Origin: Blastococcus saxobsidens DD2
GTDB taxonomy: Bacteria; Actinomycetota; Actinomycetes; Mycobacteriales; Geodermatophilaceae
DNA: 64,000 nt
Assembly (NCBI RefSeq): GCF_000284015.1
Contig: NC_016943.1
Span: forward strand, 413,541-477,540
Direction: 5' to 3'
The position numbers and the translations under genes are program-made. The notes below the pieces were generated by a model, which saw only the letters and a program-made list of their open reading frames with translations, did no database searches and was not told the origin of the DNA. Positions 1 to 64,000 of the stretch are shown here, piece after piece (positions within the stretch are counted from its first letter, which is position 1; every line of letters starts with the position of its first letter).

Positions 1-262
1 ACAGGGCGATCGCGGTCAGCCGGGGGAACTTGTTGAGCGCGAACAGCGAGCCCGCGGCGACCTTGATGGCGGCGTCGGCCTTCACCCACTGCTCGACGTC
101 CCGGGGCACCTCCACCGGGAGCTGCTTGTCGGCGGTGTCGGCGAGCTTCTCCACCACAGGGCGGGCGCCCGGCACGCGATCCTGCGGCTTGCGCAGCGTG
201 CTGATCCCCCCGTAGATGAAGGGCGCGGCGAGCAGGGGCCGGGCGATCCGGCGAACCAGCAT
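1..262 (-). CDS. DoxX family membrane protein (partial, N-terminal 87 residues)
   Basis: The frame stays open from an ATG at 262 to the window edge, so the C-terminus is missing. The start has a good Shine-Dalgarno (AAAGAGG, about 5 bases upstream). The N-terminus (MLVRRIARPLLAAPFIYGG), the following GISTLRKP stretch and a second hydrophobic stretch near residues 68-87 match the opening of the DoxX/DoxD family. These are small four-helix membrane proteins of mostly unknown role, linked in mycobacteria to redox stress at the membrane. The neighbours give no further clue. Family membership is fairly sure, function is not. Confidence 0.65.
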   Translation of the reverse strand, partial: MLVRRIARPLLAAPFIYGGISTLRKPQDRVPGARPVVEKLADTADKQLPVEVPRDVEQWVKADAAIKVAAGSLFALNKFPRLTAIAL

Positions 263-467
263 GGTGACCTCTTTCCTCGATGCATCGGGACAGTCGCGTC
301 GTGGACTGCCCGCAAGATCCACCGGGCAACCACCGTCCGCAACTCGGGGCCGTCGGCCGACGGCATCCGCGGCTGCCGGGGCACGCGTCCCCCGCCGTGG
401 GCTACGGAAGTCCAGCGCCCCCGCCAGGGCAGCCGTAGGGCGCCGGGCGTGCGGCGCCGGTGTCGGC

Positions 468-750
468 TCAGCCCACGTCGTCGTCCACTCGCGGCTCGGG
501 GCGCCCCTGTCGAGGGATCTCGGTGACTGCATCCCGCGCCGACGGGCGAGGGGTGGCGTCGCCGCTGCCGGCTGCTGGCTGCCGGTGGACGGTCCGCGGG
601 TCGCCGTGGCCGGTCGGCGAGTCGGATGGCCCTGCCCACGAGAAGGGCCGCGAAGAGCGCGACCACCGGCCAGGCGACGAGCAGCCAGCCCCACCACGGC
701 ACCGCCGTCCCCCGTCCTCCGCGCCGACGTCGGTGGTGACGATCGGTCAC
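468..750 (-). CDS. Possible small single-pass membrane protein, apparently frameshifted
   Basis: A GTG at 750 opens a convincing start: a basic N-terminus, then a Trp-rich transmembrane helix (VPWWGWLLVAWPVVALFAAL, residues 17-36) and GRAIRLADRP. In that frame the rest is Arg/Pro-rich and runs on into the DoxX gene on the same strand, so it cannot be natural. One base over, the sequence from about 620 reads as an ordinary acidic tail ending DDDVG and a stop at 468-470. This suggests a protein of about 93 residues with one indel, from sequencing or decay. No family recognised. Confidence 0.35.
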
Positions 751-825
751 CTCGACACTACGGTGGGTGTGCGGAGAGTGCAGGACGACGACGGCGGGGA
801 CTCTCCGGAGAGTCGGAGGCGCGCG

Positions 826-1356
826 TCAGGACTTCTGGCGCGCCCGGTAGGCGGCCACCGTGGAGCGGCTCGCACAGGTGTTGGAGCAGTAGCGGCGGCT
901 GGCGTTGCGCGAGGTGTCGACGTAGACGTCGTCGCACCCCTCGGCCGAGCAGACACCCAGGCGCTGCCAGCCGTGCTGCACCACCACCTGCGACAACCCC
1001 ATCGCCACCGTCGTCGTCAGCTGCTCGAGCGCGGGGGCGTCGGGGCCGGCGTAGTGCAGGTGCAGCTCGCCGTCGTGGTCGGTGGCGTAGGGCCGGGGAC
1101 GGGCGAGCGCCAGCAGCTCGTTGAGCCGGGTGAGGACGTCGGGCTGCGAATCGGCCAGCGCGACGGCGCGGACCAACCGCGCGGTGGCGGCCGCCTGGTG
1201 AGCGTCGGAGGCCGTGAGTTCCAGCGAGGTCCCGGGCGTGAACCACTCGTCGTGCGCCGCCAGGAAACGGGGCACGCCGTCGTCGGGTTCGAGGTCGGCG
1301 TTGGCCAGGGCGATGGCCAGCTCGACCGCGGTAGACCCGTAGGTGTCGTAGTCCAA
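826..1356 (-). CDS. CGNR zinc-finger / ABATE-domain regulator
   Basis: A 176-residue protein. Residues 1-115 resemble the ABATE (stress-induced) domain, and the C-terminus is a CGNR zinc finger with four cysteines at 136, 141, 157 and 161 (CSAEGC, then RYCSNTC) around VYVDTSRNASRRYC. Proteins of this layout are actinobacterial DNA-binding regulators. The start is TTG at 1356, preceded by GGGAG at a short spacing. It is divergent from the MFS gene at 1460, with a 103-bp gap that holds a strong palindrome, so it probably controls that exporter and itself (inference). Confidence 0.85.
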   Translation of the reverse strand: MDYDTYGSTAVELAIALANADLEPDDGVPRFLAAHDEWFTPGTSLELTASDAHQAAATARLVRAVALADSQPDVLTRLNELLALARPRPYATDHDGELHLHYAGPDAPALEQLTTTVAMGLSQVVVQHGWQRLGVCSAEGCDDVYVDTSRNASRRYCSNTCASRSTVAAYRARQKS

Positions 1357-1424
1357 TTGACTCCCTACCGTCGAGTCCCTACTCTCGGGACTGCGTAGGC
1401 GATCAACGGTCTTTGACCGCCTAC
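1357..1424 (+). promoter_or_regulatory. Putative promoter and nested operator between CGNR regulator and MFS gene
   Basis: TTGACT (1357-1362), a 17-base spacer and TACTCT (1380-1385) fit a sigma-70-like promoter reading toward the MFS gene. Directly downstream is an inverted repeat, GTAGGCG (1395-1401) with CGCCTAC (1418-1424). Nested inside it is a tighter one, CGGTC-TTT-GACCG (1407-1419). The position just past the -10 box suits a repressor site, and the neighbouring CGNR protein is the obvious candidate (inference). Confidence 0.4.
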
Positions 1425-1459
1425 TGTTCCTTTCCCTGCAGTGTGAAACGAGTGCAAGC

Positions 1460-2659
1460 GTGCGCGCCTACCTCGCCGTCTGGCGGCTTCCCTCCGCCCC
1501 GGTGCTCCTCCTCGCCGGCTTCGCCGGCCGTCTCCCGTCTGCCATGGTGCCGCTCGCGCTGCTGCTCATGGTGCAGCAGCAGACGGGCTCGTACGCCATC
1601 GCCGGTCTCGCCGCGGCCTCCCTCGGGGTCGCTTCGGCCGCGATGGCGCCGGTCCTGGGGCGGCTCGCCGACCGGAGGGGGCCGCGGACGATCCTGCTCG
1701 CCCAGGCGGCGCTCTACCCGCTGCTGCTCGCCCTGCTGGTCGCCGTCGTCCTCGGGGGAGCGCCGGACGCCGCCGTCGTCGCCGCCTCGGGCCTGGCCGG
1801 CGCCAGCACGCCGCTGGTCTCCGGCACCGTCCGCGCCCTGTGGTCGCGCACCGACCCGCGCAGCCGCTCCACCGCCTACGCTCTCGACGCCACCGCCACC
1901 GAGCTGGTCTTCGTCGTCGGCCCCACGCTGGTCGCCACCCTCGCGGTGCTCGCGGCACCGGCGTGGGCGGTCGGCGTCGCCGGCGCGCTGGCCGTCGGCG
2001 GGGCGCTGGGCATCGCCCGTGCGGCCCGGTCCTGGGTGCCCGCGCCCGCCGGGGCGGCGAGCCTGTTCTCGACCGTGCTGACCCCCGGTATGCCACGGGT
2101 GCTGCTCAGCGGCTCGGCCGTGATGCTCGGCTTCGGCGCCCTCGAGGTCGCCATCCCCGCGTTCGCCGACTCCACCGGCGCGCCCGGCCTCTCCGGCCTG
2201 CTGCTCGCGGTCTGGTCGCTGGGCTCGGTCGCCGGCGGGCTGTGGTTCGGCGCCCGCGTGATGAGCGCGTCGCTGCCCCGGCAGTACCGCTGGCTGCTGT
2301 TCGGCGTCACCATCGGCCTCGCGCCCCTGGCCTGGATCTCCAGCCCCTGGGCGCTCGGCGTCCTGCTGTTCCTCGGCGGCACGGCGATCGCGCCGACCCT
2401 CACCGTGCAGAGCTCGCTGGTCGGGTCCATCGCCCCCGTGCACGCCACCACCGAGGCGTTCACCTGGCTCTCCACCATCACCGTCGGCGCCTCGGCGGTC
2501 GGCGCGGCCCTCGGTGGCGCGCTGATCGAGGGTCGGTTCGGCGTCTCCGGGGCACTGGTGCTCGCCTGCGCCGGAGCCGCGGCGGCCGTCGTCGTCACGC
2601 TGGTGCCCGGGCGGGACATGGAGCCCGTCGCCGCCGTCCGGGAGAGCGTCCCGGCCTGA
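1460..2659 (+). CDS. MFS transporter
   Basis: A 399-residue protein with about 12 hydrophobic segments. The loop after helix 2 carries the major-facilitator signature (LGRLADRRGPR, near residue 70), and a similar hydrophobic half follows a short central loop. That is the usual size for drug/metabolite efflux members. The GTG at 1460 lacks a clear Shine-Dalgarno but puts the first helix at the right distance. The substrate is unknown. Divergence from a CGNR regulator suggests inducible efflux (inference). Confidence 0.85.
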   Translation: MRAYLAVWRLPSAPVLLLAGFAGRLPSAMVPLALLLMVQQQTGSYAIAGLAAASLGVASAAMAPVLGRLADRRGPRTILLAQAALYPLLLALLVAVVLGGAPDAAVVAASGLAGASTPLVSGTVRALWSRTDPRSRSTAYALDATATELVFVVGPTLVATLAVLAAPAWAVGVAGALAVGGALGIARAARSWVPAPAGAASLFSTVLTPGMPRVLLSGSAVMLGFGALEVAIPAFADSTGAPGLSGLLLAVWSLGSVAGGLWFGARVMSASLPRQYRWLLFGVTIGLAPLAWISSPWALGVLLFLGGTAIAPTLTVQSSLVGSIAPVHATTEAFTWLSTITVGASAVGAALGGALIEGRFGVSGALVLACAGAAAAVVVTLVPGRDMEPVAAVRESVPA

Positions 2660-2683
2660 AACCGCCGGCTGAGTGCGCCGGTC

Positions 2684-2740
2684 GAGTGCGACGAACTCGT
2701 GGCCATCACCGGGGCTGATCGCCACGAGTTCGTCGCACTC
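2684..2740. repeat. Long intergenic palindrome (20-bp perfect arms)
   Basis: The arms at 2684-2703 (GAGTGCGACGAACTCGTGGC) and 2721-2740 are exact reverse complements with a 17-base loop. It starts 24 bases after the MFS stop and could terminate that transcript, but there is no T-run. The arm sequence does not match the other palindrome families in this window. Confidence 0.7.
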
Positions 2741-2837
2741 GGCTGGTCGACGTCCGGGCCCGCGGACCCGGGCTGGGAGACCCCTGGAGGCGCTGGTAGT
2801 CTCTTCCCTCGGTGGTTACGAGGCGACTCGGACCCCG

Positions 2838-2926
2838 GGAGGCTTCGCCTAGTCCGGTCTATGGCGCCGCACTGCTAATGCGGTTTGGGTTAATCCCCAT
2901 CCCGGGTTCAAATCCCGGAGCCTCCG
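2838..2926 (+). tRNA. tRNA-Ser (anticodon GCU)
   Basis: Acceptor strands GGAGGCT (2838-2844) and AGCCTCC (2919-2925) pair. The T arm has GGTTCAAATCC. The anticodon loop CTGCTAA holds GCT at 2874-2876. A long variable arm, typical of serine tRNAs, follows. No CCA is encoded. The motif GTAGTCTCTTC at 2796-2806 recurs just upstream of the tRNA-Ser at 39826. Confidence 0.96.
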
Positions 2927-2946
2927 CGTACGACAACTGAACACAC

Positions 2947-3019
2947 GCACCCGTAGCTCAACGGATAGAGCATCTGACTACGGATCAGAAGGTTAGGGGT
3001 TCGAATCCCTTCGGGTGCA
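2947..3019 (+). tRNA. tRNA-Arg (anticodon ACG)
   Basis: Acceptor strands GCACCCG (2947-2953) and CGGGTGC (3012-3018) pair. The anticodon stem is TCTGA/TCAGA around loop CTACGGA with ACG at 2980-2982, which tRNA adenosine deaminase converts to ICG. The T loop is GTTCGAATC. The TadA gene that makes this modification is in this window at 39351. It lies 20 bases after tRNA-Ser(GCU), so the two are probably co-transcribed. Confidence 0.97.
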
Positions 3020-3037
3020 CGTCTGGTTGAGACACCG

Positions 3038-3075
3038 ATCTGCCGCGCCGCCCCGACGGGGGAGACGCGGCAGAT
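3038..3075 (+). terminator. Stem-loop terminator after the tRNA pair
   Basis: Perfect 10-bp arms ATCTGCCGCG (3038-3047) and CGCGGCAGAT (3066-3075) are followed by TCGTTTC. It lies 19 bases past the tRNA-Arg end, a normal place for an intrinsic terminator. Confidence 0.6.
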
Positions 3076-3363
3076 TCGTTTCCCGGGTCGTCACCGCTGC
3101 CCGAGCCGGCCTTCCCCCGCCCCGCTCTGGGGCTGCTGCTCGTGCTCTGCGGGTGCTGCAGCGCCCCCACGGCGCGAGAACGACCCCCAAAGGGCGGGAG
3201 TGCGCACCGGGGCGCTCGCACGCCGGGTGGAGCGGCGGCCATCGCGCACTTTGCGATCGCGTGACAGACGCTGCCGGCCGGTGGCGAGATCCCGGGACCG
3301 GGGTATCGAGGGGCAGGGCCCGCCATGCGGGCCCTGCCGTTGTCGCCTGCGCCGAGGAGTTTC
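3076..3363. other. Gene-free stretch upstream of the penicillin-binding protein
   Basis: No open frame here has believable protein composition. The only clear structure is a 12-bp perfect stem with a 3-base loop (3312-3323 / 3327-3338, arms GGCAGGGCCCGC and its complement) just ahead of the ribosome-binding site of the next gene. It may be a terminator protecting that gene or a leader hairpin. Confidence 0.5.
3312..3338 (+). terminator. Strong hairpin in the leader of the penicillin-binding protein gene
   Basis: Twelve paired bases close a CAT loop. An ATG at 3325 lies in this loop and would give a 13-residue longer product, but it has no Shine-Dalgarno. The hairpin ends 15 bases before the GAGGAG that serves the GTG at 3364. 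Terminator or translational leader are both possible. Confidence 0.45.
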
Positions 3364-6132
3364 GTGTCGCCCCGCCCCTCCATCAACGGCTTGCCGCTGC
3401 CAGGGGTCGAGGATGCTCCGCGGAAGCGGGTGCGCCGGGGCGGACTGGTGGCCGAGCTCGCCCTGGCCGTGCTGCTCGCCGGTGCGCTGCTCGCGGGGCT
3501 GGCCCTGCCGCTCGTGGGTGGCGCGTCGATGGCGACCAACGCCGGTGCCGGTCTGCTGCGCCCGGTCAGCGCCGACCTGCTCGACCTCACCCCGGCCGGC
3601 AACACCCGCATCCTCGCGGCCGACGGTTCGCTGATCGCCGAGCTCTACCGGCGCAACCGCACCCCGGTGCCCGGGGAAGCCATCGCCCCGGTGATGAAGG
3701 ACGCGCTGATCGCCATCGAGGACAGCCGCTTCTTCGGCCACAGCGGGGTCGACGGCAAGGGGCTGGCCCGGGCGTTCCTGACCAACCTCTCGGCCGGCGA
3801 GGTGGTGCAGGGCGGCTCCACGATCACCCAGCAGCTGATCAAGCAGATCCGGCTGCAGACGGCCACTGACCCCGACGCCCGCGAGGCCGCCACCGACGAG
3901 AGCCTCGGCCGCAAGCTCCGCGAGGCACAGCTGGCCCTCGCCCTGGAGCAGCAGTACACCAAGGACGAGATCCTCACCCGCTATCTCAACCGGGTGTACT
4001 TCGGCGCCGGCGCCTACGGGGTGGCCGCCGCGGCCCACGCCTACTTCGGGACGACGCCGGACGCCCTCACCCTCGCCCAGGCCGCCACGCTCGCCGGTCT
4101 GGTGCAGAGCCCCAGCGAGTACGACCCGTTCGTCGCTCCCGAGCGCGCCACCGAGCGGCGCGACGTCGTCCTGGCCCGGATGGCGGAACTCGGCATGGTG
4201 GACCAGGCCGCGGCCGACGCCGTCCGCGCCACCCCGGTGGTGCTCACCCCCGGCCAGCCCCCGCCGCGCGGCTGCCGGGAGGCGCTGATCGGTGGCTTCT
4301 TCTGCGACTACGCCCTCGACTACCTGACCGGCACCCTCGGCTTGAGCGTGGCCGAGCTGGAGACCGGTGGGCTCACCGTCGAGACGACGCTGGACCCGGC
4401 CATCCAGCGTGCCGGCGACGCGGCGGTGCTGAAGACCCTGGGCCTCCAGGACCCGCGCGCCGGCATCTACACCGTCGTCGAGCCGGGCACCGGCCGCGTG
4501 CTCGCCATGTCGGTCAACCGGAAGTTCGGCGTCGTCCCGGGCGATCCGGCCTACACGACGGTCAACCTCAACGTCGCCGCCGGGCAGGGCTCCGGCTCGA
4601 CGTACAAGGTGTTCACCGCCGCCGCGGCGATGGAGCAGGGCTTCGGGCTGGAGCACCGCATCACCACCTCCAACCCCTACGTGTCGACGGTCTACCAGGA
4701 CGGCGACGGCCCCTACGACGTGGAGAACGCCGGCCGCTACCCGCGCACGCTGGACATGGAGCGGGCGCTGTACATGTCCTCGAACACCTACTTCCTGGCG
4801 CTTCAGGACCAGCTGGGCAGTGTGGAGGCGCCGGTCCGCATGGCCCAGCGGCTGGGGCTGCGCTCCCTGGACCCGATCGCGGACGAGATCGTGGCCCAGA
4901 ACCGCGGCTCGTTCTCCTTCGGCTCCGAGGCCACCAGCCCGCTGCACCTGGCCAACGCCTACGCGACGCTCGCCGCCGGCGGCACCCGGTGCGCGCCGAT
5001 CCCGATCGCCCGGGTGCTCGACCGCGACGGGCAGCCGCTGCTCGGCGAGGACGGCCAGCCGCTTGGCGGGCCGCAGTGCGAGGCCGGCGTCGTCGACCCG
5101 GCGCTCGCGCACACCCTCACCCAGGCGCTGCGCAAGGACGTCGAGCCCGGGTTCCCCGGCCAGACCGGCGAGCGTGCCCACGTGCCCGGGCACCAGATCG
5201 CCGGCAAGACGGGGACGACGCAGAACAACTTCTCGGTCACGTTCGTCGGCTACACACCGCAGCTGTCGGCCAGCGTGATGGTCTACGACCCGGTGGCCAA
5301 CCGGGACGTCGGTGGCTTCGGCGGTGGCATGCCCGCGCAGATCTGGCACGACGCGATGCAGCCGGTGCTGAGTGCCCGGGCTCCGGCACCGTTCCCGCCG
5401 GCTGACGTCCGGTACGTGGACGGGACGCGGGCGACCGTGCCCGCAGGCTGCGCGGGGAAGAGTGCCGACCGGTGCCGCGGGATCCTCGGCGCCCGTGGCC
5501 TGACCGCCATGCTCGCCCGCGTCGACAGCGGCCGCCCGCCGGGCGTCGTCCTCGGGGTCCAGCCGGGGCCCGGCAGCCTCGTGCAGCAGAGCGCTCCGGT
5601 CACGGTGCTGGTCAGCAACGGTGCGCGCTGGGCGCCGCCTCCGCCTCCGCCTCCGCCGCCGCCCCCGCCTCCTCCTCCTCCTCCTCCTCCTCCGCCGCCG
5701 GCCCCTGAGCCGCCGCCGCCGCCGCCGCCGGCGCCGGCGCCGGCGCCGGCGCCGGCACCGGAACCGGCACCCGCGTCCGAGCCCGAGCCCGCGCCCGAGC
5801 CCGCACCGGAGCCCGCACCGGCGCCCGCACCCGAGCCCGCACCGGAACCGGCACCCGAGCCCGCACCGGAACCGGCACCTGAGCCGGCTCCCGAGCCGGC
5901 ACCCGAGCCCGCACCGGAACCGGCACCGGAGCCGGCGCCCGAGCCCGCGCCTGAGCCCGCACCGGAGCCGGCACCTGAGCCCGAGCCCGCACCGGAACCG
6001 GCGCCCGAGCCCGCGCCTGAGCCCGCACCGGAGCCGGCACCTGAGCCCGAGCCCGCACCGGAACCGGCACCGGAACCGGCACCCGAGCCCGCACCGGAGC
6101 CGGCTCCCGAGCTCGCTGGGCAGCCGGCGTAG
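3364..6132 (+). CDS. Class A penicillin-binding protein with PASTA domain and Pro/Glu/Ala tail
   Basis: Bifunctional peptidoglycan synthase, 922 residues from the GTG at 3364 (GAGGAG four bases upstream). One transmembrane helix lies near residues 30-52. The glycosyltransferase-51 domain has its catalytic Glu at 119 (IAIEDSRFFGHSGVDGKG) and GGSTITQQL. The transpeptidase has STYK at 412-415, SSN at 472-474 and KTGTT from 615. One PASTA repeat follows near residues 700-750. The tail is odd: 22 consecutive prolines (758-779), then about 130 residues of PAPEP/PEPAPEPA repeats ending at the C-terminus. Such a tail probably threads through or binds the wall (inference). Confidence 0.93.
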   Translation: MSPRPSINGLPLPGVEDAPRKRVRRGGLVAELALAVLLAGALLAGLALPLVGGASMATNAGAGLLRPVSADLLDLTPAGNTRILAADGSLIAELYRRNRTPVPGEAIAPVMKDALIAIEDSRFFGHSGVDGKGLARAFLTNLSAGEVVQGGSTITQQLIKQIRLQTATDPDAREAATDESLGRKLREAQLALALEQQYTKDEILTRYLNRVYFGAGAYGVAAAAHAYFGTTPDALTLAQAATLAGLVQSPSEYDPFVAPERATERRDVVLARMAELGMVDQAAADAVRATPVVLTPGQPPPRGCREALIGGFFCDYALDYLTGTLGLSVAELETGGLTVETTLDPAIQRAGDAAVLKTLGLQDPRAGIYTVVEPGTGRVLAMSVNRKFGVVPGDPAYTTVNLNVAAGQGSGSTYKVFTAAAAMEQGFGLEHRITTSNPYVSTVYQDGDGPYDVENAGRYPRTLDMERALYMSSNTYFLALQDQLGSVEAPVRMAQRLGLRSLDPIADEIVAQNRGSFSFGSEATSPLHLANAYATLAAGGTRCAPIPIARVLDRDGQPLLGEDGQPLGGPQCEAGVVDPALAHTLTQALRKDVEPGFPGQTGERAHVPGHQIAGKTGTTQNNFSVTFVGYTPQLSASVMVYDPVANRDVGGFGGGMPAQIWHDAMQPVLSARAPAPFPPADVRYVDGTRATVPAGCAGKSADRCRGILGARGLTAMLARVDSGRPPGVVLGVQPGPGSLVQQSAPVTVLVSNGARWAPPPPPPPPPPPPPPPPPPPPPPAPEPPPPPPPAPAPAPAPAPEPAPASEPEPAPEPAPEPAPAPAPEPAPEPAPEPAPEPAPEPAPEPAPEPAPEPAPEPAPEPAPEPAPEPAPEPEPAPEPAPEPAPEPAPEPAPEPEPAPEPAPEPAPEPAPEPAPELAGQPA
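5635..6129 (+). repeat. Minisatellite coding for polyproline and PEPA repeats
   Basis: A CCG/CCT run codes for 22 prolines, including eight CCT codons in a row. A mosaic of GAGCCCGCACCG-like 12-base units then codes for Glu-Pro-Ala-Pro repeats to the stop. The low complexity makes length variation between strains and assembly errors likely. Confidence 0.85.
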
Positions 6133-6288
6133 GCCGCGCCAGGCATGGGGGGGAGTGGGGGCGGGGGGCCGGTCCTGACGGTCTGGCCGCGTTGGTCGGT
6201 CTACCCAGCAGTGGGTAGCCACTCGTTCCCGGCTACCCCCGCCCGGATCCCACTGTGACCCACACCACAGCCCCCGTCAAGGCGGCGC

Positions 6289-6354
6289 GTTGACTCACGC
6301 CAGATGCCCGCGTAGCGGCTTCGTTGCCTCATCAAGAAATGCCCGCGTAGCGGC
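6289..6354. repeat. Left end of the insertion sequence, two tandem copies
   Basis: Copy 1 starts at 6289 and copy 2 at 6323. Each begins GTTG(A/C)CTCA and contains ATGCCCGCGTAGCGG. These look like inner and outer transposase-binding sites. Confidence 0.7.
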
Positions 6355-6397
6355 GTGGCGGTGAGCCCGGAGCGCTGGGGTCGGGCCACGGTCGGCG

Positions 6398-7675
6398 ATG
6401 GGGTTAACGATGGGGCAGCGGAAGGCGGTCACGAAGACGACGGCGAAGCGGTACCGGTCTGCGTCGAAGAGCGAGAAGGCCGCGATCTTGACCGAGTTGT
6501 GCGCGGTGACCGGCTGGCACCGTGACCACGCCCGCAAGGCGCTGCGCCTGGCGCTGGCGGGCGAGCCGCCGCGGCGAGCACGGGCGCCTCGCCCGCCGGT
6601 CTACGGCGAGGACGTGCTGGTGCCGTTGCGCAAGATCTGGGCGGTGCTGGACGCGCCGGCCGGCAAGCGCCTGGCCCCGTTCCTGCCCGAGATCACCACT
6701 GCGCTGGAGCGGGCAGGGGAGCTCGACCTCACTCCTGCGGTGCGGGCCCAGCTGGTCGGTATGTCGGCGGCCACGATCGACCGGCGGCTGGCCGGTGACC
6801 GCAAGAAACTGCAGCTCAAGGGCCGGTCGGGCACCAAGCCCGGGTCGTTGCTGAAGTCGCAGATCCCGATACGCACCTGGGCGGACTGGAACGAGGACGA
6901 GCCCGGTTTCGTCGAGATCGACCTGGTCGGACACGAGGGCGGCGACCCCTCGGGTGACTTCGCCCAGACCCTGACGGTGACCGACATCGCCACCGGGTGG
7001 ACCGAGACCCGGGCGGTGCGCAACAAGGCGCAGAAGTGGGTGTTCGCGGCGCTGATGGAGATCACCGCGGCGTTCCCGTTCCCGGTCAAGGGCATCGACT
7101 CCGACAACGGCAGCGAGTTCATCAACGCCCAGCTGCTGCGCTACTGCGTGGCCAACAAGATCACCTTCACCCGGTCGCGGGCCGGGCGGAAGAACGACGG
7201 CGCGCACGTGGAGCAGAAGAACTGGTCGGTGGTGCGCCAGGCCGTCGGCTACCACCGTTTCGACACCGGCGCCGAGGTCGACGCGCTCAACGAGCTGTAC
7301 GCCCGGCTCCGGCTGCAGATCAACTTTTTCTCCCCGCAGCAGAAGCTCATCGAGAAGACCCGCGACGGCGCGAAGGTGATCAAGCGGTACGACACCGTGG
7401 CCACGCCCCACCAGCGCACCGTCGCCGACGACCGCATCCCGGCCAAGATCAGAACAGCGCTCGACAAGCAGTACCGCGGTCTCAACCCCGCTCAGCTACG
7501 CCGCGACCAACACGCCCTCAGCGACAAGCTCCTCGACCTCGTCAGGACCAAGCACCTGTCCCGACGCGTCCCGGCCACGCCGCCGGCTACCCGGGCACCT
7601 GCCGGTGAGGCAACGAAGGCTCATCCGCGGGCATCCGCACGTGAGTCAACGAAGGGCCGTACGCGGGCATCTTGA
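6398..7675 (+). CDS. DDE transposase (integrase core)
   Basis: A 425-residue transposase. The N-terminal part carries a helix-turn-helix-like region (SEKAAILTELCAVTGWHRDH). The catalytic core shows D175 (VEIDLVG), D236 (DSDNGSEF) and E272 (HVEQKNW), the DD-35-E spacing of rve-type integrase cores. A second ATG at 6410 after GGGG is an equally good start. The last 30 codons run through the right terminal repeats, so the C-terminus repeats a 12-residue pattern (GEATKAHPRASA, RESTKGRTRAS), and the stop lies 11 bases from the element's end. It is an IS481/ISNCY-like type. I cannot fix the exact family. Confidence 0.88.
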   Translation: MGLTMGQRKAVTKTTAKRYRSASKSEKAAILTELCAVTGWHRDHARKALRLALAGEPPRRARAPRPPVYGEDVLVPLRKIWAVLDAPAGKRLAPFLPEITTALERAGELDLTPAVRAQLVGMSAATIDRRLAGDRKKLQLKGRSGTKPGSLLKSQIPIRTWADWNEDEPGFVEIDLVGHEGGDPSGDFAQTLTVTDIATGWTETRAVRNKAQKWVFAALMEITAAFPFPVKGIDSDNGSEFINAQLLRYCVANKITFTRSRAGRKNDGAHVEQKNWSVVRQAVGYHRFDTGAEVDALNELYARLRLQINFFSPQQKLIEKTRDGAKVIKRYDTVATPHQRTVADDRIPAKIRTALDKQYRGLNPAQLRRDQHALSDKLLDLVRTKHLSRRVPATPPATRAPAGEATKAHPRASARESTKGRTRAS

Positions 7676-7686
7676 CGTGAGGCAAC
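7579..7686. repeat. Right end of the insertion sequence, three 36-bp tandem copies
   Basis: Read inward on the minus strand, copies begin at 7686, 7650 and 7614 with GTTGCCTCAC, GTTGACTCAC and GTTGCCTCAC, each followed by (G)GTGCCCG or GATGCCCGCG. The 36-base period equals 12 codons and the copies are in frame with the transposase. Confidence 0.75.
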
Positions 7687-7750
7687 AGGGGCGGGTGCGG
7701 AGTGTCGCCCTCCAGCCGCAGCCGGGACGGACTCCCTGGACGGACGTCCC

Positions 7751-9046
7751 TCAGCCGACGCGACGGAGGATGTCCGGGCTCAGCTGGTCGACGGCGGTGT
7801 GCCCGGTCAGCCCCAGGGTCAGGTCGAACTCGCCGACCACGTCGGAGATCACCTGTCGGACCCCCTCCTCGCCGGCCAGTGCCAGCCCCCAGGCGAAGGG
7901 GCGGCCCAGCAGCACCGCCCGGGCGCCGAGCGCGACGGCGGTGAACACGTCGGCGCCGCTGCGGATTCCGCTGTCGAGCAGCACCGGCGCGCGGTCGCCG
8001 ATCGCGGCGACGACGTCGGGCAGGGCGTCCAGTGCGGCGATCGAACGGTCCACCTGGCGGCCGCCGTGGGTGCTGACGACGACGCCGTCCATCCCCTCGT
8101 CCAGCGCGCGGCGGGCGTCGTCGGGGTGCAGCACGCCCTTGAGCAGGATGGGCAGCTTCGTGCGCTCCCGCAGCCAGGTGAGGTCGGCCCAGCTGATCGA
8201 GGGCCGGGAGTAGATGGACAGGAACGTCTCGACGGCGGCGCGGGGCAGCGGCGAGCGCAGGTTGTCGCGGAACGACCCCGGCCACGCCTTCGCCATCGTC
8301 ACCAGCGCCTTGACCGCGGCGGGCGTCGGGCGGGGCTGCGGTTGGGCGGGCGGGGAGTCTGTCTGCCCGGCGCCGGCGGCCCGCGCCTCGACCAGCCTGC
8401 GGAACACCGGGTCGGAGGTGTACTGGGCGATGCCCTTGCCCAGGGCGAACGGCAGGTGGCCCAGGTCGAGATCGCGTGGCCGCCATCCGAGCATGGTGGT
8501 GTCCAGGGTGACCACGAGCGCGTCGCAGCCCGCGGCCTCCGCCCGGCCGATCAGGCTCTCGACCAGCTCGTCGGAGGTCGACCAGTACAGCTGGAACCAG
8601 CGGGGCGCGGCGCCCATCACCGCCGCGCACTCCTCCATCGAGCGGGAGCCCTGGTTGGAGAAGACCATCGGCACACCGGTGGCCGCGGCCGCCCGGGCGA
8701 CGGCGAGGTCGGCCTCCGGGTGCACCAGTTCGAGGGCGCCGACCGGGCCGAGCAGCAACGGCGCGGGTAGCCGGCGTCCGAACAGCTCCACCGAGGTGTC
8801 GCGCGCGCTGGCGTCCCGCAGCACCCGGGGGACGACGGCCCACGTGTCGAACGCGGCGCGGTTCGCCCGCTGCGTCGTCTCGTCGCCCGCGCCGCCGGCC
8901 ACGTAGGCGTAGGCGCGGGCGTCGAGCACCCGCTTGGCCCGCTCCTGCAGCCGCCGGATGCCGACGGGCACGCGCGGGGAACGGCCGTACACCCCGGCCC
9001 GGTAGACCTCGTTCTGCCGCCGTCGACCCACGCCCACCTCGTTCAC
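7751..9046 (-). CDS. FMN-dependent alpha-hydroxy-acid oxidase, lactate 2-monooxygenase-like
   Basis: A 431-residue FMN enzyme of the lactate oxidase/glycolate oxidase family. The signatures are [24 protein letters not shown] with [12 protein letters not shown] (typical of lactate 2-monooxygenase), the active-site region [12 protein letters not shown] and the FMN phosphate loop [12 protein letters not shown]. The family oxidises L-lactate to acetate and CO2, or oxidises related hydroxy acids to keto acids. The exact substrate is not certain from sequence. The canonical SNHGGRQ is STHGGRQ here, as in many monooxygenase-type members. The start is GTG at 9046. It stands alone on this strand, divergent from the surface protein at 9275. 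Confidence 0.88.
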
Positions 9047-9274
9047 GCGGCCACCGTAGTGACCCCGCTCTCACCGTCTCCCGCGGGGCGGGCGGAGGGC
9101 ATACCGGCGACCTCACCGAGGTTCTCCGGAGACCGGTCGGAAAGGGAATTCCCGACACGCCGGACGACACGCCCGACACGCGCGTAACGGGCTGGCGACG
9201 AAGCGTCACATCCTGCATCATCTGGAACTCCAGCGCACCGAAAGGCGGAGATCGGACTGACCAGCAGGTGGGAG

Positions 9275-10366
9275 TTGACCGCCGAACCGACGTGGACGAC
9301 GTCGGCCCGGAAGGCGCGGAGCGCCCGCTCTGCCGGTGTGGTGACCGGTCTCCTCGTCCTGCTGCTCTCCGCCGCGGTCGCCGGGGCCGGGTCCGCGCTG
9401 GCGATCGACGACCCGACCCGTCCGGACGCCCGCGTCACCCACGGGCCCAGCTGCCACCCGGGCGGGATCGTCGTCGAGGTCGTCGCCGGCAGCGCTCCCT
9501 TCTCCGTCCGCCTGGCGACGACCCGCCGGCCGGCGGGTGAGGACGAGGCCACGCTCGGCGCGCAGGGCAGCAGCGTGGTGCTGCGGACCGGTGACGTCGC
9601 ACCCGGCGAGACCATCGACCCACGGCTGGAGTTCACCGCCCGGGACGGTTCCGGCGTCGCATACGTCGACGAGCTCGAGGAGTACACGCTCACCCGGCCG
9701 ACGGTGGAGGACTGCCAGCTCGCCCTGTCCCCGCCGCCGCCCCCGCCCGCGCCGCCGACGGCCAGCGTGGAAGCCGGTGCCACCGCTCCCGCACCCAGCA
9801 CCGGCTCGGCCGGCGGCACCGGCTCGCAGGCGGGCGTCGCGGTGACCACCAGCCGGGCACCCCGCACCACCACGACGAGCAGCGAGACCAGCACGACGGG
9901 CACCCCGTCGGTCACCTCCGTCCCGGAGAGCACCTCGCCGGCCGTCCCGGCGCCCGCGGCCGCGGGCACGCCGCAGATCCCGTCCGGGGGCACGGTGACC
10001 CTGCGCGGAGCGGGCTTCATCCCCGGTGAGCGGGTGGACATCCGGCTCCACGGCCGGGACACGGTCCTCGCCACGGCGACCGCCGACGCCGACGGTGCGG
10101 TCCGCGTGGACGTCCGCATCCCCGCGGACGTGACGGCCGGTCCCACCACGCTCGACCTCGTCGGCGTCGACTCCGCCGTCAGCACCGGTGTGGACCTGCA
10201 GGTCGCCGCCGGCCAGGAAGCGGCCGGCCGGACGCGGGGTGTCGTCTCGCTCGCCTCCCTGATCGCGGCGGCGGTGGCGCTCGTGGGCACGGTCGGCGCG
10301 CTGGTCTCGGTCGCGGGCCGGCAGCACGCCGATCGTCGCGGCCGCGGCCCGATCCGTACCGCCTGA
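9275..10366 (+). CDS. Secreted, C-terminally anchored surface protein
   Basis: A 363-residue protein with a signal peptide (GLLVLLLSAAVAGAGSALA, cleavage near residue 43), a folded N-terminal domain with two cysteines, and a Pro/Ser/Thr-rich linker (about residues 150-240). A beta-sandwich-like segment with SGGTVTLRGAGFIPGERVDI, reminiscent of IPT/Ig-like surface repeats, follows. A terminal transmembrane helix precedes a basic tail (RQHADRRGRG). The TTG start at 9275 has GGGAG right next to it, closer than ideal, and no better upstream start is in frame. Probably displayed on the cell wall. Function unknown. Confidence 0.7.
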   Translation: MTAEPTWTTSARKARSARSAGVVTGLLVLLLSAAVAGAGSALAIDDPTRPDARVTHGPSCHPGGIVVEVVAGSAPFSVRLATTRRPAGEDEATLGAQGSSVVLRTGDVAPGETIDPRLEFTARDGSGVAYVDELEEYTLTRPTVEDCQLALSPPPPPPAPPTASVEAGATAPAPSTGSAGGTGSQAGVAVTTSRAPRTTTTSSETSTTGTPSVTSVPESTSPAVPAPAAAGTPQIPSGGTVTLRGAGFIPGERVDIRLHGRDTVLATATADADGAVRVDVRIPADVTAGPTTLDLVGVDSAVSTGVDLQVAAGQEAAGRTRGVVSLASLIAAAVALVGTVGALVSVAGRQHADRRGRGPIRTA

Positions 10367-10404
10367 CCGGTTTCGCCGCTCCCGGATCAGGGGACGATGG
10401 GCAG

Positions 10405-10905
10405 GTGCCACTGTCCGAGGACGCGATCGCGCGCGGGGTCCCCCGGGACGCCGCCGCTCTTCCCGGAGTCGCTCCCCGCCCCGCCGAGACGTGGTTGCGC
10501 ATCGTCCAGGTGCACGACCGGATCACCCGACGGGTCGACTCGGCGCTCCACCGCCACCACGGCCTCTCCCTCACCGGCTTCGAGGCCCTCCGCCGGATCG
10601 CCGACTCACCGGGCGAACGAGCGTCGATGGGGGAGGTCGCCGAGGCCGTCGGGCTGTCGCGGCCCGGCGTCACCAGCACGATCAACCGGCTGGTGACCGA
10701 GGGCCTCGTCATCCGGGAACGGGTCGAGGGCGACAAGCGGCTGCTGCACGCGCGGCTGACACCGGCGGGCCGGGAACGGGTGGAGGCGGCCCGCGTCACG
10801 CACGACGAACTCGTCGCCCACCTGCTCACCCTGATCGGGGACGACGCCGCCGTCGTCACCGACGCCCTGGCCCGGGTCTCGGCCGCCACCCGCAGCCGCC
10901 GCTGA
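10405..10905 (+). CDS. MarR family transcriptional regulator
   Basis: A 166-residue winged-helix regulator. The MarR core runs from about residue 30, with the recognition helix and wing at residues 70-115 (MGEVAEAVGLSRPGVTSTIN, then EGDKRLLHARLTPAGRE). These proteins are usually small-molecule-responsive repressors of adjacent genes. The start is GTG at 10405. It lies about 100 bp ahead of the ThDP enzyme and transport module, transcribed the same way, so it is a candidate regulator of that module (inference). Confidence 0.9.
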   Translation: MPLSEDAIARGVPRDAAALPGVAPRPAETWLRIVQVHDRITRRVDSALHRHHGLSLTGFEALRRIADSPGERASMGEVAEAVGLSRPGVTSTINRLVTEGLVIRERVEGDKRLLHARLTPAGRERVEAARVTHDELVAHLLTLIGDDAAVVTDALARVSAATRSRR

Positions 10906-11004
10906 CGTCCCCGGGTGGACCGGGCGCGACGCGCGTACGGTCGCCGGCGTGACAGACCTCCGTGACCGGCATCACCCAGGGCTCCGCACGACGGCGGTGC
11001 GGCG

Positions 11005-12555
11005 ATGAACGGGGCCCAGGCGCTGATCCGCACCCTGGTCGACGCGCGCGTCGACGTCTGCTTCAGCAACCCGGGCACGTCCGAGATGCACTTCGTCGCC
11101 GCGCTTGACCAGGTGCCGGAGATGCGCGGCGTCCTCTGCCTGTTCGAAGGCGTGGCCACCGGTGCCGCCGACGGTTACGGGCGGATGACGGGCCGCCCCG
11201 CCTCGGTCCTGCTGCACCTGGGGCCGGGTCTGGCCAACGGGCTGGCCAATCTGCACAACGCCCGCCGCGCGCGGACGCCGATCGTCACCGTGGTCGGTGA
11301 TCACGCCGGCTACCACAAGGCCTATGACTCACCCCTGGAGTCGGACATCGACGCCCTCGCCGGCACGGTGTCCGGCTGGGTCCGGCGCTCCGCGCGGTCG
11401 GCCGACATCGGCGACGACGCCGCGGCCGCCGTCGCCGCTGCCCGCACCGCACCCGGCCAGATCGCCACGCTGGTCCTGCCCGCGGACACCTCCTGGTCGG
11501 CCGGTGCCGCGAGCGCCGCGCCGCTGCCGGTCGAGGCGCCGGCGGCGGTGCCGGACGACGCCCTCGCCGCCGTGGCCGCCGTGCTGGCCTCCGGCGAGCC
11601 GTGCGCCCTGCTGGTCGGCGGGGGAGCGACCCGCACCCGGGGCCTCGTGGCCGCGAGCCGGGTGGCGGCCGCCGCGGGGGCGCCGCTGTTCTGCGAGACG
11701 TTCCCCGCCCGGCTGGAGCGCGGCGCGGGCCGGCCGGTGGTCGAGCGGCTCCCGCGGGCGGCCGACCAGGTCACCCGGCGGCTGGCCGGCGTCCGTCACC
11801 TGGTGCTGGTGGGTGTCCGCTCGCCGGTGTCGTTCTTCGCCTATCCCGACCAGCCCAGCGACCTGGTGCCCGACGGCTGCCAGGTGCACGAGCTGGGCAC
11901 GGTCGCCGACGACCTGCCCGGTGCGCTCGAGCGGCTCGCGGACCTCGTGGGCGCGCCCGCGGAGGCGGTCCTGCAGCCGGCCGGGCGGCCGGAGCTGCCC
12001 ACCGGCGAGCTGAGCCTCGACTCGATCGGCCGGATCCTGGGTGCGCTGCTGCCCGAGGGGGCGATCGTGGTGGACGAAGGCGTCACCTCCACCCGGCAGA
12101 TGCCCGGCCCGACCGCGGGCGCGCCGCCGCACGACTGGCTCACGCTCACCGGCGGAGCCATCGGTCAGGGGCTGCCGGTGGCGACCGGAGCCGCGGTCGC
12201 GGCGCCGGGTCGCCCGGTGATCTGCCTCGAGGGCGACGGCAGCGCCATGTACACCGTGTCGGCCCTGTGGACCCAGGCTCGCGAGGGGCTCGACGTCACC
12301 ACGCTGGTGTTCAGCAACCGCTCCTACCGGATCCTCGAGGGGGAGCTCGCCAACGTGGGGGCGGCGGCCTCCGGGCCGCGGGCGAGGGACCTGCTGGAGC
12401 TCGGACGGCCGGAGCTGGACTTCGCGGCCATGGCCACCGGCATGGGCGTCCCGGCGACGCGGGCGCGGACCGCCGAGGACCTGATCCAGCAGTTCCGCCG
12501 CGCGCTGGCCGAGCCCGGCCCGCACCTGATCGATGTGGTACTTCCCGGTCCGTGA
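11005..12555 (+). CDS. Thiamine-diphosphate enzyme, acetolactate synthase large-subunit-like
   Basis: A 516-residue member of the IlvB/MdlC/phosphonopyruvate decarboxylase superfamily in the usual order. The N-terminal Pyr domain has SNPGTSEMHF and the activating Glu in FEGVATGAADGYGRM. A central domain and a C-terminal PP domain with the Mg-ThDP motif follow (EGDGSAMYTVSALWTQAREG, then SNRSYRILEGEL). It is shorter than true acetolactate synthases (about 570-620), and no regulatory subunit gene follows. A 2-keto-acid decarboxylase or carboligase for a substrate imported by the adjacent TctABC system is more likely than branched-chain synthesis (inference). The start is ATG at 11005. Confidence 0.8.
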   Translation: MNGAQALIRTLVDARVDVCFSNPGTSEMHFVAALDQVPEMRGVLCLFEGVATGAADGYGRMTGRPASVLLHLGPGLANGLANLHNARRARTPIVTVVGDHAGYHKAYDSPLESDIDALAGTVSGWVRRSARSADIGDDAAAAVAAARTAPGQIATLVLPADTSWSAGAASAAPLPVEAPAAVPDDALAAVAAVLASGEPCALLVGGGATRTRGLVAASRVAAAAGAPLFCETFPARLERGAGRPVVERLPRAADQVTRRLAGVRHLVLVGVRSPVSFFAYPDQPSDLVPDGCQVHELGTVADDLPGALERLADLVGAPAEAVLQPAGRPELPTGELSLDSIGRILGALLPEGAIVVDEGVTSTRQMPGPTAGAPPHDWLTLTGGAIGQGLPVATGAAVAAPGRPVICLEGDGSAMYTVSALWTQAREGLDVTTLVFSNRSYRILEGELANVGAAASGPRARDLLELGRPELDFAAMATGMGVPATRARTAEDLIQQFRRALAEPGPHLIDVVLPGP

Positions 12556-12673
12556 ACGAGTCCGAACCGTTGCCGACTCCCGGGCGCCGCCGTCTCCCAG
12601 CTGTGCTTACATCGTCGTGACCCGGGCCACCGCCCGATCCGGCGGTAGCCGGCGTCACCATCCAGGAGGAACC

Positions 12674-13654
12674 ATGCGGAACTCGTCAGCCCTCAGCGGC
12701 CTCGTCCTGCTGGGTCTCGTCGCGGCGTGCGGTGGGGACGGCGAGGAGGCCGCAGCTCCTGGCGAGGCCGCCGCCTCCTACCCGACCGAGTCGATCCGGA
12801 TGCTGGTGCCCTACGGCGCCGGTGGCCCCACCGACCTGACCACCCGCACCGTCGGCGCCTGCATCGAGGAGGAGCTGGGGCAGACGGTCGTGGTCGAGAA
12901 CATGGAAGGCGGATCGGGTGCGCTGGCCATGACCGAGCTGGCCGGTGCCGAGCCCGACGGGTACACCCTGTCGCTGGTCACGGCCGGCACCACGGTCCTC
13001 ACCCCGCTGGCCAACGACCTGGACTACACCAAGGACGACTTCACCCCGATCGGCGTCATGTCGCTGGTGCCCTCGGTGCTGGCGGTGGGGGAGGACTCGC
13101 CGTACGCCTCCGCCGAGGACTTCTTCGCCGCGGCCGAGGCCGAACCGGGCACGGTGACCGTCGGCGTCCCCGGCGCCTCGACGCCGCAGGGCATCGAGCT
13201 CCAGCGGCTGGCCGACGAGCACGGCGTGGAGGTCACCGTGGTCCCGTTCGACGGGAACGCCGAGATGACCACCGCCGTCCTGGGCGGCAACGTCGACGCG
13301 GTGCTGATCAACGCCTCCTCGGACGTCGTGCAGAACATCGAGGCCGGGGCGTTCCAGCCGCTGGTGGCCTCGTCGGAGGAGCGGCTGTCCTGGCTGCCCG
13401 ACACCCCGACCTTCACCGAGCTGGGCTACGAGGGGCTGACCCTCTCGGGCTCCACCTTCGGCCTCGCCGGCCCCGCCGGTCTGCCCGACGACGTCGTGAC
13501 GACGCTCGAGGACACGCTGCAGACCTGCCTGGCGAAGGACGAGGTGCGCCAGACGATCGGCGAGCAGTACGTGCCCGAGGAGTTCGCCGGCGCCGACGAG
13601 CTCGGCACGATCCTCGACGACACCCAGCAGGCGTACGAGCCGATCCTCGGCTGA
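12674..13654 (+). CDS. tctC: TctC-type solute-binding lipoprotein (first copy)
   Basis: A 326-residue tripartite tricarboxylate transporter receptor. Start ATG at 12674 with AGGAGGA. The lipobox LVAAC puts the lipid-anchored Cys at 19. The mature part has the family pattern: YPTESIRMLVPYGAGGPTDL, CIEEELGQTVVVEN, GVPGAST and a C-terminal EQYVPEEF. It captures a carboxylate outside the membrane for TctA/TctB. A second, closely similar copy follows 46 bases later, so one transporter may have two binding proteins. The in-frame region upstream of 12674 overlaps the previous gene and is not coding. Confidence 0.88.
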   Translation: MRNSSALSGLVLLGLVAACGGDGEEAAAPGEAAASYPTESIRMLVPYGAGGPTDLTTRTVGACIEEELGQTVVVENMEGGSGALAMTELAGAEPDGYTLSLVTAGTTVLTPLANDLDYTKDDFTPIGVMSLVPSVLAVGEDSPYASAEDFFAAAEAEPGTVTVGVPGASTPQGIELQRLADEHGVEVTVVPFDGNAEMTTAVLGGNVDAVLINASSDVVQNIEAGAFQPLVASSEERLSWLPDTPTFTELGYEGLTLSGSTFGLAGPAGLPDDVVTTLEDTLQTCLAKDEVRQTIGEQYVPEEFAGADELGTILDDTQQAYEPILG

Positions 13655-13700
13655 CCTGCGCATCCCCTGTACCGATCCCGCACGACCGGAGGAACCACAC

Positions 13701-14705
13701 ATGCGACGAATCCGTGCCACCGCCCCAGCCCTGCTGGCGGCGTCCGTCCTCGTCCTCGCCGCCTGCGGTGACGATGCGGCCGAGCCCGACACCGATGCCG
13801 GGGGTGGCGGCGACGCGGCCGCCGCCGAGTACCCGACCGAGAGCATCACCCTGATCGTGCCCTACGCCGCCGGTGGCCCCACCGACCTGGCGGGGCGCAC
13901 GATCGGGTCCTGCATCGAGGAGGAGCTCGGGCAGACCGTGGTCGTGGAGAACCGGGAGGGTGCCTCCGGCTCGGTCGGCATGCAGGCGATGATCGCCGGC
14001 GGCAACGACGGCTACACCCTGTCGCTGATCGCGGTGCCCGCATCGGCGACCAACCCGCTGCAGGACGACGTGGGCTACACGAACGAGGACTACGTCCCGA
14101 TCGCCGTGGTCACCGAGATCCCCTCGGCGCTCGTCGTGGGAGCGGACTCGCAGTTCAGCACCGCCGAGGAGTTCTTCCAGTACGCCGAGGAGAACCCGGG
14201 CGAGCTCAACGTCGGGGTTCCCGGCACGACGACGTCGCAGGCGATGGAGCTCCGGCGGCTGGCCGAGGAGTACGGCGTCGAGGTGACGGCGGTGCCGTTC
14301 ACCGGCAATGCCGAGATGACCACGGCCATCCTCGGCGGCAACGTCGACGCCATCTTCATCAACTCCTCCCAGGACGTCCTGGAGAACATCGAGGCCGGCA
14401 GCTTCCTCCCGCTGGCGGTCAGCCCGGCCGAGCCGGTGGACTACATCGACGCGCCGACCCTCGCGGAGTCCGGCTTCCCCGAGCTGACCAACAGCGTGTC
14501 GGTGTTCGGTCTCGCGGCGCCGGCCGGCGTCCCGGACGACGTCGTGTCGACGCTCGAGGAGACGGTGGACACGTGCCTGCAGAAGAACGAGGTCCGCGAG
14601 CAGCTGGGTGAGCAGTACGTGCCCGACGAGTTCATCGACTCCGAGGCCTTCTCGTCGCGGATCGACAGCATCATCGAGGCCTACGGCCCGATCCTGCAGG
14701 AGTGA
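13701..14705 (+). CDS. tctC: TctC-type solute-binding lipoprotein (second copy)
   Basis: A 334-residue paralogue of the preceding protein, sharing long identical blocks (PYAAGGPTDL, EEELGQTVVVEN, NAEMTTA, GGNVDA). The lipobox LAAC puts Cys at 22. Start ATG at 13701 with CGGAGGA. Tandem duplication followed by divergence is the simplest origin. It may bind a related carboxylate or tune affinity. A 15-bp stem-loop follows the stop. Confidence 0.88.
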   Translation: MRRIRATAPALLAASVLVLAACGDDAAEPDTDAGGGGDAAAAEYPTESITLIVPYAAGGPTDLAGRTIGSCIEEELGQTVVVENREGASGSVGMQAMIAGGNDGYTLSLIAVPASATNPLQDDVGYTNEDYVPIAVVTEIPSALVVGADSQFSTAEEFFQYAEENPGELNVGVPGTTTSQAMELRRLAEEYGVEVTAVPFTGNAEMTTAILGGNVDAIFINSSQDVLENIEAGSFLPLAVSPAEPVDYIDAPTLAESGFPELTNSVSVFGLAAPAGVPDDVVSTLEETVDTCLQKNEVREQLGEQYVPDEFIDSEAFSSRIDSIIEAYGPILQE

Positions 14706-14711
14706 CCTTCC

Positions 14712-14747
14712 GCCGTGGGGCCCGCCGGGAACGGCGGGCCCCACGGC
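14712..14747 (+). terminator. Stem-loop between tctC and tctB
   Basis: Fifteen paired bases (14712-14726 with 14733-14747, containing CGTGGGGCCCGCC) and a 6-base loop start 7 bases after the tctC stop. There is no T-run and the operon continues. Such a hairpin most likely protects the 3' end of the binding-protein mRNA or attenuates the permease genes (inference). The peptide ABC operon has a counterpart at 52317. Confidence 0.6.
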
Positions 14748-14788
14748 GCCGGCCTGCTCCCGGTCCCCGCGTCCTCCTGGAGTTCCCG

Positions 14789-15241
14789 ATGTCCAAGCAC
14801 CTGCACCGGCTGGCCCCCGCGCTCCTGCTGGTGTTCGGCCTTGCCGCGATGTACGGCGCATACCAGCTCGGCCTCGGTGAGCTCCAGGCCCCGGGGTCGG
14901 GACTGTGGCCGTTCATCGTGGCGTCGCTGATGGCGCTGACCGCGCTGCTGCTCCTGTTCATCGACGACCCCGACGACTACGAGCAGTGGAACCGGAATGC
15001 CCTGCGCATCGCGGGCGGGCTGCTGAGCCTCGCGGCGTTCATCGTGCTCTTCGAGACGATCGGCTTCGTCATCCCCGCCTTCCTCATGCTGCTCCTCTGG
15101 CTGCGGCTGTTCGCCAAGGAGCCGTGGCGCTGGGCCGTCCCGCTGGCGGTCGGCGGCGCGCTGGTGTTCTACCTGCTGTTCGACGTGGCACTGGCCGTGC
15201 CCTTCCCCGACGGCATCCTCTTCGCGGGAACGGGGCGCTGA
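14789..15241 (+). CDS. tctB: TctB family small permease subunit
   Basis: A 150-residue membrane protein with four predicted helices (about residues 9-28, 35-55, 70-95 and 115-140), the TctB layout. I chose ATG 14789 because TCCTGGAG precedes it and the first helix then starts properly. Upstream in-frame codons run through the hairpin and look non-coding. Its stop almost touches the tctA start at 15243. Confidence 0.85.
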   Translation: MSKHLHRLAPALLLVFGLAAMYGAYQLGLGELQAPGSGLWPFIVASLMALTALLLLFIDDPDDYEQWNRNALRIAGGLLSLAAFIVLFETIGFVIPAFLMLLLWLRLFAKEPWRWAVPLAVGGALVFYLLFDVALAVPFPDGILFAGTGR

Positions 15242-15242
15242 C

Positions 15243-16865
15243 GTGGGAATCCTCGACGGGATCAGCCAGGGCTTCGCCGTCGCCCTCGACCCGGTCAACC
15301 TGCTCTACGTCTTCCTCGGCGTCCTGATCGGCACGGTCATCGGCGTGCTGCCGGGCCTCGGGCCGACGGCGACCATCGCCCTGCTGCTGCCGCTGACCTA
15401 CGAGGTCGAGCCCGTCACCGCGGTCATCCTGCTGGCGGGCATCTACTACGGGTCGATGTACGGCGGCACGATCACCTCGGTGCTGCTGCAGCTGCCCGGC
15501 GAGGCGGCCTCGGTCGTCACCACGTTCGACGGCTACCAGATGGCCAAGCAGGGCCGGGCCGGCCCCGCCCTGGGTATCGCGGCGGTCGGCTCGTTCATCG
15601 GCGGCACGGTCGCGGTGATCGGGCTGACCCTGCTGGCGCCGCCGTTGGCCGACCTGGCCGTCGAGTTCGGCTCGCAGGAGTACGTGGCGCTCACCGCCCT
15701 CGGCATCCTGCTCGTCACCTACCTGGGCACCCGGCACCCGGTGAAGAGCCTGTGCATGGCGGCCCTGGGCCTGCTGCTGGCCACCATCGGCCAGGACGCC
15801 ATCACCGGGACCACCCGCTTCACCTTCGGGCAGATCTCGCTGTTCGACGGGTTCGACTTCGTCGCGGTGGCCATGGGCCTGTTCGGCGTCGGCGAGATCC
15901 TCTACAACGTCGAGAAGACCGAGAAGGCCCAGGCGATCAAGACCAAGCTCAAGAACGTCTGGCCGAGCCGCAAGGACTTCCGCGACTCCTCGGGTGCGAT
16001 CGCCCGCGGCTCGGTGATGGGCTTCTTCATCGGCGTCCTGCCCGGTGGCGGCGGGGTCATCTCCTCGCTGGCCTCCTACGCCACCGAGAAGCGGCGCGCC
16101 AAGGACCCGAGCCGGTTCGGCAAGGGCGCCATCGAGGGCGTCGCGGGGCCGGAGACGGCCAACAACGCGTCGTCGACCTCGGCCTTCATCCCGCTGCTCA
16201 CGCTCGGGATCCCGGCCAACGTGGTCCTCGCGCTGATCTTCGGCGCGCTGCTGGTCCAAGGCATCACACCCGGCCCCCAGCTGATCTCCCAGGAGCCCGA
16301 GATCTTCTGGGGCGTCATCGCGTCGATGTACATCGGCAACCTCATGCTGCTGGCGCTGAACATCCCGCTGGTCGGGGTGTTCGTGCAGCTGCTGCGGGTG
16401 CGGGCCGGGATCCTCGCCGCCTTCGCGCTGCTGGTCACGATGGCCGGCGTCTTCTCGGTCAACAACGACCCGTTCGACATGTGGGTCGTGCTGATCTTCG
16501 GCATCGTCGGCTGGCTGATGAAGAAGACCGGGTTCGAGCCGGGCCCGCTGGTGCTCGCCTTCGTGCTCGGCTCGATCCTCGAGACCAACTTCCGCCGATC
16601 GATGCTGCTCTCCGGCGGCGAATTGTCGACCTTCGTCACCCGGCCCATGTCCGGAACCATCTTCGCCCTCATGGCGCTGGTCATCATCATCAGCGTGATC
16701 TCGGGGATCCGGAAGCGTCGCCGCCGCAGCCGCCCGGCCACCCCGGGGGAGGAGGACCTCACCGCGACGGGGACCACCGCCGAGCCCGAGGGGACCCCCG
16801 GCAACGAGACGACCGACGAGCAGGTGCCCCCGGCCGAGAGCGGGGCGCCGCGCGACCGCTCCTGA
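15243..16865 (+). CDS. tctA: TctA family large permease subunit
   Basis: A 540-residue protein with 10-12 hydrophobic segments, the transport-channel subunit of the tripartite tricarboxylate transporter. Family signatures are GVLPGLGPTATIALLLPLTY, GIYYGSMYGGTITSVLL, PGEAASVVTTFDGYQMAKQG and a second conserved half with GVLPGGGGVI and TLGIPANVVLALI. The hydrophilic C-terminal tail (about 40 residues, Glu/Thr-rich) is cytoplasmic and not conserved in the family. The GTG start lies directly after the tctB stop, so translation is coupled. Confidence 0.92.
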   Translation: MGILDGISQGFAVALDPVNLLYVFLGVLIGTVIGVLPGLGPTATIALLLPLTYEVEPVTAVILLAGIYYGSMYGGTITSVLLQLPGEAASVVTTFDGYQMAKQGRAGPALGIAAVGSFIGGTVAVIGLTLLAPPLADLAVEFGSQEYVALTALGILLVTYLGTRHPVKSLCMAALGLLLATIGQDAITGTTRFTFGQISLFDGFDFVAVAMGLFGVGEILYNVEKTEKAQAIKTKLKNVWPSRKDFRDSSGAIARGSVMGFFIGVLPGGGGVISSLASYATEKRRAKDPSRFGKGAIEGVAGPETANNASSTSAFIPLLTLGIPANVVLALIFGALLVQGITPGPQLISQEPEIFWGVIASMYIGNLMLLALNIPLVGVFVQLLRVRAGILAAFALLVTMAGVFSVNNDPFDMWVVLIFGIVGWLMKKTGFEPGPLVLAFVLGSILETNFRRSMLLSGGELSTFVTRPMSGTIFALMALVIIISVISGIRKRRRRSRPATPGEEDLTATGTTAEPEGTPGNETTDEQVPPAESGAPRDRS

Positions 16866-16899
16866 CCGAACCGGAATCCATCGAGCGCGAGGGGCGCGA

Positions 16900-17565
16900 G
16901 TGATCGACAAACGGGTGGCGTCCCTCGCCGAGGCGGTCCAGGGCCTGGCGGACGGCTCGACCGTCCTGGTCGGCGGGTTCGGCGCCGCCGGCGTCCCGGT
17001 GGAGCTGGTGCACGCCGTCCTCGACCAGGGGGCGCGGGACTTGACGATCGTCACCAACAACGCCGGCGCCGGCGAGACCGACGTCGCCGCGCTCATCCGG
17101 GAGCACCGGGTGCGGAAGATCATCTGCTCGTACCCGCGGTCGGCGGGGTCGATCTGGTTCGAGGAGTTCTACCGGGCGGGGGACATCGAGCTCGAGCTGG
17201 TCCCCCAGGGCACGCTGAGCGAGCGCATGCGTGCGGCGGGGGCGGGCCTCGGTGGCTTCTTCACCCCCGCCGGCGCGGACTCGCTGCTGGCCCGCGGCAA
17301 GGAGGTGCGGATGATCGCCGGACGGCGGCACGTCTTCGAGGAGCCGCTGCGCGGCGACCTGGCCCTGGTCAAGGCGTTGCGCGCCGACCGCTGGGGCAAC
17401 CTGGTCTACAACAAGGCGGCGCGGAACTTCGGCCCGACCATGGCCACCGCCGCGGAGGTCACCGCCGTGCAGGTGCGGGAGTTCGTGGAGCTGGGCGATC
17501 TGGATGCCGAGGCAGTCGTGACCCCGGGCATCTTCGTCGACCGGGTCGTCGAGGTGGCGGAATGA
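16900..17565 (+). CDS. pcaI: 3-oxoadipate/3-oxoacid CoA-transferase subunit A
   Basis: A 221-residue alpha subunit of a family I CoA-transferase. It has GFGAAGVPVELVHAVLDQGA, TNNAGAGETD, IICSYPRSAGS, LVPQGTLSERMRAAGAG and DRWGNLVYNKAARNFGP. These blocks are closest in my recall to PcaI of the beta-ketoadipate pathway. Acetoacetate (SCOT-type) transferases are similar, so the acyl substrate is not settled. GTG start at 16900. It overlaps the next gene by ATGA. With the transporter upstream it suggests uptake and CoA activation of a carboxylate. Confidence 0.82.
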   Translation: MIDKRVASLAEAVQGLADGSTVLVGGFGAAGVPVELVHAVLDQGARDLTIVTNNAGAGETDVAALIREHRVRKIICSYPRSAGSIWFEEFYRAGDIELELVPQGTLSERMRAAGAGLGGFFTPAGADSLLARGKEVRMIAGRRHVFEEPLRGDLALVKALRADRWGNLVYNKAARNFGPTMATAAEVTAVQVREFVELGDLDAEAVVTPGIFVDRVVEVAE

Positions 17566-18233
17566 CCCAGCTCTCGCACACCGACATGGCTGCCCGGGTC
17601 GCCCGCGACATCCCCGACGGCTCCTACGTCAACCTGGGCATCGGCATGCCCACCCTCGTCGGCGACGTGATCTCCGCCGGCAAGGAGATCGTCTTCCACA
17701 GCGAGAACGGCATCCTGGGCATGGGCCCCGCGCCGGCGCCCGGCGAGGTGGACTGGGAGCTGATCAACGCCGGCAAGTCGCCGGTCACCCTGCTTCCCGG
17801 TGGCTCCTACTTCCACCACACCGACTCGTTCATGATGATGCGCGGCGGCCACATCGACGTCACGGTCCTGGGTGCCTTCCAGGTGTCCGAGCAGGGCGAC
17901 CTCGCCAACTGGGCGACCGACGACGCGCACCTGCCCCCGGCCGTCGGCGGCGCCATGGACCTGGCCGTCGGCGCCAAGCGGGTGCTCGTGCTGATGATGC
18001 ACACCACGCCCGACGGCCGGGCCAAGCTCCTGCCCGAGTGCACCTATCCGCTCACCGCCGCCCAGGTCGTGCACCGCATCTACACCGAACTCGCGGTCAT
18101 CGACGTCGGCCCGGACGGGTTCGTGGTCCGCGACATGGTGGTCGGGCTCTCCCGCGAGGATCTGCAGGAGCGCACCGGTGCGTCGCTGGCCTTCGCCGAC
18201 GAGGTCGCCCTCCTGGAGCCCTCCGGCAGCTGA
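17562..18233 (+). CDS. pcaJ: 3-oxoadipate/3-oxoacid CoA-transferase subunit B
   Basis: A 223-residue beta subunit carrying the catalytic glutamate in the SENG motif (FHSENGILGMGPAP). Other family blocks are YVNLGIGMPTLV, GGSYFHHTDSFMMMRGGHID, QGDLANW and the HTTPDGRAKLLPECTYPLT segment. It forms the active site with subunit A and starts inside that gene's stop codon. It is the last gene of the transport/CoA-transfer run, and two palindromic elements follow at once. Confidence 0.85.
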   Translation: MTQLSHTDMAARVARDIPDGSYVNLGIGMPTLVGDVISAGKEIVFHSENGILGMGPAPAPGEVDWELINAGKSPVTLLPGGSYFHHTDSFMMMRGGHIDVTVLGAFQVSEQGDLANWATDDAHLPPAVGGAMDLAVGAKRVLVLMMHTTPDGRAKLLPECTYPLTAAQVVHRIYTELAVIDVGPDGFVVRDMVVGLSREDLQERTGASLAFADEVALLEPSGS

Positions 18234-18249
18234 GCTGCTCCACCGCGAG

Positions 18250-18326
18250 TCGGTCTCTGCCCACACCGGCTGGGCAGAGACCGATCGCGCGATAGGTCTC
18301 TGCCCACACTGGCTGGGCAGAGACCG
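18250..18326. repeat. Two tandem hairpin elements, GGTCTCTGCCCA family
   Basis: Arms GGTCTCTGCCCA / TGGGCAGAGACC lie at 18252-18263/18271-18282 and again at 18295-18306/18314-18325, each with a 7-base loop (CACCGGC, CACTGGC). The self-complementary ATCGCGCGAT (18284-18293) separates them. A third relative is at 39298-39332. This is a dispersed intergenic palindrome family that may end the CoA-transferase transcript. Confidence 0.8.
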
Positions 18327-18374
18327 ACTGCCGCTGCAGCCCCTCCGGTCCGTCACCCGTTCGGACGGCCGCGG

Positions 18375-18396
18375 AACACTTCAAGCCCGTAGTGTT
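18375..18396. promoter_or_regulatory. Putative operator upstream of the heptose operon
   Basis: AACACT (18375-18380) and AGTGTT (18391-18396) are inverted around TCAAGCCCGT, 32 bases before the operon's first ATG. Nearly the same sequence (ACACTTC, CCCG, AGTGT, then GGG) occurs at 29330-29349 upstream of the nucleotide-sugar enzyme gene, suggesting a shared control site. Confidence 0.45.
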
Positions 18397-18428
18397 TGGG
18401 TCGCCGCGGATCGGGCAGGGGGGTGATC

Positions 18429-19919
18429 ATGCTCGCGCAGTGCACCGTCGTCGTGCCGACGATCGGGCGACCGTCGCTCGACGTCCTGCTCGACGCGCTC
18501 GCCGCTGCCCCGGGCCCCCGGCCGGCCGAACTGGTCCTGGTCGACGACCGGCCCACCGGCGCCCCGCTGCACCCCGACCGGCCGGGCCTGCCGCCGGTGC
18601 GCGTGGTGCGGACCGGTGGCGGCGGCCCGGCGCGCGCGCGGAACCTGGGCTGGCGCACGGCCCGGACGGAGTGGACCGCCTTCCTGGACGACGACGTCGT
18701 CCCCGACCCCGACTGGTACGCGCGGCTGGAGCAGGACCTCGCAGGTCTGCCGGCCGACGTCGCCGGCAGCCAGGGCCGCGTCCGGGTGCCGCTGCCGCCC
18801 GACCGGCAGCCCACCGACTGGGAGCGCGGCACCGCCGGGCTGGCCGCCTCCAGCTGGATCACCGCCGACCTCGCCTACCGCCGCAGCACCCTGGCCGCGG
18901 TCGGCGGTTTCGACGAGCGCTTCCCCCGCGCCTTCCGCGAGGACTCCGACCTGGCGCTGCGGGTCATGGACACCGGCGCCCGCCTGGTGCGCGGCGAGCG
19001 CTGGATCACCCACCCGGTCCGGCCCACCGACCGCTGGGTCAGCGTCCGGGTGCAGGCCGGCAACGCCGACGACGTGCTGATGCGCCGGCTGCACGGCCCC
19101 GACTGGCGCGATCGGGCCGACGCCGCGCTCGGCCGCCGTCCCCAGCACACCGCGGTCACCGCCGCGGCACTGGCCGCGGTCGGGCTGGCCGTGGCGCGGA
19201 GGCCGGGCGCCGCGGCTGTCGCGGCCGCCGCGTGGGCGGCCGGCACGGCCGAGTTCGCCTGGCGGCGCATCGCCGCCGGTCCGCGCGACCGCACCGAGGT
19301 GAGCACCATGCTGGCCACCAGCGCGCTGATCCCGCCGCTGGCCACCTGGCACTGGCTCCGCGGGGTGGTGCAGCACGTGGGGGTCCGCCGCTGGAAGGGC
19401 CTGCCCGACCTGGTGCTCTTCGACCGCGACGGCACCCTCGTGCACGACTACCCGTACAACGGCGACCCCGCGTGGGTCCGCCCGGTGGACGGCGCGAAGG
19501 AGGCGCTGGACGCGCTGCGCACCCGCGGCGTGCGGGTCGGCGTGGTGAGCAACCAGTCCGGCGTCGCCCGCGGGTTGATCACCCGCGAGCAGGTGGCCGC
19601 CTGCATGGAGCGGCTCGACGAGCTGCTCGGCCCGTTCGACACCATCCAGTTCTGCCCGCACGGGCCCGACGACGGCTGCGGCTGCCGCAAGCCCGCCCCC
19701 GGCATGGTCGCCGCGGCCTGCGCCGAACTCGGCGTCGACCCGGCGCGCTGCGTCGTGGTCGGTGACATCGGCGCCGACGTCGAGGCAGCGGCCGCGGCCG
19801 GCGCCGTCGCGATCATGGTGCCCACCCCGGTCACCCGCAGCGAGGAGGTCGAGGCCGCCGGGCACCGGGCCGGGACCCTGACCGCCGCGGTCGACGACGT
19901 CCTGGCGGGGCGGTGGTGA
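18429..19919 (+). CDS. Glycosyltransferase family 2 fused to heptose-bisphosphate phosphatase (GmhB-like)
   Basis: A 496-residue fusion. Residues 1-230 are a GT-A glycosyltransferase (VVVPTIGRPSLDVLL, DDDVVPD metal site, GGFDERFPRAFREDSDLALR). A hydrophobic region spans about 230-310. Residues 330-496 are a HAD phosphatase like D-glycero-D-manno-heptose-1,7-bisphosphate phosphatase: DRDGTL, SNQSGVARG, the zinc loop CPHGPDDGCGCRKPAPGM and VVGDIGADVEA. The fusion links sugar-phosphate processing to transfer. The start at 18429 has AGGGGGG five bases upstream. First gene of a seven-gene overlapping operon. Confidence 0.85.
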   Translation: MLAQCTVVVPTIGRPSLDVLLDALAAAPGPRPAELVLVDDRPTGAPLHPDRPGLPPVRVVRTGGGGPARARNLGWRTARTEWTAFLDDDVVPDPDWYARLEQDLAGLPADVAGSQGRVRVPLPPDRQPTDWERGTAGLAASSWITADLAYRRSTLAAVGGFDERFPRAFREDSDLALRVMDTGARLVRGERWITHPVRPTDRWVSVRVQAGNADDVLMRRLHGPDWRDRADAALGRRPQHTAVTAAALAAVGLAVARRPGAAAVAAAAWAAGTAEFAWRRIAAGPRDRTEVSTMLATSALIPPLATWHWLRGVVQHVGVRRWKGLPDLVLFDRDGTLVHDYPYNGDPAWVRPVDGAKEALDALRTRGVRVGVVSNQSGVARGLITREQVAACMERLDELLGPFDTIQFCPHGPDDGCGCRKPAPGMVAAACAELGVDPARCVVVGDIGADVEAAAAAGAVAIMVPTPVTRSEEVEAAGHRAGTLTAAVDDVLAGRW

Positions 19920-21037
19920 TGAGCCCCGGACCCGCCCCCCGCAGCCGCCGAACGGTTCTCGTCGCCCGGCTGGACAACGCCGGGGACGTCCTCCTGCAGG
20001 GCCCGCTCGTGCGCGCCGTCGCACACGGCGCCGACCGCGTGGTATTCCTCGCCGGGCCGGCCGGAGCACCCGCCGCCGAGCTGCTGCCGGGCGTCGACGA
20101 GGTGTGGACGTGGGCCTGCCCCTGGATCCTCGGCGACCCGCCGGCGGTGGACGCCGCGGACGTCGCCGCCCTGATCGGGCGCGTGCGGGCCCTCGCGCCC
20201 GATGCGGCGGTCATCTCCACGTCGTTCCACCAGTCGCCGTTGCCCCTGGCCCTGGTGCTGCGGCTGGCCGGCGTGCCGCGCATCTCGGCGATCAGCGTGG
20301 ACTACCCCGGCACGCTGCTCGACGTGCGCCACCGCGTCGAGGACGACCTCCCGGAGCCCCAGCGGGCGCTGTCGCTCGCCCGGGCCGCGGGCTTCGAGCT
20401 GCCGGACGGCGACGACGGCCGGCTCGCCGTGCGACGACCCCTGCCCCCGGTCGCGCACGAGCACCGGGGCCATGATCTGTCGCCCGGGTACGTGGTCGTG
20501 CACCCCGGAGCGTCGGTGCCGGCGCGGGCCTGGCCGGCGGAGCGCTGCGCCGAGGCGGTCGAGGCGCTGGCCGACGCCGGTCACCGGGTGCTGGTCACCG
20601 GCGGGCCGGGGGAGAAAGCCCTGAGCGCGGCCGTCGCCGGGAGCCGCGGCGTCGACCTGGGCGGCGCGACGTCGCTGCCGGAGATGGCCGCGCTGCTGGA
20701 CGGTGCGGTCGCGGTCGTCGTCGGCAACACCGGTCCGGCGCACCTGGCCGCCGCCGTCGGGACGCCGGTCGTGTCCCTGTTCTCGCCGGTCGTCCCGGCC
20801 GCCCGGTGGGCGCCCTACGGCGTGCCCACCGTGCTGCTCGGCGACCAGTCGGCCCCCTGCCGCGACACACGGGCCCGCGAGTGCCCCGTGCCCGGCCACC
20901 CCTGCCTGACCTCGGTGACGGCGCAGGACGTCGTCGTCGCCGTCGCCACGCTCACCACCACGGTCCAACAGCCGGCCGTTCTCCGACACCCTGTCGCAGC
21001 CCGAGAGGCGGCGCCGACACTCCAGGGGAGAACGTGA
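19919..21037 (+). CDS. GT9 heptosyltransferase (ADP-heptose:glycan)
   Basis: A 372-residue GT-B enzyme of the ADP-heptose:LPS heptosyltransferase family. The N-terminus has VLVARLDNAGDVLLQGPLVRA. The C-terminal half has VVVHPGASVPARAWPAERCAE, VLVTGGPGEK and the nucleotide-binding VVVGNTGPAHLAAAVGTPVVSLFSP. I start at ATG 19919, which overlaps the previous TGA by one base. Two GTG codons just upstream are alternatives. The cluster's sugar-nucleotide genes predict ADP-heptose as donor. The acceptor is unknown, since no classical LPS is expected here. Confidence 0.86.
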   Translation: MSPGPAPRSRRTVLVARLDNAGDVLLQGPLVRAVAHGADRVVFLAGPAGAPAAELLPGVDEVWTWACPWILGDPPAVDAADVAALIGRVRALAPDAAVISTSFHQSPLPLALVLRLAGVPRISAISVDYPGTLLDVRHRVEDDLPEPQRALSLARAAGFELPDGDDGRLAVRRPLPPVAHEHRGHDLSPGYVVVHPGASVPARAWPAERCAEAVEALADAGHRVLVTGGPGEKALSAAVAGSRGVDLGGATSLPEMAALLDGAVAVVVGNTGPAHLAAAVGTPVVSLFSPVVPAARWAPYGVPTVLLGDQSAPCRDTRARECPVPGHPCLTSVTAQDVVVAVATLTTTVQQPAVLRHPVAAREAAPTLQGRT

Positions 21038-22014
21038 AGATCCTGATCTGGCACGTGCACGGGTCCTGGACGACGTCGTTCGTCCAGGGTGACCACGACT
21101 ACCTGCTCCCGGTGACGCCGGATCGCGGTCCGGACGGTCTCGGCCGCGCCCGCACCTGGGACTGGCCGTCGTCGGCCCGCGAGGTGACGCCCGAGCAGCT
21201 GCGCGACGAGCAGGTCGACGTCGTGGTGCTGCAGCGCGTCCGCGACCTGGAGCTGGTCCGCGAATGGCTCGGCCGCGAGCCCGGCCGCGACCTGCCCGCC
21301 GTCTTTCTGGAGCACAACGCGCCGGGGCTGGAGCCCGGTGACGGCCCGGTGCCGCACACCGTGCACCCGATGGCCGACCGCGACGACATCCCGATCGCGC
21401 ACGTCACCTTCTTCAACCAGCTGTTCTACGACAACGGCCGCGCCCCGGCGACGGTCATCGAGCACGGCATCGTCGACCCGGGGGAGCGGTACACCGGTGA
21501 GCTGGCCCGCGCTGCCGTCGTCACCAACGAGCCGGTGCGCCGCGGCCGGACCGTCGGCGCCGACCTGCTGCCCGGCCTCGCGCAGGCGGCACCGGTCGAC
21601 GTCTTCGGCATGGGCCTGGCCGGGCTGCACGAGGCGTACGGCCTCGACCCCGACCGGGTGACCCTGCACGACGACCCGCCGCAGGCGGCGATGCACGAGG
21701 AGCTGGCCCGCCGACGGGTCTACGTGCACCCGGTGCGCTGGACGTCGCTGGGGCTCTCGCTGCTGGAGGCCATGCACCTGGGCATGCCGGTGGTCGGGCT
21801 GGCCACCACCGAGGTCGTGGCGGCCGTGCCGGCCGAGGCCGGCGTGCTCTCCACCCGGCCCGACCGGCTGTGGGCCGCCGTGCGCGAGTTCCTGCACGAC
21901 GAGGGCGCCGCCCGGCTCGCCGGCAAGGCGGCCCGCGTTGCGGCGCTGGAGCGCTACGGACTCGACCGCTTCCTGCGGGACTGGGATGGGCTCTTGGAGG
22001 AGGTGACCAGGTGA
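21034..22014 (+). CDS. GT-B glycosyltransferase (group 1-like)
   Basis: A 326-residue protein that opens KILIWHVHGSWTTSFVQGDH. The C-terminal half has the group-1 transferase pattern HEELARRRVYVHPVRWTSLGLSLLEAMHLGMPVVGLATTE. AGGGGAG precedes the GTG start, which overlaps the previous stop (GTGA). The acceptor and sugar are not predictable. Likely part of heptose-containing glycan assembly from context. Confidence 0.8.
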   Translation: MKILIWHVHGSWTTSFVQGDHDYLLPVTPDRGPDGLGRARTWDWPSSAREVTPEQLRDEQVDVVVLQRVRDLELVREWLGREPGRDLPAVFLEHNAPGLEPGDGPVPHTVHPMADRDDIPIAHVTFFNQLFYDNGRAPATVIEHGIVDPGERYTGELARAAVVTNEPVRRGRTVGADLLPGLAQAAPVDVFGMGLAGLHEAYGLDPDRVTLHDDPPQAAMHEELARRRVYVHPVRWTSLGLSLLEAMHLGMPVVGLATTEVVAAVPAEAGVLSTRPDRLWAAVREFLHDEGAARLAGKAARVAALERYGLDRFLRDWDGLLEEVTR

Positions 22015-22066
22015 TGTGCTTGACAGTGCGGCGGAGCCGTTCCGCTCCGACACCGGAGGTGGGTCG

Positions 22067-23311
22067 ATGAGGACCGACCAGCTGGGGACGTACCGGCTCA
22101 GGATCGACCTGGTATCCGAGCACGCCAGCCCGCTCGCCGCGATCGGTGGCGTCGACGCCGGCGGGCAGAACGTGCACGTCGCCGCCCTGGCCGCCGGGCT
22201 CGCCCAGCGCGGCCACGAGGTCACCGTGCACACCCGCCGCGACGACGCGGGGCTGCCCGAGCGGGTTTCCACGCCGGACGGGTACGACGTCGTGCACGTC
22301 ACCGCCGGACCGGCCGAGGCGCTGCCCAAGGACGAGCTGCTCCAGCACATGCCCGCGTTCGCGCGGGTGCTGCGGCACGGCTGGGCCGCGCAGGCACCCG
22401 ATGTCGTGCACGCGCACTTCTGGATGAGCGGCCTGGCGTCGGTCGAGGCGTCGGCCAGCCTGCTCACGCCGGTGCCGGTGCTGCAGACCTTCCACGCCCT
22501 CGGCTCGGTCAAGCGCCGGCACCAGGGCGACGCCGACACCTCGCCCGCCGAGCGGATCGACCTCGAGCGCGGGCTGTGCCGCGACGTCGGCCACGTCGTC
22601 GCCACCTGCTCCGACGAGGTCTTCGAACTGCGCCGCCTCGGGCTGCCGAGCGACCGGGTCTCGATCGTCCCCTGCGGCGTGGACACCTCGGTGTTCACCC
22701 CCCGCGGCCCGGTCGCACCCCGGACCGAGCGCACGCGCCTGCTGGTCCTCGGCCGGCTCGTCGAGCGCAAGGGCCAGGACGACGCCGTCCGGGCCCTGCG
22801 CGCGGTGCCGGAGGCCGAGCTGGTGGTCGTCGGCGGCCCGCCGACCGACGCGATCGACGCCGATCCGGAGGTGCAGCGGCTGCGCGGCATCGCCGCCGAG
22901 GCCGGCGTGGCCGACCGGCTGGTCTTCGCCGGGTCCGTGGCCCGCGCCGACGTGCCGGCCTGGGTGCGCTCGGCCGACGTCGTCCTCGCCGTGCCCTGGT
23001 ACGAGCCGTTCGGCATCACGCCGCTGGAGGCCATGGCCTGCGGGCGCCCCGTCGTCGCCACCGCCGTCGGCGGGCTGCAGGACACCGTCGCCGACGGGGT
23101 CACCGGTGACCTGGTGCCGCCCCGCGACCCCGAGCGGCTGGGCGAGGTGCTCGCCGCGCTGCTCACCGACGACGAGCGGCGCGCCGCCTACGGCGCCGCC
23201 GGCGTGAAGCGGGCCCGCGCCCGCTACCGCTGGGCCCGCGTCGTCGCCGACACCGAAACCGTCTACCGGCAGGTGCTCGCCCGCCGCCGTCCCGTGGAGG
23301 TCGCCCGATGA
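22067..23311 (+). CDS. GT4 family glycosyltransferase
   Basis: A 414-residue retaining glycosyltransferase. The N-terminal domain has the donor/acceptor loop SPLAAIGGVDAGGQNVHVAAL and DVVHAHFWMSG. The C-terminal domain has VPCGVDTSVFTP, LLVLGRLVERKGQDDAVRAL and the ExxxE-type motif PWYEPFGITPLEAMACGRPVV. Starts with AIGGVDAGGQNVHV resemble MshA and related sucrose/sugar-phosphate synthase-like enzymes. ATG 22067 with GGAGGTGGG is clear. Overlaps gmhA by ATGA. Confidence 0.87.
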   Translation: MRTDQLGTYRLRIDLVSEHASPLAAIGGVDAGGQNVHVAALAAGLAQRGHEVTVHTRRDDAGLPERVSTPDGYDVVHVTAGPAEALPKDELLQHMPAFARVLRHGWAAQAPDVVHAHFWMSGLASVEASASLLTPVPVLQTFHALGSVKRRHQGDADTSPAERIDLERGLCRDVGHVVATCSDEVFELRRLGLPSDRVSIVPCGVDTSVFTPRGPVAPRTERTRLLVLGRLVERKGQDDAVRALRAVPEAELVVVGGPPTDAIDADPEVQRLRGIAAEAGVADRLVFAGSVARADVPAWVRSADVVLAVPWYEPFGITPLEAMACGRPVVATAVGGLQDTVADGVTGDLVPPRDPERLGEVLAALLTDDERRAAYGAAGVKRARARYRWARVVADTETVYRQVLARRRPVEVAR

Positions 23312-24006
23312 GCAGCATTCCGATGAGTGCGGCCCCGAACACCACCGCTCCGTCCTCCAATGCGGAGGCCGTCTCGCCCGACACCTGCACCCACCTCACC
23401 GGTGCCGACCACGTCGCCTCGCTGACCGCGGCGCTCGGCTCGTTGAACGGCCAGCTGGACGTGCTCGACCGGTGGGGCCGGCAGCTGGCCGGCGTGCTGT
23501 GCGGCGAGTCCCGCGGCCGGCTGCTCGCCGCCGGCAACGGGGGCAGCGCCGCCCAGGCCCAGCACCTCACCGCCGAGCTGGTGGGCCGCTACCGCGCCGA
23601 CCGGCCACCGTTCTCCGCCATCTGCCTCACCGCGGAGACCTCGTCGCTGACCGCCATCGCCAACGACTACCCGGCCGACGAGCTGTTCGCCCGCCAGGTG
23701 GAGGCGCACGGGCGGGCCGGTGACGTGCTGATCCTGCTGTCGACGTCGGGCCGCTCGCCCAACGCCGTCGCCGCCGCCCGCCGGGCCCGCGAGTGCGGCA
23801 TCACCACGCTGGCCCTCACCGGCCCGGCGCCCAACCCGCTGGCCGCCGCCGCCGACGACGCGGTCTGCATCGACTCCCCGTGGACGGCGACCGTGCAGGA
23901 GTGCCACCTGGTCGCCCTGCACCTGGTCTGCGCCGCCTTCGACGCGGCCGTGCTGAGCGAGCCCTCGCGGGTCCCGTCCGGGCCGACGCTGGGGACCGCC
24001 CGGTGA
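23308..24006 (+). CDS. gmhA: Sedoheptulose 7-phosphate isomerase (GmhA)
   Basis: A 232-residue SIS-domain isomerase that converts sedoheptulose 7-phosphate to D-glycero-D-manno-heptose 7-phosphate, the entry step of heptose-nucleotide synthesis. Motifs are AAGNGGSAAQAQHLTAELVGRY, TAIANDYPADELFARQV, LSTSGRSPN and the helix QECHLVALHLVC with the catalytic Glu/His. An N-terminal extension of about 35 Ser/Thr/Ala residues precedes the domain. The start overlaps the upstream stop (ATGA), and its own stop overlaps hldE (GTGA). Confidence 0.93.
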   Translation: MSSIPMSAAPNTTAPSSNAEAVSPDTCTHLTGADHVASLTAALGSLNGQLDVLDRWGRQLAGVLCGESRGRLLAAGNGGSAAQAQHLTAELVGRYRADRPPFSAICLTAETSSLTAIANDYPADELFARQVEAHGRAGDVLILLSTSGRSPNAVAAARRARECGITTLALTGPAPNPLAAAADDAVCIDSPWTATVQECHLVALHLVCAAFDAAVLSEPSRVPSGPTLGTAR

Positions 24007-25418
24007 CCCGCCGCGATCCCGCGTTCATGGCCGTGCGTGCGGATCCCCGGCCGCTGGTCGTCGTCGGAGACGCATTGCTCGACGTCGACCTGGTGGGGTC
24101 GGCGTCCCGGCTGACCCCCGATGCGCCGGTCCCGGTGGTCGAGGACATCGAGCGACGGGAACGCCCCGGCGGCGCCGCGCTGGCCGCGGTCATCGCCGCG
24201 GCGGCCGGGCGCCGCGAGGTCGTCCTCGTGGCCCCGATCGACTCCGACGAGGGCGCCGACCGGCTGCGCGCCCTGCTGGCCGGCCGGGTCCGGCTGATCG
24301 AGATCCCGGCCACCGGCGGCACCGCGGTCAAGCAGCGGGTGCGGGTGGGCGACCACTCCGTCGCCCGGCTGGACAGCGGTGCGCCGGTGGCGGCGCTCGG
24401 TGAGCTGCCGGCCGAGGCCGCCGCCGCCATCGGGAACGCGGCCGCGGTGCTGGTCGCCGACTACGGCCGTGGGACGACCGCGGACCCCGCCGTCCGCGCC
24501 GCGCTGACCGCCGCACGGGGGCCGGTGGTCTGGGACCCGCACCCCCGGGGCGCCGACCCCGTGCCCAGCGCCCGCCTGGTGACCCCGAACGGCGCGGAGG
24601 CCGCCCGGGTGGCCGCCGCGGCCGGCGTGGACGCCGAGGGCAGCGGCCTGGCCGCGGTCGGTACCCGCGCGGAGTCGCTCATCCGGCACTGGAGGGTCGG
24701 GGCGGTGGCGGTGACGCTCGGCTCCCGCGGCGCGCTGCTCTCCTACGGCTCCGGGGCGCCGATGGTCGTGCCCGCGGTCACGGTCACCGGCGGGGACCCC
24801 TGCGGAGCCGGTGACTCCTTCGCCGCCGCCGCGGCGCTCGCCCTGGCCGACGGGGCCGTCACCGGTGAGGCCGTGGCCGCCGCGGTCGCGTTCGCGTCGG
24901 CGTTCGTGGCCCGCGGCGGGGCATCGGCCTGGGACGCCGCCGAGCCGGCCGAGCCGGATGTCGTTCCCGAGCCGGGTGCGGACGCGGTGATCTCCCGCGT
25001 CCGGGCGGCCGGCGGCACCGTCGTCGCCACCGGGGGGTGCTTCGACCTGCTGCACCCCGGCCACGTGGCCACCCTGCGCGCGGCCCGGGGCCTCGGCGAC
25101 TGCCTGATCGTGTGCATCAACTCCGACGACTCGGTGCGCCGGCTCAAGGGCCCGTCGCGGCCGTTGGTCACCGCGACCGACCGCGCCCGCGTGCTGGAGG
25201 CGCTGGAGTTCGTCGACGCCGTGGTCGTCTTCGGCGAGGACACCCCCGCCGAGGTGCTCGACCGGCTGCGCCCGGACGTCTGGGCCAAGGGCGGCGACTA
25301 CGCCGGCGCCGACCTGCCCGAGGCCGAGGTGCTGCGCGGCTGGGGCGGCCAGGCCGTCGTCCTGCCCTACCTCGACGGGCACTCGACCACGGCGCTGGTG
25401 GAGCGCTCGCAGGTGTGA
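24003..25418 (+). CDS. hldE: Bifunctional heptose-phosphate kinase / nucleotidyltransferase (HldE)
   Basis: A 471-residue two-domain enzyme. Residues 15-310 are a PfkB-type kinase (VVVGDALLDVDLVG, PGGAALAAVI, catalytic GGDPCGAGDSFAAA). Residues 335-471 are a cytidylyltransferase-fold domain (ATGGCFDLLHPGHVATL with HxGH, INSDDSVRRLKG, DVWAKGGDY). It phosphorylates heptose 7-phosphate at C1 and, after GmhB, activates heptose 1-phosphate with ATP to ADP-heptose. No HldD epimerase gene is visible nearby, so the product may stay in the D-glycero form. The GTG start overlaps gmhA by four bases. Confidence 0.93.
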   Translation: MTRRDPAFMAVRADPRPLVVVGDALLDVDLVGSASRLTPDAPVPVVEDIERRERPGGAALAAVIAAAAGRREVVLVAPIDSDEGADRLRALLAGRVRLIEIPATGGTAVKQRVRVGDHSVARLDSGAPVAALGELPAEAAAAIGNAAAVLVADYGRGTTADPAVRAALTAARGPVVWDPHPRGADPVPSARLVTPNGAEAARVAAAAGVDAEGSGLAAVGTRAESLIRHWRVGAVAVTLGSRGALLSYGSGAPMVVPAVTVTGGDPCGAGDSFAAAAALALADGAVTGEAVAAAVAFASAFVARGGASAWDAAEPAEPDVVPEPGADAVISRVRAAGGTVVATGGCFDLLHPGHVATLRAARGLGDCLIVCINSDDSVRRLKGPSRPLVTATDRARVLEALEFVDAVVVFGEDTPAEVLDRLRPDVWAKGGDYAGADLPEAEVLRGWGGQAVVLPYLDGHSTTALVERSQV

Positions 25419-26458
25419 TGCCCGCCCCCGGAGTGGCAGGCATAGGAACCTATGCCTATGGATTCGGGCCCCATTCCATAGGCATAGGTTCCTATGCCTC
25501 GGTTCCCGTGAGGGGCGGGCAGCCGGTGGCGGTGGTGCTGCGGCCGCTGGGGCTCGGCGACCTGCTCACCGGCGTGCCCGCCATCCGGGCGATCCGGGCC
25601 GCGGTCCCCGATCACCGGCTGGTCCTGGCGACGACGGAGCCGCTGCGGCCGCTCGCCGAGCTGATCGACGCCGTCGACCAGGTGCTGCCCGCCCGCGAGC
25701 TCGAGCCGCTGGACTGGTCGGGACCACCGCCGGAGCTCGCCGTCGACCTGCACGGCAAGGGCCCGGCCTCGCACGTGGTCGTGGCCGGCCTGCACCCGCA
25801 GCGCCTGCTCACCTTCGCCAGCCCCGGGTACCCCGGCCCGACCTGGCTCCCCGGCGAGCACGAGGTGCGGCGATGGTGCCGGCTGGTCTCCGAGGGGCTG
25901 GGCGTCGAGGCCGATCCCGATGCCCTCGATCTCGCCGTCCCGGCCGTGCCGCCGCCGGTGCGCGACGTCGCCGTCGTCCACCCGGGTGCCGCCTACCCCG
26001 GGCGGCGCTGGCCGGCCGACCGGTTCGCCGCGGTCGCCCGGCACCTCGCCGGCGCCGGCCACGACGTCCGGATCACCGGCGGCCCGGGCGAGGTGGAGCT
26101 GGCGCGGTCGGTGGCCTCGGCCGCCGGCCTGGGGGAGGGGTGCGTGCTCGCCGGGTGGACGACGTCGATGGAACTGGCCTCGGTGGTCGCCGCCGCGCGG
26201 GTCGTCGTCTGCGGCGACACCGGCGTCGCGCACCTGGCGTCGGCCTACCGACGGCCGTCGGTGGTGCTGTTCGGCCCGGTGTCCCCGGCGCTGTGGGGCC
26301 CGCCGGCGCGGGCGCAGCACGTCGTCCTCTGGCACGGCGACGGCACCGGCGACCCCTGGGGCACCGAACTCGACCCGGCGCTGGCGCGCATCACCGTCGA
26401 CGAGGTCGTCGCAGCCCTCGACCGGCTGCCCGACGCCGCCCACCGACCCCGGGCATAG
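25418..26458 (+). CDS. GT9 heptosyltransferase (second), with palindromic element at each end
   Basis: A GT9 transferase: RPLGLGDLLTGVPAIRAIR, DLHGKGPASH, VVHPGAAYPGRRWPADRFAA, ITGGPGEVELARSV, VVVCGDTGVAHLASAYRRPS. The start is uncertain. ATG 25418 overlaps the hldE stop and gives 346 residues, but residues 8-27 are then encoded by a perfect palindrome (25439-25498). GTG 25508, just after it, gives 316 residues and begins at the conserved fold. The stop TAG (26456-26458) lies within a related palindrome. The body is normal and closes the operon. Confidence 0.85.
   Translation: MPAPGVAGIGTYAYGFGPHSIGIGSYASVPVRGGQPVAVVLRPLGLGDLLTGVPAIRAIRAAVPDHRLVLATTEPLRPLAELIDAVDQVLPARELEPLDWSGPPPELAVDLHGKGPASHVVVAGLHPQRLLTFASPGYPGPTWLPGEHEVRRWCRLVSEGLGVEADPDALDLAVPAVPPPVRDVAVVHPGAAYPGRRWPADRFAAVARHLAGAGHDVRITGGPGEVELARSVASAAGLGEGCVLAGWTTSMELASVVAAARVVVCGDTGVAHLASAYRRPSVVLFGPVSPALWGPPARAQHVVLWHGDGTGDPWGTELDPALARITVDEVVAALDRLPDAAHRPRA
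25439..25498. repeat. Palindrome of the CATAGG family, 24-bp perfect arms
   Basis: The arms 25439-25462 and 25475-25498 are exact reverse complements around a 12-base loop. Each arm contains its own smaller dyad GGCATAGG-AA-CCTATGCC. It lies between hldE and the conserved part of the second GT9 gene and is open in frame. Confidence 0.85.
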
Positions 26459-26512
26459 GAAGCTATGCCTACGCTTCGGCGCCGCGGGACGTATGCATAG
26501 CCTCCTATGCCC
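26451..26512. repeat. Palindrome of the CATAGG family, imperfect 23-bp arms
   Basis: Arms 26451-26473 and 26490-26512 match at 21 of 23 positions and begin GGGCATAGGA. They are related to the element at 25439. The element provides the stop codon of the GT9 gene and lies between it and the convergent VWA gene, where it may also act as a bidirectional terminator. Confidence 0.8.
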
Positions 26513-26532
26513 GTGCGGGGTTCGGCCGGGGT

Positions 26533-28164
26533 TCAGCCGCGTTGGCGGAGGGCGTCGAAGAGGACGGTCTGCAGGTCGCTCTCGTCGACCGCGGAGTACG
26601 CCGCCCCGCCGGTCGCGTCGGCGATCTGCTCGAGCGCGGTCAGGTCGGCGTCCGGGCCGAGCGCCACCCCGATGACCTTGATGGGCCGCTCGGGATCGGC
26701 CTCGGCGGCGAGCGTGATCAACAGGTTGTCCAGGGTGAGGCCGTTCTGGTCGTCCTCGTTGGTGCCGTCGGTGAGGACCAGGACGCTGTTGACCGCGGTC
26801 GGGTCGTAGTTCTCCCGCGCGGCCCGCACCGCGGCCAGCGTCGTGTCGTACAGGCCGGTGCCGCCCGGGGTCAGCCGGTCGGGGATGGTGTCGAGCTGGT
26901 CGTCGAGGATCTCCCGCTGCGTGGTGTCGCCGACGAGGGTCTCGAGCTCACGGGTGGGCACCAGCTCGGTCCAGTCCTGCTCGCCGTCGAGCTGGTAGGC
27001 GAACGCCCACAGGCCGAGCGCGAAGTCGCCGGGCACGAGCGAGAGCGTGGCTTTCGCCGTGTCCCGGGCCAGGGTCGCGCGCGTCCCCTCACCGACCGGC
27101 GCCTCCATGGACGTCGAGACGTCGAAGACCGCGAGGATCCGGGAGGGATCCGCCAGGTTGCTCAGCTGCGCCACCAGCGCCTGGACGGCGGCGGGTTCCA
27201 GCTCGAGGGCGGTGGGCGCCTCGGCCCGGATCCCGGCGTCGGCGGCGTCCGGGGGCACGGCGCCGTTCCCGTCGCGGAAACCGGCGTCGACGGCCGCGGT
27301 GCGCGCCGCGTCCGAGGTCAGTGCGCGGACGACCGCTGCCACGGCGAGGGCCTGGTCGCCGTCCGGCGACCCCACCCGCACGACCGGGTAGTCCAGCACC
27401 GGGCTGCCCTCGCCCGGGTAGACGGCGACGAGCGCGGACGCCTCGGCGGCGGTGTTGATCTCGTAGACCTCCTGTTCGCTGACCGGGACCAGCGGGGCAT
27501 CGGCACCGCCCTTCAGGCCCGCGGCCAGGCCCTCCGCGGCGGACAGCGCGGGCCCGCGCTGGGCGGCCAGCACGGCCTGCACGACGGCGTTGCCGGCCGC
27601 CTCGCCGCCGCCGAGCGCGGTGCTCACGGCGGTGAGCGCGGCCAGCCCCTCGGCGCTCGTGGCGAGGTCGGGAACCGCGACCGGGTGCGCGCCGGCCAGG
27701 GCGGCGCCCCATCCGGGTGGCTGGTCGGCCCAGCCGAGGGCGTCGACGGCGGCCTGGCTGGTGGCCAGCACGACCGGCGACGTGGCCAGCGAGCCCACCA
27801 CCTCCAGCGGTGCCTCGGCCGCGCGGGCCGCCCACAGCGACGAGTCGGGTACCCACACGCCGGGCAGCGCGTCGGCCGCCAGGGCAGACAGGTCGCCGAC
27901 GGTCTGCAGCGGCTGCTGGGTGGCCACGGTGGTCTCGACGCAGAGACGCTCCTCGACGACGATCTCCGCGGGGAGGATCCGCTCGGTCAGCTCGCCCAGC
28001 TCGGGGGCGACGGTGACCGCCACGGTCGCGCGGTCGTCACAGCCGCCGCTACCGGTCAGCCACCAGGCGAGGCCGCCGCCGGCCAGCACCACGGCCAGCG
28101 CTGCGGCGATGAGGACGGGCGGCACCGGACGGCGACGTGCGGTGGTATCGGCGTGGCGGCCCAT
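26533..28164 (-). CDS. Membrane-anchored VWA protein with solute-binding-like domain
   Basis: A 543-residue protein. A transmembrane segment (residues 17-37) ends near a Cys. Residues 45-320 resemble an extracellular solute-binding fold (VPDSSLWAARAAEAPLEVVG, SPVVLATSQAAVDALG). A von Willebrand A domain with a MIDAS motif DVSTSM and later TGLYDTTLAAVRAAR and VLVLTDGTNEDD occupies about residues 345-543. This layout is seen in actinobacterial substrate-binding/VWA proteins of unknown ligand. ATG at 28164. It is convergent with the heptose operon and upstream of the UXS gene on the same strand. Confidence 0.82.
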   Translation of the reverse strand: MGRHADTTARRRPVPPVLIAAALAVVLAGGGLAWWLTGSGGCDDRATVAVTVAPELGELTERILPAEIVVEERLCVETTVATQQPLQTVGDLSALAADALPGVWVPDSSLWAARAAEAPLEVVGSLATSPVVLATSQAAVDALGWADQPPGWGAALAGAHPVAVPDLATSAEGLAALTAVSTALGGGEAAGNAVVQAVLAAQRGPALSAAEGLAAGLKGGADAPLVPVSEQEVYEINTAAEASALVAVYPGEGSPVLDYPVVRVGSPDGDQALAVAAVVRALTSDAARTAAVDAGFRDGNGAVPPDAADAGIRAEAPTALELEPAAVQALVAQLSNLADPSRILAVFDVSTSMEAPVGEGTRATLARDTAKATLSLVPGDFALGLWAFAYQLDGEQDWTELVPTRELETLVGDTTQREILDDQLDTIPDRLTPGGTGLYDTTLAAVRAARENYDPTAVNSVLVLTDGTNEDDQNGLTLDNLLITLAAEADPERPIKVIGVALGPDADLTALEQIADATGGAAYSAVDESDLQTVLFDALRQRG

Positions 28165-28272
28165 GCTCGCTCTCTGAGGTCGACTCGGGGTGGGCGCGGC
28201 TCCCCCGAGCCCGCCGCTCCAGGTTAGAGGGCGACCGCGCCGCTCCGGGGTGACCCTCGTCGCACGCCGGGG

Positions 28273-29262
28273 TCAGACGGCCTGCACCCGCGCGGTCTGC
28301 CGCTGGGCGGCGAACCAGTCGACGGTGCGGCGCAGCCCCTCCTCCGAGGGCACCCGAGGCCGCCAGCCGAGCAGCTGCTCGGCGCGCGTGGTGTCCGGGC
28401 GGCGCACCTTGGGGTCGTCGACGGGCAGGTCGATGTAGTCGATGGGGGAGCCGGAGCCGGTGAGCTCGACGATCCACTCGGCCAGCCGCAGCATCGACAG
28501 CTCGTCGGGGTTGCCGATGTTGACCGGGCCGGTGTGGGCGGAGAACGCCATCGCGAGGATGCCGGCGACGGTGTCGTCGACGTAGCAGATGGAGCGCGTC
28601 TGGGACCCGTCCCCGGCCACCGTCAGGGGGCGGCCCTCGAGCGCCTGGTTCACGAACGCCGGGATGGCGCGGCCGTCGTCGGCGCGCATCCGGGGGCCGT
28701 AGGTGTTGAAGATCCGCACGATGCCGGTGTCGGTGCCCTTCGACGTCCGGTAGGCGGTGGTCATGGCCTCGCTGAACCGCTTGGCCTCGTCGTAGACCCC
28801 GCGGGGGCCGACCGGGTTGACGTTGCCCCAGTACTCCTCGGTCTGCGGGTGCTGCAGCGGATCGCCGTAGACCTCCGACGTCGACGCCAGCACGTACCGG
28901 GCGCCCTTGTCGTGCGCCAGGCCGAGGGTGTGCAGGGTGCCGAGGCTGCCGACCTTCAGCGTCTCGATCGGCATCTTCAGGTAGTCGATCGGGCTGGCCG
29001 GCGAGGCGAAGTGCAGCACGAGGTCGACCGGGCCGGGGACGTGCACGTAGTCGGTGACGTCGCAGCGGACCAGGCGGAACCCGGGGTGCTCCATCAGGTG
29101 GAGGACGTTCTCCGGGGAACCGGTGAGGAAGTTGTCGAGGCAGACCACCTCGACCCCGCGCTCGAGCAGCTGCTCGCACAGGTGCGAGCCCAGGAACCCC
29201 GCCCCTCCGGTGACGACCGCCCGGCGGATCGTCCGTGTCTCGCGTGCCGGCCCGCTGACCAT
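28273..29262 (-). CDS. NAD-dependent nucleotide-sugar enzyme, UDP-glucuronate decarboxylase-like
   Basis: A 329-residue extended short-chain dehydrogenase. It has [16 protein letters not shown] (NAD loop, residues 18-33), [34 protein letters not shown] and the catalytic YDEAK, then [16 protein letters not shown]. The ASPxDY and GPRMRxxDGR blocks are typical of UDP-xylose synthases. dTDP-glucose dehydratases and heptose epimerases share the fold but lack this combination. ATG 29262 has GAGGAGG six bases upstream. It may supply UDP-xylose or a related sugar to the nearby glycan cluster (inference). Confidence 0.83.
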
Positions 29263-29329
29263 CGCCGTCCTCCTCGCCCGCGCGCGGGAGCGCGCTGCAG
29301 CACCCCCTACCCGGAGATCAACTCCGCAC

Positions 29330-29349
29330 ACACTTCGATCCCGAAGTGT
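29330..29349. promoter_or_regulatory. Palindrome upstream of the nucleotide-sugar gene, matching the heptose operon site
   Basis: ACACTTCG (29330-29337) and CGAAGTGT (29342-29349) are perfect inverted repeats around ATCC, 67 bases before the start at 29262. The sequence and its GGG flank match the element at 18375-18396. Confidence 0.5.
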
Positions 29350-29377
29350 CGGGGCGGCGGTCCACCCGAACGTGGAC

Positions 29378-29411
29378 GGGCCGCCGGCCTCCCGAAGGAG
29401 ACCGGCGGCCC
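29378..29411 (-). terminator. Terminator hairpin of the liv-type operon
   Basis: GGGCCGCCGG (29378-29387) pairs with CCGGCGGCCC (29402-29411), with an inner CTCC/GGAG pair. It lies 22 bases beyond the stop of the binding-protein gene on this strand. Confidence 0.6.
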
Positions 29412-29433
29412 GGTGCACGGTGGGGTCAGCCGA

Positions 29434-30798
29434 TCAGCCGGCCGGCTCCTCCTCGGGGATGGCGTCCGCCGGCGGGGTGGACTCCTCGCCGGTGTACTCC
29501 TCGATCGGGGCGTCACCGATGTCGGTCACCAGCACCGGGGTCAGCTGCTCGGAGCCGCCGTCGGGGGTGATCCGGGCGAGCGACATGCCGCTGATGCCGA
29601 GGTGGCTCTCCTCCGAGTAGCGGAACGGCGCCAGGCCGGGGCCCTGCCAGTCCTCGCCGATCTGCTCGACGATCTCGACGAAGTCGTCACGCGTGGGGTT
29701 CCGCCCAGCCGCCTGCAGCGCCTGCACCATGGTGTATGCCTGGCTCATGCCGTAGATGCGGTAGTTGGTGAGCTCACCCTCGCCACCGCACTCGTCCCAG
29801 ATCCGCTGGAACTCCTGCACCCAGGGGTTGTCGGTCTCGTCGACCGTCGGCAGGTAGTCGGTGGTGATGGCGCCGGCCAGCAGACTGGCGTCGCTCACCG
29901 CACCCTGGGAGAAGCTGTTCAGCAGTCGCCCGACCAGCGCCGGGTCCGACCCGACGTTGGAGTAGAACCACTGCTCCGGCTGGAAGCCCAGCTGAGCTGC
30001 GGCCAGCTGCGACAGCGCCGTGTAGCTGGGCACGGTGAAGCCGACGACGACGTCGGCGCCGGCCGCCTGCAGCGCGGCGATCTGCGGACCGATGTTGGTG
30101 TTGCCCGGGACGTAGCGCTCGACGGCGACGATCTGGTCGTCGGAGAGGTACTGCCGCAGGCCGGCCTCGCCGTCCTCGCCGAAGTCGTCGTCCTGCAGGA
30201 AGAGGCCGACGTTGGCGTCCGGGAAGTTCTCGGCGATGTACTGGCCGATAATCTTCCCCTCGCTCATGTAGTCGGTCTGCCAGCCGAACGTGTAGGGGTA
30301 CTCATCGGGCTGGGCGCCCCACAGCAGCGAGCCGGATGCCACGAACATGTCGGGCACCCCCTCGGCGTTGAGGAACTCGAGGACCGCGCTGTGCGTCGGG
30401 GTCCCGAGGCCGCCCATGATCGCGAAGACCTCGTCCTCGAGCACCAGCTGGTTGACCACCTGGGCGGTCTGGGTCGGGTTGTAGGCGTCGTCGCGGTAGA
30501 TCCACTCGATCTCGCGGTCGTAGATCCCGCCCGCCTGGTTGACGCAGTCGAAGTAGGCCTCGACGCCGGTGGGGATCTCGCTGTAGCCGGGGGCGGCCAC
30601 ACCGGTCAGCGGGTAGTGCGAGCCGAGCGTGATGGTGTCCTCGGTGATGCCGATGTCGGAGGCCTCGTTCTCACCATCGGCGCTGGCGCTGACGCCACCG
30701 CCGTCCCCGTCGTCGCCCCCGGCGCCGCAGGCGGCGAGGGTGGCGAGCATGGAAGCGGCGGCCATGGTGGACAGAAGCCGTCGGGAGGATCTGGACAA
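29434..30798 (-). CDS. Branched-chain amino-acid/amide-type ABC solute-binding lipoprotein
   Basis: A 454-residue type I periplasmic-binding protein. A signal with lipobox LAAC (Cys about 24) is followed by an acidic Gly/Ser linker and then the LivJ-like fold: DTITLGSHYPLTG, GGIYDREIEW, NQLVLEDEVFAIMGGLGTPT, VGLFLQDDDFGEDG and a C-terminal LAPFRYSEESHLGIS. The TTG at 30798 is chosen because GAGGAG lies five bases upstream and the signal peptide then starts correctly. Last gene of the operon. The ligand could be amino acids, urea/amides or aromatic acids. Confidence 0.87.
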   Translation of the reverse strand: MSRSSRRLLSTMAAASMLATLAACGAGGDDGDGGGVSASADGENEASDIGITEDTITLGSHYPLTGVAAPGYSEIPTGVEAYFDCVNQAGGIYDREIEWIYRDDAYNPTQTAQVVNQLVLEDEVFAIMGGLGTPTHSAVLEFLNAEGVPDMFVASGSLLWGAQPDEYPYTFGWQTDYMSEGKIIGQYIAENFPDANVGLFLQDDDFGEDGEAGLRQYLSDDQIVAVERYVPGNTNIGPQIAALQAAGADVVVGFTVPSYTALSQLAAAQLGFQPEQWFYSNVGSDPALVGRLLNSFSQGAVSDASLLAGAITTDYLPTVDETDNPWVQEFQRIWDECGGEGELTNYRIYGMSQAYTMVQALQAAGRNPTRDDFVEIVEQIGEDWQGPGLAPFRYSEESHLGISGMSLARITPDGGSEQLTPVLVTDIGDAPIEEYTGEESTPPADAIPEEEPAG

Positions 30799-30887
30799 CA
30801 GTTCTCCTCTGATGCGGCCCGGGCATCGGTGCCCGGGAGTCTGGATGGGATGGAGCGGCCGGGATCGGCGAGACGATCGGGTCGTGC

Positions 30888-32084
30888 TCACCCCCTGCTG
30901 CCGGGAGCCGACGTGGCCCCCGCGGCCTGCTGGGCTGCGATCTGCCGCTTGGCCTTGCGCGTCAGCCAGCGCATTTTGATCGTGCCGACGAAGCCGGCCG
31001 GCGCGAAGATCATCACCACGATGAGCACCACGCCGTAGACGAGCGGCGCCAGCTGGGCGGCCTCGGTGTTGTTCAAGCCGAAGTCGGCACCCAGGTTCGT
31101 GACGAACGGCGGCAGGAAGACCAGCAGCGCCGAGCCGAGCAGCGCGCCGAGCAGGCTGCCGAGGCCGCCGATCACGATCGCGGTGAGCAGCGACAGCGAC
31201 AGCACGATGGTGAAGCCGCTGGGTGCGGCCAGTCGGACGACGATCGCCAGGACCCCGCCGGCCAGGCCCGCGGCGGCGGCGCTCACCACGAACGCCAGCA
31301 CCCGCCACGCGCCGAGGTTGATGCCGGCCAGCTCAGCGGCGACCTCCTGGTCGCGCACCGCTCGCCAGGTGCGCCCGATCCGGCTGCGGACCAGGTTGGC
31401 CAGCAGGAAGTAGGTGATCAGCAGGCAGACGACGCCGATGTAGGCCAGCCACTTGGTGTTCGACGCGTTGCCGCCCGACACGAAGCCGATGAACGCGTCG
31501 AACGACTCCGGCGCGCGAGGCGCGCTCACCCGCAGGCCCTGCTCACCGCCGAGCCAGTCGTGGAAGTAGATGGCCAGGCCGGGGATGCCGACCGCCAGTG
31601 CCAGCGTCGCCCCGGCCAGGTACGGGCCGTGCAGGCGGGCGGCGGCGACGCCGACCAGAGCGCCCACGAGAGTGGCGACCACCACGGCGGCCAGGAAGAT
31701 GACTGCCAGGGGCAGCGGCTCCTCGGCGGCGAGGAACAGCGCCGTGGTGTAGGCGCCGACCGCCATGAGCGCGCCGTGGCCGAGCGAGATCTGGCCGTTC
31801 ATGCCGGTGAGCACGGTGAGTCCGCCGGCGGCGATGGCGTAGTAGCTCAGCTGCGCCAGCTGCGAGTTGGTGAAGGAGTCGGTGAGCTCCAGCACGGCGA
31901 CCGCGACGACCGCTGCGATCAGCAGCACCAGCAGATGCCGCAGCAGCGTGGACTCCGGCAGGAACGTCCGGCCGGTGCGGGCCGGCGCCGAGGGGGCGTC
32001 GGCCGCAACCGTGGTCTCGCCGGGGGCCTGGGACGCCGCCTTGCCCGGGGCGTCTTCGGGGGTCCGCAGTTCGCTCATCGTCAT
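30888..32084 (-). CDS. livM: Branched-chain amino-acid-type ABC permease (LivM-like)
   Basis: A 398-residue permease with a hydrophilic N-terminus of about 45 residues and 8-10 helices. The LivM signature is YYAIAAGGLTVLTGMNGQIS with LGHGALMAVGAYTTA, and the cytoplasmic loop is RSRIGRTWRAVRDQEVAAELAGIN. The C-terminus keeps the LivM pattern FAPAGFVGTIKMRW. It overlaps livH by ATGA. The position between livH and the binding protein fits one operon. Confidence 0.9.
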   Translation of the reverse strand: MTMSELRTPEDAPGKAASQAPGETTVAADAPSAPARTGRTFLPESTLLRHLLVLLIAAVVAVAVLELTDSFTNSQLAQLSYYAIAAGGLTVLTGMNGQISLGHGALMAVGAYTTALFLAAEEPLPLAVIFLAAVVVATLVGALVGVAAARLHGPYLAGATLALAVGIPGLAIYFHDWLGGEQGLRVSAPRAPESFDAFIGFVSGGNASNTKWLAYIGVVCLLITYFLLANLVRSRIGRTWRAVRDQEVAAELAGINLGAWRVLAFVVSAAAAGLAGGVLAIVVRLAAPSGFTIVLSLSLLTAIVIGGLGSLLGALLGSALLVFLPPFVTNLGADFGLNNTEAAQLAPLVYGVVLIVVMIFAPAGFVGTIKMRWLTRKAKRQIAAQQAAGATSAPGSRG

Positions 32085-32965
32085 GCCCTCCGTGCCACGG
32101 TGCTGGAGAAGAGACCGCCGGGGCGCACGAGCAGCACCACCATGAGGATCACCAGCGCCGCGACGTTGACCAGCGCGCTGCCGCGCTCGACGTAGCCGCT
32201 GACGTAGCTCAGCGCCAGGCCGAGGAGCAGCCCGCCGACGATCGCGCCGATGGGGGAGTCCAGCCCGCCGAGCACCGCGGCGACGAAGCCGAAGATGATC
32301 AGGCTGTCCATGTAGGCCGGCCAGACGAACTCACCGCCGGCGATGAGGATCCCGGACAGCGCCCCGACCACCGCGGCCAGCGCCCAGCCCAGCGTCAGCA
32401 TCCGGCCCACCCGGACGCCGAGCAGGCGGGCGACCTCCTGGCCGAAGGCCGAGGCGCGCATCGCCAGGCCGACGCGGGTGAACCGGAACAGCGCGACGAG
32501 CAGCGCCATCGTGACGATGACCGCGAGGGCCACGAAGATGCTGTTGGGCGTCAGCGCGATGGTGGTGCCGCCGATCTCGAGCCCGCGCAGACCGAACGGT
32601 GCCGGGAAGCTCTGGAACGACGAGCCGAAGAGGATCGCGATCAGCGCCTGGATCGCGACGAACAGGCCGAGGGTGACGATGACCGCGTTGAGCTCGGGCC
32701 CGCCCTCGACCGGCCGGATGACGACCCGCTCCACGATCGCGCCCAGGGCGAAGCCGCTGAGCAGCGCGGCCGCGAAGGCCAGCCAGTAGGACATCCCGCC
32801 CTGGATGAGGGCGAGGGCGATGAAGGTGGTGAGGGCGGCCATCGCGCCCTGGGCGAAGTTGACGATCCGGGTGGACCGCCAGATCAGCACCAGGGCGAGC
32901 GCGAAGGCGGCGTAGATGGTGCCCTCGATCAGCCCGGTGATGGTGACGTTCACGAAATAGGTCAC
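32081..32965 (-). CDS. livH: Branched-chain amino-acid-type ABC permease (LivH-like)
   Basis: A 294-residue permease with about eight helices. LivH hallmarks are GLIEGTIYAAFALALVLIWR with TRIVNFAQGAMA, the RPVEGGPELNAVIVTLGLF stretch, and the coupling loop TRVGLAMRASAFGQEVARLLGVRVGR, then LGGLDSPIGAIVGGLLLG. The start is GTG at 32965, about 30 bases after the livF stop. It pairs with LivM to form the channel. Confidence 0.92.
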   Translation of the reverse strand: MTYFVNVTITGLIEGTIYAAFALALVLIWRSTRIVNFAQGAMAALTTFIALALIQGGMSYWLAFAAALLSGFALGAIVERVVIRPVEGGPELNAVIVTLGLFVAIQALIAILFGSSFQSFPAPFGLRGLEIGGTTIALTPNSIFVALAVIVTMALLVALFRFTRVGLAMRASAFGQEVARLLGVRVGRMLTLGWALAAVVGALSGILIAGGEFVWPAYMDSLIIFGFVAAVLGGLDSPIGAIVGGLLLGLALSYVSGYVERGSALVNVAALVILMVVLLVRPGGLFSSTVARRA

Positions 32966-32996
32966 GACGATGCGTCTTCCTGACTCTGCGGGCGGC

Positions 32997-33756
<760 letters not shown>

Positions 33757-33764
<8 letters not shown>

Positions 33765-34626
33765 GGGTGGCTCCTCCTTCCGGCGTGCTCGCCGTCGTCG
33801 GCCCGGCCTCGACCTCGTCGCCGAGGTAGGCCTCGGTCACCGCAGGATCGGCCTGCACCTCCGCGGGCGTGCCGGCCGCGATCTGGATGCCGGAGTCGAG
33901 GACGGTGATGCGGTCGCACACCCGCATGACCAGGTCCATGTGGTGCTCGACCAGCAGGACACTCATCTGGCCGGACAGGCTGCGGACGAGGTCGCCGAGC
34001 TCGTGCATCTCCTCCTCGGACAGGCCGCTGGCCGGCTCGTCGAGCAGCAGCAGGTCCGGCTCGGCGACCAGCGCGCGTGCCAGCGCGACGCGCTTCTGCA
34101 CCGGGTACGGCAGCGAGCCGGGGTAGCGACCGGCGTACTGCTCGGCGTCCAGCTCGGTGAGCGCGTGCATCGCCCGCTCGCGCAGCCGGTGCTCATCCTT
34201 GTCCGAGGTCGGGAGCGCGAACAGCGCGGAGAAGAAGCCGGCCTTCGCGTGCCGGTGCGCGCCGACCATCACGTTCTCGAGGACGGTCATCAGCGGGAAC
34301 AGGCCGACGCCCTGCAGCGTGCGGGCGATGCCGAGGCCGGTGAGCTGTGCGGGCTTCAGGCGGCGCAGCTCCTGCCCGCGCCACGTGATCCGGCCGGCCG
34401 ACGGGCGCACCAGTCCACAGGCGACGTTGAACAGGGTCGTCTTGCCGGCTCCGTTGGGACCGATGAGCCCGTGCACCTGGCCCGGCTCCACGGTGAGCGA
34501 GACGTCGGTGAGCGCCGCGACGCCGCCGAAGGCGACGTTGATGCCGCTCATCTCGAGCCGGGAGGTGGGCGCGTCGTCGGGTGGCTGGCTGCCGGAATGC
34601 CTGAGCGGCTGCGCCAAGGGGCCCAC
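33757..34626 (-). CDS. livG: Branched-chain amino-acid-type ABC ATPase (LivG-like)
   Basis: A 289-residue ATPase. Walker A is IGPNGAGKTTLFNV, and Walker B LLLDEPASGLSEEEM follows a PYPVQKRVALARAL stretch in place of the usual LSGGQ signature, a departure from the canonical signature loop. The LivG end is MDLVMRVCDRITVLDSGIQIAAGTP. GTG 34626 has GAGGAG only two bases away. An internal ATG at 34551 (MSGINVAFGG) is an alternative start at the domain edge. First gene of the operon, divergent from pucR. Confidence 0.88.
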
Positions 34627-34672
34627 TGCTCCTCTTCGTCAGGGGATCACCGTCCGGGCATGCCGAACGGCC

Positions 34673-34909
34673 TCGATCGGGTCACGAGTATTTCTGGTGA
34701 GCCTGCCCGGCGGTGTTCGCGGTCACAATGGGCGCACCGCACAGCGATCCCGAGGTCGGGTTGTGCTGTCCGTCGGCGCCGTGGAGCCGGTTCCCGACCC
34801 GCTGCGGGCGTCGATTGGGTCACGCTTCGGTGGCGCCGACCCTCTCGTGCCGTGGGTGCACTCACAATGGGCGGAACGCACAGTTCTGAACTCCCCGTGT
34901 TGTGCTGTC
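34673..34909. promoter_or_regulatory. Duplicated control region between livG and pucR
   Basis: This 309-base gap (34627-34935) has no gene. Three blocks recur in order: TCGATYGGGTCACG (34673, 34811), TCACAATGGGCG with CGCACAG (34723, 34862) and GTTGTGCTGTC (34760, 34899). The second and third blocks are exactly 139 bases apart in both cases, while the spacers have diverged. CACAA and TTGTG in each copy are inverted. The pattern suggests a duplicated operator, probably for the adjacent PucR protein. Confidence 0.55.
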
Positions 34910-34935
34910 AGCGGTGTCTTCGAGGAGGTGATCGA

Positions 34936-36156
34936 GTGCACGCCTTCCGGCCGGAGGTGGCGACGAGGCTTGCGCAGCTGGGGCCGAGGCTGCTCGACCA
35001 GCTCGACGCGATGACCGACCGCATGGTGGACGTGCTCGCCCGCACCGAGCCGGCGTACCGCGAGCTGATCGAGCAGTCCGAGCAGGACCTGCGGCTGTCG
35101 ACGCGCTCGAACCTGGAGAACGGGCTCCGCTCGCTCATGGCCGCGGCGGGACCCGGAGGGTCGCCGCACCTGGCGTCCGCGCGGGCGGTGGGGCGGCGGC
35201 GGGCCGCGCAGGGCATGCCGCTGGAAGCGGTGCTGCGGGCCTACCGGCTGGGCGGCCAGGTCACCTGGGAGACGCTCGTGGCGGTGTCCCGGGACGGCAG
35301 CGGGCACGAGGACACGCTCCTGCTCGAGGTGGCCGGCTCGGTGTGGCGCACCAACGACGCGGAGTGCGGCGCGCTCGCCGAGGGCTACCGGCAGGAGCAG
35401 CGACGGCTCGACGGCGTGGACGAGCAGGCCCGGCAGCAGGTGCTGGACGGCCTGCTGGACGGCCGCGGCAGCGATCCGGCGTTCGTGCGCAGCGCCGCCG
35501 AGCTGTTGGCCATGCCGCTCGAGGGGCGGCTGATGGCGGCCGTCGCGCTGCCGGGCCCGGACGGGGAGCCGGGGCTGGAGACGCCCGCGGAGACCCTGCT
35601 CAAGCGCGGGCTGCGATCGGTGTGGGGCGCCCGCAGCGAGGCGCAGGTCGGCGTGGTGGTGCTGGGCAGGAGCCGGCCGGCCGACCTGCTGGCCCTGCTG
35701 CGCACCGCGGCGCGCGGGCCGGTCGGGGTGTCCGACGTCGTCGTCGGCGCGGCCGCGGCCGGTGTCGCCTACCGGCTGGCCGAGACGGCGGTGCGGACAT
35801 TGCCTGCCGGTGCCAGCCGGGTGGTGAGCATCGACGAGCGACTGCCCGAGGCGCTGCTCAGCAACTCGCCGGAGATCAGCTCCCGGCTCGTCGGGCAGTC
35901 CCTCGGTGGGCTGCTCGAGCTGCCGCAGGACGAGCGCGAGGTGCTGCTGGACACGTTGGCGGCCTTCCTCGCCTCCGACGGGTCACCGACCCGCGCCGCC
36001 GACGCCCTGTACTGCCACCGGAACACGGTGATGCACCGGTTGCGGCGGATCGAGTCGGTGACCGACCGGAAGCTGACCGACCCCCGCTCCCGGCTGCTCT
36101 GGCAGCTGGCCCTGCTGGGCACCGAGCACGGGCAGCCGGCCAGGCGCTCCGCCTGA
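34936..36156 (+). CDS. PucR family transcriptional regulator
   Basis: A 406-residue regulator. The N-terminal half (residues 1-160) is helical, with ARAVGRRRAAQGMPLEAVLRAYRLGG, a RsbRD/RNA-polymerase-like sensor found in this family. The middle is a GGDEF-like remnant. The C-terminal PucR helix-turn-helix (about residues 340-395) has DGSPTRAADALYCHRNTVMH with RLRRIESVTDRKLTDPRSR. GTG 34936 has GGAGG seven bases upstream, and long upstream in-frame sequence runs antisense to livG and is not coding. Likely regulator of the divergent liv operon. Its stop abuts that of the next gene. Confidence 0.88.
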   Translation: MHAFRPEVATRLAQLGPRLLDQLDAMTDRMVDVLARTEPAYRELIEQSEQDLRLSTRSNLENGLRSLMAAAGPGGSPHLASARAVGRRRAAQGMPLEAVLRAYRLGGQVTWETLVAVSRDGSGHEDTLLLEVAGSVWRTNDAECGALAEGYRQEQRRLDGVDEQARQQVLDGLLDGRGSDPAFVRSAAELLAMPLEGRLMAAVALPGPDGEPGLETPAETLLKRGLRSVWGARSEAQVGVVVLGRSRPADLLALLRTAARGPVGVSDVVVGAAAAGVAYRLAETAVRTLPAGASRVVSIDERLPEALLSNSPEISSRLVGQSLGGLLELPQDEREVLLDTLAAFLASDGSPTRAADALYCHRNTVMHRLRRIESVTDRKLTDPRSRLLWQLALLGTEHGQPARRSA

Positions 36157-36390
36157 CTACTGGAGGTAGCTCTCCACCTGCTGCTCGGGCCGGACCTGCG
36201 CCTCGTCGGGGTTCTCGTCGTACTGCCGCTTGGCGCGGCGCTGGCGCAGCAGGTCCCAGCACTGGTCCAGGTCGGCCTCGACCTTGCTCATGCGGGCCCT
36301 GGTCTCGTCGGTGTGCTCGCTGCTGTCGCGCAGCGCGTGCTCCTCGTCCACCAGGGTGTGGATGCGCGTCAGGATGTCGTCCTCGTCCAT
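36157..36390 (-). CDS. DUF2630 family protein
   Basis: A 77-residue, highly charged, all-helical protein: MDEDDILTRIHTLVDEEHAL, then RARMSKVEADLDQCWDLLRQ and RRAKRQYDENPD. This matches the actinobacterial DUF2630 family, whose function is unknown. ATG 36390 is the natural start. The long upstream in-frame sequence is antisense of other coding DNA. The stop codon directly touches that of pucR with no gap. Confidence 0.85.
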   Translation of the reverse strand: MDEDDILTRIHTLVDEEHALRDSSEHTDETRARMSKVEADLDQCWDLLRQRRAKRQYDENPDEAQVRPEQQVESYLQ

Positions 36391-36452
36391 GCTCTCGAAC
36401 CTGCCCGGGGACAGAGCCGTGAAACCGGAACCCGCCCCGTGCGCCCGGACGG

Positions 36453-37412
36453 TCAGGACTGCTCGGGCACCCAGCCCTCGACGAAGGCCGCCAGCCGGCG
36501 GTGCACGGCTCCGCCGGCGCGGCCCAGGGCCAGCAGCGCGGCGCGGTCGAGCGGGACCCGGACGGTGCGGCGGCCCGGCCGGCCGCTGGCGACGGCGTGG
36601 CCGGCGGCCACCAGCTCGGGCCACGGGCGGGCGAGCTGGTGGCGCACCCGGCCCAGGGCCGCCGCGGAGGGGCCCGCGTTGCCCTCGACCATCGCCGTCA
36701 CGAAGCCGGGGTCGCTGCCGGCCACGCGGGTGCCGTCCCGGAAGCTCCCGGCGGCCAGCGCGAGCGCCAGCGGCCCGGCCTCGGCCGCCGCGGCGGCGAG
36801 CGCGGCGGCGAGCAGGTGCGGCACGTGGCTGATCGTCGCGACGGCGTCGTCGTGCTCCGCCGCGGTGACCGGCACGACCTCGGCGCCGACGGCCAGTGCC
36901 ACCTCCGCGACGCGCAGCCACCGGGGCAGTTCGGTGTCGGCCTCCAGGCAGAGCGCCCAGCGGGCGCCGGTGAACAGCGCCGGGTCGGTGGCCCCGTGCC
37001 CCGACCGCTCGGTGCCGCACATGGGGTGGCCGCCGACGAACCGGCGTCCCAGCGTGGTGCCGACGGACGCGAGCACCGGCACCTTGACCGACCCCAGATC
37101 GGTGACCGTGGCGTCGGGGTCGATCGCCAGCCCGTCCAGCGCCGTCGCCATGACCGGCAGCGGCACGGCCAGGACGACGACCCCCGAGAGCTCCCGGGTG
37201 ATCCGCACACCGCGCGCGGCGGCGGCGTCCCGGGCATCCGGGTCGACGTCCCAGCCGGACACCGGGCGGCCGGCAGCGGCGAGGGCGGCGGCCAGCGAGC
37301 CACCGAGCTGACCCAGCCCGACCACCGCCACCGGGGGAGCGGGCATGGTCGGTACCGGGAACGAGGGTGCTCCACCGGCGGGGGCGGCCCCGGGGCGCGC
37401 GGCATCGGCCAT
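36453..37412 (-). CDS. tyrA: Prephenate dehydrogenase
   Basis: A 319-residue NAD-dependent enzyme of tyrosine synthesis that converts prephenate to 4-hydroxyphenylpyruvate. The Rossmann loop is VAVVGLGQLGGSLAAALAAA (from about residue 29). The substrate region is GGHPMCGTERSGHGATDPAL, then AEHDDAVATISHVPHLLAAAL and AAGSFRDGTRVAGSDP, all TyrA signatures. There is no obvious C-terminal ACT domain. The N-terminal 25 residues are low-complexity, and an internal start is possible. Divergent from the methyltransferase at 37468. Confidence 0.9.
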   Translation of the reverse strand: MADAARPGAAPAGGAPSFPVPTMPAPPVAVVGLGQLGGSLAAALAAAGRPVSGWDVDPDARDAAAARGVRITRELSGVVVLAVPLPVMATALDGLAIDPDATVTDLGSVKVPVLASVGTTLGRRFVGGHPMCGTERSGHGATDPALFTGARWALCLEADTELPRWLRVAEVALAVGAEVVPVTAAEHDDAVATISHVPHLLAAALAAAAAEAGPLALALAAGSFRDGTRVAGSDPGFVTAMVEGNAGPSAAALGRVRHQLARPWPELVAAGHAVASGRPGRRTVRVPLDRAALLALGRAGGAVHRRLAAFVEGWVPEQS

Positions 37413-37467
37413 GATCAGAGGCTATGACGCCTCTCCCGACCGACGCGCTGCTCCACCCCGCCACGCC

Positions 37468-38130
37468 ATGACGCCCCGGTCGTTCCTCCTCAGCCCGGAG
37501 CTCGCCGACTACGTCCGCGCGTCGTCCGACCCGGTCGACGACGTGATGGCCGACCTGATCCGGGAGACCGCCGAGATGGCCGCCCGCGGGGAGGCGTCGG
37601 CGACCATGCAGATCGCACCCGAGCAGGGGGTGCTGATGCGGCTGCTCACCACCGCGCTGGGCGCGCGGCGGGCGATCGAGATCGGCACGTTCACCGGCTT
37701 CTCCGCGCTGTGCATCGCCCGGGGGCTGCCCGAGGACGGCTCGCTGCTCTGCCTGGACCGCAGCGAGGAGTGGACGGCGGTCGCCCGGCGGTACTGGGAG
37801 CGGGCGGGGGTGGCCGGGCGGATCGAGCTGCGGATCGGCGACGCGCTGACCACGCTCCGGGGGCTTCCTCGTGCGGAGACGTTCGACCTGGCCTTCGTCG
37901 ACGCCGACAAGACCGGCTACGCCGCCTACGTCGAGGAGCTGCACCCGCGCATGAGCCGCAACGGTGTGGTGCTGCTGGACAACACGCTCCGGGGCGGCCA
38001 GGTCCTCGAGCCGCGCGACGAGTCCGACCGGGCGCTGGCGGAGCTGAACACCGCGCTGGCCCGCGACCCGCGGTGGGAGACGGCACTGCTGCCCCTCGCC
38101 GACGGCCTGACCCTGCTGCGCAAGCGATGA
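37468..38130 (+). CDS. O-methyltransferase, caffeoyl-CoA/catechol type
   Basis: A 220-residue SAM-dependent methyltransferase of the class I small-molecule type. It has the SAM loop AIEIGTFTGFSALCIARGLP, LLCLDRSEEW, the metal/SAM motif DLAFVDADKTGYAAYVEEL and VVLLDNTLRGGQVLEP. Mycobacterial and streptomycete homologues are of unknown natural substrate. ATG 37468 gives the standard length. The stop overlaps the next start (ATGA). Confidence 0.88.
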   Translation: MTPRSFLLSPELADYVRASSDPVDDVMADLIRETAEMAARGEASATMQIAPEQGVLMRLLTTALGARRAIEIGTFTGFSALCIARGLPEDGSLLCLDRSEEWTAVARRYWERAGVAGRIELRIGDALTTLRGLPRAETFDLAFVDADKTGYAAYVEELHPRMSRNGVVLLDNTLRGGQVLEPRDESDRALAELNTALARDPRWETALLPLADGLTLLRKR

Positions 38131-38630
38131 CCGGCACCGGGGCGGAGGGGCCGCCCAGCTACGCGGTGCGGGTCAGCCGCAGCGACGGGCGGTGGCGGGT
38201 GGAGCTGCTGGCCGACGACGCCGGCGACGAGCTGCCGGTGCTCGAGCGGGCGCTGGGCGACCCGGCGGCCGGTCACTGGCCGCCGCCGGTCGTGCTCGTC
38301 GTGGACTCCCGGCTGTACTTCGTGGCGCTGCGGCACGGCCCCGGCGGCATGGTGCGCGCGCTGATCTCCGACGCCACGATGCTGGAGTGGGTGCTCGCCG
38401 CCGAGGTGGTGGAGCGCTACGGGATCGGCGTCGACACCGACGGCGCCTTCGACGACGACGAGACCGGCTGGCCCGGCGGCGACCTGGACCTGTTCGCCGA
38501 CGACGGGCTGCCCGCTGAGGAGCTACGACCGATCGTGACCGCTGACGACCTGTGGGCCGACGAGATGGTGGCCCGGATCGCCACCCGGCTGGGCTTCGCC
38601 GACGAGCTGGCCGCGGCGGTGGTCTCGTGA
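38127..38630 (+). CDS. tRNA adenosine deaminase-associated protein
   Basis: A 167-residue acidic protein found in actinobacteria beside tadA. It has YAVRVSRSDGRWRVELL, VVLVVDSRLYFVALRHGPGG, RALISDATMLEWVLAAEVVE and a very acidic stretch (DTDGAFDDDETGWPGGDLD). No catalytic motif is visible. The role is inferred from its genomic link with TadA. Here a HAD gene separates the pair. Starts within the previous stop. Confidence 0.85.
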   Translation: MTGTGAEGPPSYAVRVSRSDGRWRVELLADDAGDELPVLERALGDPAAGHWPPPVVLVVDSRLYFVALRHGPGGMVRALISDATMLEWVLAAEVVERYGIGVDTDGAFDDDETGWPGGDLDLFADDGLPAEELRPIVTADDLWADEMVARIATRLGFADELAAAVVS

Positions 38631-39274
38631 CCGTCACCGCGGTGGTGTTCGACCTGGGCGGGGTCATCACCGAGAGCCCGATGACCGCCTTCGCCGCGTA
38701 CGAGCGCGAGGCCGGGCTGCCCGAGGGCCTGATCCGCCAGCTCAACTCGACCGATCCGGACACCAACGCGTGGGCCCGGTTCGAGCGCAACGAGCTCGAC
38801 GTCGCCGGGTTCTGCGCGGCTTTCGAGGCCGAGGCCGCCGCGCGGGGCCACCGGCTCGAGGCGGCGCGCGTCCTCGCGGCCCTGCACGGCGAGGTGCGGC
38901 CGGCCATGGTGGCCGCCGTGCGGCGGCTGCGGGAGGCGGGGCTGCCGCTGGCGCTCCTGTCGAACAACGTCGCGCCGATGGAGCGCACCGGGCGGCTCGG
39001 GGAGCTGCTGGGCCTGTTCGACGCGATCGTGGAGTCATCGGTCGAGGGTGTGCGCAAGCCCGAGCCCGAGATCTACCGACGGGCGCTGGTGCGGCTCTCC
39101 GACGCGGCCGGCCGGCGGATCGAGGCCGCCGACTGCGCCTACCTGGACGACCTCGGCATCAACCTCAAGCCCGCCCGGGCGCTGGGCTTTTCCACGATCA
39201 AGGTGGTGGACCCCTCCGCCGCGCTCGCCGAGCTGTCCGAGCTGGTCGGCTTCCCGCTGGACGGCGCCGCGTGA
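38627..39274 (+). CDS. HAD family hydrolase
   Basis: A 215-residue haloacid-dehalogenase-type phosphatase. Motif I is VFDLGGVITES, motif II LALLSNNVAPM, motif III the Lys in GVRKPEPEIYRRAL, and motif IV DCAYLDDLGINLKPAR. It resembles the epoxide-hydrolase N-terminal/acyl-phosphatase-like HAD group. The substrate is unknown. The GTG start overlaps the upstream stop (GTGA). A palindromic element separates it from tadA. Confidence 0.87.
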   Translation: MTVTAVVFDLGGVITESPMTAFAAYEREAGLPEGLIRQLNSTDPDTNAWARFERNELDVAGFCAAFEAEAAARGHRLEAARVLAALHGEVRPAMVAAVRRLREAGLPLALLSNNVAPMERTGRLGELLGLFDAIVESSVEGVRKPEPEIYRRALVRLSDAAGRRIEAADCAYLDDLGINLKPARALGFSTIKVVDPSAALAELSELVGFPLDGAA

Positions 39275-39297
39275 GCCGATACCTGGTTCGCCGGCAG

Positions 39298-39332
39298 TCC
39301 GTCTCTGCCCACCGGAGCTGGGCAGAGACGGA
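39298..39332. repeat. Hairpin element, GGTCTCTGCCCA family (third copy)
   Basis: TCCGTCTCTGCCCA (39298-39311) and TGGGCAGAGACGGA (39319-39332) are perfect inverted repeats around CCGGAGC. The core matches the tandem pair at 18250-18326. It lies between the HAD gene and tadA. Confidence 0.8.
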
Positions 39333-39350
39333 TTGGCGGCAGGGGGCCCC

Positions 39351-39815
39351 GTGAGCCCCGACCTCGACGCGGCGATGGGCCGGGCGCTGGAGCTGGCGGC
39401 CGCCGCGGAGGGCTGGGGCGACACCCCGATCGGCGCCGTCGTCCTCGGACCGGACGGGACGGTGCTGGCCGAGGCGGCCAACGAGCGGGAGAAGCGGAGC
39501 GACCCGACGGCGCACGCGGAGGTGCGCGCGCTGCGGGCCGCCGCGCAGGCGCACGGGGACGGCTGGCGGCTGTCCGGCTGCACCCTGGTGGTCACGCTCG
39601 AGCCCTGCACGATGTGCGCGGGCGCCAGTGTCCTGTCCCGGGTCGACCACATCGTCTTCGGCGCCGAGGACCCGAAGGCAGGAGCGGCGGGATCGCTGTG
39701 GGACGTGGTCCGCGACCGGCGGCTCAACCACCGCCCCCAGGTGACCGGCGGGGTCCGCGCGGAGGAGTGCGGCGCGCTGCTACGTGCTTTCTTCCGGCGG
39801 CAGCGGGGCCTGTAG
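39351..39815 (+). CDS. tadA: tRNA-specific adenosine deaminase
   Basis: A 154-residue zinc deaminase that converts A34 of tRNA-Arg(ACG) to inosine. The catalytic His-Ala-Glu is at 55-57 (TAHAEVRAL), and the zinc cysteines are in PCTMC (86 and 89). FGAEDPKAGAAGSL and the C-terminal RAEECGALLRAFFRRQR fit TadA. The GTG at 39351 has CAGGGGG about five bases upstream. The tRNA it modifies is encoded at 2947. Confidence 0.93.
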   Translation: MSPDLDAAMGRALELAAAAEGWGDTPIGAVVLGPDGTVLAEAANEREKRSDPTAHAEVRALRAAAQAHGDGWRLSGCTLVVTLEPCTMCAGASVLSRVDHIVFGAEDPKAGAAGSLWDVVRDRRLNHRPQVTGGVRAEECGALLRAFFRRQRGL

Positions 39816-39825
39816 TCTCTTCGGC

Positions 39826-39910
39826 GGTGGCGTGTCCGAGCGGCCGAAGGAGCACGCCTCGAAAGCGTGTGAGGTGCAAGCCTCCGTGGGTTCAAATCCC
39901 ACCGCCACCG
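39826..39910 (+). tRNA. tRNA-Ser (anticodon CGA)
   Basis: Acceptor strands GGTGGCG (39826-39832) and CGCCACC (39903-39909) pair. Anticodon loop CTCGAAA has CGA at 39860-39862. There is a long variable arm and T loop GGTTCAAATCC. It begins 10 bases after tadA, preceded by GTAGTCTCTTC (39812-39822). The DNA just downstream is an accessory patch, so this gene may have served as an integration site. Confidence 0.96.
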
Positions 39911-40175
39911 CCAGGGGCTACCGACGGAAGATTCCGGAAGTAGCGACGAAAGTGACGGCGAAGCCGTCTTTGGGGGATCTGACCGGCAGGTTGGGGACTC
40001 TGGGGGCGGCTTCGCTGCTGTTCGGGGCCGGATCAGCCGCTGTTGTGGGCGGATCGACGGCCATCGAGGGTCATCGGAGGCTGAATCTGCCGTTCCGGAC
40101 AGTTTGCGGGCATGCCGAAGGGCCGGTCCGTTGGGACCGGCTGGCGAGTGCTGTGGGGTTGTTCATCTGGCCGGG
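39911..40175. other. Gene-poor stretch after tRNA-Ser, island edge
   Basis: No convincing gene. A plus-strand frame is open through to 40179 but has no start, family match or typical composition. A hairpin GCCGGTCC-GTTG-GGACCGGC lies at 40122-40141. Base composition is less GC-extreme than the flanks. I see no repeat of the tRNA 3' end that would mark an attachment site. Confidence 0.45.
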
Positions 40176-40600
40176 TTAGGCCGCGGCCGTCTCGGGTGGC
40201 CCGACGCCGGGTGGTAGGCCGGTGCGGGCGTGTTCGCCCTTGCGCTGCTTGCGAGGAACGTAGATGACGCCGCTGGGGTCTTCGATCGCGTTGGCGAGGA
40301 ACGTGCGGATCTTGCGGATGCTCGCAGCGGCGAGCAGGAACGCGGCGAAGACGCTCTGCGCGGCCTTGCCCCGGACGCGGCGCCTGCCGGGTGCAGCGAG
40401 GGCCTCGTGCGCTTCGTCCTTGGCGAACCCGTGCATGCCCTCCTGCGACTGGCGCAGCGTGTTGTACAGGTCCGTGTGCTGGTCGGAGCCGTAGGGCAAC
40501 GACTGGCGGACCTTGGCACCGTCGAGCGGGCTGACCGCGATCGACTCTGCCCGCAGACGCGAGGCTTGTTCTCCCCGCTGATGTCGGCGGGCGGAAGGAT
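40176..40600 (-). pseudogene. C-terminal fragment of an unrecognised, possibly mobile-element protein
   Basis: A reading frame without a start runs from about 40600 to a stop at 40176-40178: HQRGEQASRLRAESIAVSPL, later PYGSDQHTDLYNTLRQSQEG, GRRRVRGKAAQSVFAAFLLA and IRKIRTFLANAIEDPSGVIY. The composition is that of a real protein end, rich in Arg/Lys. I do not recognise the family with confidence. It resembles the end of a recombinase- or transposase-type protein. It overlaps the end of the decayed OGG-fold frame in another frame, so two broken genes are joined here. Confidence 0.45.
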
Positions 40601-41228
40601 CCGCAGCCGGGCGTCGGTGACGTGCCCGTTGACCACGAACCGGTCGAGGATGAGCGCCCGCACGGGGCGGCCGGTGGACTGGTCGGCGTCGGCGTTGTGC
40701 AGGACCTTGGTCTAGAACGACGGCCCCAGGTACTTGACCGCCCCACTGCCCTCGCCCAGGTTGTCGCAGGTGCGCAGCAGCAGTCGGTAGCCGTCCTCCG
40801 GCGTTCCCCGATGCATGGCATCAACGGCCGCGGCGAGCCGGGCCTCGGTGAGCGGATACGGCAGCCGATCGGGACGGGTGTAGACCAGCGCCCGGCGCGG
40901 CACCAGCCAAGGCTGATCGCCGGTACCCCACGCGTAGCACCCGGCCAGCAGCGCCCCCAACCATCCCGGCCGCTGGACGGGCCGAGCCCGGTGAGCAGAT
41001 CCCGGCGGGTGATCCGCCGGTGTCCCCCCCGCGCGTTGCGGGCGGTAGGTCATGGAAGAACGTGGTCCACGCCGGATTGCCGATCCGGGTCTCCCACCAG
41101 TCGGGGTGGAAGTCGAAGCCGTGCGCGAGGATCTGCGCCTCGGTGGGCAGGTCGCCGACCCGCTGGGAGAACGTGCCGGTCGACGGCGGCAGAGCCTGCA
41201 GCGCCGGATACGGCTCCGGATCGCCCAC
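40576..41228 (-). pseudogene. Remnant of an 8-oxoguanine DNA glycosylase OGG-fold protein
   Basis: Three frames on this strand together spell one protein: PYPALQALPPSTGTFSQRVG and FHPDWWETRIGNPAWTTFF (41200-41045), ITRRDLLTGLGP (about 41010-40980), then PGWLGALLAGCYAWGTGDQP, YRLLLRTCDNLGEGSGAVKY and LGPSF-stop-TKVLHNADAD, ALILDRFVV. Family members read GPSFFTKVL, so the TAG at about 40714 replaces the second Phe. At least two frameshifts and one nonsense codon make it a real pseudogene. The family is often linked to defence or repair regions. Confidence 0.55.
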
Positions 41229-41274
41229 AGGGCTATGTCTCGCCCCGGCCAGTGTCCGTGCAACGCCGCCCGCG

Positions 41275-42438
41275 TCAGGCGACGGTTGCTTCGTGCGGCC
41301 GAGTGACGCCCAAAACCGGTTCGGTCGCGTCGGTCACCATCGGCTGCATCCAGCCGTCGAGGGTCTGCCAGTAGGTCGCGTCGGCCTGCAGGTCTGTTTC
41401 GTACCGGAGCTTCCACAGCAGACCTGCGTCTGTGTGGGCACTCCAGGCCAGCAGATAGTCCCGCAGAAAGGCGTTGATTGACTCGTCGCCTTCTTCGCAG
41501 GCGGCCTTCCACGGTTCTTGGTCCTGCAGTTCGGCCAGCAGGCGGCGGGCTGGCGCAACTGGCGCCAGGCGGTCGAGGTTCTTCTTCTGAAGCCCCGCCA
41601 GTTGACGGTGCATGAACTTGCGCTTGATGTCGCTGTCACCCCAGAACAGCCGAGTGTCGCGAAGGCCGTCGGCCACCTTGTCCGCCATGGCGTTCGCGCC
41701 ATCCATGATGGTGCCCATGGCCGCCATGAGCGTGGTTGCGTCCGCCGCTTGTTCCAGGTGGCGGCGGAGCCCGTCATCGCCGACCACCTTGAGTGGGTCA
41801 CCCGAGCAAGCAAGGTTGTGCGCCTGGACGGCGGTCAGGCGGGCACCCCAGAGAAGGTGCAGGGCGGCCTCTGCCATCTCGCGCACGTCCGAGGTGAGCG
41901 TGAAACTCCGATTCATGCCGGGCTGAACGGGACCGTCCATCGACGCGAAGAACCGGTCGAGAGCCTTGGCGACCAACTGCGCGAGCAGAACCAGATCGAC
42001 CTCGTCGCCTTTGCTCGCGGACTTCAGCGCGTGGTTGAGGGTGTCGCGGAGGTGGAGTTCTGCGACGTTGACGTCGATGCGTTCCGTGCGCGTCAGGAGA
42101 TCACTGATTCCCGCCCGGACCTCCTGCAGTCCAACCTGCATCTCGCGCAGCATGCGCGTCTGCTTCTTGACCTCGAACAGGATCGCCGTGGAGATCGCGA
42201 GGTTGACGACGGAGACGCCGAGGTTGGCGAGTTGGACCGCACCCATCACGGCGGAGGCGTCCGGTGCCGACGGCAGGGGCCCCGTCGGTGTGGGCAGCCC
42301 CAGGCCCGCCGCATCAGCGGATCCGACCGGGATGTAGCGGATCTTCTGCGGGTTTGGGATCGGCCCGTTGGAACCCATGACCTGGTAGACGAGGCGCACG
42401 GCCTGGCCGGGTCCGGTGCTGGTGTACGGCGCTTCCAC
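41275..42438 (-). CDS. Uncharacterised membrane/coiled-coil protein
   Basis: A 387-residue protein I do not recognise. GTG 42438 has AAGGAG seven bases upstream. The upstream in-frame sequence looks non-coding. An extended N-terminus (residues 1-60: LVYQVMGSNGPIPNPQKIRY, then a Pro/Ala-rich linker) precedes one hydrophobic segment (about 64-90, VMGAVQLANLGVSVVNLAIS). A predicted coiled coil (90-125, KKQTRMLREMQVGLQEVRAG) follows, then a long helical soluble domain with many charged residues to the end. The base composition is less GC-biased than the flanks. It lies in an island between a tRNA and a kinase, next to gene debris and an Ada-like zinc protein. An accessory or defence role is speculation. 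Confidence 0.7.
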   Translation of the reverse strand: MEAPYTSTGPGQAVRLVYQVMGSNGPIPNPQKIRYIPVGSADAAGLGLPTPTGPLPSAPDASAVMGAVQLANLGVSVVNLAISTAILFEVKKQTRMLREMQVGLQEVRAGISDLLTRTERIDVNVAELHLRDTLNHALKSASKGDEVDLVLLAQLVAKALDRFFASMDGPVQPGMNRSFTLTSDVREMAEAALHLLWGARLTAVQAHNLACSGDPLKVVGDDGLRRHLEQAADATTLMAAMGTIMDGANAMADKVADGLRDTRLFWGDSDIKRKFMHRQLAGLQKKNLDRLAPVAPARRLLAELQDQEPWKAACEEGDESINAFLRDYLLAWSAHTDAGLLWKLRYETDLQADATYWQTLDGWMQPMVTDATEPVLGVTRPHEATVA

Positions 42439-42684
42439 AGCCGCGCTCCTTCCGTTGCGTGGTGAACGTAGTGGCCGACGGTGACGATCAGGCCGAGCGA
42501 CTCGCGCTGTGGTGCCAGCGCTCATCGACCGGTGATGGGCGTCGACAGCCTGCGCCCGCACTCCTCCTGGATGTCGAAGGCCGAGCCCGGGCTGGAGTGA
42601 CATGCGCGCGGTGCTCCAGAGTGCGCCGTTGCGTGGCGGCGCCGTCGTCGCGACGCAGACTTGCCTGGCCGTTATCAATACACC

Positions 42685-43005
42685 ATGCAGCCTCTGCTGG
42701 GAGAGGGCTTATACCCCTTTGACACACCGTATGGAGACCGGTTGTCGAGGGTCAGCCAACCGTGGCCGCAGGATGCCGACGTGTACAAACTGCTGGGTGC
42801 CGATCGTCGTCCGTACATGAGCCCGGTCCCCGGAACGCTGGGCGGCTATCGGCCCGGGAAGATCTACGGACGCCTCGACTGTCCCTCCGCTCTCAGGTGG
42901 ATCGCCAAGGGCCACTACGTCAAGCACCGGGTCTTCTTCGCCGATGAGGCCACGGCCATCGCCGCCGGTTACGAGCCGTGCTCCAGGTGCTTGCCGGAGA
43001 AGTAG
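42685..43005 (+). CDS. Stand-alone Ada-like metal-binding domain protein
   Basis: A 106-residue protein. The C-terminal half matches the Ada zinc-binding domain: YGRLDCPSALRWIAKGHYVK, HRVFFADEATAIAAGYEPCS, then RC. The cysteines are C66, C99 and C102. Classical Ada has four zinc Cys with C38 as methyl acceptor, so this may be a three-Cys variant or use another ligand. The N-terminal half (QPLLGEGLYPFDTPYGDRLS) is not familiar. ATG 42685 is preferred over TTG 42661. No methyltransferase or HTH domain is attached, so it may be a sensor or DNA-binding zinc protein. Confidence 0.72.
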   Translation: MQPLLGEGLYPFDTPYGDRLSRVSQPWPQDADVYKLLGADRRPYMSPVPGTLGGYRPGKIYGRLDCPSALRWIAKGHYVKHRVFFADEATAIAAGYEPCSRCLPEK

Positions 43006-43170
43006 CGGGAGTGGAAGCGGACGGCAACCGCTGTAGCCCCACCGCTCCTGCGGCCCCTGGCCGAGTGAAGTCCCTGGCGGGGAATGATCACCGATGCGGC
43101 GGGGAACGATCCCGCACAGGATGATCTTCGGGCTGTTCAGCGGCTTGTGTCGTCAGCCCGCCAGCAGTTC

Positions 43171-43218
43171 CGACGGCGGCGTCCGGCCGGGTCCTGACCC
43201 GGCCGTGCGCCGCCGTCG
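43171..43218. terminator. Long bidirectional terminator hairpin
   Basis: The arms 43171-43193 and 43196-43218 pair over 21 of 23 positions, with a 2-base loop and one TC/TG mismatch block (CGACGGCGGCG...CGGCCGGGTC). It lies between the Ada-like gene and the convergent kinase gene and can end both. Confidence 0.75.
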
Positions 43219-43235
43219 TCGTTCGGCGGGGCGGT

Positions 43236-44847
43236 TCAGGCGGGGAAGTCGCTGTCCAGGATCAGCACACCGTCCCGGTCCAGGAACGTGAACACGTGCG
43301 GCCCGGTCTCGCGGCGGCCGTCGGGGTAGCGCAGCTCCATGGTGGCCGTGGCCGTGCTCCGCCCGTCCTCGGCCGCGATGTCGCTGAGGCGCACGTCGGA
43401 GAACTGGTCCCAGTAGCGGATGTAGTTCTCCCGGCTGATGTTGGCGCGCAGCGTCGGGCCGGTGAGCTCCCAGGCCCGGGCCGGGTCGTCGAGCACGAGC
43501 CGGTGGTAGTCCCGGAGAAAGGCGCGGATGTTCGCTTCGTTCAGCGGGTCGACGTCGCTGCCCTCGCCGCCCCCTTCGCCGTCCTCCTCGCGTTCGTCCC
43601 GGTCGTCGTCCTCGGGCTCCTCCGCGGGGGCCGGTGCGGTCGGCTGTTCCTGCTCGACCGGCGGCTCGGGCTCGACCGGGGGAGGAGCCGGCTGCTCGCT
43701 GGTCGGCGGCGCCTCCGACGGCGCCGAGGTCGTGGAGCCCGCGGCCGGTTCCTCGGGATCCGCGTCGCCGAGCGTGTTCACCAGCAGCGCGAGTGCGCCC
43801 GCCAGGAACACCGCGACGATCGCGGCCGCCGCCCAGGCGCCGCGCCGCCGGCCGGGGGCGGCCGGCGCGGGTGGCGCCGGAGTGGGGGCCGGCTGCGGGA
43901 CCGGGGTGCGGGGGACCGGCGTGAACGCGGCGGGGGTCGGCCGGGGCGCCGGTCCCGATACGGGGGTGGAGGCGAGGACCGCGGTCCCGGCCGGTCCCGA
44001 CGACGGCCGCAGGTCGGTCCGGGCGAGCAGGACTGTCGTCGTGTCCCCGTCCCGACCGGCCGCCAGCCGGGCCAGTTCGTCGCGCACCTCCGTCATCGCC
44101 GGCCGGGCGGTGGGGCCCGCGGCCAGCATCCGCAGCAGCGGGCCGGTGAGCTCGCCGGCGCGGCGAGGGGGCATGACCTGCCCACCGGCGACCCGGTGCA
44201 GCATCCCCAGGGCGTTGTCGTCCATGCCGAACGGCGGCATGCCTTCCAGGCAGGTGTACAGCGTGGCTCCGAGGGAGAAGACGTCGCTGGCCTCGGTCAT
44301 CTCGAACCCCTGCGCCACCTCGGGAGCGAGGAACGCCGGGGTGCCGGTGAGCTGGCCGGTCTGGGTGAGAGTGACGTCGCCGCGGGCGTGCGAGATGCCG
44401 AAGTCGGTGATCTTCACCAGCCCGGCGACCCGGCCGCCGCGGCCGATCAGGATGTTGGCCGGCTTCACGTCGCGGTGCACGATGCCTGCCGCGTGCGTGG
44501 CGGCCAGCGCGTCGGCGACCTGGGCACCGATCTGCGCCACCTGGTCCCCCGCGCAGCACGCCGTCCTGGGTGAGGACCTCCGCGAGGCTGCGCGAGGGCA
44601 GGTACTCCATGACCAGCCAGGGCGCCCCGCCCTCCACGGCGACGTCGTAGACCGAGATCGCGTGCGGATGGCTCAGCCGCGCCGCGATCCGCTCCTCGCG
44701 CAGGGCGCGCTGGCGCTGCTCGTCGATCTGCTTCTCGTCGGCCCCGAGCGGGAAGAGCACCTGCTTCACCGCGACCTGCCGGCCGAGCCGCTCGTCGCGG
44801 GCGAGCCAGACGGTCCCCATCCCGCCGCCGCCGATCTGCGACTCCAA
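43236..44847 (-). CDS. Ser/Thr protein kinase with extracellular domain (one-base frameshift)
   Basis: If one base is removed this gives 536 residues. The N-lobe has the Gly loop IGGGGMGTVWLA and VAVKQVLF. The catalytic loop is HRDVKPANILI, then ITDFGISHARGD and GTPAFLAPEVA. A Pro-rich juxtamembrane part, a transmembrane helix (WAAAAIVAVFLAGALALLV), an acidic Pro/Glu linker and a 100-residue NTF2-like outer domain (IRAFLRDYHRLVLDDPARAW) follow. The frame breaks at CCCCC (44546-44550): with four Cs it reads on as LRGDQVAQIGAQVADAL. The start is uncertain. TTG 44847 lies just after the upstream stop and starts at the Gly loop. Confidence 0.8.
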
Positions 44848-44858
44848 CCGGGGACGGG

Positions 44859-45206
44859 TCAGACGGTGGAGGGCACGCCGTACCGGCGTGCGTACTCCTC
44901 CTGCGCACCCACCGGCAGGGCGTCGTAGAGCTCGCCGAGCTCCGTGTGCACCTCGGGATCGAGGTCGTCGAAGATCCGCTGCCAGGTGGGTGGCTCGTCG
45001 TAGCTGCGGGTGAGCAGCAGCTCCCACGCCTGCGCCTGGCGGTCGCGCTTGCTGCGCTCGGCGACGAACTCCGAGAGATAGCGGTCCTTCGCCGCGGTCT
45101 TCTCCTCGGCCGTCGCGCCGGCCGGCAGCCCCGCCGCGTCGCCGCCCTTGAGCACGCCGACGATCGCCTCCACGACGTCCGGCCGCACTTCGCTGTGCTG
45201 GCTCAT
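44859..45206 (-). CDS. Small acidic protein upstream of the kinase
   Basis: A 115-residue protein: SEVRPDVVEAIVGVLKGGDA, AEEKTAAKDRYLSEFVAERS, AWELLLTRSYDEPPTWQRIF and GELYDALPVGAQEEYARRYG. Helical, charged, without signal or helix for the membrane. I do not recognise the family. ATG 45206 has GAGGAGG eight bases upstream. It ends 11 bases before the kinase start, so the pair is probably co-transcribed and coupled, and it may be a partner or substrate of the kinase (inference). Confidence 0.7.
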   Translation of the reverse strand: MSQHSEVRPDVVEAIVGVLKGGDAAGLPAGATAEEKTAAKDRYLSEFVAERSKRDRQAQAWELLLTRSYDEPPTWQRIFDDLDPEVHTELGELYDALPVGAQEEYARRYGVPSTV

Positions 45207-45370
45207 GTCCCGCGCCTCCTCGTCCGTGCCCCGCGACTCGGGGCCCTTCCCCGCCGACCGCACGGTCAACCGCTCTGCCGTGCAGGATGCCGCACACCTG
45301 CCCGGACGGCCCGTCCGCGGTGTCGCGGCCGACCGCCGGAAAGGGAACCGGTAGCATTCGGTCCGTACCT

Positions 45371-45455
45371 GGAGGATTCGCCTAGTGGCCTATGGCGCTC
45401 GCTTGGAAAGCGGGTTGGGGGCAACCCCTCGGGAGTTCGAATCTCCCATCCTCCG
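45371..45455 (+). tRNA. tRNA-Ser (anticodon GGA)
   Basis: Acceptor strands GGAGGAT (45371-45377) and ATCCTCC (45448-45454) pair. Anticodon loop TTGGAAA has GGA at 45405-45407. A long variable arm GTTGGGGGCAACCCC and T loop AGTTCGAATCT follow. TAGCAT at about 45353-45358 could be its -10 box. Confidence 0.96.
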
Positions 45456-45462
45456 CAGTACG

Positions 45463-45494
45463 GACAGGCCCCGGTGTGCGCACCGGGGCCTGTC
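45463..45494 (+). terminator. Terminator of tRNA-Ser(GGA)
   Basis: GACAGGCCCCGGTG (45463-45476) pairs perfectly with CACCGGGGCCTGTC (45481-45494) around TGCG, 8 bases after the tRNA. It also faces the end of the convergent EamA gene. Confidence 0.75.
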
Positions 45495-45525
45495 GTCTCC
45501 ACGTCGGGGTCGTCGGCCCGCCGGG

Positions 45526-46491
45526 TCAGGCGCCGGCAGCCGGCGGGACCGGCGCCGGCCGCTGCAGGCGGCGCAGGTACAGCCCCGCGACGGCGGCCAG
45601 GACGAGCAGCCCGCCGGCCAGTGCCGCCGGCGCCAGGCGCTCGCCGAGGAGGAGGGCGGCCAGTGCGGTCGCCGTCAGCGGTTCCAGCAGGGTGACGATG
45701 GACGCCACCGCGCCCGGCACCGTGCGCAGCCCGGTGAAGAACATCGCATAGGCGGCCGCGCTGGGGACGGTCCCCAGGTACAGCAGCACGGCCAGGGCGG
45801 CCGGGTCGGCGGTGAACCGGAGGCCGGCGGCCAGTGCCACGGGGGTGAGCAGCAGCGCCCCGAGGGCGAAGCCCACGAGGGTCACCGGTACCCCGGCGGG
45901 CACGCCGGCGCCGGCCAGGGTGACGACGGTGTAGCCGAGGGCCGACCCGACCGCCAGGAGAGCACCGAGCACCACGGCCGTCCCGGTGTCGGCACCGGCC
46001 GAGACCCCGACGAGCAGCACCAGCCCCACGAGGGCCACGACCAGCGCGACGGCGGTGGTCCGATCGGGGCGGCCGTGACCCAGCAGCGAGGCGCCGACGG
46101 CGATCAGCAGCGGCGCCAGGCCCAGCGCCACGAGGGTGGCGATGCTGACCCCGCTCGCGGCGACCGCGGCGAAGTAGGCCAGCTGGTACGCGGCCAGCCC
46201 GGCGCCCACCAGGAGCAGTCGGACGACGGTGCCGCGGGTCACCGCGGGTGCGGGTCGGGACCGGCGCCGGGTGGCCGCCCAGAGAGCGAGGAGGACCACC
46301 GCGCCGATGGCCATCCGGTGCCAGGCGATGTCGAGCGGGCCCAGATCGCTGCGCCGGGCGACCACCGCGCCACTGAGACCGGAGGTGCCCCAGCAGAGGG
46401 CGGCGAGCACGACGAGGGGGAAACCGCGGCGGGCGGCGGCGGGGACGGCGGTCGGGCGCTCGCGGTCCGCGGTGAGGTCGGGGGTGGACAT
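45526..46491 (-). CDS. EamA family (drug/metabolite) transporter
   Basis: A 321-residue protein with ten hydrophobic segments forming two EamA repeats. The first begins FPLVVLAALCWGTSGLSGAV with LDIAWHRMAIGAVVLL, and the second ends AYAMFFTGLRTVPGAVASIV, TLLEPLTATALAALLLGERL. The late Glu-Pro-Leu helix is typical of this exporter/metabolite carrier family. ATG 46491 with GGAG. Substrate unknown. Confidence 0.9.
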   Translation of the reverse strand: MSTPDLTADRERPTAVPAAARRGFPLVVLAALCWGTSGLSGAVVARRSDLGPLDIAWHRMAIGAVVLLALWAATRRRSRPAPAVTRGTVVRLLLVGAGLAAYQLAYFAAVAASGVSIATLVALGLAPLLIAVGASLLGHGRPDRTTAVALVVALVGLVLLVGVSAGADTGTAVVLGALLAVGSALGYTVVTLAGAGVPAGVPVTLVGFALGALLLTPVALAAGLRFTADPAALAVLLYLGTVPSAAAYAMFFTGLRTVPGAVASIVTLLEPLTATALAALLLGERLAPAALAGGLLVLAAVAGLYLRRLQRPAPVPPAAGA

Positions 46492-46667
46492 GACGCTCCA
46501 GGTGCCGGTTCCGGTGGGGGACTCGTCTCCGGAGCGCGGCGCGCCGGTGCGCGGATGGCTCCGGGTCAGGACCGGGGCGGCGGGAGCACGAGGCGGAGGC
46601 GGGGCGTCACGGGAAGCAGCGTAGCGGGGCGTGCGGCACCGGCCGGGCCGATTCCTCTACAGTGGTG

Positions 46668-46760
46668 CGCGACCCCTCGTGTGGCGTCACCCTGTGAACC
46701 TCCCCAGGGCCGGAAGGCAGCAAGGATAAGCGGGCTCTGGCGGGTGCGCGGGGGGTCCCT
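46668..46760 (+). ncRNA. ffs: Signal recognition particle RNA, small bacterial type
   Basis: The conserved apical loop and asymmetric loop sequences are present: GTGAACCTCCCCAGGGCCGG then AAGGCAGCAAGGATAAGCGG and GCTCTGG. The outer helix is formed by GACCCC (46671) and GGGGTC (ending 46757). Actinobacterial ffs commonly lies just upstream of dnaX, as here. The exact ends are estimated from base pairing. Confidence 0.9.
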
Positions 46761-46955
46761 GTCTTCTGCCGGCCTCCGGCCGACACCGCGATGACATCGC
46801 GGTCCTCCGGACCGCACCGCGGCCAGGTGCCGTCCCCCTGGTGTGCGGAGCCGTTGCCCGTGTCCCGATCGGGAACCCTCCGGGCTCCGCGATCGGTCCA
46901 CACTGTCGGCGGTCGCGTCCGCTGTGGTGTCTCACGCCCCGCGTAACCTGCTGCC

Positions 46956-49325
46956 GTGGCTCTGGCGCTCTACCGCAAGTACCGCCCGGCGACCTTCGCC
47001 GAGGTGGTCGGGCAGGAGCACGTCACCACCCCGCTGATGAACGCGGTCGACGCCGGGCGGATCAATCACGCGTACCTGTTCAGCGGCCCGCGGGGCTGCG
47101 GCAAGACGTCGTCGGCCCGGATCCTGGCGCGCTCGCTGAACTGCGAGCAGGGGCCGACGTCCACGCCGTGCGGGGTGTGCGGGTCCTGCATCGCACTCGC
47201 CCCCGACGGCCCGGGCTCGCTGGACGTCATGGAGATCGACGCGGCCAGCCACGGTGGCGTCGACGATGCCCGGGACCTCCGCGAGCGGGCGTTCTTCGCG
47301 CCGGTGAACAGCCGCTACAAGGTCTACATCGTCGACGAGGCGCACATGGTCACCACGCAGGGCTTCAACGCCCTGCTGAAGGTGGTCGAGGAGCCGCCGG
47401 ACTTCCTCGTCTTCGTCTTCGCGACGACGGAGCCGGAGAAGGTCCTCCCGACCATCCGCTCGCGCACCCACCACTACCCGTTCCGGCTGGTGCCGCCGAC
47501 GACGCTGCGCGCCCTGCTGGAGAAGACCTGCGCGGCCGAGGGTGTGCAGGTGGAGCCGACCGTGTTCCCCCTGGTCGTCCGGGCCGGCGGCGGCTCGGTG
47601 CGCGACTCGCTGTCCATCCTCGACCAGCTGCTGGCCGGCGCCGGCCCCGAGGGCGTCACGTACCGGACCGCGGTCGGGCTGCTCGGCGTCACCGACGACG
47701 CGCTGCTCGACGAGACCATCGACGCGCTGGCCGCCCAGGACGCGCCCGGCGTCTTCCGTGCGGTCGACCGCGTGGTCGAGGCCGGCCACGACCCCCGGCG
47801 CTTCGCCACCGACCTGCTCGACCGGCTGCGCGACCTCATCGTCCTCGACGCCGTTCCCGACGCGGGCGGCAACGGGCTGCTCGACTGCCCGCCCGACCGG
47901 CTGGACCTGATGAGCTCCCAGGCCCAGGCGCTGGGTTCGGCGACGCTGTCGCGGATGGCCGACACCGTGCACGAGGGCCTGGGCGAGATGCGCGGCACCA
48001 CCGCGCCGCGGCTGCTCCTGGAGCTGGTCTGCGCCCGCATGCTGCTGCCGGCCACCGACGGCTCCGCCGCCGCCACCCTCCAACGCCTGGAGCGCCTGGA
48101 GCGGCGCATGTCGATCGCCGGCGAGCACGCCGGCCGCCCCGGCGCCGAGGTCGCGCCGGCAGCGGCCCCCGTCCGGGAGGCTCCGGCGCGCGAGGCCGCG
48201 CCCCGGGACAGCGCGCCCGCTCCCGACCCGGCCGGCCCGCGCCGGGAGTTCGTCCGCCGGTCGCAGACGGGAACCGAGCGCTCCGGCTCCGGGGGACCGG
48301 CTGCCGCACCGGCGGCCCCACCGGCCCCACCGGTCGCGCCGAGTCCGGCTCCGGAGCCGGCTGCCCCCGCACGTCCCGCGGCCGCGGCGCCCCCCGCCGC
48401 CGCGCCATCGGCACCGGCTCCGGCTGCGGGAGGCGACTGGCCGGAGACCGCCCGTCCCGGTGCGAAGCCGCCCGCCGCCGCACCGTCGGCCGCCTCGACC
48501 GACGACTGGCCGGAGACGGCCCAGCCGGGCAGCCGCCCGCGCCCGGCGGCGCCCCAGCCGTCCGCACCGGCGGCAGCCGCCGCGGCACCGGCCACCGACG
48601 CTCCCGGCCGGCATCCCCGGGAGGTCGTGGACGAGCCAGACATCCCGCTGCCGCCGGAGCCCACCGACGACGAGGACTGGCCGCACGCCGCGCAGCCGGG
48701 CGCCGTCCGCGCCGCCGAGTCGCGGCTCGAGCAGCCACGCCCGCCGGCCTCCCCGCCGCGTGCGGCCGCGGAGTCCGCGCCGGCCCCCCGTGGTGGCGAA
48801 CCCACGCCCGTGGTCTCGGCGAACCCACCGGAGACCGCCTCCGACGGCGAGCTGACCACCACCGACGTCCGGCGGGTGTGGCCGGAGCTGCTCGCTGTGG
48901 TGAAGAAGCACAAGCGCACCACGGAGGCGCTGCTGAAGAACGCCCAGGTGCACCAGCTGGCGAACGGTGTCCTCACCCTCTCGACGTCCTCGCCGGCGCT
49001 GGCCCGGCGGCTCGGCGACGACCTGAACAAGGACGTGCTGCGCGCGGCGCTCAACGAGCTGCTGGGTGTGCGCTGGCGGGTGGACGCCGTGGTGGAGGGG
49101 GCCGGTGCCGCGGCCGGCTCGGCGAAGGCGGCCCCGGAGGCGGTCCGCGAGGCGGCCCGGGCGGCCGAGGCGGCCGAGGCGGCCGAGGCGCGGGAGCTCA
49201 TGGCCGAGCGCGCGGCGGAGAGCTCCTCGGGCGGCGACCGCGAGCCGGAGCCCGCCGTCGACCAGGAGCAGGCGGCCCTGCAGCTGCTGCGGGCCCAGCT
49301 CGGCGCCCGGCCGGTCGACGGCTGA
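46956..49325 (+). CDS. dnaX: DNA polymerase III gamma/tau subunit
   Basis: A 789-residue clamp-loader ATPase. The AAA+ module has Walker A GPRGCGKTSSARILA (about residue 44), four zinc cysteines in LNCEQGPTSTPCGVCGSC, Walker B YIVDEAHMVT and sensor-1 VFATTEPEKV. Domain III ends near residue 370. A long Ala/Pro linker (about 390-620) contains three similar DW-P-x-x-A-x-PG blocks (GDWPETARPG, DDWPETAQPG, EDWPHAAQPG). The C-terminal domain (TTTDVRRVWPELLAVVKKHK, about 635-720) is the tau-like polymerase-contact region. The GTG at 46956 has no obvious Shine-Dalgarno. Followed by ybaB and recR, the usual order. Confidence 0.95.
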   Translation: MALALYRKYRPATFAEVVGQEHVTTPLMNAVDAGRINHAYLFSGPRGCGKTSSARILARSLNCEQGPTSTPCGVCGSCIALAPDGPGSLDVMEIDAASHGGVDDARDLRERAFFAPVNSRYKVYIVDEAHMVTTQGFNALLKVVEEPPDFLVFVFATTEPEKVLPTIRSRTHHYPFRLVPPTTLRALLEKTCAAEGVQVEPTVFPLVVRAGGGSVRDSLSILDQLLAGAGPEGVTYRTAVGLLGVTDDALLDETIDALAAQDAPGVFRAVDRVVEAGHDPRRFATDLLDRLRDLIVLDAVPDAGGNGLLDCPPDRLDLMSSQAQALGSATLSRMADTVHEGLGEMRGTTAPRLLLELVCARMLLPATDGSAAATLQRLERLERRMSIAGEHAGRPGAEVAPAAAPVREAPAREAAPRDSAPAPDPAGPRREFVRRSQTGTERSGSGGPAAAPAAPPAPPVAPSPAPEPAAPARPAAAAPPAAAPSAPAPAAGGDWPETARPGAKPPAAAPSAASTDDWPETAQPGSRPRPAAPQPSAPAAAAAAPATDAPGRHPREVVDEPDIPLPPEPTDDEDWPHAAQPGAVRAAESRLEQPRPPASPPRAAAESAPAPRGGEPTPVVSANPPETASDGELTTTDVRRVWPELLAVVKKHKRTTEALLKNAQVHQLANGVLTLSTSSPALARRLGDDLNKDVLRAALNELLGVRWRVDAVVEGAGAAAGSAKAAPEAVREAARAAEAAEAAEARELMAERAAESSSGGDREPEPAVDQEQAALQLLRAQLGARPVDG

Positions 49326-49379
49326 GACGCCAGGGCGGCGCGCCGTCGCCTCGTCGTACCGGCGGCCTACTCTCGTGAC

Positions 49380-49721
49380 ATGTTCCCCGGAGGCCAGCAG
49401 CCCGACCTGTCGCAGCTCATGAAGCAGGCGCAGCAGATGCAGCAGCAGCTCGCCGCCGCCCAGCAGGAGCTGGCGGCCACCGAGGTCACCGGCAGCGCCG
49501 GCGGCAACCTGGTCACCGCCACGATGACCGGCGACGGTGACCTCACCGCGCTCACCATCGCGCCGGCGGCGGTCGACCCCGACGACCTGGAGACGCTGCA
49601 GGACCTCGTCGTCGCCGCGGTCCGGGACGCCAAGCGCGCCGCGGACGAGCTGACCGCCAGCCGGATGGGCCCGCTCGCCGGCGGCCTGGGCGGCGGCGGC
49701 CTGGGGCTGCCCGGCCTCTGA
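49380..49721 (+). CDS. ybaB: YbaB/EbfC family nucleoid-associated protein
   Basis: A 113-residue DNA-binding protein of the YbaB/EbfC family: Gln-rich N-terminal helix ([20 protein letters not shown]), the beta core [20 protein letters not shown] and the C-terminal helix [17 protein letters not shown], with a short Gly-rich end. ATG 49380. Between dnaX and recR as in most bacteria. Confidence 0.93.
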
Positions 49722-49764
49722 TCGGGCGCGCCCGCCCGATCCACACCGCAACCCGAGGAGCACC

Positions 49765-50364
49765 GTGTACGAGGGTGCCGTCCAGGACCTGATCGACGAG
49801 CTCGGTCGCCTGCCCGGCGTCGGGCCGAAGAGCGCCCAGCGCATCGCCTTCCACCTGTTGTCGGCCGAGTCCGCCGACGTCACCCGGCTGGTCGCTGCCC
49901 TCACCCGGGTGCAGGAGTCGGTCCGCTTCTGCGTGACCTGCTACAACGTCGCCGAGGCCGAGCAGTGCCGCATCTGCCGCGACCCGCGCCGCGTCGAGGA
50001 CGTGCTCTGCGTCGTCGAGGAGCCCAAGGACGTCGTGGCCATCGAGCGCACCCGCGAGTTCCGCGGCCGCTACCACGTGCTGGGTGGTGCGATCAGCCCC
50101 ATCGACGGCGTCGGCCCGGACGACCTGCGGGTCAAGGAGCTGATGACCCGGCTGATGAACGGCGCGGTCACCGAGCTGATCATCGCGACCGACCCGAACC
50201 TCGAGGGCGAGGCGACGGCGGCCTACCTGGCGCGACTGGTCGGCCCGATGGGGCTCACCGTCTCCCGGCTGGCCAGCGGGCTGCCCGTGGGCGGCGACCT
50301 CGAGTACGCCGACGAGGTGACCCTGGGCCGGGCGTTCGAGGGCCGCCGGCGGATCGAGGCCTGA
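49765..50364 (+). CDS. recR: Recombination protein RecR
   Basis: A 199-residue recombination mediator that works with RecF/RecO. HhH region: [20 protein letters not shown]. Zinc finger [16 protein letters not shown]. Toprim domain: [59 protein letters not shown]-terminal [20 protein letters not shown] is the Walker-B-like element conserved in RecR. GTG 49765 after GAGGAG. Standard length. Confidence 0.97.
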
Positions 50365-50598
50365 CGGCGGGCTCCGCTGCCTCCCCCGGAGGGGGGCCGG
50401 TCGAGTCCCCTGGTGCACCTCTCCGGCACGGAGGGTGGCGAAAGGTCACGAGATGATGTCGATCATCACGTCGCCGTCACCAGCAGCACCGCGGGAGTCC
50501 TAGGGTCGCGGAACGCACCGGTGGACGTTCGTTCGTCGCCGGCCGTCCCGCCCGGAGCTCGTCCGGCCCTCGAGGGTCGAGAAGGCAGGTCTTCCGCG

Positions 50599-52302
50599 AT
50601 GTCACGTCGTGCCACTCGTGCGCTCGCCGCCAGCGCGGCCGCACTCACAGCAGTCACCCTGTCGGCCTGTGCCTCCAGTGACCGGGACTCCGAGGGCGGT
50701 GGCGACCCCGCCGCCGAGGAGTCCGGCGGCACGCTGGTGTTCGGCGCCGCCGGTGACCCGGCGATGTTCGACCCGGCGTTCGCCAGCGACGGCGAGACGT
50801 TCCGGATCGCCCGCCAGATCCACGAGGGCCTGCTGACCACGTCCGCGGGCGGCACCGAACTCGAGCCGTCACTGGCCGAGGACTGGGAGGTGAGCGAGGA
50901 CGGCCTCGAGTACACCTTCAACCTGCGTGAGGGCGTGACGTTCCACGACGGGACCGAGTTCAACGCCGAGGCGGTGTGCTTCAACTTCGACCGCTGGCAC
51001 AACTTCGACGGCCTCGCCCAGAGTCCCAGCGCCACGTACTACTACCAGGCGGTCTTCGGCGGCTTCGCCGACAGCGAGGACCCCGGCATCTACGAGGGCT
51101 GCGAGGCGGTCGACGAGAACACCGCCGTCATCACGCTCAACCAGGTGACCAGCAAGATCCCCGCGGCCCTCTCCCTGCCGGCCTTCTCCATCCAGAGCCC
51201 GACGGCGCTGCAGGAGTACGACGCCGACAACCTGGGCGGCAGCGAGGACGCGATCACCTACACCGAGTACGCCCTCGAGCACCCCACCGGCACCGGCCCG
51301 TTCAAGTTCGAGAACTGGGACCGCGGCAACGGTGAGGTCACCATCGTCCGCAACGAGGACTACTGGGGCGAGCAGGCGTTGCTCGACGAGATCATCTTCC
51401 GCACCATCCCCGAGGGGAACACCCGCCGGCAGGAGCTCCAGGCTGGCACGATCGACGGCTACGACTTCGTCTCGCCGGCCGACTACCAGACCCTCGAGGA
51501 CGACGGCTTCCAGGTCCTGGTGCGCGACCCGTTCAACATCCTGTACCTGGGCCTCAACCACGGGAACGTGGAGGGCACCAGCGCCAACCCGGCGCTGCAG
51601 GACATCCGGGTCCGCCAGGCCATCGCGCACGCGATCAACCGCGAGGAGATCGTGACCTCGCTGCTCCCCGAGGGTGCCGAGGTGGCGACGAACTTCATGC
51701 CGCCGACCGTCGACGGCTGGGCCGAGGACGTGCGGACCTATGAGTACGACCCGGAGCGGGCCCGGCAGCTGCTCGAGGAGGCCGGCGCGACCGGCACCAC
51801 GCTGCGCTTCTACTACCCGACCGACGTCAGCCGGCCGTACCTGCCGGACCCGGCCGCGATGTTCCAGGTCATCGCGGAGGACCTGCGCGAGGTCGGCCTG
51901 ACCATCGAGCCGGTCGCGCTGCAGTGGAACCCCGACTACCTGCAGGCGGTGCAGTCGGGCCAGGCGGACATCCACCTGCTCGGCTGGACCGGGGACTACA
52001 ACGACGCCTACAACTTCATCGGCACGTTCTTCGCCGAGGACCAGAACAACATGGCGTCCGCGGAGTTCGGCGCGTTCAGCGCCCCGGAGATCTTCGCCGC
52101 GCTGGCCGAGGCCGACGCCGAGCCGGACCCGGCCAACCGGACCGAGCTCTACCAGGAGGCGAACCGGCTGATCAAGGAGTTCCTGCCGGCGGTGCCGATC
52201 TCGCACTCGCCCCCGGCGCTGGTCGTGGCCGAGAACGTCCAGGGCCTGGAGCCCAGCCCGCTGACGGCGGAGGACTTCTCGACGGTCACCCTGGCGGACT
52301 GA
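50599..52302 (+). CDS. dppA: Peptide-type ABC solute-binding lipoprotein (DppA/OppA family)
   Basis: A 567-residue family 5 binding protein. Lipobox LSAC puts Cys at 24. An acidic Gly linker leads to the fold: GTLVFGAAGDPAMFDPAFAS, LEPSLAEDWEVSEDGLEYTF with LREGVTFHDGTEFNAEAV, TGTGPFKFENWDRGNGEVTI, DIRVRQAIAHAINREEIV and LGWTGDYNDAYNFIG. ATG 50599 starts the signal peptide. Upstream in-frame sequence is not coding. Binds peptides or similar ligands for the permease and ATPases that follow. A strong stem-loop comes after the stop. Confidence 0.92.
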   Translation: MSRRATRALAASAAALTAVTLSACASSDRDSEGGGDPAAEESGGTLVFGAAGDPAMFDPAFASDGETFRIARQIHEGLLTTSAGGTELEPSLAEDWEVSEDGLEYTFNLREGVTFHDGTEFNAEAVCFNFDRWHNFDGLAQSPSATYYYQAVFGGFADSEDPGIYEGCEAVDENTAVITLNQVTSKIPAALSLPAFSIQSPTALQEYDADNLGGSEDAITYTEYALEHPTGTGPFKFENWDRGNGEVTIVRNEDYWGEQALLDEIIFRTIPEGNTRRQELQAGTIDGYDFVSPADYQTLEDDGFQVLVRDPFNILYLGLNHGNVEGTSANPALQDIRVRQAIAHAINREEIVTSLLPEGAEVATNFMPPTVDGWAEDVRTYEYDPERARQLLEEAGATGTTLRFYYPTDVSRPYLPDPAAMFQVIAEDLREVGLTIEPVALQWNPDYLQAVQSGQADIHLLGWTGDYNDAYNFIGTFFAEDQNNMASAEFGAFSAPEIFAALAEADAEPDPANRTELYQEANRLIKEFLPAVPISHSPPALVVAENVQGLEPSPLTAEDFSTVTLAD

Positions 52303-52316
52303 GTCCGTTCCGTATC

Positions 52317-52358
52317 GACCGCGCCGGCGGTGGCACGATCGCCACCGCCGGCGCGGTC
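52317..52358 (+). terminator. Stem-loop between dppA and dppB
   Basis: Eighteen perfectly paired bases (52317-52334 with 52341-52358, starting GACCGCGCCGGCGG) and a 6-base loop, 14 bases after the dppA stop. There is no T-run and the operon continues, so I read it as an attenuator or 3'-end stabiliser that keeps the binding protein in excess (inference). Confidence 0.6.
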
Positions 52359-52406
52359 GCCGGTACGCGGTAGGACAGTGGTGTCCGGAAAGGCTGGACC
52401 GAGCAG

Positions 52407-53411
52407 GTGCTCCGCTTCATCGTCCGGCGGCTGTTCCAGCTGATCCCGATCCTGCTGGGGCTCTCCGTCCTCCTCTTCGCCTGGTTGCGCGCGCTGCCCG
52501 GCGGCCCCGCGCAGGCGGCCCTGGGTGAGCGGGCCACGCCCGAGGCGATCGCGCAGTACAACGAGCTGTTCGGCCTCGACGAGCCGCTCTACGTGCAGTA
52601 CTTCCGCTTCCTGGGCCGTGCGGTCACGCTCGACTTCGGCAACTCCACCCAGTACGGGCGGCCGGTCACCGAGGTCTTCCTCGAGCGGTTCCCCGGCACC
52701 ATCGAGCTGACCGTCCTCGCGATGATCTTCGCGATCGGCGTCGGCATCCCGCTGGGCTACCTGGCCGCCCGGCGGCACGGCAGCTTCCTGGACTCCGCCT
52801 CGGTCGTCGGGTCGCTGCTCGGCGTGGCGATCCCGGTCTTCTTCCTCGCCTACCTGCTCCGGCTGCTGTTCGCCGTCGAGCTCGGCTGGCTGCCCGGTTC
52901 GGGCCGGCAGGACGTGCGGATCGACGCCACCCGCATCACCAACTTCTACGTCCTGGACGGGCTGCTGACCCGGGAGTGGGACGCCGCCTGGGACGCGTTC
53001 CTGCACCTGATCCTGCCGGCCATCGCGCTGGGCACCATCCCGCTGGCCATCATCGTGCGGATCACCCGGGCGTCGGTCCTCGACGTCGTCAACGAGGACT
53101 ACGTGCGGACGGCGAACGCGAAGGGCCTGGCGACGGCGACGGTGCGCCGCCGGCACGTCGTCCGCAACGCACTCCTGCCGGTCTCGACGACGATCGGGCT
53201 GCAGACCGGCCTCCTGCTGTCCGGCGCGGTGCTCACCGAGACCGTCTTCGCCTTCGGCGGGGTGGGGTTGACCTTGCGGGATGCCATCACCTACCGGGAC
53301 TTCGCCGTCCTCCAGGGCTTCATCCTCATGCTCGCGGTGGTCTACGTGCTGGTGAACCTGCTGGTCGACATCTCCTACGGCCTGCTCGACCCGAGGGTGA
53401 GAGTTCGATGA
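52407..53411 (+). CDS. dppB: Peptide ABC permease (DppB family)
   Basis: A 334-residue permease with six helices. DppB features: LRFIVRRLFQLIPILLGLSV at the N-terminus, LGLDEPLYVQYFRFLGRAVT-like GLDEPLYVQY, and the coupling segment TRASVLDVVNEDYVRTANAK with GLATATVRRRHVVRNALLP. The C-terminal half has LSGAVLTETVFAFGGVGLTL. GTG 52407. Its TGA overlaps the ATG of the first of four tiny repeated ORFs. Confidence 0.93.
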   Translation: MLRFIVRRLFQLIPILLGLSVLLFAWLRALPGGPAQAALGERATPEAIAQYNELFGLDEPLYVQYFRFLGRAVTLDFGNSTQYGRPVTEVFLERFPGTIELTVLAMIFAIGVGIPLGYLAARRHGSFLDSASVVGSLLGVAIPVFFLAYLLRLLFAVELGWLPGSGRQDVRIDATRITNFYVLDGLLTREWDAAWDAFLHLILPAIALGTIPLAIIVRITRASVLDVVNEDYVRTANAKGLATATVRRRHVVRNALLPVSTTIGLQTGLLLSGAVLTETVFAFGGVGLTLRDAITYRDFAVLQGFILMLAVVYVLVNLLVDISYGLLDPRVRVR

Positions 53412-53547
53412 AGCTTGCGGAATCGAACCGGAGAGCGGAGCGATGAAGCTTGCGGAATCGAACCGGAGAGCGGAGCGATGAAGCTTGCGGAATCGAACCG
53501 GAGAGCGGAGCGATGAAGCTTGCGGAATCGAACCGGAGGGCGGAGCG
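53408..53547 (+). repeat. Four tandem 35-bp units, each an overlapping 12-codon ORF
   Basis: Units start at 53408, 53443, 53478 and 53513. The first three are identical, and the fourth differs by two bases near its end (GGAGGGCGGAGCGG). Each reads ATG AAG CTT GCG and on for 12 codons ([12 protein letters not shown]) and ends in TGA overlapping the next ATG (ATGA). The dppB stop overlaps the first ATG, and the fourth TGA overlaps the dppC GTG. Each unit also carries GGAGAGCGGAG as a Shine-Dalgarno for the next start. The result is five successive overlapping stop/start junctions. Confidence 0.9.
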
Positions 53548-54489
53548 GTGACGGCGCTCGGCGAGTACAAGCGCGAGCGGATCGACGAGCTCGCGGCCCG
53601 CGCCGGCCAGCTCCCCGCGGGGGAGGGCGGGCTGTCGCTCACCCGCAGCGCCTTCCGCCGGCTGCGCCGCGACCCCGTGGCGATCACCGGGGCCGTCATC
53701 GTGCTGGTGTTCCTCTTCGTGGCGGCGTTCGCGCCGTGGCTCGCCCCCAAGGACCCGGTCACCCAGTACCTGCTGTCGGACATCCGGCCCGGCCTGATCC
53801 CCGGCTCTCAGGAGGGCTTTCCCCTCGGTGTCGACAACCTCGGGCGGGACCTGCTCTCCCGGCTGATCTACGGCTCGCGGCAGTCGCTGCTCATCGGCGT
53901 GGTCTCCACCGTGCTGGGGTTGATCGTCGGCATGTCCCTGGGCGTGCTGGCCGGCGCCTTCGGCGGCTGGATCGACACCGTGGTGATGCGGTTCGTCGAC
54001 ATCATCCTGTCCATCCCCGGCCTGCTGATGGCGATCACCATCTCGGTGCTGCTGGGGCAGAACCAGTACGCGCTGATGATCGCCATCGCCGTCGTCCAGG
54101 TGCCGGTGTTCGCCCGGCTGCTGCGCGGGTCGATGCTGGCCCAGCGGGGCAGCGACTACGCCGTCGCAGCCCAGGCGCTCGGGGTGAAGAAGGCGCGGAT
54201 CGTCTTCGGCCACGTGCTGCCCAACTCGCTGTCGCCGGTCATCGTGCAGGCGACGCTGTCGCTGGCGACCGCGATCATCGAGGCCGCCGCGCTGTCCTAC
54301 CTGGGCCTGGGCGACCCCGACATCGCCCGTCCCGAGTGGGGGGCGATGCTGGCCAACGCCCAGGACTTCCTGTCCATCCGCCCGGCCCTGGCCGTGTGGC
54401 CGGCGATGTGCATCATCGTCGTCGCGCTCGGCTTCACACTCCTCGGTGAGCGCCTGCGCGAGGCCCTCGACCCGAAGTTCCGGCGGTGA
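53548..54489 (+). CDS. dppC: Peptide ABC permease (DppC family)
   Basis: A 313-residue permease with six helices and a hydrophilic N-terminus. Family features are [60 protein letters not shown] and the coupling loop [20 protein letters not shown], then [19 protein letters not shown] choose GTG 53548, just past the repeat array, because family members start about this far before LTRSAFRRL. An in-frame upstream start would add 21 residues encoded by the repeats. Its stop overlaps dppD (GTGA). Confidence 0.9.
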
Positions 54490-55574
54490 GCCGGGTGGTG
54501 CAGAGCAGCCGTGCGGCGGCGGGCGGCCTGGCGACCCCGGTCCTCGAGGTGGAAAACCTCGCCGTCACCTTCGCCCGCCGTGGCGAGCAGGCCACCCGTG
54601 CCGTGGACGGGGTCAGCTTCTCGGTGGCCCCCGGCGAGACCATCGGCCTGGTGGGGGAGTCCGGCTGCGGCAAGTCGGTCACCTCGCTGGCCGTCATGGG
54701 GCTGCTGCCGCGGCGCGGTGTCCAGGTGACCGGGTCGGTACGCCTGGACGGGCAGGAGCTGGTCGGCGCACCCGACCGGGTGCTGCGGAGCTTGCGCGGC
54801 GCGGACATGGGGATGGTGTTCCAGGACCCGCTGTCCTCGCTGAACCCGACCGTCCCGATCGGCACCCAGGTGACCGAGGTGCTGCTGGAGCACCGGGAGA
54901 TGACCAAGGCGGAGGCGCGCGACGAGGCCACCCGGCTGCTGGACCGGGTGGGGATCCCCGATCCCGCCCGCCGGTTGAAGGAGTACCCCCACCAGCTGTC
55001 CGGCGGCATGCGCCAGCGGGCGCTGATCGCCATGTCGCTGGCCTGCTCGCCCCGGTTGTTGATCGCGGACGAGCCGACCACGGCGCTGGACGTGACCATC
55101 CAGGCGCAGATCCTGGAGCTGCTCCGGGAGCTCGTCGTCGACTCCGGCACGGCGCTGGTCATGATCACCCACGACCTGGGCGTGGTCGCCGGGCTCTGCG
55201 ACCGGGTGCACGTCATGTACGCGGGCAAGGTCATCGAGACCGCCGACCGGCACGAGCTGTTCGCCCGGCCCCGCCAGCCCTACACCGGGGGGCTGCTGGC
55301 GTCGGTGCCCCGGCTCGATGCCGGCCGCGGCACCCCGCTCACGCCGATCCGGGGCTCGGCCCGCGACGCCATCCCGTGGGCGGAGGGCTGCGCCTTCGCG
55401 CCGCGCTGCGACAACGCCCAGGACGACTGCCTGACCGAGGTGTCCGGCAGCACCGTGCCGCTGGAGCCCGACGGTCCCGGCCGGGAGCTGCGCTGCCGGC
55501 ACCCGCTGGAGTACCCGCCGACGCCGGCGGGCGCCGCTGCGGCCGGCACCGACGCCCCGGGAGCCGCCCGATGA
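54486..55574 (+). CDS. dppD: Peptide ABC ATPase (DppD family)
   Basis: A 362-residue ATPase. Walker A is [19 protein letters not shown], the Q-loop [12 protein letters not shown], signature [15 protein letters not shown], Walker [21 protein letters not shown] and switch His in [20 protein letters not shown]. The C-terminal oligopeptide-transporter domain has the cluster-binding cysteines ([15 protein letters not shown] and LRCRHPLEY). Overlaps both neighbours by four bases. Confidence 0.94.
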
Positions 55575-56731
55575 CCGCCGTCCCGACGTCTCCCGGCCAG
55601 GACGAGCTGCTGCGGGTGGAGGGCCTCAAGGTCCACTTCCCGATCAAGGCCGGGATCTTCTTCGACCGCACCGTCGGGCACGTCCAGGCGGTCGACGGCG
55701 TCGATCTCGTCGTCCCCCGCGGAGCGACCTACGGGCTGGTGGGTGAGTCCGGCTGCGGCAAGTCCACGCTGGGCCGGGCCATCCTGCGGCTGGTCGAGCC
55801 CACCGCCGGACGGGTGCTGTTCGACGGCACCGACGTCGCCGCGCTCAAGGGTGAGCCGCTGCGGCACATGCGCCAGCGCATGCAGATGGTGTTTCAGGAC
55901 CCGCTGGGCAGCCTCGACCCGCGGCAGAACGTCGAGTCGCTGCTGTCCGAGCCGCTGCACGCGCACGGCCTCGGTGGCGGCAAGGCGGGCATCGCCGAGA
56001 AGATCCGGACCCTGCTCGACGCCGTGGGGCTGCCGTCGGCGGCGCTGCGCCGCTATCCGCACGAGTTCTCCGGCGGCCAGCGGCAGCGCATCGGCATCGC
56101 GCGCGCCGTGGCGCTCGAGCCGGACCTGCTGATCGCCGACGAGCCGGTGTCCGCGCTCGACGTGTCGGTGCAGGCCCAGGTGCTCAACCTGCTCGAGGAG
56201 CTGCAGGAGCGGCTGGGCCTCACCTACCTGGTCATCGCCCACGATCTCGCGGTGGTGCGGCACATCAGCGACGTCGTCGGCGTCATGTACCTGGGCTCGC
56301 TGGTGGAGCAGGCCCCGGCCGACGACCTCTACGAGCAGCCGCTGCACCCGTACACGCGGTCGCTGATGAGTGCCGTGCCCGTGCCCGACCCGGTGGTGGA
56401 GGAGACGCGGGAGCGGATCCTGCTGGCCGGTGACCTGCCGTCGCCGGCGAACCCGCCCAGCGGCTGCCGCTTCCACACCCGCTGCCCCTGGCGGCAGGAG
56501 ACCCGGTGCGACGACGAGGTGCCGGTGCTGCGCGAGCTCGGTCCGGGCCGGCTGGTCAGCTGCCACTGGGCCGAGGAGATCCGCGACGGCGTCCTGCGGC
56601 CGCGCTCGCCGGAGGAGGCGCTGCACGCCGGTGTCGCCGCCCGGCAGGGACGGGAGGTGCGGCCGGCGGACGACGACCCGACCCCGTTCCTCGGCCGGGA
56701 CCGGCCGCTGCCGCGCAACACCCAGGGGTGA
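55571..56731 (+). CDS. dppF: Peptide ABC ATPase (DppF family)
   Basis: A 386-residue ATPase. Typical DppF/OppF opening [20 protein letters not shown]. Walker A is [17 protein letters not shown], the Q-loop [14 protein letters not shown], signature [15 protein letters not shown], Walker [21 protein letters not shown] and the switch region [20 protein letters not shown]. The C-terminal cysteines [16 protein letters not shown] form the oligopeptide ABC terminal motif. ATG 55571 lies in the dppD stop. A 50-residue tail follows. Last gene of the operon. Confidence 0.94.
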
Positions 56732-56966
56732 GCGGAGCGGCTCGGCCCGCGACGACGACGTCGTCGCCCCGGCGGACCGCCCGGCGCACCCGCAGTGCGA
56801 CCAGCTGTCCGAGCACCCGGACCAGCGCGTGGTAGGCCGGGGTCGAGCGCGGAGGCTGCTCCGGCGCAGGTGGTGGCGGGACCGCCCTACCCAGCGCGGC
56901 CGGGCCGGACCCGTCCGGCGTCGGTAGGGTCGGCCGGGTTCGACGTCGCCCGTCCTGGAGGTGCCC

Positions 56967-59007
56967 GTGCGCCGGCTGTGCGTCGTCATGGGAGCGCTCG
57001 GCGTGCTCCTGCTCGCGGGTGGGCCGGCGTACGCGGTGCCGCCGTTCCGGCTGAGCGCGCAGGTCGTCGACGAGGTCGGCGCGCTCGACGGCCGGACCGC
57101 GGAGGTCGAGGCGGCACTCGAGCGGCTGCGCGCGGACACCGGCACGCAGCTGTTCGTGGTGTTCGTCCCCAGCTTCGACGGGGCCGAGGGCGACGAGTGG
57201 GCCGCCGCCACCGCGGAGCTGAGCCAGCTCGGCCGCAACGACGCCCTGCTGGCGGTAGCCGTGGAGGACCGGGCGTACGGCTTCCTCCGCCCGGGGACCT
57301 CGTCGCTCTCCCGGGAGCAGCTGGGAGACCTGGCGGCCGCGGAGGTCGAGCCGCAGTTCGCCGAGGAGGAGTGGGCCGCGGGCGTGGTGGCCTTCGCCGG
57401 TCTGCTGCGGCAGGGCGAGACGGCCGCCGCGGACGCCGGCGAGGTCGCGTCGGACGGCGGCTCCGGTGGCGTCGGCCCGCTGCTGGTCCTCGGCGCGATC
57501 GCCGTGGTCGGCGGTGGCGCGTACCTGGTCAGCCGGTCGCGCCGGAACCGCGGCGACGCGGTGTCGGCGCCGGGCCGGCAGCCCGAGCGCGACCCCTACG
57601 AGGGCACGCCGACCGACGAGCTGCGGGGCCGCGCCGGCGAGGCGCTGCTGGAGCTGGACGAGGCGGTGAAGACCTCGCAGCTCGACCTCGACTTCGCCCG
57701 GTCGCAGTACGGCGAGGACGCCGTGGCCGGATTCGGCACCGCGCTCGCGCAGGCCAGGGCCGACCTGGGGCGCGCCTTCGCCGTGCGCCAGCAGCTGGAC
57801 GACGACACGGGAGGGCGGGGGACCGGACCGGACGAGCCGGCGACGCGGCGGATGCTGGCCGAGATCCTCGCGCTCACCGACGCCGCCGACGCCCGGCTGG
57901 ACGAGCAGAGCGCCGCCTTCCAGCAGCTGCGCGACCTGGAGCGGACCGCTCCCGAGGTGCTGGCGGCGCTGGAGCCGCGGATCGCCGCACTGCGCGGGCG
58001 GCTGCCGCAGGAGGAGCAGCGGCTGGCCGGGCTGCGCTCGCGGTTCTCGGGGCAGGCGGTGGCCGCGGTCGCCGACAACGGGACCGAGGCGGCGGCCCGG
58101 CTCGACGCCGCCGAGCAGGAGGTGCGGGAGGTCCGGGAGGCGCTCGCGGCCGGCCGGTCGGGGGACGCCGTCGGTGACATCCGCGCCGCGGAGGACGCGG
58201 TGGCGCAGACCGGGACGCTGCTCGACGCGGTGGGCCGGCTGGCATCCGACCTGGATGCGGCGGCCGGACGGGTGGCCGCGGCCCGCGCGGAGACCGAGCA
58301 GGACCTGGCCGAGGCCCGGGCGCGGGTGGCCGGGGGCGACCGCAGCGGGCTGGAGCCGCAGATCGCCCGCGCGGAGGCGGCCCTGGCCGCGGCCGACGAG
58401 GCGCTGCGGCCGGCCGACGGCACGCCGGGTGACCCGCTGGCGGCGCTCCGCCAGCTGGAGGACGCCGAGGCTGCGCTCGAGCAGACGCTGGCGGCGGCCC
58501 GCGACGCGGAAACCCGGACCCGCCGGGCGGCCGCCGCACTGGACCAGGCACTGCTGACCGCGCGGTCGACCGTCGCTGCCGCCACGGACTTCGTCGACAC
58601 CCGGCGGGGAGCGGTGGGCCCGGACGCCCGAACGCGGCTGGCCGAGGCCCAGCGGCACCTGGCCGCCGCCGTGGACCTCGGTGCCGCCGACCCGGCAGCA
58701 GGCCGGGCTGCTGGGCCAGCACGCGCTGAACCTGGCGCAGGACGACGTCGGCCGGTGGAACTCCGGCTACGGCGGCTACGGGCCGGGGAGTCCCGGCGGC
58801 TTCGGCGGCGGGTACCGGCGCGGCGGGGTGGACCTGGGCAGCCTGGTGCTCGGCGGCATCCTGCTCGGCGGCGGCCGGTCCCGCGGCGGGTTCGGGGGCG
58901 GCGGTCTCGGCGGCGGCGGGTTCGGGGGCCGGTCCGGCGGGGGTTCCTTCGGTGGCCGCGCCGGTGGCGGCTCCTTCGGTGGCCGGGCGGGCGGCGGACG
59001 GTTCTGA
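56967..59007 (+). CDS. TPM-domain membrane protein with Gly-rich tail (one-base frameshift)
   Basis: Signal peptide (LCVVMGALGVLLLAGGPAYA), then a TPM domain (about residues 25-155: DTGTQLFVVFVPSFDGAEGD, ALLAVAVEDRAYGF). A membrane helix (GPLLVLGAIAVVGGGAYLV) and 380 residues of Ala/Glu/Arg-rich coiled coil follow. The frame is lost near 58690. One base over, the C-terminus continues as RQQAGLLGQHALNLAQDDVG and a tail of GGGFGG/RAGGGSF repeats ending 59007. With one base removed the protein is 679 residues. GTG 56967 has GGAGG five bases upstream. The family is thought to act at the membrane. The function in actinobacteria is unclear. Confidence 0.75.
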
Positions 59008-59084
59008 GCGGTCGCGCCGCGGGCCCTGGGAACTGTCGGTGGCCGGTGGGACGGTGACCTCCCCCACAACAGGAGGAGGCACCG

Positions 59085-59846
59085 ATGCCCGCTCGAGACA
59101 CCGCCTGGCCGGCCGGGACGCCGTGCTGGGTCGACTACGGAGTAGCTGACCTGGCGGCGGCGAGGACCTTCTACGCCGAGCTGCTCGGCTGGGAGTACAC
59201 CGGCGGCGACCCCGAGTTCGGTGGCTACCTGAACGCGGAGAAGGACGGGCGGCGGGTCGCCGGCCTGGGCCCGCAGATGGACGAGGCCGGTCAGCCCGGC
59301 TGGACCACCTACTTCGCCACCGACGACGCCGACGCGACCGTCGCCCGCATCCGGGAGGCCGGCGGCACGGTCGTGGTCGAGCCCATGCAGATCGGTCCCA
59401 TGGGACGGATGGTCGTCGCGCTCGACCCGCAGGGCAACGCGTTCGGGCTCTGGCAGGCCGGCGAGCACACCGGTGTCCAGCGGTTCGGCGAGCCGGGCTC
59501 ACTGGTCTGGAACGAGGCGGCCGTCGGCGATCCGGAAGCGGCCCGTGCGTTCTACAGCGCGGTCTTCGGTTTCGAGTGGGACGCGATGCCGGGCATGGAG
59601 CCGTACGCCACGTTCCGCATCGGTGACCGCCCGCTCGGCGGCATGGGTGGGATCCAGCCCGGCCTGCCGACGGGCTGGGCGACCTGCTTCGCGGTGAGCT
59701 CCACCGACGGCGCGGTCGCCACCGTCGAGTCCCGGGGCGGCAAGGTCCTGCACCCGGCCGAGGACAGCGAGTTCGGGCGGTTCGCCGTGGTAAAGGACCC
59801 GTGGGGCGCGCCGTTCTCGGTCATGGAGGTCCCGGCGGAGGAGTGA
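59085..59846 (+). CDS. VOC family protein with two glyoxalase-like domains
   Basis: A 253-residue protein with two similar halves. Residues 12-125 have CWVDYGVADLAAARTFYAEL with LGWEYTGG, ending PQGNAFGLWQAG. Residues 135-250 have LVWNEAAVGDPEAARAFYSA with VFGFEWD and a PWGAPFSVMEVP end. Each half supplies metal-site-type residues at the VOC positions. Streptomyces homologues are often called hydroxylase or antibiotic-resistance-like without proof. ATG 59085 with AGGAGG. Confidence 0.88.
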   Translation: MPARDTAWPAGTPCWVDYGVADLAAARTFYAELLGWEYTGGDPEFGGYLNAEKDGRRVAGLGPQMDEAGQPGWTTYFATDDADATVARIREAGGTVVVEPMQIGPMGRMVVALDPQGNAFGLWQAGEHTGVQRFGEPGSLVWNEAAVGDPEAARAFYSAVFGFEWDAMPGMEPYATFRIGDRPLGGMGGIQPGLPTGWATCFAVSSTDGAVATVESRGGKVLHPAEDSEFGRFAVVKDPWGAPFSVMEVPAEE

Positions 59847-59993
59847 GGTCCGGCCCTGCAGGGTCCCGCCGCGCGTTCCCGGGCGGCGCGGCGCGAGGGG
59901 CGTCCAGCAGTCGGCCGGCGCGAACGGGGCGCGCCGGTCTGGCCCGCTGCAGGGCCCCGCCGCGAACCCGCGAGCGGTGGGGGCAGGGGTCCG

Positions 59994-60427
59994 TCAACCG
60001 GGCAGCTGGCCGTAGGCGTGCCCGGGGCGGAAGCGGATCACGAGCCGGCCCTCGGCCACCATCGCCGCGCGGTAGTCGTCCCAGTTCTCGTGCTCGCCGG
60101 AGACGCCGCGGTAGTAGGTGATCAGCTCCTCCACCGTGGCGTCCTGCGGATCGGCGGCCACCGGGGTCAGCTCGGCCGTTCCTTCCACCGCCACCCACGT
60201 CCAGAAGTCCGGGGACGCGACGTGCAGGGTGACCCGAGGGTCGCGCTCCAGGTTGCGCGTCTTGGCGGGTCGGCGGTGACGGAGACGCGGACCAGGCCGT
60301 CGTCCCAGGCGTAGCCGACGTTGGACAGCTGCGGGCGGCCGTCGCGCTTGACGGTGGCGAGCACGCCCCAGCGCTGGGTGGCGACGAACTCGAGCAGCCG
60401 CGGGTCGGCTGACTTCGAAGAAGTCAT
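59994..60427 (-). CDS. PPOX-class (F420/FMN) split-barrel protein (one-base frameshift)
   Basis: With one missing base restored this is 144 residues. The N-terminal half (LLEFVATQRWGVLATVKRDG, PQLSNVGYAWDDGLVRVSVT) and C-terminal half (WVAVEGTAELTPVAADPQDA, ITYYRGVSGEHENWDDYRAA, GRLVIRFRPGHAYGQLPG) are those of PPOX-class, probably F420-dependent oxidoreductases. The break lies at about 60268, where GACCCGCCAAG has five instead of six bases between the Asp and Lys codons. ATG 60427, with GTG 60439 as alternative. Error and decay are both possible. Confidence 0.75.
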
Positions 60428-60469
60428 GTGGCGGGACACCCCTAAGGTCGATGTTCTGCTGGCCGCTGT

Positions 60470-62212
60470 CTAGTCTCGCACCCTCCTACGTGTCCGCTTC
60501 TCGGGAAAGCTAGGCCCAGGCCCGTACTTGACTGCCACACCCCGCTGCTGCTCCGACACTCGGACGAGGATTTCCCGGCCAACGAAGTCCCGGAGAATAT
60601 CTCGCGCCTGGTAGACGTCTACGTCGAACACGCGCTGCACGGTTGCGTTATTGATTGTGCCGTACTCGCGGACGTGGTCGACCACCTTCTTGTTGACGTC
60701 AGTCGTTGCTCGGCGGTGATACTTCACGGCGGGTCCAAGGGACGCAAGCGCTCCGCCGCGCAGTCGGTATGTTGGCTTCTTTCTGAGCGCGGTTCCCGCC
60801 GTAGGTTCGAGGAGTTCAGCCTCGCCCGAGCTGAGTCTGCGCAGCACGGCTTCGGTAGCCTCTATGTCGCGTTGAATCACATCGGCCGCCTGGCTTGCGG
60901 TGACCGTTCGTTGTTCGCAAAGCATGCGGACGATGAGTAACGTGTCCGTGTCGTCCCTTTCAGTATCTGGCAGATCAGCGATGAATCGTGTAATGCGGGC
61001 GTTCGGGGGCCCGCCGCGGAAGGTGACCCTGGTCCCTAGGCCCTGCGTTTCCTCTTCCTTCACTTCCGGTACTGATCGCCCACTCCGCACCATTTCCCGG
61101 AACATTCGGTCGACGCCCTGGCCAAGCCCCTCTGCGAGTCCGAGAGTCCTGAGGGCTGTAGCGAGGGACGGGAATCGGGCGCGAGAACCGCTGGTCAAAA
61201 TATTCCGCGGAGTGATTCCTGAGACGAGAGGCCCTGGGGATGCGACAGTAAGCACCTCGGGGGAGTGCTCGACTTGGACTGGGCGCTTTTCCCGATAGTC
61301 GCCGTGTATAAGTGCGTTTGCAAGAGCTTCGCGTACTGCGACACTCGGGTAATCCTCCACTTGCAGCTGCTGCCCCCCGGCTGTATTCACCGGGGTGATG
61401 CCATTCCTGGCCGAGATGGTCTCTATGGCCTCCGCGAATGCTAGGACGAGTGGTGTCCCCCATCGGCGTACCGCGGTTGCCTCGCCGCCAGGCGTGGGAC
61501 GGTACTGGTACACAAGGATCTCGTCGTTTGCTGACTTGGCGTTCTGACATAAGAGAGTCTCGCCAGCGCGCGTTAGGTGGCCGGTCTCTGTTACCACCCG
61601 AAGTGCGTGCAGGATGTCGACGTCAGTAGCTTCGGCGAGACGTCGTCGGGTTGCATCGGGAGTGCCTCTGAGGAGGTTTCGGACCCGCAACATTGCGTCG
61701 GAGTCCACGTCGCTCGGCGTTCGATCGGTGGGCTGGGCCGTCCAGTCGTTGCCGCGACGTTCGTCATCCAGGCGGCTCACGTCTGCGGGGCGCATGGGGA
61801 GGCACTGATCGTTCCACCGCCTCGTTACGAGCCCCTTTTTCGTGGCATAGACGTCGAGCCCCTGGGGGACGCGGATGGTGAGCAGCCTCTGTCCTTCGTG
61901 GCGGTGTTCCGCTACGTCTGTGACCAGTGGAGGCTCGGTGAGTGCGTGTATGCGAGTGCGAATGTCGTCGGCGTTGCTCGTGGTGCCGACGAAGGACCCT
62001 GGCCCGGTGCCATTGTCCGTGACTCCAACTACAAGCAGTCCGCCGTTCGCGTTAGCGAAACACACCGCAGCCTCGGCTAGGTCCTGCGCCGTCTCCTTGG
62101 TGCTGCCCTTCTCGGTCTTGAAGTCGAGCATCTGCCCCTCGAGGCTGGAAGCGGACCGCGTGCCTTTCCAGATGAGCTGCAGCAGCCTGGGTAGGTCGGT
62201 CGTCGCCGTCAT
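60470..62212 (-). CDS. Schlafen/AlbA_2-type ATP-binding protein
   Basis: A 580-residue protein. An AlbA_2 domain occupies residues 15-140 (SLEGQMLDFKTEKGSTKETA, AVCFANANGGLLVVGVTDNG). A GHKL-like ATPase region follows (about 285-400: VAVREALANALIHGDYREKR, TVASPGPLVSGITPRNILTS, LGLAEGLGQGVDRMFREM). C-terminal winged-helix segments lie at 430-580. Such proteins are predicted nucleic-acid-binding regulators. Some occur in defence islands. The base composition is visibly less GC-rich than neighbours, with AAATATT inside, suggesting transfer. ATG 62212 has AAAGGAG within a strong upstream palindrome that could control it. Confidence 0.82.
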   Translation of the reverse strand: MTATTDLPRLLQLIWKGTRSASSLEGQMLDFKTEKGSTKETAQDLAEAAVCFANANGGLLVVGVTDNGTGPGSFVGTTSNADDIRTRIHALTEPPLVTDVAEHRHEGQRLLTIRVPQGLDVYATKKGLVTRRWNDQCLPMRPADVSRLDDERRGNDWTAQPTDRTPSDVDSDAMLRVRNLLRGTPDATRRRLAEATDVDILHALRVVTETGHLTRAGETLLCQNAKSANDEILVYQYRPTPGGEATAVRRWGTPLVLAFAEAIETISARNGITPVNTAGGQQLQVEDYPSVAVREALANALIHGDYREKRPVQVEHSPEVLTVASPGPLVSGITPRNILTSGSRARFPSLATALRTLGLAEGLGQGVDRMFREMVRSGRSVPEVKEEETQGLGTRVTFRGGPPNARITRFIADLPDTERDDTDTLLIVRMLCEQRTVTASQAADVIQRDIEATEAVLRRLSSGEAELLEPTAGTALRKKPTYRLRGGALASLGPAVKYHRRATTDVNKKVVDHVREYGTINNATVQRVFDVDVYQARDILRDFVGREILVRVSEQQRGVAVKYGPGPSFPEKRTRRRVRD

Positions 62213-62221
62213 TTGGTGCTC

Positions 62222-62258
62222 CTTTGGGGGAGCTGACAGTTTGTCACTCTCCCCAAAG
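62222..62258 (-). promoter_or_regulatory. Nested palindromes at the start of the Schlafen-type gene
   Basis: Outer arms CTTTGGGGGAG (62222-62232) and CTCCCCAAAG (62249-62258) pair with one bulged G. Inner arms TGACA (62234-62238) and TGTCA (62242-62246) are perfect. The Shine-Dalgarno AAAGGAG lies in the outer arm. It could be a repressor site or an RNA hairpin hiding the ribosome-binding site. Confidence 0.5.
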
Positions 62259-62277
62259 TCCCGTCAAAGTCGGGACT
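62257..62277 (-). terminator. Small stem-loop after the pirin gene
   Basis: AGTCCCG (62257-62263) and CGGGACT (62271-62277) are perfect 7-base arms, 15 bases beyond the pirin stop on this strand. Possible terminator. Confidence 0.4.
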
Positions 62278-62292
62278 CCTGCCACCGTAGTG

Positions 62293-63261
62293 TCACCGCA
62301 CCCGCCCGCGGGCCATGAGCGGTACCGGCGGAAGCGGCGGTGCGGCGAGCCGGTCGCCGTCGTAGCCCACCACGGCGCCGAACCGGTCGGACTCGCGGTT
62401 CCACTGCTCGGCGTAGGCGGCGATCTCCTCACCCGCGCGGCCCACGAAGTTCCACCACATGACCAGCCGCTCCTCGAACGGCTCGCCGCCGAGGAGCAGC
62501 AGCCGCGACGCCTCGGTCGCCCGCAGCCGCAGCACGCGCCGGCCGGTGCCCAGGTAGAGCATCGCCCCCGGCGCCAGGACGACGTCGTCCACGCGCGCCG
62601 CGCCCGCCGAGGTCAGCAGCGCGTACTCGAAGTCCGGCTCCAGCGGGATCTCGACGTCCGCGCCGGCGGCCAGGTCCAGGTCGACCCCGACCAGCGGCGT
62701 GTACGCCCGTCCCGGCGAGGTGACGTCACCGAAGGAGCCCATCAGCACGGTGGCGGTGAGCCCGTCGGACCCGAAGCCGGGCAGCGTCCGCTGGTGCTCG
62801 AAGTGCGGGGCCACCTCCCGATCGGTGTCGGGCAGCGCCACCCACAGCTGGGCGCCGTGCAGGAACCGGGGATGGGTCGCCGGCGACTGCTCGGCGTGGG
62901 CGATGCCGTGCCCGGCGGTCATCAGCGCCAGCTCGCCGGGCCGGATGCGGACGTCGCTGCCGAGCGAGTCGAGGTGGTGCACCTCGCCCTCGAGCAGCCA
63001 GGACACCGTCTGCAGCCCGGTGTGCGGGTGCGGCGGCACCTGCATCCCCGGAGCGGTGGCGATGTTGTCGGGGCCGTAGTGGTCGACGAACACCCACGCG
63101 CCCACCATCCGCCGGCCGAGGGTGGGCAGCAGCCGGCGGACGTGCGTGCTCTCCCCGAGGAGCACCTCCTTGCCCGGCAGCAGGTCCAGGACCGGGCGGG
63201 CGGGAGTGCCGGCCAGCCCGCCGAGGTCGCGGGCGGGCGGACGCCGGTCGAGATTGCTCAT
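62293..63261 (-). CDS. Pirin family protein
   Basis: A 322-residue bicupin. The metal-binding first cupin has VPPHPHTGLQTVSWLLEGEV with HHLDSLG and TAGHGIAHAEQSP, supplying His/His/His/Glu. The second cupin (about 180-290) has the pirin pattern FEYALLTSAGAARVDDVVLA. Pirins are iron-dependent redox sensors or quercetinases. In bacteria the role is mixed. ATG 63261 overlaps the upstream pirin's stop (ATGA). Confidence 0.92.
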   Translation of the reverse strand: MSNLDRRPPARDLGGLAGTPARPVLDLLPGKEVLLGESTHVRRLLPTLGRRMVGAWVFVDHYGPDNIATAPGMQVPPHPHTGLQTVSWLLEGEVHHLDSLGSDVRIRPGELALMTAGHGIAHAEQSPATHPRFLHGAQLWVALPDTDREVAPHFEHQRTLPGFGSDGLTATVLMGSFGDVTSPGRAYTPLVGVDLDLAAGADVEIPLEPDFEYALLTSAGAARVDDVVLAPGAMLYLGTGRRVLRLRATEASRLLLLGGEPFEERLVMWWNFVGRAGEEIAAYAEQWNRESDRFGAVVGYDGDRLAAPPLPPVPLMARGRVR

Positions 63262-64000
63262 GACAGCTCCTGCCGGGGGTCGAGAGGAGCAGTCTCGCCC
63301 CGGACGTCGCCGTGCGGAACCGGTCCCTCGACGCGCTGGACCGGGATGGCACCGAGCCGGCCGGCGGAGAAGTCGGTGAAGGCGTCGGCGACCTCCTGCC
63401 GGGTGTTCATGACGGACGGCCCGTACATGGCGATCGGCTCATTGATCGGCCGCCCGCCCAGGATGACGACGTCCAGCGCCGGCGTGCGCGACTCCTGGTG
63501 CACCGCCCCGCGGACGGTGATCGTGTCGCCGGGGCCGAGCACCGCCAGTTGCCCCGTGCGCACCGGCGCACCGTCGATGCCGACCGACCCCGCACCCGAG
63601 AGCACGTACACGAGGGCGTTGAAGTCCGGCCGCCACGGCAGGTCCAGCGTCGCGCCGGGGGAGACGGTTGCGTGCACCATCGCCATCGGCGTGCAGGTCG
63701 ACCCCGGCCCGCGCTGGCCGGCGACGTCCCCGGCGATGACCCGCAGGACGGCGCCGGCGTCGGGGCTGGCCAGCAGCACCGAGGAGTCGGCCCGCAGGTC
63801 CTGGTAGCGCGGCTCCACCCACTTCTGCGCCCGCGGGAGGTTGACCCACAGCTGCAGCCCGTGGAACAGCCCGCCGCTCACGACCAGCTGCTCCGGCGGC
63901 CGCTCGATGTGCAGGACGCCACCGCCGGCGGTCATCCACTGGGTGTCGCCGTCGCTGATCGTGCCGCCGCCGCCGTGCGAGTCGGCGTGCTCCAACGTGC
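63258..64000 (-). CDS. Pirin family protein (partial, N-terminus outside window)
   Basis: The visible 247 residues start inside the first cupin (EHADSHGGGGTISDGDTQWM, TAGGGVLHIERPPE). They continue with LFHGLQLWVNLPRAQKWVEP, a second cupin (ALVYVLSGAGSVGIDGAPVR) and the end INEPIAMYGPSVMNTRQEVA. The frame stays open to the window edge. About 70-80 N-terminal residues are expected beyond it. Two pirin genes in translational coupling are a tandem paralogue pair. Confidence 0.9.
   Translation of the reverse strand, partial: TLEHADSHGGGGTISDGDTQWMTAGGGVLHIERPPEQLVVSGGLFHGLQLWVNLPRAQKWVEPRYQDLRADSSVLLASPDAGAVLRVIAGDVAGQRGPGSTCTPMAMVHATVSPGATLDLPWRPDFNALVYVLSGAGSVGIDGAPVRTGQLAVLGPGDTITVRGAVHQESRTPALDVVILGGRPINEPIAMYGPSVMNTRQEVADAFTDFSAGRLGAIPVQRVEGPVPHGDVRGETAPLDPRQELS

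What the first reader, a model, noticed from the sequence alone, without database searches (positions are those of the whole stretch)
53408..53547. Chain of four identical 12-codon ORFs translationally coupling dppB to dppC
Seen directly: four perfect 35-bp units, each an [15 protein letters not shown] whose TGA overlaps the next ATG. The dppB TGA overlaps the first ATG, and the last TGA overlaps the dppC GTG. Since 35 is not a multiple of 3, each unit resets the frame, yet the overlapping stop/starts let terminating ribosomes restart five times in a row. Each unit carries its own Shine-Dalgarno. Copy number could change by slippage without breaking either gene, giving an adjustable ratio of the two permease subunits. 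Alternatively the repeat may be a selfish element that inserts only at ATGA junctions.
Basis: partly seen in the sequence, partly recalled or inferred. Interest (0 to 1): 0.85.

Follow-up and report, generated by a model that had tools for sequence, protein, structure and literature searches.

The report
Chained mini-genes between transporter genes
Between two transporter genes of a soil actinobacterium lie four head-to-tail mini-genes, each stopping where the next one starts; relatives carry zero to four without breaking the chain, and their genomes also hold a scattered 77-letter repeat of the same design, so ribosomes may be handed along such inserts.

Summary
In detail: four 35-nt units (one silent difference) fill the dppB-dppC junction at 53408-53547, each a 12-codon ORF whose TGA overlaps the next start. 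In the family (Geodermatophilaceae) I read 54 orthologous junctions: 29 have no insert, 25 carry 1-4 units, mostly 32-36 nt. Outside the family 37 of 37 have the bare overlap. Phase is kept (no unit of length 1 mod 3 among 37; the chain lands on the dppC start in 24 of 25), the peptide is not. No close copy of the unit was found elsewhere. It matches in 102 of 112 family genomes, with at least 41 copies in the window's genome, and it resembles mycobacterial MIRUs in design. The 35-nt unit weakly resembles its 5' half. Best reading: inserts at stop/start overlaps survive here when they relay the ribosome by termination-reinitiation; the dppB-dppC array is a local, variable minisatellite of that type, possibly a shortened relative of the dispersed element. 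Whether copy number tunes DppC is untested.

The parts
52407..53411 (+). dppB-like ABC transporter permease gene (upstream partner)
   Evidence: ORF; best NCBIfam match DppB NF008161, E 2e-89, below its curated cut-off
53408..53442 (+). unit 1, mini-[15 protein letters not shown]; its ATG overlaps the dppB TGA
53443..53477 (+). unit 2, identical to unit 1
53478..53512 (+). unit 3, identical to unit 1
53513..53547 (+). unit 4, one silent A-to-G at 53539; its TGA (53549-53551) overlaps the dppC GTG
53548..54489 (+). dppC-like ABC transporter permease gene (downstream partner), GTG start; its own TGA overlaps the next gene's GTG
   Evidence: NCBIfam best matches are peptide/nickel-type C-subunit permeases (Opp4C E 1e-76, DppC E 1.7e-65), below curated cut-offs

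Best explanation
A local, variable minisatellite of relay mini-cistrons sits inside an old 4-nt stop/start overlap. The bare NTGA overlap of dppB and dppC is the likely ancestral state. In the Geodermatophilaceae a unit of about 35 nt came to lie in it and then multiplied, changed length and was often lost, presumably by slippage between its ATGA ends. It is tolerated because each unit is a complete relay: start codon, short frame, SD-like stretch, and a TGA that rebuilds the overlap, so a ribosome leaving dppB can terminate and reinitiate step by step and reach dppC, where an untranslated insert of that length would be expected to uncouple it. The same logic holds for a dispersed 77-nt element of these genomes, of which the 35-nt unit may be a shortened relative. 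Shown: sequence, distribution, phase constraint, lack of peptide constraint, SD-like content, the dispersed element at gene junctions. Inferred: actual reinitiation, slippage, selection for coupling, the origin of the unit.
For: 54 orthologous junctions: 29 without insert (26 NTGA, 3 TGATG-type overlaps), 25 with. Unit lengths mod 3: 29 are 2, 8 are 0, none is 1, of 37; the last unit is 2 mod 3 in 24 of 25. Random-length linkers land on the start in 29%, extend in frame in 31% and fail in about 40%. Differences by codon position 1/2/3: 69/78/54 and 89/97/50 in units, 222/111/682 in dppB of eight of these genomes. Outside the family 37 of 37 bare NTGA. SD-like energy before dppC is stronger behind a unit than at the dppB end of the same genome in 23 of 24 genomes (means -9.5 and -7.8 kcal/mol). 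dppC-dppD: 8 of 10 displaced starts are reached by complete relays, one further row set aside. Dispersed 77-nt element: 102 of 112 genomes; of 56 arrays inspected 51 are complete relays, and 52 of 55 with an end NTGA have a coding-like downstream flank; 47 distinct full copies have no internal stop and no third-position bias. Published: 38 nt between stop and start (almost) abolished reinitiation in E. coli while the last 15 nt of the upstream gene sufficed (PMC10666635 abstract and passages).
Against: No expression data. Units bring an SD-like stretch, so dppC might start without a relay. Shared ancestry: only about 6 length changes of the last unit are needed. G090 has a 33-nt unit that gives an in-frame dppC extension. 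Two dppC-dppD linkers are broken (L117, L142) and starts there are inferred, which favours relays. At thyA-folA most parsed linkers are in-frame extensions, one is out of frame, 24 of 88 have a CTGA without a usable start and 26 were not parsed. The 77-nt model contains its NTGA ends and the copies inspected are mostly best-scoring ones, so relay ends are partly built in.
Confidence: 0.6

Rival explanations
1. Neutral spacer: the units are harmless minisatellite DNA and dppC is translated by fresh ribosomes from the SD of the last unit; the relay plays no part.
For: SD-like stretch before dppC; rapid turnover between close species, G047 1, G050 0, G048 3 units.
Against: Phase kept through at least 6 length changes, in 8 of 10 dppC-dppD linkers and in a nearly fixed 77-nt length of the dispersed element; a spacer with its own SD needs no phase.
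Confidence: 0.17
2. Mobile relay repeat, MIRU-like: the dppB-dppC unit is a (shortened) copy of a repeat that spreads by inserting at NTGA overlaps.
For: 77-nt element dispersed in 102 of 112 genomes; present at thyA-folA in G000, G004 and G028 and absent there, behind a clean GTGA, in others; unit resembles the element's 5' half (mean z 1.67 against -0.22 for the 3' half and 0.08 for the reversed 5' half, 32 units); three blocks of about 33 nt like that half lie in tandem at thyA-folA of G026.
Against: The 77-nt model does not match the dppB-dppC arrays (window; L042, L043, L051, L056) and the unit model does not match the 77-nt copies given to it (L314, L331, L336). The unit has no second locus at E <= 1e-4. 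It resembles the dppB end about as much (mean z 1.9).
Confidence: 0.15
3. Adaptive dial: slippage changes copy number and each relay passes on only a part of the ribosomes (or adds fresh ones), so copy number sets the DppB:DppC ratio.
For: Copy number 0-4 in near relatives without damage to either gene; SD-like stretch in each unit.
Against: No preferred copy number; 29 of 54 do without; transporter permease halves usually need a fixed ratio (general knowledge).
Confidence: 0.08

Closest known systems
Mycobacterial interspersed repetitive units (MIRU), e.g. the senX3-regX3 junction
   Same: Repeats between co-directional genes, each a small ORF overlapping its neighbours' stop/start codons and running the same way; tandem copies. 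The dispersed 77-nt element found here also shares the scattering and the length of the 77-bp MIRU mentioned in PMC4213456 (passage).
   Different: The dppB-dppC unit is 32-36 nt and at one junction. Neither repeat could be compared with MIRU sequences here, so common descent is open.
Translational coupling by termination-reinitiation at 4-nt (ATGA) overlaps
   Same: The ancestral dppB-dppC junction is such an overlap between subunits of one complex, as is typical (PMC10666635 abstract).
   Different: Here up to five overlaps are strung in a row through non-conserved mini-ORFs.
Synthetic short non-functional upstream ORF (nfORF) that boosts the next gene in E. coli
   Same: Nonsense peptide with an internal SD near its stop, next to the target start (PMC13255528 abstract and passages).
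   Different: Engineered and single; here natural, tandem and variable.

Membership tests
[quoted passage not shown]
MIRU (35-nt dppB-dppC unit) | No dyad symmetry | tested here: met
   consensus fold of 28 units has no pairs; the whole array folds better than shuffles, z -3.3, which repeats alone can cause
MIRU (35-nt dppB-dppC unit) | Dispersed over many loci of the genome | tested here: not met
   no second locus at E <= 1e-4 in 112 family and 397 order genomes; weaker unit-like stretches at thyA-folA (L199, L231)
MIRU (77-nt dispersed element) | Small ORF overlapping both neighbours, same orientation, dispersed | tested here: met
   51 of 56 inspected arrays are relays; 102 of 112 genomes; thyA-folA and pyrD-pyrF flanks confirmed by Pfam
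MIRU (both) | Sequence homology with mycobacterial MIRUs | not tested
   no mycobacterial MIRU sequence was compared
Termination-reinitiation coupling | Stop and start codons overlap (-4 nt) | tested here: met
   five overlaps in the window; 24 of 25 inserted junctions
Termination-reinitiation coupling | Downstream translation depends on upstream translation | not testable with these tools
   needs reporters
Tandem-repeat minisatellite (VNTR) | Head-to-tail copies whose number varies | tested here: met
   0-4 copies between species; variation within a species not tested

The most novel reading that the evidence does not exclude
The Geodermatophilaceae carry a whole class of relay repeats, a dispersed 77-nt element and shorter derivatives such as the dppB-dppC array, that colonise stop/start overlaps of operons by handing the ribosome on; their copy number then becomes a slippage-driven dial of downstream translation.
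Probability: 0.25. Interest if true: 0.85.

Novelty: new variant of a known kind. Interest (0 to 1): 0.66.

Why it matters
It gives a natural series (0 to 4 relays, plus read-through versions) at one gene junction in close relatives, so one can ask how often a ribosome can stop and restart in succession and what each step costs. The dispersed 77-nt element suggests that MIRU-type architecture is not peculiar to mycobacteria and that stop/start overlaps are a permissive niche for repeats that keep the reading path open. 'Phase kept, peptide free' is a sequence signature that can be scanned for.

Tried and rejected
Functional peptide: no third-position bias in the units or in the 77-nt element. 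Conserved RNA structure of the unit: none; Rfam gave one sub-threshold group II intron match, 17.8 bits against a cut-off of 49. Origin from the dppC start: mean z 0.2. Origin from the dppB end: mean z 1.9 against 0.15 for other dppB segments and 0.14 for the dppC end, mostly in the SD-like half, and all units share descent; a stricter local alignment showed nothing clear. An independent birth by duplication of a dppC start is suggested in G065 (17 nt, 14 of 17 identical). tRNA-like origin: nothing. Papers: MIRU and coupling searches and searches for this family or such arrays listed no report of either repeat in Geodermatophilaceae; only the held open-access library was searched; Supply 1997 was seen only as a reference entry.

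Error mended: I showed minus-strand weak matches (L199, L201, L203, L205-L207) unreversed and at first concluded that nothing lay at other junctions. One search showed L199 reversed to be a unit-like stretch between thyA and folA; followed.

Full report
WHAT IS THERE. The window holds an operon for a peptide-type ABC transporter: binding protein, permeases B and C, two ATPases (names are best matches below NCBI's curated cut-offs). Between permease B and permease C lie four 35-nt units, 53408-53547; three are identical, the fourth has one silent A-to-G at 53539. Each reads [12 protein letters not shown] and ends in a TGA that overlaps the next start, so five 4-nt overlaps join dppB to dppC. 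The repeat scores 278 with 98% matches.

THE UNIT ELSEWHERE. A 26-nt piece with up to 3 mismatches occurs four times in the 4.88-Mb genome, all in the array. A sequence model of 28 units gives, in the own genome, nothing else better than E 0.06; in 112 family genomes 29 matches at E <= 1e-4 in 20 genomes, all at this junction (places as); in 397 genomes of the order 22 matches in 15 genomes, all of this family and at this junction. It missed 4 of the 24 genomes with 32-38-nt units (G009, G018, G023, G036), so diverged copies can escape it. Most of those inspected lie in open coding-like frames, but two (L199 in G038, L231 in G010) end exactly on the folA start behind thyA, and one (L213 in G064) begins a 29-codon frame whose TGA overlaps a GTG start.

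RELATIVES. A dppB query found the orthologue in 55 of 112 family genomes, 56 places. Two paralogous places (G110, second place of G104) were set aside, leaving 54 junctions. Without insert: 29, of which 26 are NTGA and 3 TGATG-type overlaps. With insert: 25; the window's genome has 4 units, G005, G048 and G037 have 3, G004, G062 and G039 have 2, the rest 1. Among named genomes 19 of 43 family loci have an insert, and 37 of 37 loci outside the family have the bare NTGA overlap (L175 is cut off inside dppC). The window's genus is Blastococcus by contig-length match of its congener G004 with Blastococcus capsensis.

TURNOVER. On a tree of the flanking coding sequence, linker excluded, presence/absence changed at least 13 times (G065 scored as absent) or 14 (as present), copy number at least 19 times; shuffled labels need 18.3 changes on average, so phylogenetic signal is weak. 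Close genomes differ: G047 1, G050 0, G048 3; G000 4, G004 2, G007 0.

PHASE WITHOUT PEPTIDE. Units are 17, 32, 33, 35, 36 or 38 nt: 29 of 37 are 2 mod 3, 8 are 0 mod 3, none 1 mod 3. A 2-mod-3 unit stops at the next start; a 0-mod-3 unit reads through. In mixed arrays read-through units come first and the last unit is 2 mod 3, so the chain ends on the dppC start: 24 of 25, G090 being an in-frame extension. Random linkers of random length land on the start in 29%, extend in 31% and fail otherwise; random sequence of the observed lengths lands in 76%, so length carries the signal. At least six length changes of the last unit are needed, so the evidence is good but not overwhelming. Third codon positions vary no more than the others, unlike dppB.

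SD CONTENT. Anti-SD pairing peaks in 8-mers ending 5-7 nt before the next start; 32 distinct units average -8.8 kcal/mol against -6.4 for shuffles. Behind a unit dppC has a stronger SD-like stretch than the dppB end offers in 23 of 24 genomes (G055 is the exception). Relatedness is not corrected for.

OTHER JUNCTIONS. At dppC-dppD, of 80 named loci 35 overlap directly, 32 have no NTGA at the dppC stop, 2 are not covered and 11 have a displaced start: 8 complete relays with linkers of 8-62 nt (two outside the family, L139 and L174), 2 broken (L117, L142), 1 set aside (L171). At thyA-folA, 88 of 112 family genomes matched: 37 reach folA in frame (33 by extension, 4 by relay), 1 is out of frame, 24 have a CTGA, and 26 were not parsed by my motifs. 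In-frame extensions may be ordinary N-terminal variation.

A DISPERSED ELEMENT OF THE SAME DESIGN. The thyA-folA relay of the window's genome is 77 nt. A 31-nt piece of it, up to 3 mismatches, has four places in that genome and none for the reversed control: thyA-folA, pyrD-pyrF, a junction behind a GGDEF gene (Pfam hits for five of the six flanking proteins given), and one beside genes that appear to lie on the other strand (L375, my reading). Each is GTGA-77-GTGA with a short ORF like VSELASSPMGTAAPRTRPTSASEEDS. A model of six copies matches 102 of 112 family genomes at E <= 1e-4, with 41-42 matches in many, which is about the scoring cap; the window's genome has 41. In 53 loci I inspected 70 copies in 56 arrays (47 single, 4 double, 5 triple): 51 are complete relays, 1 reads through, 1 is out of frame, 3 could not be judged; the downstream flank is coding-like in 52 of 55 and the upstream one in 37 of 54, by a codon-position GC rule. 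47 distinct full copies have no internal stop and no third-position bias. Genomes without it at thyA-folA often have a short linker behind a clean GTGA, as expected for an insertion polymorphism. The window itself has no convincing copy (best E 0.002).

IS THE UNIT A RELATIVE OF IT? Units resemble the element's 5' half (mean z 1.67; 3' half -0.22; reversed 5' half 0.08; 15 of 32 above 2), and G026 has three roughly 33-nt blocks like that half at thyA-folA. Against: the two models do not find each other's sequences, and the unit resembles the dppB end as well. I leave it open.

MECHANISM AND COMPARISON. In E. coli 38 nt between stop and start (almost) abolished reinitiation, and the last 15 nt of the upstream gene sufficed (PMC10666635, abstract and passages); a short nonsense ORF with an internal SD can boost the next gene (PMC13255528, abstract and passages). 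A 35- or 77-nt insert should therefore uncouple the genes unless it relays. MIRUs are described as dispersed small ORFs that overlap their neighbours (PMC4473831 and PMC12548453, passages). The 77-nt element fits that description; the 35-nt unit fits it except for dispersal. Homology with mycobacterial MIRUs was not tested. No search listed a report of either repeat.

Noticed in passing
L372 (G000:C1:3582038-3582118), L373, L374, L375; model matches: Dispersed 77-nt MIRU-like relay element in Geodermatophilaceae, 102 of 112 genomes, at least 41 copies in the window's genome; at thyA-folA and pyrD-pyrF junctions.
   Followed up: partly
L371 (G026, thyA-folA junction): Three tandem blocks of about 33 nt that resemble the 5' half of the 77-nt element, in frame with folA.
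   Followed up: partly
L105, L117 (dppC-dppD junction): Two Geodermatophilus loci share a GC-rich insert (GAGGAGCGGAACGAGNGCGGAGTCGAGCA); relay of 62 nt in L105, broken in L117. Not matched by the 77-nt model.
   Followed up: partly
window 6288-6354 and 7605-7686: Pairs of roughly 35-nt repeats that look like one family in opposite orientations, on both sides of 6.4-7.6 kb.
   Followed up: no
window 18244-18327: Two tandem 43-nt copies, each a strong hairpin (GTCTCTGCCCA...TGGGCAGAGAC), terminator-like.
   Followed up: no
window 52317-52358: Long inverted repeat between the binding-protein gene and dppB, possibly an RNA hairpin that lowers permease expression (idea from general knowledge).
   Followed up: no
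window 53380-53580: The four-unit array as RNA folds better than shuffles (z -3.3), units pairing with each other; no conserved structure in the unit alignment.
   Followed up: partly
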